Shown here: positions 1-64,000 of the stretch, one piece after another
Layout of the letters: every line of letters begins with the position of its first letter
How positions within the stretch are numbered: position 1 is the stretch's first letter
From: Tulasnella sp. 424
Taxonomy: Eukaryota; Basidiomycota; Agaricomycetes; Cantharellales; Tulasnellaceae
Assembly (NCBI GenBank): GCA_019633425.1
Contig: WSUB01000008.1
Span: 1-64,000 of the forward strand
Direction: 5' to 3'
DNA: 64,000 nt
Notes under the pieces: generated by a model
What the model was told of the DNA's origin: nothing
Databases searched by the model: none
Seen by the model: the letters and a program-made list of their open reading frames with translations, nothing else
Made by a program: the position numbers and the translations under genes

Positions 1-1460
1 GCCGCCCACGTCGATGTCGGCGCGGTCCTCTTTTTTTGTTCTCTTGTACATGTAGTAGCGTCATACAATTTCAATTCCAACCAAAAAAGTTCAAACGGTT
101 TCCTTGTGCTGTGTGAAATCCCTGACGAGTGACGTCGTTACGGTCTCGGTGCATGAACGACCGAGAATATGTACTGCGAGGTGGAGCTTGTCCTTGGTAA
201 ACTCGGTAGTCTAACCTCTTATTGTGGCTGAAATGTCTCCGACGACGGGCCCGTGTTGCTTCATCCCTGGGTGGAGTGGAAAGGTACCAGGAAAGGGAAC
301 TGGGTCCGGAGAAGTACTTCGCGTTTCGACAAACATCGACGTAGGAGCTGAAGCGAAGAACGCGGTGGCGCGGGAGATGAATCTAAAGGCCCCTCGCTTG
401 GCGCAAACTGTCATTCAAAACACCCTGTGAGTATGGCCTTTGACAGTTGCCGTTTTAAGTAAGTGAAGGTTAGGGGCGTCGAGAAGTCCCCGTTCCTTCC
501 TTTCTAGCCATGACGTCAATATTCCCGTCCCCGGAAGCAACCGCTACACCGTTGAACTGAGGCTAGTGCTCAAAATGATAATCGATGCAACAGCAGCCTG
601 CTGTGCCGTAGTATACATGCCTTCCGGTCCGATAAGGCGAAAAAACACAGAGAAAAAACCTGCTTAGCGTCCTTTTTTTGTCTCCTTTTTGGTAAGATCA
701 ACCCCGCGGCATCCCGCAGGCTTGTCTTTATCGAACGTGGACAAAAGTCAGAGATGAAAAGGTTAACTTTACCACCATCACTACGTCTTGAGGAGGCTTA
801 TGCTGTGCGATAAGTGTCATTTTCTTATTCTTCTAACAGAAAGAACTATACGTCGTCGTCGTCGTGTTGGCGATTCATGGAAAGACGTGGCGGGATCGAG
901 TCTCCGGCTTAGGGTATGCAGGGAGGAAAAAGCTGAGTCCCGGGTATCCTACGGTTGGTGATGAGCCGAGTGTTAGTCAGCAGTTGATAAGGAGGGATGC
1001 TTCTGCCACTGATAATCCGTGCTGTGGAGGCATCCGTAGCGTTGAGAGACACGCGAGGTTTGCGTGGTCGGAACACGACCGAGGGCCATGAGGGGAACAG
1101 ACGAGATAGGCTGTGATCGCTTCAGGCTAGATACCTGCATCATCGAAGCTATTAAGATAAGGCTGTGTACCGCTTTTGATATCGGAGCCCTGACGGACAA
1201 ATCCGATCAAGCGAGCCATGCGACTGTGGCTGAAATTCTCCGCTACGCTAGCTCGATATGGCGTACACCATGTCTCTCAGACTCAGAGTTCTGTAGGAAG
1301 CTTCTCCCAATGCCTTTTTTATCGATGCTGATCTAGACAGAGGCGGGTTGGAAATGGTGTGCACCCAAAGCAAGAGCTCACGACAACCTCATGAAGTAGT
1401 AACTAGTTGGAGCTACACGATACTGTCTACCAAGATACATGCATACATTCGTGTGGATTT
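1..1460. other. Intergenic stretch, no gene recognised
   Basis: I see no recognisable coding exon here. Short open frames exist (for example 224-430 plus, 1064-1336 plus) but none resembles a known family, and none joins to a neighbour through a plausible intron. Pyrimidine and T-rich tracts occur near 30-40 and 675-690. The stretch may hold the end of a gene lying to the left of the window. Confidence 0.4.
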
Positions 1461-3103
1461 TTACCAGTGGGAGGGTTCATAGAATTGGATCCCGTCAAAT
1501 ACAGGATCTTCGAAGAGAGTTTCGCCCATGTATACTCTCGGGATTCCGATTCTTTGCAGCTTTGCGGGCCCGTTTGGCAATCGAGCCATTATTTGGCGTT
1601 TTCGAATAAACTCGTAAACGGTACCTTTAAGGCTAACCCGGATATCCTCCTGGAATGTGTCGACCTCCTCATGGCCGCTCCTGGAGAAGAACTTCCACGT
1701 ATCCAATCGAACTTCAAGCTGCGTCAAACTCGGGCATCGAAATCGACCTTGATCGGTTGCTCTAAAATCCGGCTCCACTAACGTTGGTAAGAATCGCCCA
1801 GCATCAGTTATCCGGATAATGAGTTTCTTGACCGAGCGTAGGCAGCGGAAGAGGTCCCACATTGCCTCTCTTTCACACATAATGCAATTACAATGGATTC
1901 CGGTACTGTAAATATGCCCTGCATCGAGACATAGAGGATCCATAATACCGGCATCCTGCAGTGCCCGAATCAGATCTATGGCATCCGAGTTACTTAGGCG
2001 GCCGCTTGTAACCCGGTTGAACTTCCAGGTCCTCCCATACCTTTCGTCATCCAGTTCATCTGACCGACGATGGCCAATTCCGGGCCACGTGAACTCGATC
2101 CTGTTCCCCCCTTTGCCCGGTTCGACGTTAGGGTCAACTGTGACTGCCAATTCCCGCCAAATGCCGTGTGACAAGTCCGTCCGCCCCTGCGAACGGATTA
2201 TATTTCCAACGACCGAATCTGGACTGCCGAGATGGCTTGGGTGCACTCCGTCGACTATCAACGTCACAGAGCTCTTCAGCCAGAGGGAGTTAAGAAGCTG
2301 GAACTGGAAGGTTGGGGCAAGCCCAACTAACCGTGCTCTCTGCAAACCAGGGTGATTGACTCGCAATCGAGGGGAACCTTGAAACCCAGAATCGCTACAT
2401 CTGAGGCCTTCCAGAATAAGCTCCGTCAGATCAGGGTGCGAGCCTAACATCCCTAGAAGATCTGATACAAATGTACCGGGCACCGATGAATTGAACATTC
2501 TTATCGCCCTTAGCATCGGGAAAGGAGTAGGTCCAAACTGTAGGATGGTCGAGTAAGTGTTCAGGGAGCGGAGTCGGTGCGCCAAAGGATCCAAAAAGGA
2601 TGACAGTTCGCTTGGTGTCAGATCATCTTCTGTGCGGACGAAGCATTCTAGGGGACTGTCATTGTTGTGTTGCTGAACGTATTGAACGTTGCTCTTCCCT
2701 CGCCCCACCAAAGCGTACCGGGTGAATTCTGGCGTGCTATCGATTGCATCTCGCCACGCTCTGTGCACAGCCCTTAACCGCGCGCAGCGGATGATTTGCT
2801 TGACGGGAAGGTTTGCCCATGTCTTAAAATCGGACGTCCAGGGATCCTCCTCCTCAAAGGAACAGCGACGCATTCGGGAGAGCCCAATTCCGCCCGACCA
2901 AGGGCGATCCTCTTCTTCGACATCTACCATTAAAATCTCTATCAGGATTCCTCGAGGAATTCGAGAAATTGGCTGCTGTGAGTTAACGAATGTGTTGAGT
3001 CGGAAGCGGATGCGATGCGCCCAATCCAAGGTATCTCGGATGCTCGGCCCATCTCTATCCTGCGGGGACAGATGAAGAGCAGGATCGAGTTGATACCTAC
3101 AAG
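1461..3103 (-). CDS. F-box / leucine-rich protein (probable C-terminal half of a kinase fusion)
   Basis: A long open frame of over 520 residues. It opens with a short helical stretch and then an F-box-like segment (QQPISRIPRGILIEIL), the type that recruits Skp1 in SCF ubiquitin ligases. The remainder is rich in Leu/Pro/Trp with irregular leucine-rich spacing (for example LRAIRMFNSSVPGTF, LTELILEGLRCSDSG), as in the expanded F-box families of agaricomycetes. No ATG precedes the F-box in this frame. The frame stays open upstream to a splice acceptor near 3103, and splicing from the kinase exon ending near 3154 restores it. I therefore infer that it is the 3' part of the kinase gene. If it is separate, its start lies in an exon I could not find. 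F-box assignment good; substrate unknown. Confidence 0.6.
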
Positions 3104-3149
3104 AAACTTGTTAACGTTTGCCACGCAATGCGACCTTCGAGCCTTATCC

Positions 3150-4247
<1,098 letters not shown>

Positions 4248-5202
4248 TCAAGGTACTCGAGGGGAAGGTGTGGATCTTATGGTTGAGATGAGGCAGACGG
4301 GATCGATATGAACTGTTTGGCTGTGGGTTGTTTATCCACGTCCATGGTATTACCCTCGGAGTCGGAAGGTCTCCTGGAGTATAGTGGAGGTCCAGTGGAC
4401 GATACAGGAGTCTGGTGGATGGTGTATTTATAAGGATCCTACCAGCGCTGTACGACAAATTATAAACGATCCCTTCGGTAACATTGTAGAGAACACTTTC
4501 AGGTGAGAAAAGATCGGCATAGACTTCGCTTCCGATTGACACTGCGTTACCTTGTCCGCCGTCCGCAGCATTCCGAGATGAGGGGCGATTTGTGCCGCCT
4601 GGTCCTGCTTAGGAGGCTCGGAGGTCAGCTGAGGAATGTCAACCCCCGTCATACCTTTTTTGTGGCTCATGCCTGCATTTGAACAAGAAAGTACTAGCAC
4701 AATGAGAGTAAAAGTTAACCACGTTCGTCCAGCTCAGTGCCATACCAGCGCCTTTGCTTGGAAGCGGTGGTCGAGGTAGTTTACTAGTTAACAGAAGGTT
4801 CAGCTGGCTAGGGGCGCACGTACTTCCTGTACGGATTGTTCGGTAGCTAGTCCGGTACCAGAATGTACACGACAACGTGATGTAGTCGTGAATGAGAAGG
4901 TACTCTATTTGCCGGCCAATGCTGTGGAGCGTTCGATTGGGGTGGGGTTTTATGTCATTGGTAAAGGATGTCCCGGTCGATCGCAGCACCGCCCTGGTCG
5001 CTCGACAGTCGGTTAAACCTAAAAGGCGTTGGATAGCATCGCGGCGTCCTAATGCCGCAAATCAAATTGCAAACGCTCTGATTGGCAACACCAATGTGTA
5101 TAGTTTGCTCGCCGATATCGATGTTTGTTCGCGGGGCCTGCAAGAGCACCAAGAGTCCAATGGACAACCCCTCGGCTCGTTTGCGGACCCTCCAACCACA
5201 CC
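4248..5202. other. Intergenic, no gene supported
   Basis: The gap between the kinase start (minus) and the first paralogue (plus) is probably a two-sided promoter region. Open frames on the minus strand (for example 4428-4700) have no recognisable content. An upstream non-coding or short coding exon of the kinase gene could lie here. Confidence 0.35.
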
Positions 5203-6499
5203 ATGTCCGTTCACCAAGGAAGCCTGGTTAGACCCGCGAACATGCTGTCCTACGAAACATCTCTAAAAGTGCACACAAGCGTGAGTACTAGTCTCGATGA
5301 TCAGCATTTTGTCGCTTGTCTTTTAGGCTGATAAGATGCTGTATGCGTCCTTTTGACTGCATCCTAGCCTCACATATCTCGACATCTTCGACCTAGGCAT
5401 CCACCGTTTTGGATAGAGCGGAGATCGATCAGCAAAGTGTCCACACCACCGTATACGTTCTACGAAGATCCCGTTAGGGGGACGCTCATCCATGCCAGGA
5501 GCGGCCGCACTCAGGTCGCCCCCATGAACAGAGGGGAAGCTCGATCGCTGTACCCAGATAAATGCACAGGAATCTGGTTCCTCCCAACACTGGATCTGGC
5601 CCGACAGCTCCAAGCTGTGGAGATTGATATGCTCGCCGCGTTCGCTAGGGTCCAAGAAGTTGGCCAAACGCCCTCAATTGAAGATATCACTCTCGCTGGA
5701 TATCTGCGCCAGCTGTTCGACCACTTCCTTAACTTCCTTTTCGCAAAGCATAACCCTGCATCTTCCACGATAGCAAGTGGTGGACCTGGGTCCTTCGGAA
5801 ATCCCCTCCCACTACTGTCGGTGGAGGAGCCGCACATGAAAAACGCTTTGAACAACAAAGCAGCAGGCCAAAGCTATCGGATTGGCGCATGGACAGTAGA
5901 AGACAGTGGAGTTCAAGCGAGTCAAGGAGATGGACAAACGTTGCCGCCATCGGGCCGAAAACGATCTATAGGCTCCGACATACAACCTGTTGAACCCATG
6001 AATAGAGTGCCAGTGTCGGCCCAAGCAGTTCCGGCTTTCGCGAGTCATTTGTCCAGATCAAGCCCTCAGGAGACCGACCAGCCAGGTAGTGATCCAAAGA
6101 GTACGTTAATTTATTTTGAGGTCCAGAGAAGTGAACGAGCTAAATATATGTATGAAAGGGCGCCGAATGCAGGGACCTCAGCCCTTCCCCCACCCTGAAC
6201 CGTGGACAAAGCAGCCGCAGCAGGACAAAATCAACAACCACAGCCACTCGAGAATGAGTGATTTCGACCATGCTCCAGTAACAGGTGCGACAGTCGCAAG
6301 TGCCAGCATTGAACCGCCGGAGGTGATCATCATACTAGACAGCGACTCCGACTCGGAGTCAGATGTCGGCGACTGGGAAACGTATGTCTACATCGAAGGC
6401 AGGCCCGTGTGCTTGACCACAAGCATCGATGGCTCGGATGATCGGCACGACAACACATCTACCGTTAACGACGCCTTCCTTGCCGGACTCTTGTTCTGA
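5203..6499 (+). CDS. Uncharacterised SIM-bearing protein, tandem paralogue A
   Basis: I do not recognise the family. A short first exon (start 5203 or 5242) ends in SYETSLKVHTS before an intron near 5281. The main exon (about 5431-6100) carries YTFYEDPVRGTLIHAR, LAGYLRQLFDHFLNFLF and PHMKNALNNKAAGQSY. A Ser/Pro-rich linker follows, and the last exon has EVIIILDSDSDSESD followed by GDWETYVYIEGRPVCL before the stop at 6499. A hydrophobic beta-strand followed by an acidic Ser/Asp run is the classical SUMO-interacting motif. The neighbour at 6902-8160 shares the same order of blocks and the same first-exon boundary, so the two arose by tandem duplication. A nuclear, SUMO-linked role is inference only. 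Confidence 0.65.
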
Positions 6500-6901
6500 A
6501 GTCGCAACACGCGGGCGGGACCCCCACTATGTCACCTTACCTCTGCATTGGACTTGATAACGGTATCTTATTTAGAGCATTAAGATTGGATGTGATTTAT
6601 GACGTTGTTTGTTTATGGCTCCAAGATGAGGCGCGCGCGTTGCAAGATCTGAGGACTGGGAGGACCTAAGGTTCCAGAAAAGGTTCAGGGTTCGAAGGGA
6701 AGGAGAGATCCCAGAAAGGGCGTGTCAGATGAGAGGACACTTCAGCACCACATCCGGAACAAAGCTTCTATGTGGACTGGTGTAGGAGGTTTGTCCCTCA
6801 TTTCGGGTTCATGGTAAGAATCACGGACAAATGGCAACCCATCTTCAGGTCCACGTTCCCAGACGCCCTCCCAGCTGCTCCCTCCCTATTCCACCACCTC
6901 A
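6500..6901. other. Spacer between tandem paralogues
   Basis: The 400 bp between paralogue A and paralogue B contain the presumed terminator of A and promoter of B. No further gene is seen. The region is purine-rich around 6650-6730. Confidence 0.4.
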
Positions 6902-8160
6902 ATGCCACTCAAAGCTGCAGCATCGTACGAAGTATCGCTAAGAGCGCATAAAGATGTAAGATCGTTTGTGTCGATGACCGTTGCGTTCTCGCTCCAGAAT
7001 ACCGACTTCAATCATTCATATAGCCTGAAGTAGGGCGGCGTCTTCGGCCAGCTTATCCGCCCTTCTGGGTCGAGCCCAGAGAACTCAACAGACACTACAC
7101 ATTATCCTACATCTTCTATGACGATCCCCTCCGAGGTGCTCTCCTACACGCCAGAGAAACGAGAAGTCAAGCGTTTCCGATAAATCGAGATGACGCACCA
7201 GCTTTAGACCCGTCTCGATGCAAGGGCGTTTGGTATTTACCTGCGCCGGAATTGGCCCAACGTCTCAAAGGGGTGGAAGCAGATATGTTGGAAACGTTTC
7301 AAAGCATCAAGGTCGGCGATCTTCGAGGGAATGCCATGCCGCTTGCAGGATACCTCCGTCAGCTTTACGACCACTTCCTTTTCATCCTATCACGAGCATC
7401 GGGGCCAAGAGGCAGCCTAGGAACGTTCGAAACCCCAATACCTTTGAACTCCGTGGACGAACCGCATATGAAGAACGCGTTGAACAATAAGGCGAGGGGA
7501 CAAAGCTACAAAGTTGGCGCGTGGATGGTGGATAGTCCGGACGCGCCAGGCAGAGAGGAGGATCAAGGCAGCGATTCCATGCCCCAACGAAAACGAAAAC
7601 GAGCACGGGAGACGGATACGCAGAGCATAAAAACTTCGAGTCCATCCTTGGACGATAGGTCCACAGGAATTCTAGTCGCCCCCTCACAAGCGGACGATGA
7701 GCAGGAGGTGGCAAGAAAGCCGAAACGTAAGCATACACGGTCAGGGCGACATTGACGAAACTCACGAGTTCAGATTTATATGTAATCAGGATTACGACTT
7801 ATTACAAGTTCTTCCCCCAAACCTGACGAAAGTTCGAGGGTATCGTCTGGTTTGGCAGAACAGTCGGATGATCGGTCTACGGCCTCCACCGTAGACTCGG
7901 GTGGTGGGGATCAAGAGAGCTCTGATACGATAAACAACGGTAGCGACTTGGGGACCCCAATCGACGTGGATACTGGAGAGGGCGACGCAGTCATTGTCAG
8001 TGAGGAGGACAACTCGGACGTCGAACTTGGCAATTGGGAGGTCTTCCTATTTACCGACAATGGACCAATCCGATTGGTGGGGAGCGAGGATAGCAAGAGT
8101 GTCAAGCAGAAGCATGGGCAAATAAGATATGCCCCTATTCCCGAGGCTATTGCCCTTTGA
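6902..8160 (+). CDS. Uncharacterised SIM-bearing protein, tandem paralogue B
   Basis: Second copy of the family at 5203-6499. The start at 6902 gives MPLKAAASYEVSLRAHKD, which aligns with the first exon of A and is followed by a GTAAGA donor. The main exon aligns block by block: YIFYDDPLRGALLHAR, GVWYLPAPELAQRL, LAGYLRQLYDHFLFIL and PHMKNALNNKARGQSY. A basic segment (PQRKRKRARE) looks like a nuclear localisation signal. The last exon carries AVIVSEEDNSDVE, a SIM-like strand plus acidic run, then LGNWEVFLFTDNGPIRL, matching the C-terminal block of A. The two copies share clearly under 60% identity in the main exon by eye, so the duplication is not recent. Function unknown. Confidence 0.65.
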
Positions 8161-8399
8161 CGGGAAGCTGTCTGATGAACTTGGCGGGAGGCTGTCTTGG
8201 AACCAGATCTTTAAAACGCAAGCGAGTACTGAAACATTCGATACCAACTGTACATTAGTAGTGTAATAACTCATTCGGTTCTAGCTGTTGACATGGCCGG
8301 CTTCGTCTCAATCCAATCCTCAAAGAGTCCGGACTTCTGGAAAGGTCGATCGCATTCACCGCGCCGTGAGACCGCGCCTCACTAGCCAGCATTTCAACC

Positions 8400-9531
8400 A
8401 TGACCGACGTCACCTCAGAACACGCTTCTCCAAGCTTTACAGCTCAACCAGAAGTCGCCTCGGTGGCATCAGGCTTCACACTCCCTCCCAATGCGTTGCT
8501 GATTGGGTCGGCTGCTGTCGCCTTGCTGGGCGTCCTGAGTACGCCGAACCGCTTTTGCTGCCCAAAATGTTAACCAGCTGAAACTGTGGATTGCTCAGTA
8601 TTCACACTCCTTCAACGCCGTTCGGCCAAGCGCGGCTCTACAATATTACTAGTGGGACCGAGCGATGCTGGCAAAACAGCAATCTACAGCTCGGTACGTC
8701 GGTTACGTCCCCACTCGCAGCAACTGCCGCTGACCCCCCCGCCTACAGCTCCTGTACTCCACCGCCTTGCCATCACACACATCGATGCAAGCGAACTCTG
8801 GTGTATTGCAGCCCACACCTAATACGACCGCGAAATTAGTTGACGTACCAGGTCATCCACGTATCCGCGGCTCGTTCGCAGAGCACATGAAGGACGCCAA
8901 AGCGGTCGTCTTTGTGGTCGATGTGAACGGTATCGCGCGCAACGGAGCTCCTGTCGCAGAGTACGTCCCGCTTAACCAAGGTCTTGCTGTCGCAACCCAG
9001 CTCACCTGACTGTTTGACCTGTGCAGGCACTTGCACCAAGTTCTCCACGCGATTTCCTCTTTACCTCCTTCCCAAGCAACACCGCCCCTTCTCATCCACG
9101 CGCACAAGTCGGACCTCCTAGTCGTCCGCACCAACACACCTTCGTCCTCCGTCTCGACCAAGTCTCAGTCCAGACAGCTCGCGATCGACAGAACTCGGAC
9201 GATTCTCGAACGAGAGCTCGAAAAGCGACGAAAAGCCGGACAGACGGGCGTGAACGTCGAGGGACTGGGCGCGGTTGTGGGAGGTGGAAGTGGAGAGGAG
9301 GCTTGGGACGGCGTGAGCGGATTGGAATGCAGTGGGTCGAAGGATGGGAGTGCGGCGACGTTCAGGTTCGAGGACTGGGATGGTGGAGAGGTTTCCTTCT
9401 CTGCTGGTTGGGTTGACGTTGTCAGGGATGACGGGATTATCCAAGTGGAGAACGAGAAGCGCAAGTTGGATGCGGAGGGGGAGGAGGATGGTCTCGGGCA
9501 ACTGCGGGAATGGATTGCATCTTTGCCATGA
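8400..9531 (+). CDS. SRP102: Signal recognition particle receptor, beta subunit
   Basis: ER-membrane GTPase that anchors the SRP receptor alpha subunit for co-translational targeting. Four exons (8400-8538, 8599-8693, 8749-8960, 9027-9531) join in frame. The joined N-terminus has a single membrane segment (ALLIGSAAVALLGVLIFTLL) and then a basic stretch. The G-domain follows: P-loop GPSDAGKT, the G3 motif VDVPGHPRIR, and HAHKSD in place of NKxD. The C-terminal region contains an acidic, Gly-rich insert and ends in LREWIASLP. Order and length fit fungal SRPRB (about 300 residues). The start at 8400 is chosen because it gives a short cytosol/lumen tail before the membrane anchor. The gene converges on the MFS transporter with only 143 bp between stop codons. 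Confidence 0.9.
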
Positions 9532-9674
9532 GGTTAGCAACTCCCGCTGATTGCTCGACTTGATACCCTCAGCTAATGTAGCGCTGCGACCCAGTGTAAC
9601 AAGAGGTCCAATATTAGCATCTATTGTACTTTCTACCAGCGACACCAATACAAGGATAGCGCTACTAAGACCGT

Positions 9675-11849
9675 CTAGTCCGTTCTCCTTCTCGTGTTCA
9701 ACATGAAGACGAGCCACAAAACCATCATCAGGCCAAACAATCCAATGATCAAAGGCTGGAGCACCTGAACACCTTTCCTCTGTGAAGGAAGGGATAGTGA
9801 GAACCCATGCCTGATCGATCCGCCCCAACATCGACTTACCGTTGCAAGGAGACCAGTCAAGAATGGGAAAAGAGCTGACCCGACCTGAAATTGAAGACCT
9901 TATCAATTAAAACGACCTTGAAGTTCAACAACGCAAAGCATACCTGACCAACCGAAGCTACGAACCCGATTGAACCTGCCAGAATCCTAAAAGCAAGGTA
10001 CTAGTCTGTCCACTGGCTTCTTGATGCTTATGTCGCAAGACCTACCACTTCGGGAGTACTTCAGCTGCAACGTTCATCACAATAGGATATAGCGGTCCGA
10101 GAGCGAGGCCGACGATTGCAACGGCGACGGCGTTGGTGATCAAGTTAGGCACAAGCCAGACAATGAGTTCGAGTCTGGATGGGTGGGTCGAGTTAGATTT
10201 TACTGTTCAACGGTGGAAGTTAAGCCAAGCTCACCCAGCCGCTATAACGATGTAGACATAAATTGCTCGACGCTTTCCAAGCTGTTCAGTGCATCCTCGG
10301 TGTCAGGGCATCTTACACAAGGGCTGAAGAGGAAGATGACTCGTACCATGTCGTTAATGGGCCAGAGGATGAAGCGCCCGAGAGTAAGACCTTTCAAGGA
10401 GGAATCAGTACCGACCAAGAGTTCTTCAAACGTCGAACGTACCTCCGAAGAAACCGCTACTGACGTAACCTGCGCTAGGACCACCACCTCGAAGCTGTTC
10501 CAAGAACGTGACAATCCATCCACCAATCGTAACCTGTGGAGTGACAGTTAGTAAAGCGTGCATATTTACAATGACAAATGGGCAACGCAGACCTCGGCAC
10601 CGACGTAAACCATGGCAAAGGCAGCCAGGAGATGAACCTGCTTTCGTCGCAGGATCGCTCCGTATTTGGATCCTTGAACGAGTGGGGCTTCTTCCGCGTT
10701 TTCGTGAGGCGGCACAAGCTCTAGCAAAAAAAGGAATTTGTGAGTCTCGCCTTCCGCTAAAGCACATAGCATCGTAGGTGCGTACCTTCAACTCGCTTCA
10801 GCTTGAACACATAAAGCGATGATGCCAGGTTAATGAGTGCGAGCCCCAGTGATGTGAAGTAGAAGAATGACCAGTGTCCCGTTTGGCCAACTTGAGTCGC
10901 AACAAGTGGTGCTGCGCTGGCGCCGATTCCATAGAATCCGTGGAGAAGACCCATCGCGGAGGAGGCGTTACCGGGTAGAGATGATACGAAGACATTGCAT
11001 TGAGCGTTCTAAGCGTGAATGTGGGCTCAGTCAACGAGTAGAGCGAGATGTCGGGTATTTACCTGAAGCTGTTGACCGCATGGGTAAAGGTGAGCAAATC
11101 AAGATGACGCTAGAAGTAGCTAACTTACTGCCATGGTGAATCCGACCAGACAGTAGCTGGCGCACATAACTGGGAAAGGGAATGCCGGAGGAATGAATGC
11201 GTAGGCAAAAACCTGCAGAGCAGCGCCTGAAGAGAGGTAAGTAGACAGCCTGGCACTTGGTCCTTGGTTTTACTTACAAACACTGATGATCTAAGGGGTT
11301 AGGCGGCGTTTCAGTACATGATGAGGTGAAGGAATGATGGTCGCCACTCGCCTTGCCGAGACCGTAGCGGTCGGTAAGCGGTACGTTTACAACCGCACCT
11401 AGGGCGAATCCCTGAGGGGTTCATAATTAGCATACGCTTCGATGGGAATTGATGGCTACGCGACCCACAAACGCTGATGTAACGAAGAGCATTGAAACGA
11501 TTGTAAAGTTGATGTTATAATGCCTCTGAATGACTGGGAGTAGTGGACCAGCTGTGGCATCACTCCAGCCCTCAAGGAACATGATACCGTATGTGGCAAT
11601 ACGATACAAGAGGAGTCCCTTGGGGGACGATGAGCTGCTACCATTGACTGACGGCGCAGGAAGCTCGGTCGTCGGCGCCCGGTCTTGCGAAGTTGGCATT
11701 CGCCCGAGTTCAATGCCATCCGACGTTTCATGCAGCGTTCGATGAACGGTGCTGGTCTTGCTTTCACGGCCGAGCGAGACTGTGGGAGTAAGCACGCTCA
11801 ATGAACGTGACAGGTACTCAGCACTGATATTGGGACGCATGGTATTCAT
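9675..11849 (-). CDS. MFS transporter (BSC6/FHS-like)
   Basis: Membrane carrier of the major facilitator superfamily. The first exon encodes a long Ser/Thr-rich cytosolic N-terminus and then membrane segment 1 (LLLYRIATYGIMFLEGWSDA) and GPLLPVIQRHYNI. Later exons give MGLLHGFYGIGASAAPLVAT, a membrane pair around FFYFTSLGLALINLASSLYVF, the central loop (LVPPHENAEEAPLV), GGWIVTFLEQLRGG with SAGYVSSGFFGGT, and a last membrane helix (PLIIGLFGLMMVLWLVFML) ending TRRRTD. The pattern resembles fungal general-substrate MFS proteins annotated as BSC6 or fucose-permease-like; the substrate cannot be read from sequence. At least eight introns are needed. Divergent from mL43, convergent with SRP102. Confidence 0.8.
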
Positions 11850-12249
11850 TCTCTCTTTATTTTAAAAGAAGGAGGATGAAGGGCAGGGAGTTTTTATTTT
11901 TTTATTTTGATGATGGAGGAAAGGCGGGGAAGCGTCGAAAGGCAGATCAGAGACACCTCAGTGGAGACCTGTTTTTCGCGTGGGTAGACAGAATGAATGT
12001 TCCTGCTCATTAGCAATGTAGCCATGGCCGCAGCTTTTATACCATCGACATGGACGGTGGAGGTCATAGAAGGTCATGCAGCATGATAACAAAAAAGGGT
12101 TTGTCCGAATTTCCGACGATTAAGCGGGACACCTGCGGAACACCACTCAAACGTAAATCCAACCGAAATCTACGTTCCCAGGCTCATCCAAAGACTTTGA
12201 CCACATTGCTCATAACCTTCGCGAACCGACTGACCGACCGACCGATCCG
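11850..12249. promoter_or_regulatory. Divergent promoter region, MFS / mL43
   Basis: A 400-bp gap between two start codons on opposite strands. It contains an A/T-rich tract near 11890-11910 and a purine-rich stretch just upstream of the MFS gene. No defined operator is visible. Confidence 0.4.
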
Positions 12250-12748
12250 ATGGCAGCTATAGCACCTGTTACTCCTCCCATCCTACGAGCCGCTCTGCGG
12301 TCAAAAGGCGCAAACGGCCATGCAGCATTCGTTCCGCAAGTCCGAAAGCTGGTCTTCGAATATTGCGACGTCCGACATTCATCGGGTCCCTTGCGGAATT
12401 ATCTCCTCGACAACGCGGAGAAGCTGGCGGCGAAGAACCCCCATGTCGAGATCGTGGTGAAGCAGCGACCACAGCGGCAACCTATCGTACGCGGCTTCTA
12501 CAGTGAGTGATAGTCGCCCCAAACGCGGTTCGAATTAGAATTGACGCGTTCTTCTAGTGAACGATCGGACAAAAGTCATTGGCTTGAACAAGTACGATGA
12601 AGCAACGGTGAAGGAGAAGGTTCAACTTCTTTTGGACTCGTCTGGCGCAAAGATCAAGTCGTTGAAGCGGAGGACGGTCGAGAGTCGAACGGAGAGCCCA
12701 AGAGGAATCTGGAGCGGCCTCCATGTTCACGAGCCATTCAAGATATAA
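12250..12748 (+). CDS. MRPL51: Mitochondrial large-subunit ribosomal protein mL43
   Basis: Structural protein of the mitochondrial 54S ribosomal subunit with the thioredoxin-like L51/S25/CI-B8 fold. Two exons (12250-12502, 12558-12748) join in phase 1 through a 55-nt intron. Visible landmarks are the N-terminal HAAFVPQVRKLVFEYCDVRH, the SSGPLRNYLLDNAEKLAAKN block, and VEIVVKQRPQRQPIVRGFY, which is strongly conserved in the family. After the intron come VIGLNKYDEATVKEKVQLLL and a C-terminus rich in basic residues. The predicted protein is about 147 residues, the usual size for fungi. The start at 12250 is the first ATG and leaves a short hydrophobic N-terminus rather than a classical presequence. 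Confidence 0.92.
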
Positions 12749-13211
12749 CCGACATCGGATCCTTCCAGCATGCTTTCCGCATTTACCACTCTGTTCCATT
12801 AATTTTATTGTCGTTTTCTGGAATTTGGCGTTTGTCCACTCCCCAATTATCTTGAGATTCTCACGTTGCTTAGTCAGCAAGAGCCTTATAAGCGTCGATC
12901 GAGCGTGAAATTTTCTCCTTACAGTTCTAACTTCGCCTCAACTCTGCAGACATCCAACGAGCGTAGCACTTCAGTGCCGATGGATGATGGTTTGGAGCGA
13001 AGACTAAGTAGTGTTGTCTTTATAGAACCCATCCCTTCCACAGAGCACGGTTTTCATGTTCTCATCGAAGGGCTGTGGTGTCGGAGACTTCATACATATC
13101 GACATGTGCTATCTATGTACCTCTAACAGATACTATTTATGAGTGTGTTCGTTTGGGAGGGAAAACAAATTTAAGATCGTCTCCTCATCGCCTCAGCGCC
13201 CGCGAAAAATG
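12749..13211. other. Intergenic between mL43 and the tRNA-like array
   Basis: No gene recognised. It holds the 3' flank of mL43 (T-rich near 12800-12830) and the region downstream, in the minus sense, of the first tRNA-like copy. The run AAAAA at 13205-13209 reads as a T5 stretch in the minus sense, directly after that copy, which would suit RNA polymerase III termination. Confidence 0.4.
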
Positions 13212-13285
13212 CCGACCGGGACGACTCGAACGTCCAGTGTTCTGTCAAATACCGACAGGTGTGTTGCCCGTTACACCACAGCCGA
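13212..13285 (-). tRNA. tRNA-like element, copy 1
   Basis: Reads on the minus strand as a cloverleaf. The acceptor TCGGCTG pairs with CGGTCGG; here pair 7-66 is G-C, where the other copies have A-T, a compensatory change. The A box is TGGTGTAACGG, and the T arm is GGACG-TTCGAGT-CGTCC with all five pairs Watson-Crick. The anticodon stem CTGTC/GACAG is perfect, with loop GGTATTT. Position 33 is G instead of the invariant U, so a normal elongator role is doubtful. The stretch between D stem and T stem is two bases longer than in copies 2 and 5. A T5 run lies just downstream. Overall closest to a glutamate-type tRNA body. Confidence 0.5.
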
Positions 13286-13468
13286 CAGAGAAGCCTTTGG
13301 CACGAATAAACTTTCAGTTCTATTCATCCTGAGGTCATGCCTCTGTCCTCATACTGCAGGGTAGGGCGTCTCGAGGCAGAGACCGCTCGAGAGAGCTCTG
13401 CAGTTTGATGATATACCTGTACATGAAAAATCAAGCGAGAATGAAATCCCCCGCCATGACGCGATCTG

Positions 13469-13540
13469 CCGACCAGAACGACTCGAACGTCCAGCATTTC
13501 AGGTTAGATCTGAATGTGTTACCCGTTACACCATAGCCGA
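13469..13540 (-). tRNA. tRNA-like element, copy 2 (anticodon position reads CTA)
   Basis: Minus-strand cloverleaf of standard spacing. Acceptor TCGGCTA/TGGTCGG, D stem GTGT/ACAC with A box TGGTGTAACGG, anticodon stem TTCAG/CTGAA, five-base variable loop, T arm GGACG-TTCGAGT-CGTTC. The seven-base loop ATCTAAC has the canonical T33 and places CTA at 34-36, which would read the amber codon UAG. No T-run terminator follows. It may be a real non-standard tRNA or a decayed copy whose anticodon is meaningless. Confidence 0.5.
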
Positions 13541-13721
13541 CAAGAGACCACTTCCACTACAGATAATCCCTCACAGTATGCCGAACCTCAGAGTCTCCAA
13601 ACAAGGGCGGATTTTGGCATCTGAGTGCGATCATTCTTCGATAGGCCAAGCACCGCAACCGCGGGATCGCCTTGCGCACGAGATTGAACATAAAGTCTGA
13701 CCCTTGCCACGACACGAACTG

Positions 13722-13792
13722 CCGACCAGAACGACTCGAACGTCCAGCAATTGCCTGAAGGGCAATTATGTTACCCGTTACACCATGGCCGA
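13722..13792 (-). tRNA. tRNA-like element, copy 3
   Basis: Same body as its neighbours (A box TGGTGTAACGG, T loop TTCGAGT, acceptor TCGGCCA/TGGTCGG, where base 6 is C and pairs properly with G67). The anticodon arm is a different sequence but perfectly paired: ATTGCC/GGCAAT around CTTCA. With a six-pair stem the loop shrinks to five bases. TTC, the glutamate anticodon, can be seen inside it. The D stem has one G-T pair. The 3' trailer is followed by a conserved GTTCGTGTCG shared with copies 4 and 5. Confidence 0.5.
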
Positions 13793-14006
13793 CAAGAAAC
13801 CAATTACTCGACATATGATTCCTCACACTGTGCCAAATCTCAGAGCCTGCGAACAGCCGCCATATTTACAACCAAGCATACTCGTGTACGCGTTCTCCGC
13901 TAGGAAAAGGTTCGCAAGTGCAGAATTGCCCTACTCACGAGAATGAAGATAAAGTCTGACACCAATCCAATCAAATCTGTGAGCGCCTTTGTTGTGACAC
14001 GAACTG

Positions 14007-14079
14007 CCGACCAGAACGACTCGAACGTCCAGCTTCCAGCAAGAAGCGCCGGATGTGTTACCCGTTACACTATAGCCGA
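14007..14079 (-). tRNA. tRNA-like element, copy 4
   Basis: Minus-strand cloverleaf with the shared acceptor, D and T arms (A box slightly changed, TAGTGTAACGG). The anticodon arm is TCCGGC/GCTGGA around GCTTCTT. TTC lies at the anticodon positions but base 33 is C. The arm is two bases longer than standard. Flanks match copies 3 and 5. Confidence 0.5.
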
Positions 14080-14207
14080 CAGGGAACCAAGCTCACGGTA
14101 ATTATAACAGAATTCAATCTCGGAATCTCCAAACAACTCGCTAGGAACAAGACTGAAGATTGGAGATTGGATATAATATCAGAGAACCCTTGTCGCGACA
14201 CGAACTG

Positions 14208-14279
14208 CCGACCAGAACGACTCGAACGTCCAGTTTTTCGGCGAAAGGCCGAATGTGTTACCCGTTACACCATAGCCGA
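14208..14279 (-). tRNA. tRNA-like element, copy 5
   Basis: Minus-strand cloverleaf of standard length. Acceptor TCGGCTA/TGGTCGG, A box TGGTGTAACGG, T arm GGACG-TTCGAGT-CGTTC. The anticodon arm TTCGGC/GCCGAA encloses CTTTC, which equals the C-T-T-T-C of a glutamate (UUC) anticodon loop if the extra closing pair is ignored. No terminator T-run follows immediately. Confidence 0.5.
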
Positions 14280-14280
14280 C

Positions 14281-14834
14281 GAAGGCTTTCTTGCCAAGGG
14301 CATAATTCAGACTCAACCCATAACCAACACACGATAAACGCCGCACGGGTAAGGTGCCCACAGCACTGCCTGACAGCGCCGAACGTTTTATCTAAATGCT
14401 TTGATCGCCGTTCTTGAACAAATAGCAAGTCGACCTTGTCGCTTACTTTGACCTGCACATTGAAACCCCCTGGAACGTGCTGGCAGGGACCGCTCAGCCA
14501 TGTGGCGAAGAGAGCTTTAGAATATTGTCCGTCCATTACACGATGGGTCAGGTATATAAATTTCAACGTTACTTGACCGCCACCTGTACCTCAAGAACTA
14601 TGCCTACCATTGTCGTTCGCACCAGGCTTGAAATGCGCCCCTTGACGGTGAGTGGTGGCAGTGACGCTGTGGCCAACATCCTGGACAGCCCTCGCTGAAC
14701 TTAATAGCTTATCGACTTCCCTTCTAATTATATGTCTACCGGACGGTATCCATAGCGAACATATCTACACCTTCAATATATTACCAAGTGCTAACCGGAG
14801 TAGCTCAGGCAGGGAGGAGGTCCCAAAAGATACA
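14281..14834. other. Intergenic between tRNA-like array and RAD54 3' end
   Basis: No convincing exon. An open frame at 14477-14698 (plus) has no recognisable content. The upstream (minus-sense 5') side of the array lies here; no TATA-like or other external Pol III element stands out. Confidence 0.35.
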
Positions 14835-17800
14835 CTAATGGCTGATGTACTGGAAAACGAAGGAGATCTCCGGTTGACCAGTTTCCGCTCGAAGCAGGTC
14901 GTCATGGTTGTTCTTTAGTTCATCGTTCGTGAAATGGTTCCACCTGCGAGGTCCGAGAGTCAGGGCTGGTGAGGTCGCGGACTTGCGGACCGAAACCTAC
15001 GTGCTAGCGTCGCCATAAAGCAACGCAGGAGCCTTGATGAACTGCTTCCCATTTCGGCATCTTTTGCACTTGAACGTGTCGTGCGTCTCACATAGGGTTT
15101 CCTCCTTGAACTGGAATAGCTGCCGCAAGGATTCAATCGAGAAGTGACGTTCGGTATCTTCCTTTTCATCCACAACGCAAGATGACAAAGCTTGCTTCTG
15201 TGCTTGACGCTGGAAGATCTTCTCCTCGATGGTACCAGTGGCGATGAACCGATAGACGAAGCCTGAAAGGCATAAGGTTAGACTTTGTCGGAGCGCAACG
15301 CCGCATCCTTACACTCTTTCTTCTGCCCGTCACGCCAGACTCGAGCCAGGGCCTGCTGATCAGCGGCAGGATTCCAGTCTAACGATTTATCGAGGGCGTT
15401 AGTAAGGCTTCGAAGTCGACTCTCGTTCGGCTCTCGTACCGGGATCGAACAGGATGAGGCGGTTGGCTCCGATGAGATTGATACCGCATCCACCAGCTTT
15501 GCTACTCAGGAGGAAGACGAACTCCTTTCCTTCGGGATTATTAAACTGGTCCACAAGCTTCTGCCGCTTGGCTGTTGCCATCGTCCCGTCCAGCCGGAAG
15601 TACCCGTAACTAGGATCGAGTCCATGAGCGCTTCTTCCCACTCGAGAAATGAAACTGAACATACCCCTTCACCCTGCAAAGCTTCGCGAAAAGATCAAGA
15701 GTTTGAGTGTAGTTACTAATCAAGACGATCTTGTCGTTTGTCTCCTGTCGAAGCTTCTCTAAGAATCTGGAGTAGTTACTAGTCAATGCCGGTTTCCAGC
15801 ATTGAACAACCAGGAAATGCATACCTCTCGAGCACCAGGAACTTCCCTGACCAAGTGCAGTTCACGCCTCTGCCCGCGGTTCGATCTCTTCCACCAAACT
15901 GGGCTGCAGCGCCTCCATTCAGCAGCTCTTCGGGTAAAAGCCCTTCGCACCCTGGCAAATCGTCCGGCAAATTCAGGAGTTCCGGATGATTACAGAGTTT
16001 CTTGAGGATTCCGATGGCTTTCAAAGGCTGGGAACCAGTACCACGAAGTAACTTCTTAATTTCCGGTGAAGCGATGAAGTGGCGGTATAGGGATGTCTGG
16101 ACAGGCGCAAGGTTACAGAAAACGACCTGCTCGTACTTGATCGGCACTGCGTAACCAGGTAGCGGGAAATTCAGCGATGCGGATTGGAGTCAGAAACTAT
16201 TATTGCACTCACAGTATTTGCTGAGCAAGTCGTTTGTCCTTCGGATGATGAACTTGGTCACAAGCCCACCCAGCTCCTTGAGCTTCTTCTCACTCTCCGC
16301 CTTGACATCGTCGGTTGCATCAGCATCTCGACCTCGAATGATTGCGTTCTCGAAGTTTTTGCGGAAATCCATCTTTGACCCAAGGAAATTAGGATTGGCG
16401 AAATTGAGGAGTGAGAAATACTCCGAAAGGTCGTTTTGGATTGGGGTACCAGAAAGGATGACGCGGCGCTGAACTTTGATGGTCATTAAGGATTGGAAGG
16501 TCAAGGAGTCTGATGGACAAGCTTTAGTGGTCAAAACTAGCAGCAAAGCCATCGATACTTTACCTGAGTTCTTCAGGCGATGACCTTCGTCGCAGAGCAT
16601 GAGCCCAACCGGACAGTTTGCGAGCTCGTTGGTGAGGGTCCGTAGTGTCTCATAGGAGACAATCATCACTGAAGCGCATCTCGGATAAGTCCGTGATGAA
16701 GGATAAGCAATCGAGCCGCTCGAACTTACCTGGTTGAGTGACATTTCTTCCTTTCGCTTGCACCCATCGTCTAACCTTCTCGATCAATTCTTGTTTCGTT
16801 CCCTTACCATCAACCGCCAAGGCAGCAATGGTTCCCGGGCCGAGCCATTTCACTGACGCAACAGTGTTAGACCGAGTTACCTGCCACAAAGGAAGTAATG
16901 TCCTTACCAAACTCGTTTGCCCAGTTACGCACAAGACTACTAGGGCAAACGATGATGCACTTCTCAATCGTCCCTTTGGCGGCGCGCGGAGATTGCTTAA
17001 GCAAGGTCCACATGAGAGCTATGCACTGAAGAGTCTGAAGGAGGGATAGGTTCAGGGAGAACGGAAACTGAATATAGACAGCACACCTACTTTGCCTAAA
17101 CCCATCTCGTCTGCCATAATGCAACTGCCCGATAGGGTTAGATGCAGAAAACGGGATGTACGAGGCGAATACTCACCCGTATTGGTTGGGTACAATCATG
17201 CCTGTTGTGCATTTGTAGAGGAACTGGATGGGATCGAAATCATTAAATAAACTAGACGACGAACGAGGATAATAGCTCACCTTTACACCCTCAATTTGAT
17301 GCGGACGGAGAACCTTCGACAGTCGCGGATCGATGACGACCGGAACTTTCTCTTCTTTCTTCTTCTTCTCGTCACTCTCTCCAAGTATATCCTTGAGACT
17401 CTTGTGAGGGTTGAACATTCCAGCAGTTCCAGCTGCAGCTTCTTTCCGCTCTTTTTCTTTCCTTTCGGCCTCCTCACGTTCCTTCCGTTCTTCATCGGTC
17501 TCTCTGTCATCGATTGTTGGATCGTAAAGAACAATAGCATGGTCGGCCATTGGGTCGTGCAGTGGCCTTGGGATGACCTTGATCGGTGGCCGAATGCCGA
17601 GAGAAGCACGAGACATGACGGTCGGTACAACCTCTCCTTTCGAGTTCGTCATTACCGGGACGGAAAATCGCTTGGTAGTATTTTCCAAAGGAGTCGCTTT
17701 GTAGACCGGGTACTGCTTCACCGCGACCGCCTCCCCGTCGCTATCCCATTCGTCACCGTCCGCGCTTTTCTTCGCCTTCTTCTTCTTCCTCTTGTCTCCG

Positions 17801-17997
17801 TCATCAGAGTCATCACCGTCGTCTCCATTCGTGTTTTCCTTGTAGTTGACTCGTTTCCGCTTTCGTGGAGGGAGTGCTGTGTCGCGTCTTGGGACGAGTG
17901 GTGTCGGAGTCTTGAATGGCTTGAATATGGTGTTATCGAAGTTGATGGTATCAAGAGACAAGGGCCGCCCATCCTTCATAGGTACGCGTCGCAGCAT
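14835..17997 (-). CDS. RAD54: DNA repair and recombination ATPase Rad54
   Basis: SNF2-family double-stranded DNA translocase that partners Rad51 in homologous recombination. The start at 17997 (MLRRVP) leads into a basic, acidic-patched N-terminus, then PRPLHDP and [26 protein letters not shown], motif I region ([16 protein letters not shown]), [16 protein letters not shown], motif [15 protein letters not shown] (DEGH), [32 protein letters not shown], and helicase C motifs [54 protein letters not shown]. The C-terminus has CKRC and HDTFKCKRC. An additional last exon (14835-14943) restores [17 protein letters not shown] and ends FVFQYISH, as in yeast Rad54. About ten exons. Divergent from PUS4 with 166 bp between starts. 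Confidence 0.95.
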
Positions 17998-18163
17998 CTT
18001 TCTCGTCCAAGTGAAGCAAGTGCTAGTCGCTGGTCTCAGAGGGGGAATCAAAGGTTGGGATTGTGACCGACGCCTGTTTATCTATTTGTCCAGCCGCGTT
18101 TTGTGAGTCACGTGCCGCTTCCGTCTTGCTCTTGATACTGCACACACCACCACCGGAACCGCG

Positions 18164-19486
18164 ATGCCCAAAGTGATTAACCCTTCTATTCCCCTGAGCG
18201 GGATCTTTGCTGTCGCAAAGCCCAGTGGCATGCCATCTATGGCCGTAGTAGAAACCATCCAAAAACTATTCAGTGACTCGCCACTATTCATGGAAGCCGA
18301 AGCGCTGGAGAAGCAAAGGGCTACGAGCGGGAAGAAGAAGGTAAAATTACAAAGGAAGATGGGAACTGTCAAGGTTGGGCAGGGTGGAACACTGGATCCT
18401 CTAGCTGATGGCGTTCTTGGTAAGCTCGTCACTTCTCTCTTCGAATCCCAGTTAGCTCATCCAACCATACTTCAAATCTAGTTGTCGGCATCGCAAAAGG
18501 TACGAAATCCCTGGGACGGTTCTTGCACTGCACCAAGGTAACCAGAAACCCACTTCGCCCCGATCACCGTTGACCTTGCATTGCAGGAATACAAAACCAT
18601 TGGACTCCTGGGATGCGAGACCGACTCTTATGATAGCGAAGGTGCCCGAGTGCGCACAGCTCCGTGGAGGCATATCACGAGGGAGCAAGTTGAGGCCACC
18701 CTGGCTCGGTTCCGCGGGCCAATCAAGCAAGTTCCACCTATGTAAGCCCCTCGAACTCTGTGACCCCGAAATACCCTGATCGACTGAACGAACTTGCCTA
18801 AATCCAGATATTCCGCGCTAAAGATGGATGGAAAGCCTTTGTATGAATACGCACGGGAGGGAAAACCTTTACCAAGACCCATCGAAGCTCGAGACGCCAA
18901 TGTCATTGAACTGGAGCTTATCAACTGGCAAGAACCTAAGTCAAGCTCCAACCATTCCGGCCACACATACGTCTGGCCGACAAAAGAACTTTCGGAAGCT
19001 GATAAGAGTCGCTACGCTGGAGTTAAAACCCTCATTGCCGAAGCCGAGGCTGAACGACCTGCTGGGGAGGACAAACCTCTTACCGCCCAGTTACTCGACC
19101 AACCCGACTCAACAGGATCTTCAACTTCGGAGCAGACGGGGCCTGCCGTGGATGCCTGGGACGCCATCCCTGAACCAGAACGACCTCCCACCTTCGAGCT
19201 CAAGATGACCGTATCATCAGGAACATACGTGCGGTCTATCGTTCACGACCTTGGCCTTGCTCTGGGATCCGCCGCACATGTCGTATCGCTCACCCGGACG
19301 CGGCAAGGGGAATTTGCCCTCGGCGAAGGGGATTCGAATGAGGGAGACTGTATACCGTGGAGCGTCCTTGCGGATGCTTCGCAAAATCAAAAAGATGGAC
19401 ACCCCGGAAGCCCGATTGGCGCAATTACGGACGAGACGAAGCGAGCAGAGTGGGAACAACTTGTTTTCTCAAAGTGGCATGACTAG
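18164..19486 (+). CDS. PUS4: tRNA pseudouridine-55 synthase (TruB family)
   Basis: Converts uridine 55 in the T loop of tRNAs to pseudouridine. Four exons (18164-18419, 18482-18537, 18587-18741, 18808-19486) join in frame. Motifs: N-terminal GIFAVAKPSGMPSM, the catalytic-Asp motif GGTLDPLADGVL, GIAKGTKSLGRFLHCTKEY, GPIKQVPPIYSALKMDGKP across the third intron, and SSGTYVRSIVHDLGLALGS with AHVVSLTRTRQGEF. The insert between the two halves (about residues 215-265) is acidic and Ser-rich, as in fungal Pus4. Length (about 380 residues) is normal. The start at 18164 is the first ATG, 166 bp from the divergent RAD54 start. Confidence 0.93.
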
Positions 19487-19619
19487 TACAGGAAGGAAAC
19501 ATTGAGGGCATGATTCTTGACGTATGGTTGCACCACCGGTGTAATAAAATTCCAGCATTCCAGTTCCTAACGCATGCTCGTCCCGTCCGTCTCGCGTTTC
19601 ATCTATCTTCCTTTATGAC

Positions 19620-21238
19620 TCAAATTTCTGGTGATTCTAAAATTATGAACACGGAATTAGCGGGGCCAACTGGGAATTCAACAAGCATACATACCTCTCC
19701 CGTTTGAAAGACGGCTCTTCGTGGTTGTGACAATCTTCCCATCTCGCTTGGGCCATATTGGGATGACAACCTCGACAATTCTCCGACGCTTCTTTGGCGG
19801 AGGGCCGACTTTCACATTGGTCTTGGTTATTGGAAGTTCCTGAATTTCGTCGGCTGAGTCTGTGATTAGCTGGCGCTTGCTTTCTAAGGATTGCTGGTCA
19901 GAACGGGTATTAGAAGCGACGAATTGGACTGCTTCTTTAATTTTAGCCCGCCGGTTTAGCGTGCTCTGACCGGTTGGTGCGTTCTTTTTGCCTTTGGGGG
20001 ATCGCAGGCTGGCCTTGCGCTTAAGTTCTCGGACGTAATTATGGTTGTATCCGATACATCGGAGCGCAGATAGGGGAATTCGCTGCCCGAAACAAAAGGC
20101 TCAGGAGAACTGCGGTTGAGAGCTAGAACTGGGCTCACCAAGAATTCCGCTTTGATCGCGAGGGCAATATCCTTCGCAGTGACACGAGTATAGTCCATGT
20201 CCTCATTGACTTCAGCGTCGGATGGCCAGTATCCACATGCCTTCCACTGTGCCACCTTAATTTGAACTAAGCGCTCCTTGTAGGTTAAAAAGCGGGCAAT
20301 AGAATTTTGCTTGAACTATGATTGCAGGATGGTGGTCAAAAACTCTGTTCAATCAGCTGATGCAGACTCACCGTTTCATCGAGACGACTCCACTCCCGAT
20401 AGGATAGCGGTGCAACATCTTGCCAAGTGTAAACTCCTGCATATGAGGCAGAGTCGCCTGTCAAAAACAAAGGAAGTTGGGTTGCGTTGACTCCCGCCCG
20501 AGAGAGTTCCTCTTGGACGCTCCCAACAACAAACCCATGAGCCCCAGGGCTACGAGGTCGGAAGGGGTTTAGCTCCGCAGTCGGGCGAAGGTAAGCTTGT
20601 CGTTCACCCCCGTCTTGTTTGGCTGGGATCCAAACCAGCGAGCCCCGGGCGCCGCCCAAGATTTTGACGAGTGTTTTCGGGGGAAATTGGAAGCCAATGA
20701 CGTCTCCGTCTGCGGCGAACTTGAACGGAGTCTTGGAGTAGTCCAGCGGTCGTTCCAGAGTCAGACTTGTCGGGTCCGGGCTTTTGGATCTTTCGACAGG
20801 TTGGGCTTGCTGGGTCGTCTGCTTCGGCGCTCCGGCATCGACTTGTGGCAGTGGCACCGATTGAACACTGATGATTTGCGGAGTTTCATCTGCCTGGTGA
20901 GTGAGAGGTTCGATGTCGGCGGGGAACAACTTCGCCCTGAAGAGGAAAAAGAAATGATGCTGTACGTTTACACGGATCCGTAGGGTGAATTCCAGGTTTG
21001 ATGCCATGGTGGGTGCGCGTCGGTCGGGATGGTAGTCTTCAAGGGCGGAGTTCAGGAGGGCAAAGGAATTTAGTGGTCTATTTGAATTATTATCCTCGCG
21101 ATCGGCGATCTTGGAGCGGAACCGTCCCTCGGGGTCAGGTTTGACGGGAAAGGCAAATTCACGGTGATCGACTAAGTAATGATTGAGTGAAAAGTCCGAT
21201 TGGTGTGATTTACATATAGCGGTAATGATATCTAACAT
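19620..21238 (-). CDS. Uncharacterised agaricomycete protein (possibly DUF6697-like)
   Basis: The first exon (20384-21238) starts at an ATG and encodes FPVKPDPEGRF, a Pro/Gln-rich linker and a folded-looking stretch (GFVVGSVQEELSRAG, LPLFLTGDSASYAGVYTWQ, PLSYREWSRLDE). Splicing at GTGAGT to TTCAAG gives IARFLTYKERLVQIKVAQWK and CGYWPSDAEV. A further in-frame intron gives IPLSALRCIGYNHNYVRELK, then a Lys-rich nuclear-type tail (PPPKKRRRIVEVVIPIWPKR). A final short exon ends near 19620. The alternation of aromatic and charged residues, and the W-Y-rich core followed by a basic tail, recall the domain of unknown function common in basidiomycetes (DUF6697), but I cannot confirm it. Function unknown, probably nuclear. 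Confidence 0.55.
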
Positions 21239-21274
21239 GATTAAAAGAGTGTAGGAAAGAAAGCGCGAAGATTT

Positions 21275-22601
21275 CTAGTCAACACCGAGGGACTTGAGAA
21301 GCGCCTCGCCACCGAAACTCTATCATAAAACGCGGCGATTAGTAATGAAAAAATGAAGGCAAGCTCATTTCAAGAATCACTAACCAATAGATCATCTCTG
21401 GTGACCGGGCAGTCAAAGTCGGCAGTGCCAGAAAATGATGGCGAAATGGTTATTGCCACGATCCGTAGGGCAAGCTTATAATGATGCACCAGGGGAAGAG
21501 CATTCAGTCGTGGGGTCGATGGTTAGACAATGACGCACTGCACCTTAAGTTGGTATTTCACTGTCAATGGGGACTTCGTCGACCCTGGTTTGATCCCACA
21601 TTTGTTGACAAGATCTGTAACTAGAACGTTATTGGGGTCGATATTGCTGGAGTACGTGATATTGAACGGGAACAGGAATTGCGTGTCGGAATTAGCTGGG
21701 AAGTTGATGTTGTGGAGGGTGCCGCCTCCAAGCTGCGAGGTCAAAGGAGGATAAAATGCTGTGGCATCGATAGACTTGAACATGGCGCCGAAAAAGTTGG
21801 GATTCTTCACACTGGAGGTAGGCAGGAGAAAGAGGGGTCCACTAAGCCATAAGAAGGCTGGTCCGGTATCACGTTGGGGCTTACCCGATGCTCAGGGAAA
21901 GGTTGATGTCTAGCGAGTTCGTCTGCACTTGAACCTAATGAAAGAAGAACTCAGAGGGATGCACGAGCGCGCTTTACAGAGACGCAAACTGACGGCGCTT
22001 CCACCAGTCGGGAGAGAAATGCCATTGAAGCGGATGTCTGGAGGACGCGCCCACTGAAGATACAGTCAGACAACGAGCGTCGTCTAGAATATTCGTCACG
22101 GGACTCACCATTGCGAGCGCCAAGACGATGCTAACGATGAGAAAGACCGTCATCATGATGGTGCAGCAGCAGAATCTTCCGAAACAACGTCGACGCTGCA
22201 TGGTACGACGAAAGACATTAAATAAGATCCGATCCTCACTTGCAGCAAGAAGTTCACTCACTCCTCCCTTCGTCCACATGTTTCCCCTCTCATCGTGCCG
22301 CCAGAGTCTCAGGTCGCCTGTCGATCTACAGGGACATGCAAAGATGAGACACCGCGCAAATTACTTGTTTCGAATCTCTAACATGTGCTTACTTCGGTGG
22401 TGCAAATGACACTCGTTGCGACTCCCTGGCCTGTAGGGCAAACTGAGGTCTTGGTCGTGGCAGAGGTTCGTCCTGGTAGCCAGCCCCGTAGTCGGTTTGA
22501 AAGCTGTCGTTGGGGGTGATTTTGGGCTCCGAGGCACCTTCTCCGTAGAGCGTCGTCGCCCCACTCATATTCGAATGTTGCCGGTCTGGATTGTACGCCA
22601 T
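21275..22601 (-). CDS. LEA-2 / NHL-like single-pass membrane protein
   Basis: Starts MAYNPDRQ with a disordered N-terminus (SGATTLYGEG, PLPRPRPQF). A small exon reads STGDLRLWRHDERGNMWTKG, and RRRCFGRFCCC then leads straight into a hydrophobic segment (MMTVFLIVSIVLALAM). The lumenal or extracellular part has features of the LEA-2 fold: VQTNSLDINLSLSI, NPNFFGAMFKSIDATAFYP, FPFNITYSSNIDP, KSPLTVKYQLKLALRIVAIT and GTADFDCP. The C-terminal exon ends SLGVD at 21275. Fungal proteins with this WRxxxxGxxWxxGGR-Cys-rich-membrane layout are common and usually unnamed. The role (vacuole or plasma membrane, possibly lipid or wall related) is not known. Confidence 0.7.
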
Positions 22602-23103
22602 AATGTTGACGGGACAGGAGTAAGATAAGAAGTGAAGGAGAGCAGTCGTTGGTTTGTGGACTGCGCGTAGCGGTGAAACTGCGCGTCTCACGCCACGGCC
22701 ATTTCCCTTGCTCGGCGCGGGTAGCGCACGCCATGCAGGAGGTCTAGGACTACCAGCAGCCAGTACCACGAATAGTGATCCAATAGCCATGTATTTGACA
22801 AATTTAATACTTTGGTGCATATCATTCGACTTTAGATAAGAAGGAGTTTGCTCCGTGATGATAACTCGCCGAGTCCCCGCTTGAGGCACCTCCTATGGAG
22901 TCCTAACCTCCAATAAAAATTAGGTTAAGGGCGTTCAACGTATTGGAAATCTGGCGGGAGCTGTGATGGTATGTGGTAGCCTAAGTGGCGAGCTACACCG
23001 TATCTAGAGGGACGGAGTAGATGGAATGGGCTTCTGAGGGTCATGGAATAAGCACCGGAGTAACTTGAAAGTCGTGAGCTAAAGAGACACAAACTTACGT
23101 GTG
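22602..23103. other. Intergenic upstream of the LEA-2-like gene
   Basis: The promoter side of the LEA-2-like gene and 3' flank of the FYV7-like gene, both on the minus strand. An open frame on the minus strand (22389-22889) overlaps the LEA first exon in the same frame. Its extra residues are not needed, and I treat them as untranslated. Confidence 0.35.
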
Positions 23104-23799
23104 CTAACTCGCGGCTACTCGCTTGATTTGTTCGAGCATTACACCCATCCTGAGTTTCATGTTCGGTTGGCCTTTTTTACCACCACCATGAGCCGATCCG
23201 GGCTTTGTCCGCCGTTCTCCATGTGTATCCTTCATCGAACGGCTCTTGTAGGTGTGCAAAGATCCCCGAGAGTAAGCGGCGCGCTTTAGTTCTCGGAAGC
23301 TCGGCCCATCATCCTTATTAGAAGCACGAGGCCCATCAGAGTTGACAATCTGGCTAGCCTCTGGTTTGGACTTCTCCAACGTCTCCCGGGGGTTTCGAAT
23401 CGATGCGCCGACTTTAGCAGCCGGAGGTAAGGGTTTCGGCTTTGGCTCCTTCTTTGGTTTGGGAGTAGGTAGCTGGAGCTGTGCGGGTCGTCGGTCCATG
23501 TCAAGTGCCACCGCTTCGACCGCTTCAGCCTTTGAGACGCCGTCGACTCTTCCCTCCACGTCCTCCTTCGTTTTTGATTTTCTTGGCCAACCAGAGTCCC
23601 CCACTCCGGCATTAGCGCCAGTACCCAAAGCCTTCTTCCTCTCTTTGGAATAGGAACTCCGCATTTTCATCTCCTCGACGCGACGCCGCTTGATTTTCTC
23701 CTGGACATTCCATGGCAAATACCCTGTGTTGTTGGTGGGTCGTTTCCTCTTGACGCCAGAACTCTTTGAACCAGATGTCGATTCATGGCGTTCGGCCAT
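23104..23799 (-). CDS. FYV7: rRNA-processing protein FYV7-like
   Basis: A single-exon, strongly basic protein of 231 residues. N-terminus MAERHESTSGSKSSGVKRKR with LPWNVQEKIKRRRVEEM; Lys/Pro-rich middle (PTPKPKKEPKPKPLPPA); C-terminus GKKGQPNMKLRMGVMLEQIK. The closing GQPxMxxRMxxxLxxIK signature is what I associate with the Fyv7/CCDC59 family, small nucleolar proteins of 40S pre-rRNA maturation. The rest is low complexity, so the assignment rests on that tail plus the basic composition. Start chosen at 23799; the open frame continues upstream without further family resemblance. Divergent from the RRN6-like gene with about 200 bp between starts, fitting a shared role in ribosome production. 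Confidence 0.6.
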   Translation of the reverse strand: MAERHESTSGSKSSGVKRKRPTNNTGYLPWNVQEKIKRRRVEEMKMRSSYSKERKKALGTGANAGVGDSGWPRKSKTKEDVEGRVDGVSKAEAVEAVALDMDRRPAQLQLPTPKPKKEPKPKPLPPAAKVGASIRNPRETLEKSKPEASQIVNSDGPRASNKDDGPSFRELKRAAYSRGSLHTYKSRSMKDTHGERRTKPGSAHGGGKKGQPNMKLRMGVMLEQIKRVAAS

Positions 23800-24003
23800 A
23801 TTCTGTGCGAAGGAGTGAGGGTGGTGAAGGTCTGTGAAGTTTTGTGATTGCCTGGAACAAACAAATGAAGAACTTTTGATCCAGCTCACATCACCCCAGC
23901 CAGCCGAACCACCAGTTTTGGTCGTCCTCTTTCCTCTTATACATGTGGATCTCTGTAAAACAGCAAGACATACGACTGAAGGACTGGCGAAATCCGTGAC
24001 AAA
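23800..24003. promoter_or_regulatory. Divergent promoter, FYV7-like / RRN6-like
   Basis: 204 bp separate the two start codons. No specific box was identified by eye. The compact arrangement suggests shared control of two ribosome-biogenesis genes. Confidence 0.45.
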
Positions 24004-27000
24004 ATGCAGTATCCGTGGCCGCTTGATAGCCGGGTCGCTCCTCGGCCACCCCCTAGGCGAGCACCGAGAAAGTACTTGCCTCCCGGGCATACAATACAGC
24101 GGGAGGATATACCTACTATTCAAATAGGCGGAAATTTTGCGGCCACGCTGGTCAAACAGGGTCGGAGGCTGGAATGGGAAGTTTTGGTAGACGAGGGCGG
24201 CGCGGATTCCCGTGGTGAGACTACACCATTGAAGATAGGCAGACACTTCCACTCAACGGAGCCTTTCATTAGCTGAAAATGTATCTCAAAGCATTCAAGT
24301 TTATCCAAAAACGTCGATTGGACTTCCACCTCCTCCAGAAATTACTGCTTACCAGCGGGCTGAACAAAGCGTGAGTTCAATACTTCCTTTGGGCGCCCCT
24401 CAGATCGCTGACTGTCAATCCTGTCACGAACGTTTAACAGGCTCGGTTCCTGAGGGACTTTTACCCTGACTTGGATATTCCCTTCGAATTGCTCCAGGAT
24501 CTCGTTATGGAGGATCATTCGACCCCGGAACAGACATCACTGTTCGACCCATACGCCGGAAATCGGCTTGTGGCCATCACCATCGACTCTCCCTTTGGAG
24601 ACGAGAAGACCAAACCACAACACTTCTCGTGTCTTGCCTTTGTTTCTGGTGAAAGTGGAAGCTGCCTCAGTAAGTCGGTTGGTTCTTGCTGAGTCGTCCG
24701 TGCGGTATTGACAATACCACCTAGACGTATCGGCGTTCAGTAAATATAATGGTCAATTCGCCCCATTCGTGGCATGCCCCAATATATTGAAGGACTTTGA
24801 AAAGCCAATACTCCAGATCATCGGCATATCAACATCGAACAACAGTAAGCGAAGGCGATTCTCAAACGGCCGTCTTAACCATTGACAGGCTTGTCTCATA
24901 GTCTGCGCGATCGCTCTGCGAACTTCAAACGACGTGATGGTGTGCCAGCTCATTCCCAAAAAACGGGTCAAGGAGAACCAGCCTCCCGTCTCACTCAAGG
25001 TCCTTGGTTCCGTTGAGCTCGCCTCACACGACTCTAAGCCCTTTATGGACATGATTTTTGACCACATTCTGGGAGAGAATGTGACCCACGTCAGGTTGAT
25101 TCTGGTTGATGAAGGAGGTCGGCTTTGGAGCTGGAGCTCGGAAGACGGCAACAGCACACCGTAAGCCTGCAATTGTCTTCGTGTCAAATAATCCCGCTCA
25201 CCTAACATGACAATCGCCCTGAAGGGTACTGCTAATGGATCTTCCAATTGAGAATACACGGAAATATGCGCTATCGAACGACGCGCGTCATTGGCGCTTG
25301 GCTCATAGCGGATTGGTCGGCGTCGTGTATGTCATCTCGGGCCGGTTCGTTGGAAGAGTCGATCTAAGGGTAAGACTTTTGCTGCCTCTGTTCCTCTATG
25401 GCTCCCTTTTCATTTCTTTCGCGCAACAGGGAGGTGTTCCGTCATGCGAGATCGTCTTTGAACTTCACCCCAACGACGGAATCTTTACGTGCATCACCTC
25501 GACAGCGATCAACTTCACTCTATGTGCCGCTACTACGACCAAGTTATTTTGGTTTGATACACCATCTGGCAGAACTGTTGCAGCTTGGCGCCACGACCGG
25601 CAATCCGAGCCAGGGCTCCAAGTGGCCTGGATGCCCGGCGTCAATGGTACGTACCGTCATCACCATCCAAGGAGATTTCGAGACTAACGTTGGTCTATCC
25701 TTCCCAAAAGATCCCGAAGCATGTCTCTACTCTCTTCGAAATAACTGGGTCAGTGTATACTCCATGACCTGGTCCAAGAACCAACAATCGGAGACTGGAG
25801 TCAGGCTCCGAGTCCATGCCTCTTCAAACATTCCTCGATCATTCCTCCTATCCTCCCCATATAACGTATCGCGCGCACACCCACGCCACGGTCTCCATCT
25901 TTTCCGACATCCTTTACAAGATCTCCAGAGGGACGAGTCGTTTGATGTCTTTGAGCTCACGACCGGGTACGCAATATTCAGGACCAGGATCAGTGACGTT
26001 CCTTCGTCTTATCCAGACGATGCGCTGAGGGAGTGGTCCGAGGAAGTTCACGGGATGCAGGCTGCCATAGAAGCCGCTGAGCGCAGTGGCTCGAAATACG
26101 GGACGTTGGGTTTACGGGAGTCCAAGGAGTATGACTTACGGTCGCTTTACGAACGTAAGCTAAGCTCTCACTGAGTTCCTCGAATTCAGCTCAATCCAGA
26201 GATCCTTTTAGGACTTTTTCTCGCAACGCCTAAACAGGATGCTGAAAGCATTGAACGGCCCACCTCCCCAAACCCAGACCCCATAGAGCACCTTCAGAAT
26301 CTGCACACCGCACCAATGGATTCCATTTTCGGAGACTCCATGTTTCTGACGTTGTAAGCAACCGTCTTGTTTACACGACTCTTAAAGCTGCTGACCACAA
26401 ACATCTCAGCCATGACATCGCTCGCCGCGCGAGTAGCGACCGAACCGACGACAAACAAAGGGGCGACGTCTTTGCCAAGACGATTTTTCACTCGGAGGAA
26501 GGATACGAAGCCCTTCAAGATGCTTGCGATACGTCGGCAATCCCTCCTATCGAAGCTATCGCACAGAACACAACCTGGAATTGGAGCATCAGCGATACAC
26601 TCGACGCTCTCTGTGATAAGAACACGCCAGTACCTTCAAAGCTGCAAGATCTCGGACAAAGCAAATATCGAAAGTTCGACGTCGTCGACAGCCGAATGGA
26701 AGCCACAGATGCAGCCACCTGGGAGAGAGAAGACATCTCAGCATGCACGCTCGCAGTGGATCTCGCCATGTCGTTGGATGTCTTCTCGATGCGCCCATTC
26801 CGCGAGACAGAATCCAAGCCAGAGGAGGTGCTTACCGGAGTGGAAGCAGCTATCTCGATGATGTCGAAAACCTCGATATCTGGGGCTGAACCTCCCCCAA
26901 TCGAATTCGGTTTTCTCAAGCCTGAATCACTTGGTGTCAAAGGCTCACCGAAGATGGAAGACGTAGAGGACATCCCAGCTAAGAGGAGACGAAAGAACCG

Positions 27001-27511
27001 GCGACGGCCGACAGATGACGTCCCCGACCAGGGAACTCGGCTTCTGCTGAGTAATTGGAAGATTGGAGACGACCCCCGGGGTGTGCTCTACGTCAATCCG
27101 TATGCTCCTGCTGCTGGTCTTCCCAAGAAACCTGATGCAACCACTACAAAGACGGCTGTACCGTTTGTGCAAAGCGCTCCGACACAGGCAGCAGACCCCA
27201 TCGCGCCCACCCTGCCACCGCCCCAACAAGCAAGCCTTTCGTCCATGGCACCGTTTTTGCGGATTTCCGACCCCTTCTCTTTAGGCCATTCCGCAGGACG
27301 AGAACCCAACGACGCATATATGCACCCTGCTTCCCAGCCCAACCTCATGGCCAAACCCAACTGGGCCACCCAGCCAGCTGACACGTTTGGGAACAACACT
27401 CTTCCACCTCAATCCATGTTGTCAAGCACTCAACCCGTTTCGGGCGTATTTGGGTCCAGATCTACGACTGGTGCTGCGGTGAAGAAAAAGAAGCGAGTGG
27501 GTGGGTTCTGA
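24004..27511 (+). CDS. RRN6: RNA polymerase I-specific initiation factor RRN6-like
   Basis: Core-factor (TAF1C/Rrn6) type protein that positions RNA polymerase I on rDNA promoters. N-terminus MQYPWPLDSR with YLPPGHTIQREDIPTI. After an in-frame intron (donor near 24213) comes QVYPKTSIGLPPPPEITAYQ, then LRDFYPDLDIPFELLQDLVM. Beta-propeller-like exons follow (VTHVRLILVDEGGRLWSWSS, ARHWRLAHSGLVGVVYVIS, FTLCAATTTKLFWFDTPSGR, ACLYSLRNNWVSVYSMTWSK). The C-terminal part is disordered (RLLLSNWKIGDDPRGVLY, Pro-rich) and ends KKKKRVGGF, matching the lysine-rich, Gly-Phe-ending tail of fungal Rrn6. About nine exons. Assignment is by overall layout and tail; the exact start is moderately certain. Confidence 0.65.
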
Positions 27512-28009
27512 TGCTCACTCAGGCTCAGTGGGCCTCGTGTCGTCAGTGGCACATGCCGTTGATTAGAGAATAAGCCCTCTACAGGTGAGTCCACAGGGCA
27601 GCGCGTGGCCTGCCAGGACTGAGTTCTAAATTTCAGGCCTTGTTGAAGCGGGTTGCACTGGCTTGCGTTTGCGTATGCCTCAAACAAAGGGGAATCCCTG
27701 GCGTTCATGTCGACAAACTCAAAACAAGCCCAGGTGTACGACGTTCGACTCGTGCCCTGACCCTGAAGGCCCAGAGGCGCAAATAGATTTTGGTTAAAAA
27801 AAGGCAACCATGTTATTATGATCCAGCCTTTCGGCTGTATACAGTATTAGGGAAACGGGTACATGGAGTGGAAGCAGTACTGTACAATGCATATTCGGCA
27901 TTGATGAGTTGGATTTGGAACAATTGCTGGCATGTCCGGAAAGCGAAGTGAGGCACAAACGATGAGGGGAGAAGAAAAGCAGAACAAGACGACGAAACGA
28001 GAAGTGTCC
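27512..28009. other. Convergent 3' intergenic, RRN6-like / Nudix-like
   Basis: 3' flanks of two convergent genes. T/A-rich patches near 27790-27810 and 27965-27995. No gene seen. Confidence 0.4.
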
Positions 28010-28864
28010 CTAGACCGTGGCGAACCAATACCTCAACAAAGGACCGACGTCTTCCCCGGGGCTGGGTGCGCCAAAGTCGATTCGGCCGATGAAGTACTTG
28101 CCCTCTGTAACCAAAGGAATCCAGAATTTGTTGTCCTCAAACATTTGATCCCATGGTACAGTAGGGAGCTTTGGTGATCCGGAAGAGAGTGCGGTGGGGT
28201 GGGAGAACCAGCGAGGTCGGACTTCGACAGTGCTGTAAACGCAGTGGGATTTTTCGTTAGAGACCGATGGGGGGTGCGTACGAATGAGTAACCGGAACTT
28301 ACTCGACGACATCGCCTCTCCATGAAGTTGAGCGGAATACATCTACGTCTAGAGCGATGGCGTTGCCCTCGAGGACAACGATGAGCTTTCCTAGTTTGGA
28401 TATGTCAACGGCTTGCAAGCCACATTGAGTCTACAAAAGCGGTTTGTTAGCCCAAAGCGGATGAACAAAAGCGGCGTGTGGACTTTACCTGTAAATCGCG
28501 AGTAGCGGCCTTTGAAGCGCTTGAGCCGGGTTGAATGGGACCGCTGAATGGGTTGTACTGCGTGGAGGGCCATGGTGTCAGTGCACTCGACGTAATCGGG
28601 TCACACACCCTCCGACGCACCTTGTTCCTCCCAAACCCGTCGACTCTAAAGGCCAGTAAGATCTGGTGGGTGGATGATGGATCAGCCGTGCATTCAAAGC
28701 GTCGAAACCGCCCGTCGTACCCTGCCATCCCGTTCGTCGACGGGAATTACGTTGGAGAAGATTGCCTTGCCAGCGTACGGAAGCCACCGGGAGTCACCTC
28801 CGGCAGCGACCACCTTGATAGAAGAGACGGGCTCTAGGCCTGGAGGGACGTCACTGACGGGCAT
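28010..28864 (-). CDS. MTH1-like Nudix protein with degenerate Nudix box
   Basis: Five exons join in frame. The first starts at 28864 and ends SNVIPVDERDGR; a 57-nt intron leads to ILLAFRVDGFGRNK; a third exon starts YNPFSGPIQPG; then come QCGLQAVDISKLGKLIVVLE, a TSWRGDVV loop, VEVRPRWFSHP and PWDQMFEDNKFWIPLVTEGK, ending YWFATV. This order reproduces the MTH1 (oxidised purine nucleoside triphosphatase) fold, including the RPxWF and W-x-x-M-x-x-D-x-x-W-x-P-L elements. In the Nudix box the canonical G-x5-E-x7-REUxEExGU appears as G-x5-S-x7-RDLQTQCGL: spacing is intact but the metal-binding glutamates are Ser, Asp, Thr and Gln. The fold call is good; loss of catalysis is inferred. Start could instead be 28728, without the first intron. 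Confidence 0.7.
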
Positions 28865-29402
28865 AATGGAAGTGGATTGATCAGAAATGATGGGAGATGG
28901 GGGGGATGAATTTGATTTGTGGGTAGGGGGATTGATGGATTTTGTTAATCAGTTGAAAAAGCAAGAAAAGAAAAATAAAAAGGAAAATAAATGGCAAGAG
29001 AGGTTACGAACTTCCAGTCGGGCCTTTTATAGATTTCTCCTGCCCAAGTCTTGAAAGCGCATAGCCCCCTACTTTGTGCTCCTGGTGGGGGTCGACCCTC
29101 GGCGGCCATTCCCAAAAGAGAGTTCTGCAGCTCAAGGCGGAGTGTCGGGGGGAGAACAAAGACATGGCGTGCCAACAGGGCATAAAGGAAGACCCGATTC
29201 TAAGGGCACGTTCACCTGTGTAATTTGCAGAGTCCTGTCATCACACTAGGCGCGGCTCTAACGCGGACCACTCAGATTGCGCCTCGCCTTATCCCCATTC
29301 ACTTAATTATATCCCACCAACACAAGTGGCGGCTTCTCCAACACACTAAAAAAAAGGGCAGCAAATATGGAAATATCTATCCAGAAATTCTTTTTCCTTT
29401 CA
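28865..29402. other. Intergenic between Nudix-like gene and UFD1
   Basis: Promoter side of the Nudix-like gene and 3' flank of UFD1, both on the minus strand. A-rich tract 28955-28990 and T-rich/A-rich patches near 29340-29400. No further gene. Confidence 0.4.
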
Positions 29403-31432
29403 TCAATCGCTGTCGACGTCGATGTACTCAGGCGAAGGAGAGCGTCGCTTGGGCCGCGATCCGCCGGTCAGACTGTTCCCCTTTCCTTTCCATTTACCAT
29501 CATCTGGTTTCGTCGTCGATCCACCTGCCGCAGTACTCCCAGGCTGTGTCACGGGTGTTCGCGTTTGGCGGGGGGCTCGTCCCGAAAGCGTCTGGCCAGG
29601 TCCTCCGCCGAATGACGGGGTCTTAGGAGAACAAGGTGATCACAAACCACGCACCGATTAGCATCCGCCGTCGGAACAAAATCAAGCGTGGTATGATTGG
29701 GTCACATACCTGCGCGACTGGCGGAGGTGACGATGCACCAGAACCGCTAGCACCGGATCCTTCCGACGCCGGGGCCTTGTACGGTATGACCGTGTATCCG
29801 AAGAACAACTTGCCGAAGGGAAGGTTCAACGCCGCGGGGACTTGGCGGCCATCTGTCAGCATCTCGTTGGTAACCATCTTCGGTTTACTGCAATACGCAG
29901 GACAAGCGAAAACCGGCGTCATCGCAAAACCCGTCAGTCACCTGAACCCCGCGAATCTGAAAATCACTTCACAGCCACTCACTCTGTCCGATAGATCAAA
30001 CTGTCCGGATCGACAGGGGCGATCTTGCGCACCGATGTACCCTTTCCTTTAGTCTTGCGGCCGCCCAGCGTTTGTCCAGAACCTTTGAACGCTTCAAAGT
30101 CGCTATCGGGGGCAGGTGCGGCCCCCAGCGCCGACCCAGGGCGAGACGATCCAGGCGTCGAACTGCTGACGTCAATCTTGAGCTTCGTCGCCATAGTTTC
30201 GACCGGCGCAGGAGCAGGCCTCGGCGGTTCAACGTAGCCTTTGGGCGCAGCAAAGTCCACCTAAATCCATCGGGGAGGGGAGGGGGGGATATGTCAATCA
30301 CATAAAGCCGCCCTTCCGGCCTAGCCCGTGCATAGTAATCCGCAGACGCACCTCAATATCTGTGTCGACCACACTAATACCGGTTCCGGCAGGCTGGACG
30401 TCCATTATAAGAAAGTCCAGAACCATCGAATTGTAGCTGATCTCGATGATATCCCCGGCAGTCAGACAAGTGAAGTTCCGTAGAGCTTGTTCTAGACTAG
30501 AATGATTAAGGGGCCGCAAAGGAAAATTAGAAAAGAAGCAATTTAGCCGGTATAAGCGTTGATCGAGGGTGCGCTGCATAGGATGGAAACAAGGGGGGTA
30601 GGGGACTTACACGGCCTTTGGATCGGAAACCTCCAGGAAGTGCACTTGTTGGGGCTGGATCTTGATGAACTTGCCCTTGGGCAACTTCACACCGCTAATT
30701 CGGAGAGCATCACCTTCGTTAAGCCGGAGCGTCTTCATCATCTGATTAGGGACGCGTTGGACATCTGACGTTCAGCCTTCGGTCCGAAAAACCACAAAGG
30801 CCCGTGGACGCGTACCCAGTATGGAAGATGCACGCATCCCTCCTCAGCAATGAACTCGAGCACACCAGCGTGGGTCGATGCAGCAGGGTTTGAAGGGTTG
30901 CGAAGTTGGAACATCCAAGGCGATTCAATATCGAGATTAGCTGTCATTGGGCGAGAACGCGCGCGCGCGCGTCGGTCAGTCGTCGGCCTCAGCCACAATC
31001 AGCGAAATTCGGTGAAACGTACTGAGTTTAGCTAGTGCAGACGGGGGCATAACGACTATTTCAAAGATAGAACGAGTGGGGCGCCATCAACAATTAGTGT
31101 CTGATTGCAAGGGGACCGCGGCTTTGTGGTGGGGGTTGGAAACTCAACTCTTTCCGCCATAGCTCAGGTTTGCTCGTTCTCGACTTGGCATCATCGCGAC
31201 GCTATACGCTTTGAAGTATTCGTCATACTGCCTTGGATTAGCTCTGCGTGCAGGGCCAGCCCATCCAGGCCCGCCACCCAGACCAAGCCCACTGAAGAGT
31301 CCACCAGGTCCACCAGCTGGGGGGAAGTGTCCTTCATCATCTTCGTCGTATCCGCCGAACTGCAAGCGTATCGTGAGCCGTAAGTATGCTTTAGTCGATA
31401 TATGAGTGCATTAGATACGGTACACTCGCCAT
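29403..31432 (-). CDS. UFD1: Ubiquitin fusion degradation protein 1
   Basis: Substrate-recruiting cofactor of the Cdc48-Ufd1-Npl4 segregase in ERAD and chromatin extraction. Exons read FGGYDEDDEGHFPPAGGPGG, RQYDEYFKAYSVAMMPSRER, then TLRLNEGDALRISGVKLPKG with IQPQQVHFLEV, ALRNFTCLTAGDIIEISYNS, VLDFLIMDVQPAGTGISVVD, IEVDFAAPKGYVEP, a linker, FKGSGQTLGGRKTKGKG and LPFGKLFFGYTVIPYKAPAS. These match the double-psi barrel and alpha/beta halves of the UT3 domain. The last exon (to 29403) gives GPGQTLSGRAP and ends EYIDVDSD. The first exon is very short: an ATG at 31430-31432 fits, but its splice phase is unresolved. Expected length is around 400 residues. Confidence 0.9.
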
Positions 31433-31721
31433 TGTCGTATTAGTTTCGTGCTAGGTAGGTGCAATTGAAAACGCGGCGGTGGTTGAAGGATTCGTCAGTG
31501 TTTCGACTGGACCCTGTGAAACCCAATCGCCCCTATTTATCTACCTGACAAGCTCGGGGCAATCATTGCATGCGTAATGCTGACTCTATTATAGCCCCCG
31601 AGAGAGCGCGAAGAGGATACATATTAATTACGCTCTACCACAGTAGGAAGATGCAGAGAAGAGCAAAATGAAAAAGTTTTTTTAGGATATGGTTACTCCT
31701 TTGCGTGAAGGCAAAATCAGA

Positions 31722-33251
31722 CTACCCAGGCAAAGCTTCTACCCAAACTTTTACCCATTCGTACACTGTCCATAGGAAACCGTGTGTCAGAACTGACCGT
31801 GCAGCACTCACACCTGTTATCATGCGAGGGATATCGTCAGTGCCTAGTTCACGCCTTGGCCCACCGAGGTCGATTACTCACCTAACCCCTGATATAGCCG
31901 TGCGACACCCTGTATTATCGGCCTTGGATTACTCGGATCAGGTCCACGAAGAAGGCGAGTGAAGGTTTCCCAAGTTCCACGCGGGGGCACCCCAGCCAGA
32001 GCTCGTTGCTGGACTTTGGTCTTCACACTGATACGTAAAGTGGATGGTCAGTATTCTCCGAGTAAAGATGACGAGAGTCGGAATCACATACACGTCGAGA
32101 GGGTATATTAAAGCCCAAGAAGTCACACCTGCCAGTGATCCGCAAACGAATGGTATCAGAGGTGGAGGTATTGGGAGCCATGGTGGAGTTTCTCCTTGCT
32201 CTCCGGAGGGTCGACGTCCTAACATGTGCCGCATTGCTTCGTACTCGCCAAAATACAGCGCCGATCCCGACATATCACGCCAGAAGTGCAGCTTGAATCC
32301 CTATCGGCCCGGTCGTTAGATAACGACTAGTGATCCCAATCGTGCAAGAGCTGCCCGAACCTGGTACAAGCCAAGAATGCCCTTTGAAGCCACGATCTCT
32401 TTCACTGCTTCAATCGTGTTTGGAGGTTTCACAATTTTGACATTCTTCGCAGCTGCTATCGAGTATTCCAACTGCCGTCGAACCTGTGACGTTTTTTGTC
32501 CCAAAATTTTGGTCGTTCATATTCTCGTTCTCCTATCGCTGCTCTAGCATCATGTTCTCACCTTGACCAGTTCAAATGCTAGGTGATGATAAGGTCAGTG
32601 TACATTATCTGAAGGTCTGGTTGACTGAGAGAGCCCTTACGGGTGCTTCCGACTGAAATTACCGCGCCGCTCGCCGCCCCACCGACCCCAGCTGCTAAAG
32701 CAACATCCAGTACTCTTGGTTTTTCAAATATGTGATCCGAGTGCAGTAGGGCTTTGACGTCGGTGTATATTGAGAAAGATGCGGCGCCTAACGGAGTGGG
32801 GAGAGAACGCGGTCTTCCGTTACGCTCGATCCCCAACAGATGAAGGCGGTGGCTTGGGGGACTCACGGACGACAGATATAGTGAACAGAGGTATCCATAT
32901 CCCACGGAAGAAGCCTGCAACGCCCTCCTCGCGGTATACGATGGCTGCCATGCGAGGGACGGACACATGTTCGCGAGACGTTTGCAATCGGCTTTTCAAG
33001 GAATCAAGCTTTTGCACAGCATAATCAGCCGTAATGTTGATACGATCAGGTGGCTTCGGGCTTACTGGGTAGCCGCATGACGTCGAAGCGAGACTTGCAA
33101 TGGTAGCGCATACAACAGTCTTGTGGTCTGAGGGGCGTCGATCGGGTCAGAGTTTCAGGTGCGCGAAATTTCTGCGAAGAAAACTCGCCTTGGAGGTAAT
33201 GGTTGACCGCAGGCTTGTCAGCTAGAAACCTACCAAAAGTGGCACTTTCAT
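31722..33251 (-). CDS. Mitochondrial carrier family transporter
   Basis: Inner-membrane solute carrier with three repeats. Joining exons in frame gives VVCATIASLASTSCGYPLDS with LKSRLQT, so the first signature PxDxxK/R (PLDSLK) spans an intron. Then come MAAIVYREEGVAGFFRGIWI, TASFSIYTDVKALLHSD, a second repeat with VDVALAAGVGGAASGAVISV, RQLEYSIAAAKNVKIVKPPN, IVASKGILGLYQ, SALYFGEYEAMRHML, a third repeat with FVCGSLAGVTSWALIYPLDV, and the last exon HGFLWTVYEWVKVWVEALPG ending at 31722. The N-terminus is very short before the first helix. The substrate is not evident; layout resembles amino-acid or carnitine-type carriers. Divergent from the 1542-residue gene. Confidence 0.8.
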
Positions 33252-33973
33252 TAGACCCTCTGCTATTTAATCCGTTAGAGGTCAAGCTTATCCGAACTGA
33301 GATAGCATTTAGCTCTCGCGAGGAGGCGAGACCGAGGAGCTGTGGATGAGAGCCGCCACGATGTCGGAGCTGTACTTTCGAACGAGCGAGTTGAGATAAA
33401 GGAGTAGAGAGCGATAGTAGTAGAGCTGGAAATGAGCTTGACGGTGGAAACGATTCGACACGGGTTGAAGTGATAGGATTGGAATGAACGGCCCGGCCCA
33501 AATCCCAATCACAGACGGCGTGGGAAACCAATGACGAGGGTAACCCAGACTCTTGATTGTGAACCCAAAGGCGCAAGGATAAAATAGGAAAACGTTTTGC
33601 TCAAATGACATGACCGGATCGAGAGAGCTGAAAGGGCAAACCAATGTCAATCCACGTTGCTTTCGGCCTTGAACTTGCAGGTGGGTGATAACTCCGTCAC
33701 GGCGTCTTTTGCGCGGGAACTATCAAGTTTGGTTCACGATCAGCCCTCGAGTTTCACCCACCGCTTGGACCGTTTCGCCCACAAACAAGAATCTGCGTTC
33801 GTCTGAATCGGGCCGCACTACAAGCTGACGAGCCCTCACTACATCTCATATACTGTGAGTTTTGCAAACGTATAGTGGTTGCGAATAGTCGGCGTCCTTT
33901 TTGACCTTTCTGACGCGCAGTGTCGCCACCCTTGTCCTGCATCCCCAGGGCCAAACCCAGCGTAATCTATATA
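33252..33973. promoter_or_regulatory. Divergent promoter region, carrier / large RGG-RS protein
   Basis: Roughly 720 bp between the two start codons. TTCTGACGCGCAG at about 33908-33920 looks like an intron end, so the rightward gene probably has a spliced 5' leader with a donor near 33850. A long minus-strand open frame here (33305-33576) has no recognisable content. Confidence 0.4.
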
Positions 33974-36900
33974 ATGCAACCATCCTCCAACCAAGTGTAT
34001 CTCAGACCTAGAAAACCCTCTCCTTCGGAACCAGCCATGTCATCGTCCTCTGGGAGCTCGCCGGCGGGCGAAGACGTCGCAATGGATGCGTCTCCGTCAG
34101 ACGACAGCAACTACGATCCATTAGCAGACGGCCCACCACCGCTTTCGATGTCAGCTTCCTCTAGCACCCAAATACAACCGTCTCCTTCACCGAAAACTCC
34201 TGCACCACCGACTTTTGAGACATTTACGTTCAGCTCTACACTACCGCTCCCGGTCCAGAAAACAACGTTTAGCAAGGGCAAGGGGATCGAGCGCAAAGCC
34301 CCGAGCCTTTTGTCGCGTATGGGCGATCCTACCAATGAAGACTCTGAAATGATGGATGCAGCATCTGTCGAGTGGCATCCAGCACGGGAACTCGATGCAA
34401 CTCCACTACGCATTGCGCCCAAGTCTTTCCCTTCAGCCAGAGGCTCGTTACTCGACCGAATATCGAGCGGTAATCCCTCACCCCTGGCCAGGCCTGCTCC
34501 TACTAAACAAGCAGCTAAACCACCACCTCTCGCTGCTCCAGAGGAAGTAGCACCGCGTCAGGCAGGCTCAGGCGAGCGGGGCCGCTTGCTCGCGAATCGT
34601 CTCGGGCTGGGAGTAACTTCAATTCTGTTGCCACCATCTCCAACCCCGAACGCCAGCCCTTCAACAGGACTGGTGCCTACATCGGCTCCTTCACCTGTGG
34701 CATCCGTTCCATTTATCACAGTTCAAGCTTCGGCGCCAAGTCCAGCGACATTGATACCTGAACAGGCCACCACTCAACCCTTACTAAGCTCCCTTCTGCC
34801 GTCCTCTGCCCCACCTCTCTTACCTCCGCCGCATGCACAAATTGAAAGTGCTTCTGCCATCGTCCCCGGCCCATCCACCGCTCCATCATCTTCTGCTACC
34901 CTTGCGTTGTCAAAACCTGTCTCAAAAATATTTCAACGTGATCCATTTGTAGGAACACCCTATGAGCTCCCCAAATCACCTACACCATTGGAGAGACTGA
35001 TGGCTGAGGTAGCACAAGAACAGAACGAGTGGGCGGAGGTCTCCAACAAGTTGCGCAAGGAAGATGATTCGCGCGCACAAGGAGAGGAACGAGTGCAGGG
35101 ACTCCAGAAACAAGCTAGGCAGAGAGAACCAGAAGAAGTGGACCGAGTAGAACGAGAGCGTCGTGCGATCGAGGAGCGACCTCTTTCACGAGGCGCGGAA
35201 GAAATCAGCATCGGAGACGAACAACAGCGTCAAGAGGAAGCAGAAGCGACGCGTCTGCCTACTGAAGAAAAGGAAAGCCGACGTGAAGAGGAGCTTCAAC
35301 GGGATAGTATCATGACGGAGGTCCATCAGTCGTCGTCCGTTCCTGTGCCAGTCTCGGTCCCCTCCCAGCTCCTCCTTCAGCCAGCTCCTTCCCCAGCGCC
35401 CACACCGGAAACTCGAGAACTTACCGGGGTCGAATGGCTTCGGCAGCAGTACAACCAAGATAGGGAACGTCCCCAGAGTATTACTAGTGGTGGCTCCGGT
35501 CCTTCCTTCAGGGAGCATACTCAAGTCTCTCCCAAAGCAGCAGCCTCGAATGCCAAGTCTAGAGCAATCCTCGCTTTGGCAAGTTCACGGAATATTCCTC
35601 CTTCGGGTAGTGGCCATGTTGGTGGAACCCGGGTCAAGACTCATTCGCCTGCTCCATGGAGCCCATCTCGTCAACGAAGGAATACTTCTCGTGTTGCTCC
35701 AGCCCCTCCTGTAACCTGGGAGCAACCCGAACAGAAGTTTGAGATACCTCAAACAGGTCAACAGATAGCGAATCCCCTTCATTCACTAACTTCTTCGGTA
35801 AGGAACGTGGCGTTGAGGCAATTGGGGGGAGTGCTTTCTCGTCAGACCGAAACCATTGGGCCTGCAGCTTCGTCTACCGAAGCTCAGAGGCTCCTACCAT
35901 TCCCCCTTATTAGAGCTCCCCGTCAACATGCTATTACTCCAGAGCCATTTGTGAAGACTGAAGCCAAATCGGAAGAAGCGAGCCCAGTCTTCCTTCCAAC
36001 CTCTCTCCACCCGGAGAACGATATTTCAGCTCAAGTGGCGGCCCGACCGTCGATTCCAGAGGTAAATGAACGCATATTTGGTGATGACCAGCGTCCACTT
36101 CGAATTCCCCGACAGAGAAGTCCTTCCTCACCACCACGCCAACTTACTACTATTCATGCTGAAGAAGAGACGTCAACGATGATGACTTCGAGATTCCCGC
36201 CACGGGCCCAAACGCCAGGCCATCTTCCTCCCCCTCTTTGGCATTCTGAAGTCACCGCGGGTATGGAGGGGGTTGATGGATTGATATCCGCTTCCGAGAC
36301 ACCCTCTCCTTCATCTCCCGGTGTCGGACTATTGCCAACGATGAGGGTGGCCACTTCTCAACCCACAAGACAGTTGGAACATGAAGTACCTCTACCCCAC
36401 TTGCCGTCAAAACAACTCAGTCAGCTTGCCGAACAAGGAGGGTCTATCTTGGGTGTGGCACAAGACTCCAATGTACAAGACTCTCCTGAAACGACGGGTC
36501 CCCACCTTGCCCGACCAGGTGTTCACCAACCGCCTACCATTCTATTCGCGCCCCCAGATCACTCGAACGCCGATTTGAACCGCCTAACACATCAGCCAAC
36601 TGCTGGGCTGGATCGAGTTCTCCCGTCACCGACAGAGATTGCTCGTGCCCATGACCTGCCCAGCAAACCTCCACAAGTCCAAGTTAACAAGTCCCTCCCT
36701 CTCGACCTCCCAGCGAAACCGGCAACGAGCCCTAGGATGCGGATGCAGAGCGAGCCTCGCACGATGCTTCAAGAAAGCCAATCTGTTCTCCGGACCGAAG
36801 AACAAGTTCCTAAGCCTGATCCTTATCCCAACCCTCTGGCTGGCCGATCATATGGACCTCCCAAGGAACGGAGCCGAGTCCCGACAACCTTGGACGCAGG

Positions 36901-38602
36901 ACAGCTTCCAAATGCACTCGGCTTGGCTGGTTCACAGGGCACAACTCGACACGATGGCTACAAGCCATCACGAACGCCGCCCCTACCAAATTCGATACTG
37001 CATTCGACGGCAGTATCGGACCAAGGCCGAAAGCGGGAGCGAACAGGTGATGTCGACCATCAAACCGCAGACTTCCCTCCACCCAAACGCCACCAGGCGG
37101 AACAGATGTCGAAAGAAAGAAGCGATGGAGTAAATCATGGAGCCGATGTGTCCCCGTATGCGAGACTTCCTTTAGGCAACACAGAAATTTCTGAGCCTCG
37201 GGACCCACGCGTTGCTCCAGGTCGTGGTCGGGGTTTCGCATCAAGAGGCCGTGGCCGTGGAGCACCGAGGGTAGGAGGTCATGAAAGCTTCAATGAAGAC
37301 CGCACAAGCCGTTCAGGACACGCTGAAGATGATCACGATACCAGACATTATGAAGACTACGACAGGCGCCGACGCTATTACGACCGGTCCGATCGAGATG
37401 TGGACCGACGGCCTGCACCTTACGAATCCCACAATTCGAGGCCCCTCGAAAGCGATTATCGAACAGAAAGAGCTGGGCGAGGTATTCCCCCTGCGCCATA
37501 CAGAGGTCGCACCCCTGAAAGAGAGCCACGTCCTCGAGCTCCACCTAGGGGCCCTCGCCGTGTGGAGGAGCGACAGTACGATAGCAGGTCTTACCGGGAC
37601 GTCGATCGGGATCGTCATTCCCGACACGAAGACTCAAGCCGCCACCCCAACGAGGCACAGCGTATGGAATCATACTACCCACCTCGCGACGACTCCCGGG
37701 CATATGCCTCTGCGCCCCGTCCTGGCGAAATTCGTCGACATGATTATTCTCGGTACGATGAGCCACGCGATTTTCGTCGTTCCAGGTCACCGCCAGCCCG
37801 GCGCCGCTCCCCTTCACCCCCACCAAGTGCAGATCGGTACAGTCGGCATAATTACGACGAATATAGGGAAGGCGGATCTTCCTCGTTGTCGGGTCGAATT
37901 CGAACACATCCAATACCATCTTCTCGGGAGGCATGGTCTGAGAATAGCCGGGACTACGGCGATCGAGCCCATGGGGAGCCCGCATGGGAAACCCGTGATG
38001 AGGTGATGGATAGGTCATACCGAGAGTTTTCAACAATATCATCGCAGAATTCTGAACAAGAGTATCGTGACACCGAGGCACCAATAAATCAAGCAGCGTG
38101 GCCGAATCAGACGTTGGAGGAAAGGGGATTTCCCGATACGATGCCAGCCGACCCTCCTCAAAGATTCGAACACGATACAATTGCAACAGAACGCCATGCA
38201 ACGGGCGCCCCATCAAGTTCAACCTTGGGGGAAGTTGACATGCCGATCGATGTTATCAAGCGCTTACCACCAACCTCTCCTCGTGCTATGCGGCTATCGT
38301 TCGATCATGGACAACCTGAAGCGGAGACCAGGCGGCCTGAAAGCACGCTTGTTCATCCTCAGGCTCGGGGTCCAATCGCGAGCCAATCTCCTAAATCTAA
38401 CGCCGTGCCGCTGTCGGAACGCGTTGGAGACCCTCTGCCGCCGTCTAAATCTTCTGGCCCATCCCTCTCCTCTCGTTTAACAGATCCAGCTCCTGACCAC
38501 AGTCTAGCCTCACGTTTCCAACCCCCTTCTCGTCCGGCTCCAAGATCAGCACCCACCAAACCAGGAAATGCAGGGCTGTCTTTACTAAACCGGATGGGCT
38601 AA
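33974..38602 (+). CDS. Large disordered RGG/RS-rich protein with repeated SLLxRMG motifs
   Basis: A 1542-residue uninterrupted frame, exceptional in this intron-rich window. I recognise no folded domain. The first 40% is Ser/Pro/Ala-rich with a coiled-coil-like Glu/Arg/Gln stretch (about residues 350-470). The middle is Pro-rich. Around residues 1080-1320 it becomes Arg/Gly and Arg/Asp/Ser/Tyr-rich (GRGRGFASRGRGRG, then RS and SPPP dipeptides), as in splicing and RNA-binding proteins. A short motif recurs: SLLSRMGDP, SLLDRIS, LLANRLG, LSERVGDP, SLSSRLTDP, and SLLNRMG as the very C-terminus. A nuclear mRNA-processing scaffold is a reasonable inference. Long frames on other strands inside it are by-products of composition. 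Confidence 0.75.
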   Translation: MQPSSNQVYLRPRKPSPSEPAMSSSSGSSPAGEDVAMDASPSDDSNYDPLADGPPPLSMSASSSTQIQPSPSPKTPAPPTFETFTFSSTLPLPVQKTTFSKGKGIERKAPSLLSRMGDPTNEDSEMMDAASVEWHPARELDATPLRIAPKSFPSARGSLLDRISSGNPSPLARPAPTKQAAKPPPLAAPEEVAPRQAGSGERGRLLANRLGLGVTSILLPPSPTPNASPSTGLVPTSAPSPVASVPFITVQASAPSPATLIPEQATTQPLLSSLLPSSAPPLLPPPHAQIESASAIVPGPSTAPSSSATLALSKPVSKIFQRDPFVGTPYELPKSPTPLERLMAEVAQEQNEWAEVSNKLRKEDDSRAQGEERVQGLQKQARQREPEEVDRVERERRAIEERPLSRGAEEISIGDEQQRQEEAEATRLPTEEKESRREEELQRDSIMTEVHQSSSVPVPVSVPSQLLLQPAPSPAPTPETRELTGVEWLRQQYNQDRERPQSITSGGSGPSFREHTQVSPKAAASNAKSRAILALASSRNIPPSGSGHVGGTRVKTHSPAPWSPSRQRRNTSRVAPAPPVTWEQPEQKFEIPQTGQQIANPLHSLTSSVRNVALRQLGGVLSRQTETIGPAASSTEAQRLLPFPLIRAPRQHAITPEPFVKTEAKSEEASPVFLPTSLHPENDISAQVAARPSIPEVNERIFGDDQRPLRIPRQRSPSSPPRQLTTIHAEEETSTMMTSRFPPRAQTPGHLPPPLWHSEVTAGMEGVDGLISASETPSPSSPGVGLLPTMRVATSQPTRQLEHEVPLPHLPSKQLSQLAEQGGSILGVAQDSNVQDSPETTGPHLARPGVHQPPTILFAPPDHSNADLNRLTHQPTAGLDRVLPSPTEIARAHDLPSKPPQVQVNKSLPLDLPAKPATSPRMRMQSEPRTMLQESQSVLRTEEQVPKPDPYPNPLAGRSYGPPKERSRVPTTLDAGQLPNALGLAGSQGTTRHDGYKPSRTPPLPNSILHSTAVSDQGRKRERTGDVDHQTADFPPPKRHQAEQMSKERSDGVNHGADVSPYARLPLGNTEISEPRDPRVAPGRGRGFASRGRGRGAPRVGGHESFNEDRTSRSGHAEDDHDTRHYEDYDRRRRYYDRSDRDVDRRPAPYESHNSRPLESDYRTERAGRGIPPAPYRGRTPEREPRPRAPPRGPRRVEERQYDSRSYRDVDRDRHSRHEDSSRHPNEAQRMESYYPPRDDSRAYASAPRPGEIRRHDYSRYDEPRDFRRSRSPPARRRSPSPPPSADRYSRHNYDEYREGGSSSLSGRIRTHPIPSSREAWSENSRDYGDRAHGEPAWETRDEVMDRSYREFSTISSQNSEQEYRDTEAPINQAAWPNQTLEERGFPDTMPADPPQRFEHDTIATERHATGAPSSSTLGEVDMPIDVIKRLPPTSPRAMRLSFDHGQPEAETRRPESTLVHPQARGPIASQSPKSNAVPLSERVGDPLPPSKSSGPSLSSRLTDPAPDHSLASRFQPPSRPAPRSAPTKPGNAGLSLLNRMG

Positions 38603-38704
38603 TAAGAGTTTTCCGCGAACTACATATTTGCCCGTTATTTGTCCATGTTTCGCGACACTCCGAATTTCCTGACTCTCCTCGTTTTCATCGTCGTTCTACT
38701 GACA

Positions 38705-39979
38705 ATGGGTTACACGCTTTGCATTCTTGGTCTGTTCATATCGTTTACGTTGATTGAATATATATAAATTCGTCTTTCAGGTTGCGGAACGATGGGCATT
38801 GCCATCACCTCGGGAGTCCTTGCCAGCTTGGAGGCCAGGACGACGGCTAGGTCGGAAGGCAGTCCTGAACGCCAGTCAGCTTCAGCTTCCGGGACTTCAA
38901 CGCCTACTCTCTTGTCAGCATCTGACGCGGCTGTTCCGAATCGCTTCCTTGCTTGCGTGAGCCGCCAAGAAAGTGCGAGGAAGCTTCGTCGGACTTTCGG
39001 CGACCTTGGTCCAGCTGGTCAAGCGGTCGAAATCGTGGTGGGAGACAATCTGCAGGCTATCCAGGAGTCGGAAGTGGTTATTTTATGGTAGGGTTTATGG
39101 TCGGCGACGGATGGAGGACCGCTAACAAGTCTATTGTTCGGTCCATGTAGTTGCAAACCTCAACAAGCTCAAAACATTCTCAGCCTGTCTGGGGTGAAAG
39201 AAGCTCTGGACAAGAAACTGCTGATCAGTATTTTGGCGGGTGTAACTATCTCACAGCTTGAGGATTGGGTGCTGCCGACGACTCGAGTAGTCCGGGCGAT
39301 GCCAAACACGCCTTGCCGAGTAAGTTCGATGACGAGCCCTCTCGATAGAGTATGGATCTAACGGTTAACACTACAGATCAGAGAAGGCATGACGGTCGTG
39401 TCTAGCGTTCCTCCAGAGAATGCGCTTGACAGGGAGATCATTGTAACCATCTTTTCTTCGATCGGCCGTTGCCGCTTCCTGGACGAAAAACACTTTGATG
39501 CGTGCACAGCTCTCTCTGGATCTGGTCCCGCATTCGTCTGCCTTGTTCTGGAAGCGATGGCCGACGGCGGAGTCATGATGGGGTTACCTCGAGCTGAAGC
39601 CCTTGAGCTTGCTGCCCAAAGTAAGCAATCTCTTGCATGAGACGCGAAAGAAACTTATGCCTGTTTAGCCCTCCAAGGCACGGCTCGGATGGCTTTGCAG
39701 TCAGGTGTCCATCCCGCAACGATTAAGGATTCTGTTACTAGTAAGCTGCTTACTGGTCCAGGAGCGTGAAACGGAACTAACCCGTGCTATATAGCTCCCG
39801 GTGGATGTACCATCGCTGGTCTACTGACTTTAGAAGATGGCCGCGTTCGTTCGACGATGGCCCGTGCAATTCAGGTGGCCACTCAACACGCAGCGGCTTT
39901 AGGTCAACCAAGCAACGGGGTCAAGTCAAAGGCCAAGCTACCCGTTAGTGGCTATCAGACACCGCATGTCGTGGACTAG
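38705..39979 (+). CDS. PRO3: Pyrroline-5-carboxylate reductase
   Basis: Last step of proline synthesis, reducing P5C with NAD(P)H in the cytosol. A 25-nt coding first exon, MGYTLCILG, splices to CGTMGIAITSGVLASLEA, forming the Rossmann GxGxMG motif. Then come VPNRFLACVSRQESARKL, VEIVVGDNLQAIQESEVVIL, CCKPQQAQNIL, LLISILAGVTISQLEDWV, VVRAMPNTPCRIREGMTVVS, the family signature ACTALSGSGPAFVCLVLEAM with DGGVMMGLPRAEALELAAQ, and the C-terminal TPGGCTIAGLLTLEDG. About six exons. An insert of some 25 Ser/Thr-rich residues after TARSEG is longer than in yeast. Stop at 39979. Confidence 0.93.
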
Positions 39980-40697
39980 ATTTGGTGTTGGTGAGGGTTA
40001 GATTTAAAAAGAACAAACTTGTTCTGAAGCGTGATGTATTTTCTAACGTAGTGTAAAACGTTACAATGAAACAAGGAGAAATGTGCCCAGCCTGTGGAAC
40101 CGTCCTCTCATGAATAGGAGAGAGGAAAGTCAAAATAGAAAGGGCCTGATTGGAATTAATGTAGCTCCCGGGAATGGGCGACTCTGGTTTTAGAACCCAT
40201 AAGACGCCAGAGTGAAGTGGGAGCAATGACTTCAAGACGAATAAAAGATCTCACACGAAAAGATCGCACATGCAAGTGACAGATAACTATGGATATTCCC
40301 ATATAACCTACGAATACTGGGGGGGTCATAAGTGGCTTGCGTCTAGACTTTTTTCACGAACTCACCAATCGCCTATTAAGGGGTGAAGAGATGTACCCGC
40401 AACAACATGTCACGCATTCCTAGAAGAGAAAGAGCGAAAAGATAAGCGGTGACGCTAGAGGCCTAATCTAATCTCTTGACGTCGGAGTTATATAGCTCTA
40501 TTCAATGAGCGACCAGAAGATGGGTGTTCTACTGGTGCTACCTATTAAGAGCAGAAGGCGCAGAGCTTAAAGGGTTGAGTCTTTTACACGAGGTAGATAA
40601 TATATAGGTGGCAATGCAATGTATAGATGACAGCTAAAGGCGAAACTGGGAGTCAGTGACGAGACCCGAAGACGGGAATCTGACAAATCTCACCAGT
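39980..40697. other. Convergent 3' intergenic, PRO3 / RPT3
   Basis: No gene recognised. Short open frames on the minus strand (39945-40235) lack content. The stretch contains A/G-rich blocks around 40380-40450 and 40560-40600. Confidence 0.4.
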
Positions 40698-42384
<1,687 letters not shown>

Positions 42385-42521
42385 GGATGAAAATGCTAGT
42401 AGAAACAGAAGACAGAGGGAAAGTTGCGAATGAAGGATTGAGAGCGAGACTGACGCGTCGTCTTTATTTGACGGTGTTTAGGTCAGCCCAGTCCTTCTCC
42501 CAACTTTTCCCAACCGCTCTT

Positions 42522-43062
42522 ATGGGTAAGCGCAAGTCGTCCAAGAAGCCCCAAGGTCCCAAGAAAAGAGCTGTCCTGGGTAAATCTACCTTCCTTTCGC
42601 TCATCATTGATGAGACTGATCAAACGAACGACCAGATACGACTTTCACTTGCCTCTACTGCCATCATGAGAACGCCATAACCTGCAAGCTCGACAAGAAG
42701 GAGTCTGTCGGACATCTGAACTGCAAGATATGCGGGCAGGCAAGTATAGGGTATCTTTCTTACTATCAACTCGAGTTGCTGATCCCCTATTACGTCTGCA
42801 GAGCTTCCAATGCGCTATACATCGTTAGTCCCGCTGCTGGTGGCGACCTGTCAGAACGTGGCACACTGACTACACTGATTCCAGATCTCTCTGAACCCAT
42901 TGATGTATATTCCGAGTGGATTGATGCTGCCGAAGAGGCTCAGGTGAGCTAATCCTCTGCGTCCTGACTGTGAGACGTTACTCAGACGACCTTTAACCTT
43001 CTCAGGCAGCCCAAGGAGGCAGCAGTAGAAGAGGAGTTGGGGCGCTCAGCGATGACGAATGA
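42522..43062 (+). CDS. ELF1: Transcription elongation factor ELF1 (ELOF1)
   Basis: Small zinc-binding factor that travels with RNA polymerase II. Exons: MGKRKSSKKPQGPKKRAVL, then TTFTCLYCHHENAITCKLDK with LNCKICGQ, then SFQCAIH, then LSEPIDVYSEWIDAAEEAQ, then a short tail ending SDDE. The four zinc ligands (CLYC and CKIC) are present and the length (about 85 residues) is standard. The second intron uses a GC donor (CAG|GCAAGT) to keep the frame GQ-SFQ; no GT donor gives an acceptable product. The N-terminal basic tail contacts DNA in the family. Confidence 0.93.
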
Positions 43063-43357
43063 TGCCACTGTCAGAAAATCACGAATTTTTTCTCTGTTCC
43101 TGCCATCTCCTTTCCGAAATCTGCGATTGCATTCTACACTTCAACTGTAATAATACACCACCCTCGACAATGCATTCTTGAAGATGATCGACCGCTCCTG
43201 GACGACCAGATTTAAACGGCTGACTCTCAGGTAGCAAGACCTCAGGCCCGGCGGCTACCAATTGTCAAATAATTGAGAATAAGCAGTATACTTGGCCGCT
43301 CAGACCTGGTAGAGCAAACGACATAACAATACATTAATGTACATCAACTTGCGCATC
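43063..43357. other. Convergent 3' intergenic, ELF1 / TOP3
   Basis: A 295-bp gap between two stop codons with AT-rich stretches (43150-43160, 43265-43290). Nothing coding. Confidence 0.4.
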
Positions 43358-46300
43358 CTACACGGGTTTCATCGACGGACTAGCTATAGTCGTCTTCTTC
43401 GGCTGATTCGAAATCACCTCGTTTCCTCCTGCCTCTAGTCCCCGATCCTCGCCCTGGCCCTCGCCCTTTGGTTCCGCGGCGTGACCTGGAGGGCCCAGAA
43501 GCTGAACGACCCCGGGTCGATTTCGAATTCGGGTTTGGACAGTCTGAAAGAAGGTTCTCAATTCAGAAAATGGGGAAGTTTCGGATCAGTCATCACGCAC
43601 CGCTGGACCAGTGGCCAGTCTTTCCGCATTTGAAGCACTCTCCAGTCTTGCCACCTGCGCTCGCAAAGCTCTTAGACCGACTATTACTTCCACTTGGACC
43701 ACCGCCATCGCCGTTTGGACAATCTAAGAATAACGCCAAGGTCAATGGGTTATCGACGTTCCGTAGTACCTGAGAACAACTCACTATTTGCGAAATGCCC
43801 ATCCTGCCCGCACTTATAACACACCCAATCACCAGCACCATTTGCAGCACCCATCGACGCTTGGCCCCTACCTCGCGTGGCACCATTTGAACACTCTATC
43901 ATACGTTCCGAGTGAATCCAACGAACCAAAATAAAGCGTGTAACTCATGTCACTCACCATTCGCAAAATGACCTGGTTCGCCACACTTGTAGCACGCATT
44001 CCCGGCTGAACCAGATCCTGAAGTTCTCGAGTTCGACGGGCCAGCATCCGCGGATCCGGAAGCCCCATCATCCCATTCGAAGAAACCGCATTTCGCCTTG
44101 TTTGACGTATTGGGGCAAGTCCAATATGATCGTCCTTTGTTTGGGCCTTCGCTGTAAACCTCGCGAAATACAGCAGTGAGGTCGCATTTGCACTTCCGAG
44201 TACCGCCTGTAGTGGATGTTGGGCCTCGCCGGTTTCCGAAGTTCGAGTCTGTGGTCCTTTTCGAAAGGGGTGAGTATCTTTGACCCTCAAGTTTCGACAT
44301 GCACCCGCTTACTCGCTCCTTGTCCGCTTCGCAGGTACAACTTTGCCAGATCCACCCTCGGGCTGGAACCACTCGAAAAAGTCGCACTTGGTGTCCTCGC
44401 ATATCCAAAATTTCCTGCCTTTGTTGGCTGTCTCTCGCGTGACCGTCCTCTCCACGGCAGGCTTCTGGCAGTTGCACAGAACTGCACCATTACTCGGAGG
44501 ACGCGCAGGTTGTCGAATTGCTGCTGCAGGTCTTGCTTGGTCAACCTCTGCTCTTATGCCAGCTCCTCCGGGAGGGCGCCGATCATTAAAGTAGTCTTCA
44601 TTTGTTAGTCGTCAGTCCATCGCATCTTCGTTCACATACGAGAATAACTGACCTTCGTCATCAGAGTCGTTTGGCGGAGCTAAAAGAAATCAACCCCTCC
44701 AAGGTGAGTACAGCTAGGGCAGGCCAATGGGTAAAAACCACTAACGCGCTTGTCGTCGGGCTGCTCCGCGACCACGGCCTCTTGCGGCAGCGGCACCTCT
44801 TCCTCTTCCATTCCCTCGTCCTCCTCCTCGTCCTCTTCCTCTACCCCTCCCGCCGCCACCTCCAGCATCTCCATCGTCGTCATCTGGTGGACCGACGCCT
44901 TCAAAGTTCCTCTCCTGGGCTCCGTCGCCAAACATATACTGTCGAACGCTCTGGAGACAACTATGTAAGCGGTGCACCGAAGATTGGTGACAAACGTCGG
45001 ATAGCCAAATACCTCCACAATCCGATTGAAGTTGTTCCTTGCTAACACAAACACATGCTTGTATTGCTCCACGCTCTCATCAATCATTTCGGACTTTGTT
45101 TTTGCCCCATTGCAAACTTGAACCATCATACGTTCAGTCTACAAACCAGAGGAAATTAGCGAGCAGCTCTCTTTTGAAAAAAGCAACTCTTAGACCAAAC
45201 AACTGACCTCCCGTCTCAGCTGTGGCTTGCTAAGACTACGCTCAAATCCAATTCTACTGTAGCCTTCAACTAACCCAATTCCCAAATTCGATGGAACGAG
45301 GTACGTAGTAGAACCGTCCTTTCGCGCAATGACATATTCGCGGTCGATTATCGTCTGGATATGCTGAGCGATGGTGGCGTCCGTTCCTGCACAGCAGCAA
45401 GTTGAATGGGTTAGGCAACGCTCCGGGGTAAAGGGACAAAAGAACGAACCGATGCCATTCTTATCCATAAGCCCAACCAAATCTGCCTCGGTAAGTAAAG
45501 TAGGTTGAGAAGTTTGTCCATCCCGCAGTTCGCACACGCTTGGCATGAATTCTTGACCTTCTTCGAAATCCGGAATCGCTTTGTCGCCCCACTTGTCGTA
45601 AGGATATACGTCCAGGTAGTTCCGCGCCAGAACGACTAGGCCTATGAGGGTGAATACCGTCACGGTTAGAGACTTAGCTGCATGAGAGGATATTTGCTCC
45701 AGTGAAGCTCACCGGTAGCATAAAAGTCTTCTCCGCCAGACACGATATCAACTGTGGTTTCGAATCCCTCTGCGTCTTTGGAGCAGCATGCCAGGTATCT
45801 CCTAGCAATATATTCATACACTCGTTTCGCATCTCCTGTCAAGTTCGCGGCATGGGCTGTAGGGTGGATTGGAGGATGGGCGTGATCGTCCTTTTTGCCT
45901 CGTCGTGGCGGCGCGTAACCACCTTGCTGCAGCCTATAAAGTGTATGTTACGAACCGATGTCAAGGAAGCGAAAGACAAGAGTTTAACCCACCCTGTTGC
46001 AAAAGCACCCCAAGCTGGGTCCACGGTTTGCTTGGCTATCAGAGCGGCATGATCGAACTGAGGGTCGAAAATATCCGTTTCCGTACGTGGGTAGGATAAA
46101 AATCCATCTTGGTACAGTTTTTCTGCTACCTGAGAAGAGGGGCGAACGGTAAACGAAGTGAACCGAAGTAGTCGTAGAATGGGCGCACGTCGAGTATCTT
46201 CTTGGGAGCCATTCGTAAAAGACGAGACCCAGACTTCTGCAGCTCTACGGTAGTGAGAGGTAAAGGCTTCCTTCGAAATGTTTGGCAAACTGGTTAGCAT

Positions 46301-47458
46301 GCCAATTATCGCACCTGTGGTCTTCGTATCCACACTTACCACTTTTTGACGTTCTTCTTCGTCACTTTCGTTACAGTAGCCATAGCGTTCTCCAGCACGT
46401 ATTCATAGAGAGCGACAGCAATGTCGAAATCGAACAACCGGCCTCGCCGCCAAGTAAACTCGGTCTGATCTTCCTGGTTTCGTGCATCCCTGGCCACTGA
46501 CAAGTATATGAACCAGAAAGACTCTGGAACAAACGATTGAACTTGTTCGTAACGAGACACAACGAATCCTAGGGTAGGGAACTGGCACGGGCCTAACGAG
46601 ATAGCGTCAGTCGGAACAAGCCGAAAATAGCAAGCGAAGGAGGTGACGCACCATACGACATGAGTTTCTGATCCTTCAGTTGCGGAACGAGTCTCTGAAG
46701 TCCCAGAGTTTGCATGCGAGTGATAGTCGCTCCAACGCGCAGATCTATGATAGAGCGAGCTTCCACAGAGGCGGCTTGGCGCATGTCCAGTTCGACAGTA
46801 TTTTGGGCAGCACGGTGTATCTGGCTGATCGAGAGGTCATCCATACGTAAGGAAAGTGATTTTATGGGACGACGATAAGACCTACCCTCCTATAATCGCG
46901 CTGAACCTCGCTCTTCTGACGCGTATTTGGCGGTTCGTCGAGCGGCATACGGTTACCACTTCGGAGCCAATATTCTCCCCCTCACGATCGCAATCCGTCC
47001 ATATGACGAGCTCTTGATGGCTAGGTGCAAGCCTCTTCAGGTTTCCAGCTACAGTCACTTTTTCCTAACCGAACGGGGGTCCAGCGTCAGCATATAAGGG
47101 CCAACACGAAACGCGGGTCATCCTCACTTGTGCGACCTTGTGCTCTACGGGGACATCAAACAACACAAAGGGGTCGCAGGAGCTCCAGTTTTTGTATTGC
47201 GGACCAAAGTCATATTCGAAGAGATGCCCAACGACGGATGTGACGGTGAAACTTGCTCCAAGTTGTGGGTAGTCAAATTCGTAATTCTTGATATATCGAT
47301 TCGCAGAGTTGGACTGAAGGGGACAAACTAACATGTCTAAAGTCGTGGACCAACAAAGCAAATATGAAATGGCATACCGTGGTGTATTGGCCGCCAGAGA
47401 GTATCTGCGTTATAGACTTGGCAATGGAGGGTTTCTCTGCAACGCAAAGAACACGCAT
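43358..47458 (-). CDS. TOP3: DNA topoisomerase III (alpha-type)
   Basis: Type IA topoisomerase that works with RecQ helicase (Sgs1/BLM) and Rmi1 to dissolve recombination intermediates. Start MRVLCVAEKPSIAKSITQIL. TOPRIM motifs: SVVGHLFEYDFG and VIWTDCDREGENIG (DxD and Glu). Then RAAQNTVELDMRQAASVEAR, IDLRVGATITRMQTLGLQR, GPCQFPTLGFVVSRYEQ, the active-site tyrosine in DGFLSYPRTETDIFD, HPPIHPTA, and LMDKNGIGTDATIAQHIQTI. After the core comes a GR-rich tail (GRGRGRGGGRG), two GRF zinc fingers (CNCQKPAVERTV to CDFFEWF, and CKCDLTAVFREV to CGFFEWDD), and three CCHC knuckles (CYKCGEPGHFAN, CYKCGQDGHFAN, CFKCGKTGHWSS). Many introns. Ends ASPSMKPV at 43358. The duplicated zinc modules are longer than in yeast Top3 and recall metazoan TOP3A. 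Confidence 0.93.
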
Positions 47459-47599
47459 CGAGTGGTTGTGTGGAGTGCAGAAAATGTAACGCCGCGTAGC
47501 CGTTCACTCTAAATGCAAGTCCAGTGCGGTCTCTTTGTGTGAGACGAATAATGAAAAACGCAAGCACGGAGAGTCGCTGGGCTGGTGCGCAACTTGAAT

Positions 47600-47702
47600 G
47601 GTCGAAGTAAGACGAATACAAACATCGCGATCTCCTCCAACGTCCAAACAACGCGTAAACAACGCCGGCAATCATCCGTCTGCGATTTGGTACCGGTCGC
47701 CA
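47600..47702 (+). repeat. Direct repeat, copy I
   Basis: Its first 57 bp match copy II (48212 onward) at roughly 80% by eye, including an uninterrupted CAAACAACGCGTAAACA. Origin unknown; could be a decayed mobile fragment. Confidence 0.5.
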
Positions 47703-48211
47703 GATGTTCAGTACAACTAACCGTTGATGTACACGCGGAACTTACAGAGAGAAGCTTAGATTTCTATATCAATGGTTAGGAGCGCGGGCAGAGGAAAGCC
47801 GTCTTTCGTCCTTCTCGCGAAGTTTCCACCCCCAACGTCGCAACCCAAACACAAGGTGTCCACTGCAGGCTTGGCCAGAGGTGAGAGACTTGTCGTAAGA
47901 GATGACTTTGCCATGGCTGTATATGTTGCACGGCTGCAAGGCGGCCACAACTTGCAGCATGAACTCACAAATCATAAGGAATCTCCCGACGCTCATGTCT
48001 GTAAAATCAGCTGTGATAGTGCACTCCACCTTGCTCCACACATCCGACCAGCTCGCCGGTGTTGCACCCAACCAGCAACTCAGAACACCCTAGGCTCCGG
48101 AAGCTAGCTCCATCCACGACCCGTCAATATCTACTTGCCCCTCTACACAATGGGTGTTTGTCTCACGTGACTGAAACCTTTTGGGCCGAAAACGGAAGTT
48201 CCGCTACGGGT

Positions 48212-48340
48212 GGAAGCAAGACGAATACAAACTTGACAATCTCCTTGACACCCAAACAACGCGTAAACACGCAGGCCAGGCCTCAAGCGCCGCCGTAAGT
48301 ACCACTGCTCTCCGTCTCGGACAGGATCAGAGACGTTCAG
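48212..48340 (+). repeat. Direct repeat, copy II
   Basis: Partner of the segment at 47600-47702, same orientation, slightly longer because of an insertion of about 25 bp before the shared GTTCAGTAC end. Confidence 0.5.
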
Positions 48341-49381
48341 TACTCCACCATGCATAATTTTAAGGATAAAAGCTTCAAGCTTTCCAATTGAATGATTAGA
48401 AACGCGCTCTGGTGGAGTACGTGGATCATTATCTCCTTCAAGGGTTAGGTACATAAAATGAAGTAAAAGGAACTGTGATATTCTCGCCTCGCGAAGCCTA
48501 ACCTCCCCTCTATATGCTACCTTGCTTTACACATTCAGCCACTTCACTGATGCGAAGCCTACGTTCCATTTAAACGGCTCTGGAGAACAGCCCAAAACTC
48601 CGCTCAACGGCGCGTCAACATTTACTGGCCATCCACGCAACCGGGGACTCTCGCTTACTACATTGGCACTAGTCGCGACCTGGGTGTGCGGCGCAGACAG
48701 GGTTATTCCCTCGACACTCCACCGTTCTATGAGAAAGGCTCTGGAGCATCGGCTGTCCGTGTCACCTGCTTAACCGCCCAGCTGCCTTTTAGTATCCTCT
48801 TCCGGCGCGATCATGACATCGAACTCTCCTTCTTGCTTATTTTACGGAGGTCGACATTTTGGCATTAGACAAGGGAAAACGAAGGGCGGCTCGGCTGAAG
48901 CGGTGCAAGAGGATCAACACGGCGCCGCGTAGTGTATCCGGATCACCTGGGTTGTGCACCACCAAGCATTAGTCTCAAACACCACTGATACTGTTACAGG
49001 AGATAAAGAAGAAAGTTACCTATTGACCGGAAAAGCCGGGCCGTCATCTTATCGACCGTCATTCGCATGGCGTCTGCATTACTGGAAAGTGTCAACTATC
49101 ACGATTTCCCTGCCAGTCTCGATGACATGTCGGAAAACTATAATACCTCGAGTATGAAAGCCTTCGCAACAGCCTGGAGAATCCTGCACAATAAGTGTTT
49201 GTTTCGTGTGGCTGAACAATATTTAGCACCGAATACAGAAGTTCTACTCAGAACCTCACGATTTCCTCACCTTCCAAGGCTGTGTCGGATGCTTCTATCT
49301 CACTACGCTCGAAGTTCTCGATCTCTCTTCATTTCTCGATTTCTGCTGCTCTCTCTGAGTCCCCTCTAACACGCTGCAGCC

Positions 49382-52300
49382 ATGTCGGGGAGATTGACGG
49401 CCTTTGCCAGACATCCGCTTTCAAAGCCGCCTGCAACATCCAATCAATTATCTCAGGTTCTCACAGGTGGTGTCTCGACACAGGAGCTCTACGATAAAAA
49501 TAATTCCACCAAGAGTGCCGCATTAGCTCTACTAAAGGTAGTCCCGCCTGCCAGTAGCGCCCAAGACTCGTCGGGCTAACAACTTCGATACCCCAGGACA
49601 CCAGCTGGCCACCCGAGTCAGAGGATGCCGCCCAAAATTTGTTACACACAATCAACAACTTACCTGACTTTCCTCGAGATGTAACCCCCGTCAAAGATAC
49701 TGTTGAGGAGTTCATCTAGTGAGTATGGCCATGAGCAGATAACGCGGCGCGCGCGCGCTAAAACTTGTTCTTCCACAGCGTCCTGGAAGCCGCACATACG
49801 AGGCTGAAGAAAGCGTCCGAGTCGTATGGAAGGAAAGAAAGAGGATTCAGTGAGGGTATTAAGTACAGCTTCGCTTCGCTTCGTCGCAGCAAATGTACCG
49901 ATATCTTGCGGACTTGCCGAGAAGATGTCGAGAAGGTCTCGATAAAGTTTCGCGTGAGTGGATAGATGTCCATATCGCCTTTCGAAGTCGCTCATATGAC
50001 CTTATAGAGTCGCTTAGACAGTGTAGCTACGATAGGTAAGTGGCTGGCTAAACTTGTTGACCAGGGCAAACTAATGGAATACCTGGTTCGACCGGGTTAG
50101 GAAAGGAAGGCTCAGATACGCCTTCCAGCCTTCAAAATCCATCAACCACACCCCTCTTTGAAGTGCAACGTTCTGTAGAGCCATCGGAACCCCCCAGTCT
50201 GAAGACGAAGCTCGCTGAGCAATCCATCACCTCGGAACATCCGGCCAGCCACAAACCATCTGTCCTAGGCTCGTCACCAGATTCCCCCGAAGATCTAAAA
50301 CCTCGTAGCACCATTCGAGAAGGAGCTCTAACTGCAGCCAGGAAGACATTCGAGGCTGTGGAAGTCGTATCTGGAGCGATTCCCGTCGTTGGCGATTACG
50401 TCGGAGTTGTCGCAAAAGTAGGACTGGGCTTGGTCAACATGATCGAGGTAAAATTATACTGGCTTTATCTGTCTCTTCGTGTCCTAACCTAGAGCTTCTA
50501 GACCATGGACAAAAACGAGGATGTGGCAAAGGAGCTGGCTTTCGACACATCCAAGCTATCCAAATATCTGGAACACTTTAGGAAGAAATCAGAAGTAGGG
50601 AACGGAGACGAGATGGCTGTGCACGTCCACGATCTGCAAGGGTACGTCGGTCCTCTTCATGCAACGAACCTAGAGTGGCAGGATGACGTGTTGCCAGGGA
50701 GCTCGAGAACATTCAGAAGAAAGTCGACCGATGGAATTCTTTGGGCCGCTTCAAGAAGGCCTTTTTATCTACCGACCACGCCGATGAACTCAAAGGTCAT
50801 CAGGATATTATTCAGACTGCTCTGGAAGAGATGCAGGTACGTTACGCATTCACGTCCACCATTCGGTCACCTCACTTTCGTCGATAATAGTTACTTGTCA
50901 GCTTGAAAACGAGTGATCTCATCGTCGAACTCAGTATGTTTTTACTCGCACTATTTTGTAGCCGGACTCTTCTGACACGTTTGATTTAGGGGATACGGAA
51001 CTGCGGGCGGAGCGGCGTCGTCTTCTAGACCGCTTAGGAGACGGAAGTTACGGAGCGAGAGGAAGCTCGATCGAAGATGTCGTATGCCTTCCTGGCACAA
51101 GAGTCGACATACTAGACCGCATTAACACCTGGATCAGAGATACTTCGGCCTCGGCGGAGCGTGTTCTCTGGATTCGGGGAATGGCGGGACGCGGGAAATC
51201 GACGATCGCATCTACTGTCGCCCACACTTGGGCATCGAAAGGGTCCTGTGCCATTTTTCATTTTCGCCGCGGCCAAAATGCGTCGGGCGACCAGTTTGTT
51301 TGTGCGCTGGCCAGGCAACTTGGAAAAGGCTTGGTTCCCGAAGTAAAGAATGCGATCCTGGATTGCGTGAAGGACAACGAAGATATCGCAAAGGGACGCC
51401 TTGACCAGCAGTTCAAATCTCTCTTCGTCGCTTCACTTGGGAAGCTTCAGGATCACGGCCATCCGATCGTTATCATCGTTGATGCCCTCGACGAATGCCA
51501 TAGCGTCGCCGACACGGTGCGATTCGTGCGGCTCATTGATCAGCACTCTTCATTCCTCCCTGCCAATGTCAAATTCCTCCTTACATGTCGCCCTGAAGCA
51601 CCTCTCCTTGTCGCCCTTGAACCAAAGAAGTGGCACGCGGAAGACCTCGACTCGATACCACACGTCTCTGACGACATTACTCGGTTTATCGAACAAGCCT
51701 GCGCGAAAATCAGAGATGACCATAGTCTCCCGGAGAACTGGCCTTCGCCGGCCGATGTAGAAGGCATCGTCGACATGTCCCAGGGTCTGTTTCAATGGGC
51801 TCGTACGGCAATCACACACGTCGGGGATAGGTCGCCTATCCATCGACTGCGAGAATTGCTGAGACGCTCATTGGCGTGGGAGGGACTCGACGATCTGTAC
51901 CACCAAATCCTTTCCAAAGCGTTCAACGAGGTGGGAAAAAACTCGGAGCGCAAACAGCTGCTATCGTGGGTGCTAGAAACACTCATAGTAGCGCCTTATC
52001 CTGTATCACTTGAGGTCATCGCTTTCCTGTACGCCGACCACGAAATCTTCAACGGTCAAGAAGATACTGTCCGGTTTCTGCGGAACGACATTCTCGCGGA
52101 CCTGAACTCCCTTCTTCATATCCCCAAATCCCCATGCGAACCGCTGCGTCTGATGCATACATCCATTCGCGATCTTCTAGTGGCCCCAGGACGGTGCGAA
52201 AATCAGCATTATTTCGTTGAGCCCAATCGCGGCCACCAGCGCCTCGCCAGCGTCAGCCTTGGAATCATGGAACGTGACCTCAAGAAAAACATATGCAATT

Positions 52301-54967
52301 TGTCGGACCTTTCCAAGGCCAACTCCGAGGTCCAAGATGCGGTGGAGAGTTATGTACCCAAGGGACTTCGATACTGCTGTCGTGCATGGTCCATTCATTT
52401 GACAAATGGGATACCATGGCCGGAGAATAGTGGGGCGACTGGCAGCGATGTCTTACGCCAGTTCAAATCGGTTAGCGAAAAGAAGCTCCTCGCCTGGGTT
52501 GAAGTTATGAGTTTGATCGGAGCTACAAATGACGCATTCACCGTCGCAAAGCAGGTGCATCAGTGGCTTCTAGTGAGCATTTCAGATCAAAATTACGGTG
52601 CATAAAGTGCTGTAACTGATCTAACCATGGGGTTCGCAGCGATGGCCCCAGGATGTGTCCCCCGGTGACTTAGCCGCTCTCTGGAATGACACCCAGCGAT
52701 TCATCCCCCTATTTTCCGAGCCAATCTCGTTCGGTGCCCTTCACATTTATGCCTCAGCCCTCCCACACTGCCCAACGGGCACAAGCCTATGGGCGAGGTA
52801 TGGAGGTCAAGCAACAGCCCGAATTCTGCAGGGCAGGCGGCCACTCAACTGGCCAGCTAACATTTGGACATCAACGTTCAATTCACCTGTACAAATCATT
52901 TTATTCTCGCCGGACGGCAGGGTTCTGGCATGTTCTTTGCAGGACAAGGTTCAATTGTTGGATGCTCAGACTGGGGCACCCTTGGGAGACCCTCTGACCG
53001 ATCAGATCAGAACCATTACCTTTTCTCCAGACAGCAAAGTTCTGGAATCTGTGACGTATGACGGAGCGGTTCGACTTTGGGACGTTCAGACTGGTGCATC
53101 AATGGGCGACCCTCTGGGCGGTCACGAAGGCCAGGTCGACTCCGTTGCCTTCTCGCCGGACAGCAAAGTCCTGACATCTGGGTCGAGAGACTTGGCGTCT
53201 ATACTACGGGTCACTGAAAATGGAGCACCAGCGGCCGACCATCCGACCGGTCACATAAGCTTTTCGCTGGATGGCCAATTTCTGGCATCGTCGCATGGCA
53301 GCACCGTTCGATTATGGGACAGTCAAACGAGAGCACCAGTGGGCGACCCTCTAACCGGACACGAAGGAGAAATCATATTTCTCGTCTTCTCACCAGACGG
53401 CAAGGTTCTAGCATCCGCGTCGTGGGACCACACGATTCGATTATGGGATTCTCAGACCGCAACGCCCGTGGGTGTACCTCTGACCGGACACAAAAATAAG
53501 ATCAGCCATGTTGTATTTTCACCGGACAGCAAGGTTCTGGCATCTGGGTCGTCTCGCGGCACAGTTCGATTATGGGATGCTCAGACTGGAAAACCAGTGG
53601 GCGACCCACTAACCGGACACAAACACGGGACCATATTTCTCGTCTTTTCACCGGACGGCAAGTTCGTGGTATCTGGCGGATATGATGGCGTGATTCGATC
53701 ATGGGATTCTCAGACCGGCGCACGAGTGGGCAACCTTCTGACCGGCCACAAGCACAATATCACCTCCGTTGCCTTTTCGCCGGACGGAAAGGTTCTGGCA
53801 TCTGTATCAGAGGACAAGACCGTTCGATTATGGGATACTCCGACTGGGGCAACGGTGGGCGACCCCCTGACGGTTCACCGTGACAAACACTCGATCGACT
53901 CCGTTGTCTTTTCACCAGACGGCAAGGTTCTGGCATCTATATCTCCTAACAGGACGGTTCAGTTGTGGGATGCTCAGACTGGAGCAGCGGTGGGCGACCC
54001 TCTGAACTGTCGCAATAACCCGATCTGCTGCCTTGTCTTTTCGCCAGGCGGCAAGTTCCTGACATCCGTGGGGTATGACTGGACGGCTCGATTATGGGAT
54101 GCTCAGACCGGGGCGGCGGTGGGCTACCCTCTGACCGGCCGGATCTACTCCGTTGCCTTTTCGCCAGATGGCAAGGTTCTGGTGTCTGGGTCGGATGACG
54201 ACACGGTTCGCTTATGGGATGTTCAGACTGCGACACCCGTGGGTGAACCTCTGACCGGACACAAAAACATCAACCATGTTGTCTTTTCCCCGGACAGCAA
54301 GGTTCTGGCATCTGGGTCGGATGACGGCACGGTTCAATTATGGGATGCTCAGACTGGAGAACCAATGGGCGACCCTCTAATTGGACACAAAGACGGGATC
54401 CTATTTCTCGTCTTTTCACCGGACGGCAAGGTTTTGGCATCTGGGTCGCATTACAATACGGTTCAATTGTGGGATGTTCAGACTGGTGCGCCAGTGGGCA
54501 ACCCTCTGACCAATGAGGAGCCCTTGCTTCCCGCCTTTTCGCCGGACGGCAAGGTCTTGGTATCTGGATCGGATCAAACGGTTCGACTATGGGATGCTCA
54601 GACTGGGGCACCAGTTGGTGCACCTATGACTGGTCACGAACGCCAGATCACCTCCGTTGTCTTTTCACCGGACGGCAAGGTCCTGGCATCACACTCATCC
54701 GACAGGGTAGTTAAACTATGGGATCCCTTCACTTGCCAAGAATACACCGGTTCTCTTAATGATTTTACTCTCAGACATCTTCTTTTCGACTCACCCTGGA
54801 TATCCCATAATTCCAAGCGGTTGTTCTGGTTACCCCCTCACTACCAGAGTGAACGTCGGTTAGAAATCCTATTCTCCCATGGCAGACTTGCTTTTGGATA
54901 TGATGAAGGCTTTGTTATCATGGATGTTTCTGAGTGCCTGGAGTTTTTACTTCACTCTGTACGATAG
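49382..54967 (+). CDS. NLR-like STAND receptor: MLKL-like N-domain, NACHT, WD40 propeller
   Basis: Starts MSGRLTAFARHPLSK. The N-terminal exons encode a helical region, including a glycine/valine-rich stretch (VVSGAIPVVGDYVGVVAKVG) and FKKAFLSTDHADELKGHQDI, resembling the four-helix HeLo/MLKL-type domains of fungal NLRs. The NACHT NTPase has Walker A GMAGRGKST, Walker B IVIIVDALDEC and the sensor region FLLTCRPEAP. A linker follows with LRLMHTSIRDLL, typical before repeats, and ends in FGALHIYASALPHCP. The last exon codes for about 15 WD40 units of very similar sequence (FSPDGKVLASGSDDGTVRLW type). The C-terminus reads LFWLPPHYQSERRLEILFSH. An in-frame intron around 52574-52640 joins the NACHT and WD40 exons. 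Inferred role: non-self recognition and regulated cell death. Confidence 0.82.
52900..54740 (+). repeat. WD40-coding tandem repeats, about 15 units of 120-130 bp
   Basis: Each unit contains TTTTCACCGGACGGCAAGG-like DNA followed by TGGGATGCTCAGACTGG-like DNA. Units 5-7 and 11-13 form matching blocks: each reads TATPVG, then the HVVFSPDSKVLASGS type, then the FLVFSPDGK type. This shows that a three-blade segment was duplicated. Unit 3 has lost the RLWD core and is degenerate. Confidence 0.8.
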
Positions 54968-56131
54968 AATCACATTGACATATTTAGATATTGGCATGCA
55001 TACACTTCCCAACAAAGCGGAGTCGACACGGATGTGGATGATGGCAGGAGCGAACTCGGGGATTAGAATGATATTCTTGATGGATCGGAGAAAGAAACGG
55101 GGTATTGGGATGCTATCTTTTTTTGGTGCGATGGATGAGAAACGTCGGTGCGCTGTTCGGACACAACTATGCCCTTACCAGATTCTCAACCGCTAGATAG
55201 AAGAATTGGAGCTGATGAAGCTCCCGACAACAAAGGAAGTATGAAGTTGAGAGTCAGTTTAACAGCGAGGAGTGGATCAGGTCGAAGACGTCGCACGAGA
55301 TCGGACAGCAGCTAGAGCTCCAGCCTTATGGGTCGGGTCAGCTATCATGAATGTCCTCTGATACTTAATCGACTTGAATAAGAAGAATGGCAAACGTATC
55401 GAACGAGACCATACGCTCAAGTCGATCAAAGCTGCTTACACCTCCACCAGGGGCGTGGAACAAGCCCAGATTGACCCTCCAGACCAATTTCATGAAAATT
55501 TAATAATCATTAAGTTCACAGTGCCAATGTCCGCGCTTTCAAGATTGAGCATCTGAACGTCGTCGCCGCCAGAACTCGTCGACGCGAAGGCGAGTAGACG
55601 GTTAGGGCACCCCATCCAGCGCCAAGTATGGGCACCGGGACACCCAGTATCAATATATGGAGCAACCAAAACTTACGGGACACCTAGCCTTCCCTGAAGG
55701 GGGGAAGCCGCCTGTCGGAAAATCAGAACGCGTAGAGACCTCCTCAGCGATTGCATAAGATCCGATTCCCTGTAGCTAATCCATGAGTTCTATAAAAGTG
55801 ACAAGGACTCGGATCGGTTGCTGACGCAGATTATGTCCTGATTTTTATGTCACTTAGCGGTGGATTCCATTTCATCACCATTCATTTATGAGGCATCATT
55901 AAAATCTGGGACGCACGACGTTATTCACGCGGAAACCCTGACCAAGTCCCGGAAACCGAGGCGGAGAAGCCGAACGACGAACATCCACCAGCTGCTGTAT
56001 ATCGTGCAAAAGCTCCGGTGGAAGATGTGTCGTATTCTACGACCGGGAGCGCTGGAGCAAGAGTAATTCTTGCACTGCTTCTAAGCAAGGAGTAAGTGCG
56101 GTTATGCCTCCTATGCTGAACAGCCGCTAAA
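54968..56131. other. Intergenic after the NLR gene
   Basis: No supported gene. Open frames (54879-55196, 55374-55556, 55860-56066) show no recognisable content. A local repeat GGGACACC occurs at about 55637 and 55678. Confidence 0.4.
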
Positions 56132-57148
56132 TTGCCCTACCCCAGATCTGATACAATCCAAGTAGTGGAATTTGAACTGCCTCAGGGCTTAGACCCAGTT
56201 GAAGTACACGATTTTGTAGAATCTCCCGGCATTGTTGGGTTCTACATGGGTACTTTGCACGTGCAAGACGGCCTCGTGGCTGCCCTTGGAAGCGTGTTCG
56301 AACTCGGAGTCTTCCCTGCACATCAGCGTTTTCGACTACAAATGGAATTTGATGTGGGTGATAGATACAGGCTTAGATGGATTTAACAGACTGGTTAGTC
56401 TTTGCTCTCATTCCCCTGCCAACGATCAAGCTGACATGCAGCACTAGTGGGATATGTTCTCGTAGGGAGAGGACTGGATCTTGTTCCGAGAGGACGGAAA
56501 GACCCTCACCTTCCACGCTTGGTTCGATGTCCCCCAGCTCCTTTCACAAACCCCTGAGCTATCAGGAACTCGTAGAACTATAAACCATGCGCCCGACTCT
56601 TCCAGGAGCGTGGAACTCACAAATCCCCTCGCCTCCGCAAACTACATCGGCTGGATGACTATCCATCCTTGGAATACGTCAAATCATCGTACGCGGAATC
56701 TGATCCCGGCGTCTGGCTCTTCCCGTATTATTGGAGATGACGATCTACCGGCGTCCGGCCGTCTAATGTATAGACACGATATCGATCCGGATTATATATC
56801 GCATATCTTAAGGCGCCCGGAGACGCCTATGGAACGCCCCCATCGCTTTAGCCTCGTGCTATCGGACGTAACGGAGCCCTCTCAGCCCTTAAGGTCGCTG
56901 TGGATTACAAGCACCTGTGGTAAACGTTGGGTTTGGATAGGACGGACGAAGGAAGGCGTTCTCCAGCTCGCTATGCTCTTGCTTACAGAGATGCCAGAGC
57001 ACCCTGGAACTGGAATCGAGCACATACGCATTCTGGATGTCTATCTACGGCGGCTGAGTTGGACTTGTGGGACGAAACAGCTACGCTGGTACTGCTCGCG
57101 AAGGAGGACTCCAGAAGCGGTCACAAAATCCACCTCCTAAGATTCTGA
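56132..57148 (+). pseudogene. Unresolved or decaying gene, unknown product
   Basis: The first open segment contains IQVVEFELPQGLDPVEVHDF and GVFPAHQRFRLQMEFD. A phase-0 intron (GTGGGT to CTCGTAG) would join it to GEDWILFREDGKTLTFHAWF. This frame runs on to about 56900, but the residues after VLSDVTEPSQ look random. A second frame resumes with LSALKVAVDYKHLW, a TAA, then RYALAYRDARAPWNWNRAHT and LDLWDETATLVLLAKEDSRS, ending HLLRF at 57148. I cannot join the two by a normal intron. Either a splice pattern is missed or the gene carries a frameshift and an in-frame stop. No family recognised. Confidence 0.35.
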
Positions 57149-57857
57149 CCGACTTCTAGCACTTATGGATTAAAATGGGGCTCATTAGGATCTTAACGGA
57201 GGCTACCGGATATTTTGGTCCCTGTAATTTATCACTATGTAACTTCTGCAGTATGTAATAGTTAGCTCTTAATCGTGTTGCGTTTTGTTCCAATGCCTCG
57301 TGGCATAGCATCACTGCAATGGATACAACAAGCGTCCCGGCCCAGAGAATACCTGGGGGCCGACGACGGACGACAGCGGACAGCCCTTTTGGCTACAGAA
57401 CGCTTTTGAACCACCCATGCAACAGTTCTGGTGAATTCCTCGCATACTAAGCTGAATATACGGGTTTCGACTTTCACTACACCTCGGTCGACCGGGAAAG
57501 AACATGCTCGTCGTCGCTCGAAAGGCGTTTTGTGTATAATTACAGCTTTATTTATTGATCAGAAAGTCAGAATACAATACTCAGCGATGCGGTAATTTAC
57601 TGAGATATCCGTATATGCAGAGTTCTACAATATAAGAGGGAAGTGCGAGTCCAAACGGATGGAGAAATCGACCAACAGAATGGAGACGCAACAACATGCG
57701 GACGAGTCGAGAGAGAAACAAACTTGAAAGGAAAATAAACAATAAAGATATTAAGCGCCAGTCTCGGCATCGTTCGACTTGGCTTGAACGCTGACACACA
57801 ACTGTCCAGCAGCGGTATTATGCTTTCGCATAAACGAGCTGCATCGCTTCGCTTCCA
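57149..57857. other. Intergenic 3' of F-box gene
   Basis: 3' flank of the minus-strand F-box gene and of the unresolved gene. AT-rich at 57530-57600 and 57720-57755. No gene seen. Confidence 0.4.
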
Positions 57858-59273
57858 TCAGGATGCCGAATCGCCAGCTGTCCTCCCGTTTTCCTTCGAC
57901 ACCCTCAAAGGCCCCTCAAGCCTTCTTCCCATTCTGAGCTCATCGGCCTGCTTCTGCACCAGATCGACCCACTCATATACTCCTCCACGATCCTTAGTCC
58001 TGATTCGAATTCGAAACGACGGTCCTTTTCCTGCTACACCATCAGCGAAGGAACCTGACCTCCACTCAAAAATCGGCGTCGCGCTTGGGATATCTTGCCA
58101 GTCAAACCACTGACGCTCTTCTTCCGGGTAGACGAAATTGGTGGCTATACGCTTTCGGAGCGTGTTGAGGAAGTGCTGCCAACTGAACCCCAGCAGATTC
58201 CACTCCAACTTGGCCATGCCAGCACCACTGCTCTTGATCTTCGAGCCCCTCAGCTGATCTAGATCGAATGCGATGTCGTATTCCGTGCAATTGGGTGCAT
58301 TGAGTCGAGTGAAAAGTTGTCCGAACTCGGCCGAGGTGTCGAGTGTCGAGAAGGAGAACGACTCCAATCTCGGCAAGTTGAAGACCTCGATGTCCTGCTT
58401 CAACCTTTCTTCTCCGATGGCGAACTTGATGTTGACAAGCTTGAGGTGCCGAATGGTGTGATTTATGGCAAGGACGCCGATCAGGTGAAGGGTGTTGACC
58501 CACGATGGGTTGACGATGTGCAAGCGTTCCAGCTGGCGGGCGAACGTGTAGTCCCCAAGATCGGGTGTCACCCCGTGGACGCACAGGACACGCAGGTTGG
58601 GTGCGGCACTCTTGAAGTCCAACGGTTTCCAGGTCGAGAGCGGCATGTTGTTCCTGGTCCCGACGTAGACTTCTTTGAGGCCGGGGGCGGGCCTGGCGGG
58701 GACATCGAACAAAGCGCGGACAATATGATTCCCTTTGCCGGCGGGGAAGTCCATCACGACGAGAGAGCACCATCTCTGGCGGTTACGTTCAACCCTATTG
58801 ATGAACTTGCTGAATCCGCGAAGCTCCCCGTCCGTTGGTTCCAACCCCGCGGTGCTCGCGAAGAGCACAATCTCGACCCCCTCGTTCTTCGACCGGGCTA
58901 GGTACGTATCCACAACGTTGAGTGGTATGACGTTCGCCACGTGCGCCCAGAGTTTGGGAAGTTCTTCAATCGTGCGTTTCCATCTCTTGCAAACCTTCGT
59001 CAGGGCGTAGATCTGCTTGTAATACGATTTGATCGGACGAGGAGTGTATCCTGGCTCGATTTCGTGGGTGCAGGGTATAATGGGAAGAACGAGTTGCATT
59101 ATATTCTTCTGGGCTTCTGGTGGAAGGTCGTTGAAGGATTTGGGCGGACGAACTCGTCGTGATGGTCCATCTTTAAGATTGACCAAGCTGGACAAGCACC
59201 GGGAGATGAAGTCGGATCCTGGCAGAATTGAGCTCGCTGGAGACGAAGTTGACTTCTCCTTGGGGATGTCCAA
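57858..59273 (-). CDS. F-box / leucine-rich repeat-like protein
   Basis: A 471-residue uninterrupted frame starting MDIPKEKSTS. An F-box-like segment sits near residues 45-95: FNDLPPEAQKNIMQLVLPII, then YALTKVCKRWKRTIEELPKL ending in W, the usual end of the box. The rest has leucine-rich strands (PNLRVLCVHGVTPDL, LERLHIVNPSWVNTLHLIG, IRHLKLVNIKF, LPRLESFSFSTLD), as in agaricomycete F-box proteins that act as SCF substrate receptors. The C-terminus is basic and charged. Different in sequence from the F-box at 1461-3103. A 223-residue open frame at 58102-58773 on the same strand is a frame shadow. Confidence 0.7.
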   Translation of the reverse strand: MDIPKEKSTSSPASSILPGSDFISRCLSSLVNLKDGPSRRVRPPKSFNDLPPEAQKNIMQLVLPIIPCTHEIEPGYTPRPIKSYYKQIYALTKVCKRWKRTIEELPKLWAHVANVIPLNVVDTYLARSKNEGVEIVLFASTAGLEPTDGELRGFSKFINRVERNRQRWCSLVVMDFPAGKGNHIVRALFDVPARPAPGLKEVYVGTRNNMPLSTWKPLDFKSAAPNLRVLCVHGVTPDLGDYTFARQLERLHIVNPSWVNTLHLIGVLAINHTIRHLKLVNIKFAIGEERLKQDIEVFNLPRLESFSFSTLDTSAEFGQLFTRLNAPNCTEYDIAFDLDQLRGSKIKSSGAGMAKLEWNLLGFSWQHFLNTLRKRIATNFVYPEEERQWFDWQDIPSATPIFEWRSGSFADGVAGKGPSFRIRIRTKDRGGVYEWVDLVQKQADELRMGRRLEGPLRVSKENGRTAGDSAS

Positions 59274-59479
59274 TTTGGCCCGTTTGGCTAAGGGACCAAA
59301 TAACCATCAGTGTCGACCATTCCGAAACGAGCCACATGAGTAGTTCAGATATACCTGGGGGAAAGTTTCCTGTCGACGTGGGAGATGTGGTATCTACATC
59401 TCCTGAAGGGCGAGGAAGTGGATTCTGGGGAGCTGAGGTCGACTCTGGCGGGAAGGAAGCGCAAGCAAGTTAGCGGACA

Positions 59480-60658
59480 AGGTTAGCGAGCCTGGACGCA
59501 CACGATATCCGACCTTGTTGTAGAGAAGTCGGCAAATCGAGGCCTGGTGTTGCGGTTGAAGTCGTCAATTTGAAGATATTCTTGTCGACTACCGCGGGAG
59601 AAGCTGCGGACAACGCCGTCGTAATATATGGCGTTTGAGGCAAGCACTCGCGAGGAGGAATTTCAGCAGGCTCGGTCGCAGAATCATCCACAAAGCTCGA
59701 TCTTGCACTGTAGAAGACGTCTGATTCCGAAGAGCTTGAAGGTGTCGGTGAATATGGGGCGTCTTCAGCATCAGCGCCACTATCGACTTCAGGGAATCTG
59801 GCTTGAGTCCAGACCCGAACCCGCGTTAGGAACTAAATAGAAAACCAAGAAAGCACGCCCGAATCACCTGATGTACCCGTCTCAACTGAGCGCGAGTAGA
59901 TTCCGATGCTGGCCTCCTCAAGCTCAGGTGGGCTGGTACGCCGAGAACTTCGAGCCCGGATCGAGGAAGTTGCCGCCGCTGAAAGAAAACGTAAGAGATG
60001 TGAGTTGATGACGTCGCTGGTATTGGTAGCGTATTGGGTCTAACATTCCGAAAGATTTTGAGTGCCGGCGTTTGGCAGCTTGCGGGGGGTCGCCGGCTCA
60101 GCGGTAGCCTTGTTTGGAGTGTTCGCGGATGCCGGTGTACGGCGGAAGGCTGAGGGAAAAGCAATATCATGTTGATTAAGCCCTAGAAAGCATGGCAGCT
60201 AGTATATCTGGATGCTTACTCCTTGGGCTCGTCTCGAATTCCTGGGCGAGGAACTTTCGCAGTCCTGCCACGGTGGTATTGATGTCATCGTGGGTCGAAT
60301 CGGCTCTGTGGATTGTGAAGTCGTCGAGACCAATCTCTCCCTGGGCCAGTCTTGTAGCGGCCTGGTCACTGGAGGTGCAGACCCAATGGGACGCTGAATT
60401 TGGATCGCGTGTAACCGTGCCGTCTCTTCAATTCAGCGATATACGACCACATCAGCCCCCGCGCGAAAGACGTCTTGATGCAGAATAAAGGACAGGGCGC
60501 ACTTATCAATTTCACGCACGGCAGTTTCTATTTCGACCTTCGCTCGTCGTACGTTTGCATGTTTGGGAACGAGTATGAAACTTCTTGACAAGACATCTTC
60601 GATTCGACGGTGGGCAGCGCGTCCATGACGGGTGCTGTGGCTACTTGGCTCGCCGGAC
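59480..60658 (-). CDS. Hypothetical Ser/Thr-rich disordered protein
   Basis: Probable multi-exon gene. The first exon starts near 60658 with MSGEPSSHSTRHGR and reads HRRIEDVLSRSFILVPKHAN and RRAKVEIETAVREI. A later exon reads ASHWVCTSSDQAATRLAQGE and GLDDFTIHRADSTHDDINTT, then LRKFLAQEFET. Further exons are disordered (NKATAEPATPRKLPNAG, SRRTSPPELEEAS, EDAPYSPTPSSSSESDVFYS, SSFVDDSATEPAEIPPRECL). The N-terminal part is amphipathic and helical. Exon joins are uncertain toward the 3' end, where I could not find a clean phase. No family recognised. Confidence 0.45.
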
Positions 60659-61533
60659 ATACTAAGCGGTATAGATAGTCTAAAATGTTACTGCAGACGA
60701 CGTAAGACCTGAGGAGGAGGGGGGAACACGAAGAGGAATGGATCCTTTGGCTGACCATAGTTGGACAGGGGCAGCTTACATAACGGACCAGGCTGAGATC
60801 GGCCAATCACGAACCATTGAAGCTCCGCCCTTCAACGTTCCAAACCCAACCCCAAGCCCCAACCGGCAGCGTTAATTCGTATTACGGCGAATTATATCCG
60901 ATCGTTAGCCCGCTGTATTCCGTCACGGTGACCGCCATAAATCCAAAAAAAAAAGGAAGAAAAAAAGCGCTGCAACGTTCCGGTGCAAATGCCGTAGCCA
61001 AAGCATTCAACCACTCTGATCCGATCGTTCGCCTGCGGTGTTCCGTGATCGCCAGATCCGAACCCGCACGACGACCGGAACCAACCCCAGTACAAATACC
61101 CGCTTCACGCGTAACGTAAAAGTCATGGTCTCGTCTCTCCCTCCCTCTTCCACCACCACTCCCCGACGTCCTACCAGGAAAGGTTCTTCCCTTGGCACCA
61201 TTGTCATGGTGCAGCGATGTGGCGCGGGTTTCTTGGTAGGTCTTAAAAACCCGGGCACCAAAGGCTTGTTCGCTGATCATCCGTTTAGCTCGTTGACGTG
61301 CCACGTCCAGGATTCAACGACGCTCCCTCCGAGTTTGATACGTGTGTGTGGTTCTTCGTATCACTCTTGATGCCCCTATAAGCAGTTGTTGGACCTGGCT
61401 TGACCTGGGTACCCTTCTCTAAAGTCACCTCGCGAGTTAGGCCTCCTGGCTCGTATTCGCTGCCGGGATTTGACGAAGCTGTCGCTTTGTCATGGACGTG
61501 TCCCGACGCTCGAACCATGCTCGAGTTTTTCCT

Positions 61534-61598
61534 CAGTGTCAAGACACTGCGAAGGAAAGGAGAAAGCTTCTCCTTTCCTTCCCTGTGTCTTGACACTG
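61534..61598. repeat. Nested inverted repeat (long hairpin)
   Basis: Outer arms of 14 bp (CAGTGTCAAGACAC and GTGTCTTGACACTG) and inner arms of 11 bp (AAGGAAAGGAG and CTCCTTTCCTT) pair around AAAGCTT, with only 4-base internal mismatches between the arms. The left outer arm plus the next two bases, CAGTGTCAAGACACTG, is itself a palindrome. It could form a cruciform in DNA or a strong stem in RNA. Confidence 0.85.
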
Positions 61599-61702
61599 TT
61601 TTCTTATTTCTTATTTTCCTTTTCTTCGTTGCGTCTTGGCGCTGTTTTTTGGGGGCTCCAAGTCGTTCTGCGGGCCTCCTCGTGGTGAGCCCTGGTAACA
61701 CT

Positions 61703-61726
61703 CTTTCCCGTCTCACAGCGGGAAAG
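61703..61726. repeat. Short inverted repeat
   Basis: CTTTCCCG and CGGGAAAG, perfect 8-bp arms separated by 8 bp. It lies about 105 bp from the larger hairpin. Possibly unrelated. Confidence 0.6.
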
Positions 61727-62647
61727 GTGGCTAGACCGCAGGCGCATTCTGTACGATCGAGTTTAATATACAGTACCTTTCTACCTTAACTTTTTGAGGT
61801 GCCCTTCGACTCTCCGCTCCCAAGTAGGCTGTACACCCCCAAGCTTTGGGAGTTCTTTGTGTTCCAACAACGACTTGAGGGGCGACTTCTAAACAAATAG
61901 CGCGAGCGCCACTAGTAAACGATCGGAGTCTAAAGCTTAAGCCGTAAATTAATTGACACGGATTGACCGATCACGAGTACCGAACGGGTGCGCCCTGTGA
62001 CCAAACAAATACTCTAATTTATCGGCATGTGAAGGGCAGTGACACGATATTCTCTCTACTGTATCTGTTTCTTCAGGAGAGTCCGACATCGATGACGTTT
62101 AAAAGCATCCGGTTGTCCACCCGGGCCGCGGGTCCAAGACTGAATACTAGCGACGACCTTGGGTCACTCCCGAATGAATAACTGGTCCTTCCGACTCCTT
62201 CGCTTAATATGTGAAACCGACTCGCGGCAGGATACTCAGGATGACGTAGTTTCACTTCCCAAGTTACCAACAAGGAATACGCTGTTGTAAACAATGAACG
62301 GCTAATGAACGGCTTGTTTGCACTGTCTCGTGAAAGCTTCTACATGGATACAAGGCGTTCTTGGCGAAGTTCGGGGAGCGGCTTGGAGATGCTTCATCAG
62401 CTATGGCATAGAGGGGCGTTGTGCTCGTCAAGACCCTCCGCAGACGCCATCACCGCACGGCAATAGACCGCCGTGCACTGATGCGCGGCCTTGTCAGCGG
62501 CCGCCGCTTACGGGTTGACCACGGGATCCGAGCATAGTGAACCAGCTGACAGTGACGTCATCGATTACTACCAAACCTTGCACAGTCCGTCGAATGCTCC
62601 TTCGTACAGTCCACGTCCACAGGTACTCTCGCATCGTCTTGAGGAAG

Positions 62648-64000
62648 ATGTCGACCACTTCTCAATTCCCAACAAAATCTGTTACGAACAAACCACTGGG
62701 TCTAGGATATTCCTTCTTCCCTTCCCCACAGCAAAACAGCCACAAATCAACACCCCAGCTCTGGCCTGGAGTCTCATCCGAATCTGAAAGCGAGCTTGCC
62801 AGTTTACTCAGACTCGACAATGAAAAGCACCATATATTCTTCAACGATCAAGGCTTCCACAAGTACGTACACCAGCATGCCGTTCAAGTGTCTGTACTTA
62901 TGAGCGCTCTTCCCTGTCCAGCCACCTCACCCACCACCTCTTCGCTGCATACGCCATGGGGTGTTCACCCGAGGCAAGAGCAATTTTAAGATCAGTTGCG
63001 CCTTGTGCTCACTACCACTCGAACAACCTTCCACTTCGCAGGTCTTGAGCGCCGCCTACAAACTCCACGCAGACTATCAACACCCCGCGTTTAAAAGTCC
63101 AAGCGATATCACCGAGAACAACTGGACGGAACACCTAGGAAAGCGGGAGTAAGCGTCCTCTTCAGTCCATCGATGGCGTTCTAGACCTCATCGCCTCCTC
63201 CATCCCATAGCTATTACAACGCCTACATGCACTTTTACGCCTCCCAAATCAACGCCCACGGTCCACCAAAGACCTTGGAGAAGTACGTTTTTTCAAAAGA
63301 AGCGAACCTAACGCCCGAAGGCAAACAAGGCGCTCAGATGTTGGACCGCTTCATGAGTGGGCTCTTGCATCCCATGATCCATACGGGTCACTGGGCAGAG
63401 TTCCACGTCCCGGGAATGCTAGCGGAAGGTACGCACCACCTTCGTGTTTTAATTCACGCCCGCGGAAATCATAATACGACTCGTCGAATTGAAATAGGCC
63501 TCGCCCTCGCTTCAACCACCCCTGCGAGCTCGCCCCACCTCTTCCCGCCGGATTTCTTCGACTACGGCACCCAACAGCCCGAGTCATCAGCTCAATCCAT
63601 TGTCGACCATGCAGCGACGGCGCTCCGCAACCTCTCCCTCAACAACCCTCGCTCCTCCTCACCTTCCGCTTACACCGGCGGGTCTCACTCCCTCGACATC
63701 CTTCACCGCATGCTCCAAGACCCCAACCTCGCGGCCGGAAAGACGTGCAGACAAGATAGCGGAAGCAAGTTTAGCGATACGCTGCGAGCTGCAGGTGACA
63801 AGATCCGAGAATACGCAAAGATGTGGCAGGTCGATTCGGAGAGTGAAGTTCCTCAAAAGCTGGAAGAGGTCGCTTGGCTCGCCACGCTTGTCTATGGACT
63901 AGGCGGGTGGAGGAAAGGAAAGGATTTCCGCTCGGACTTCTTCCTGTGAGTGGGCTCGACTAGCTAGCCCCTTTCTGCCGAAAGCTCCGCTCACATTTGG
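62648..64000 (+). CDS. Questin oxidase-like (DUF4243) protein, 3' end outside the window
   Basis: Family of Baeyer-Villiger-type oxidases acting on anthraquinones (AflY/GedK/questin oxidase group). Exon 1 from 62648 contains GLGYSFFPSPQQNSHK, PGVSSESESELASLLRLDNE and HHIFFNDQGFHN, and splices to HLTHHLFAAYAMGCSPE. Exon 3 begins VLSAAYKLHADYQHPAF and reads ITENNWTEHLGKR. Exon 4 has YYNAYMHFYASQINAHGPPK, LEKYVFSKEAN and SGLLHPMIHTGHWAEFHVPG. The next has GLALASTTPASSPHLFPPDF and continues to about 63947, where a GTGAGT donor follows FRSDFFL. The HLTHHL and HPMIHTGHWAEF histidines are family hallmarks. The intron after CSPE appears to use a GC donor (GAG|GCAAGA). Truncated by the window edge. 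Confidence 0.82.

Follow-up and report, generated by a model that had tools for sequence, protein, structure and literature searches.

Results

Five tRNA-like units at the start of the contig

The DNA analysed here (the window) comprises the first 64 kb of contig C427, in a genome of 46.8 Mb and 448 contigs. Between positions 13210 and 14280, its minus strand carries five tRNA-like units of 74-77 bases with a start-to-start spacing of 201-285 bases, whose anticodon arms are unlike each other and are each paired with themselves (Table 1). The window units share a layout with an 8-bp acceptor, usually GTCGGCTA with TGGTCGGC, and a closing A as last base. The D arm pairs GTGT with ACAC or ACAT, the T arm pairs GGACG with CGTTC or CGTCC, and a variable arm is present. 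The A and B boxes are the best kept parts of the units, and introns were not detected in them. ARAGORN recognised a tRNA in all five units and named them Ile (TAT), Pyl (CTA), Glu, Glu and Lys. The five minus-strand tRNA-like units of the original prediction are borne out. With the Rfam tRNA model (RF00005), which had been suggested as a check, the gathering score was reached by two of the five units with default filters and by four with permissive filters, and the unit at 13210 stayed without a match even with the latter. The five arm stems that had been listed as perfectly paired are all present and paired, although the stem of the 14005 unit holds a G-U. The predicted change of acceptor pair 7-66 in the first unit is indeed found on both sides, and pair 50-64 has become G-C as described, although by a one-sided change from G-U. 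On the minus strand, the body is followed 3' by a trailer (GTTCGTGTC in units 3-5, GATCGCGTC in unit 2) that is more alike than the remaining flank. Several open reading frames (ORFs) of the window are included in Table 1; in addition, its Rad54-like ORF has its best relative in Tulasnella sp. 427 (Cantharellales), with 83% identity. Judged from this one protein, the fungus probably belongs to Tulasnella or stands near it.

Table 1. Positions of the tRNA-like units, their predicted transcription signals and other ORFs in the window.
Feature	Position	Strand	Remarks
tRNA-like unit 1, 77 nt	13210..13286	-	Arm ACCTGTCGGTATTTGACAGAACACT; acceptor pair 7-66 is G-C; ARAGORN match, without Rfam tRNA match
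tRNA-like unit 2, 75 nt	13467..13541	-	Arm stem 5 bp; loop of 7 bases with U33; would-be anticodon CTA
tRNA-like unit 3, 74 nt	13720..13793	-	Arm of 7 Watson-Crick pairs with 5-base loop
tRNA-like unit 4, 76 nt	14005..14080	-	Arm stem of 7 pairs including G-U
tRNA-like unit 5, 75 nt	14206..14280	-	Arm stem 6 bp, loop of 5 bases
AT-rich box upstream of unit 1	13305..13310	-	Predicted Pol III upstream element
AT-rich box upstream of unit 2	13563..13567	-	
AT-rich box upstream of unit 3	13813..13820	-	
AT-rich box upstream of unit 4	14099..14107	-	
AT-rich box upstream of unit 5	14302..14307	-	
T5 run	13205..13209	-	Predicted terminator, directly after unit 1
T5 run	13426..13430	-	Inferred shared terminator; first T4+ run downstream of units 3 and 2
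T4 run	13905..13908	-	Inferred shared terminator; first T4+ run downstream of units 5 and 4
ORF, 1560 aa	33920-38602	+	Without a Pfam family at E 0.001
Adjoining ORFs	51181-54967	+	NPHP3_N/NACHT, then 11 WD40 stretches; probably a single fungal NACHT-WD40 receptor-like gene
ORF	63227-63949	+	Resembles Questin oxidase

A second cluster and the genome-wide distribution

Fourteen further full-length units, all on one strand, were found on contig C112 (362624-370672), bringing the genome to 19; one of them, C368200, is decayed. A family model applied to the window and 40 kb of C112 gave 25 matches, 19 of which are the full-length units. The others on C112 are three copies that lack the T arm, a far diverged copy (E 1e-5) and a weak match (E 0.027) that may be real, since it lies in a duplicate of the far diverged copy's stretch. 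In the window, a weak match at 41603-41654 (E 0.017) was taken as chance. The three copies without a T arm (L054 4745-4806, 2583-2644 and 2087-2149, minus strand) are 62-63 bases long and have a good 5' half. The C112 copies fall into subfamilies, and ARAGORN reported 13 tRNAs on this contig. The region from 361 to 371 kb of C112 has a GC content of 0.46-0.49 versus about 0.51-0.54 around it, and stretches of roughly 80 to 1400 bases are tandemly duplicated in it. Of its full-length units other than those of the 362624/364097/366074 kind, most have at least five T in a row immediately ahead of the body.

No copies outside the C427 and C112 clusters turned up in the 46.8-Mb genome, whether with half-unit patterns allowing at most three mismatches, with a two-box pattern or in two DNA searches; the search tool scores best candidates only, and copies diverged further could escape it. 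A box A pattern with up to two mismatches gave 22 matches, of which 14 belong to the family, and 12 matches in the reversed control. Five of the eight matches outside the family were examined, and ARAGORN, run with introns, names three of these (Gln, Arg and Val). A tighter tRNA pattern that included GGTTCGANTCC had no matches. The exact two-box pattern was absent from viral contigs and from bacterial and archaeal genomes, and a looser box A pattern matched 12 viral contigs, in one of which ARAGORN placed a tRNA (Lys) at the match.

Divergence of body, arm and flanks

Sequence identity was compared for 18 of the 19 units, leaving out the decayed C368200. Among the window units (10 pairs), mean identity is 0.92 in the 5' body, 0.58 in the arm and 0.97 in the 3' body, and 0.56 and 0.54 in the two 50-base flanks; shuffled baselines are 0.51, 0.45 and 0.51, and 0.50 and 0.47 for the flanks. 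Between the clusters (65 pairs), the two parts of the body are 0.88 and 0.89 identical; the value for the arm is 0.55 (baseline 0.47), and those for the flanks, 0.49 and 0.46, are at baseline. In BLAST comparisons of cluster against cluster, the alignment likewise extends little past the body. The arm diverges nearly at the rate of the flanks, in a unit that is otherwise almost unchanged. Therefore, a free sequence with a kept stem is enough to explain the arms, and a change faster than neutral is not needed. Body and stems do not decay like the flanks, as they would in pseudogenes, yet C368200 and the three copies without a T arm are decayed.

Pairing of stems and arms

Across 18 units, 96.1% of the 306 stem cells of acceptor, D and T arms are paired, compared with 93.4% in shuffles, none of 500 being as high; for the acceptor stem alone, the value is 94.4%. 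Covariation is not extreme: double-sided changes are seen in three pairs, a number reached in 11 of 500 shuffles, and the 14 further pair types are nothing out of the ordinary, being reached in 69 of 500. Since the shuffles leave the relatedness of the copies in place, these statistics are moderate evidence. Further evidence comes from the anticodon arms. Compared with 2000 mononucleotide shuffles per arm, the five window arms fold with P values from 0.0025 to 0.047 (combined P 3e-6). A hairpin is predicted in 18 of the 19 full-length units, with a combined P of 5e-7 for all 19, which is optimistic because the copies are related. On C112, 13 of the 14 arms have a predicted hairpin, several of them weak, and two of 14 reach P < 0.046 individually. 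G-U pairs occur in the arms of 14005 and C365477.

When 3' halves of the arms were swapped between units, the own half was the best partner in all five window units, and the true assignment alone among 120 reaches the observed mean energy. For all 19 units, the own half was best in five only, and none of 20000 permutations reached the mean; when each subfamily was represented by one unit, it was best in seven of 11 (0/20000). Free folding of whole units gave a cloverleaf in four of five window units, the 14005 unit favouring a non-cloverleaf structure, and in five of 14 C112 units (the latter by eye).

Predicted promoter and terminator signals

As controls served 15 nuclear tRNA genes, which are all of the 30 loci not on C258 or C314 (contigs taken as mitochondrial). 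Their upstream AT-rich box peaks at about -32 to -26. In the window units, such a box lies at -28 to -24, with a highest mean AT of 0.90 (P 2e-4 versus random quintets), and in the C112 units AT peaks at about -28 (0.77; P 4e-4), many of these having a higher-AT T-run just before the body. Both P values are optimistic because units 2 and 3 are similar upstream (0.76) and the C112 copies form subfamilies. With internal A and B boxes and an AT-rich box placed as in the genome's own tRNA genes, the units have the promoter features of a tRNA-type Pol III gene. All 15 controls have a T4 run within the 30 nt downstream, as do 10 of 14 C112 units and one of five window units; at random, 0.09 is expected for the window and 0.19 for C112. 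The first T-run downstream is common to units 5 and 4, and another one to units 3 and 2, which suggests that each of these pairs may be transcribed as a two-unit RNA.

Decoding features and possible parent tRNA

A tRNA that decodes would be expected to fold into a recognisable cloverleaf with a 7-bp acceptor and a 7-base anticodon loop with U33. The tRNA model recognises the cloverleaf, with nine of the 14 full-length C112 units also reaching the gathering score and Rfam tRNA scores of up to 46 bits. A 7-bp acceptor is not the rule in the units. Instead, an eighth acceptor pair, G-1:C73, is present in 17 of 18 units, which is reminiscent of tRNA-His or bacterial tRNA-Sec. All 15 nuclear control tRNAs have 7-bp acceptors; none has G-C at -1:73, and the standard pair that two of them form there is T-G in both. 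By eye, a 7-base loop with U33 occurs in one of five window units and in at least four of all 19 (13467, C362624, C364097 and C366074), C366814 joining them in ARAGORN's register. The family as a whole thus lacks this feature and some members have it, and the predicted loss of U33 in four of the five window units holds when the loops are read by eye as 7 bases. In most arms, the loop has 5 bases, the hairpin is longer or position 33 is not U.

The body had been described as nearest to tRNA-Glu. In a register-fixed identity count against 24 sampled tRNAs of the genome, nuclear Glu-CTC is the nearest nuclear tRNA, with 28 of 52 body positions and the next nuclear tRNA at 26, but it is tied with two mitochondrial-type tRNAs, to which the family model gives equal or higher scores. 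This model gives nuclear Glu-CTC 30.6 bits, Gly 28.5 and mitochondrial-type Thr 40.4. The lead of Glu-CTC among the nuclear tRNAs is small, and no parent tRNA was named; a derivation from tRNA-Glu is possible and favoured weakly at most.

Discussion

The units combine a near-constant body with diverged, self-pairing arms and an eighth acceptor pair, they lie in two same-strand clusters, and their AT-rich box is at the position seen in this genome's ordinary tRNA genes. We consider it rather probable that they form a local gene family, predicted to be transcribed by Pol III into tRNA-like RNAs that for the most part do not decode, and that body and hairpin are kept in this family while the arm sequence is free. 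Potentially, an old tRNA gene was copied locally and then freed from the need for a given anticodon, and the arm afterwards drifted at nearly the rate of the flanks, pairing being the sole demand on it. RNA polymerase III would transcribe the units, and the transcripts would fold into a tRNA-like L. The 8-bp acceptor and the odd loops would exclude most units from translation. The conserved acceptor-D-T body is likely the working part and would be recognised by a tRNA-binding protein, the anticodon arm likely being retained only as a hairpin stub of free sequence. A family of tRNA-derived structured RNAs was one reading of the original prediction and is supported here. Structural constraint rather than mere decay, which it had also argued for, is supported by the folding of the window arms and by the single best assignment among 120 in the swap test. 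Unpaired arms in most other copies were named there as a sign of pseudogenes or a SINE, and the C112 arms, mostly hairpins though several are weak, do not show this.

In the alternative that the units are tandem tRNA pseudogenes, they would be dead local copies whose bodies are alike through recency or gene conversion. We regard this as unlikely. The body is 0.84-0.97 identical while the flanks and arms of the same copies lie near shuffled baselines, and a conversion that is limited to the body yet skips the arm is hard to picture. A dead array would not keep the body, a correctly placed AT-rich box and paired arms, although tandem duplications abound on C112, C368200 and the copies without a T arm are broken, a T4 run nearby is missing in four of five window units and some members are decaying. 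A role of the DNA itself is quite unlikely. In yeasts, tRNA genes are known to serve as chromatin boundaries, and arrays of A and B boxes that bind TFIIIC would not require an RNA product; both boxes are the best kept parts, and every copy lies in two clusters outside recognised genes. However, the acceptor stem lies outside both boxes and is nevertheless conserved and largely paired. A boundary would need neither a paired acceptor nor paired arms, and the AT-rich box, together with the T-runs on C112, suggests transcription. Very unlikely in our view are diversifying decoding tRNAs, that is, real tRNAs with changed anticodons including suppressor-like ones. The ARAGORN calls on both contigs, the Rfam tRNA scores and the units with a 7-base loop and U33 are in their favour, and since such units exist, some may decode, or they may stand nearer to the ancestral form; most units, however, have another loop size or no U33, and the 8-bp acceptor with G-1:C73, present in 17 of 18 units, is found in none of the control tRNAs.

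A mobile element, either a tRNA-headed SINE or the long terminal repeats (LTRs) of a Helenus-type retrotransposon, is highly improbable. All copies found lie within the two same-strand clusters; the lack of copies elsewhere in the genome speaks against either element, and the SINE alternative of the original prediction is therefore unsupported. The window flanks cannot be aligned as LTRs. The predicted 3' end plus CCA has no exact complementary site, for which reason a role as retroelement primer was set aside; four scattered hits with one mismatch were found, and none in the reversed control. Among the described tRNA-like elements of fungi that we encountered, Helenus nevertheless comes nearest (PMC10886601). 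These terminal-repeat retrotransposons in miniature (TRIMs) carry tRNA-like sequence in their LTRs and occur in fungi including some Agaricomycetes. They share with the units tRNA-like sequence, Pol III boxes and a would-be anticodon that does not fit the isotype, but they are described there as dispersed LTR elements with target-site duplications, whereas the units here are clustered and their flanks fail to align as LTRs (PMC10886601).

Template-switch mutations, which copy one side of a stem onto the other in a single event, could operate within the local family of mostly non-decoding RNAs and may help to renew its arms, yet as an explanation of how the arms differ and still pair they seem rather unlikely. 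Mutations of this kind have been reported both to generate and to repair hairpins in RNA (PMC8794818). The seven Watson-Crick pairs in the arm of unit 3 would suit this mechanism; one-sided changes seen between close copies, like the G-U pairs of 14005 and C365477, fit ordinary stepwise change. A bolder variant is distinctly improbable, namely a scaffold library in which an invariant Pol III tRNA body with an 8-bp acceptor displays unlike hairpins, each arm having its own target or decoy, and which is renewed by duplication of the cluster.

A description of a comparable tRNA-like cluster was not found in the open-access literature searched. Murine gammaherpesvirus 68 makes several viral tRNA-like RNAs by Pol III, which are held to be non-decoding and are joined to microRNA hairpins. 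They resemble the units in being several Pol III tRNA-like RNAs, a property that is predicted here, and differ in being viral. Nuclear tRNA genes (RF00005) share with the units the cloverleaf, the A and B boxes, the AT-rich box upstream and, on C112, the T-run after 10 of 14 units, but the units differ from them in the eighth acceptor pair, in dissimilar arms with odd loops, in their arrangement in two copy clusters and in having no detected intron. The tRNA-Cys gene cluster of Arabidopsis likewise repeats tRNA genes in units of a few hundred bases, but it has one isotype and one anticodon, whereas here all arms differ (PMC10701932). If transcribed, the units would represent a cluster-bound RNA family whose tRNA body is selected apart from the anticodon, and they would offer a direct route to the role of the acceptor-T half outside translation. 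The many related copies also provide material for studying sequence change in an RNA stem that stays paired. Finally, caution is advised in annotation, as a tRNA finder reports such units as Ile, Glu, Lys and even suppressor-like tRNA genes.
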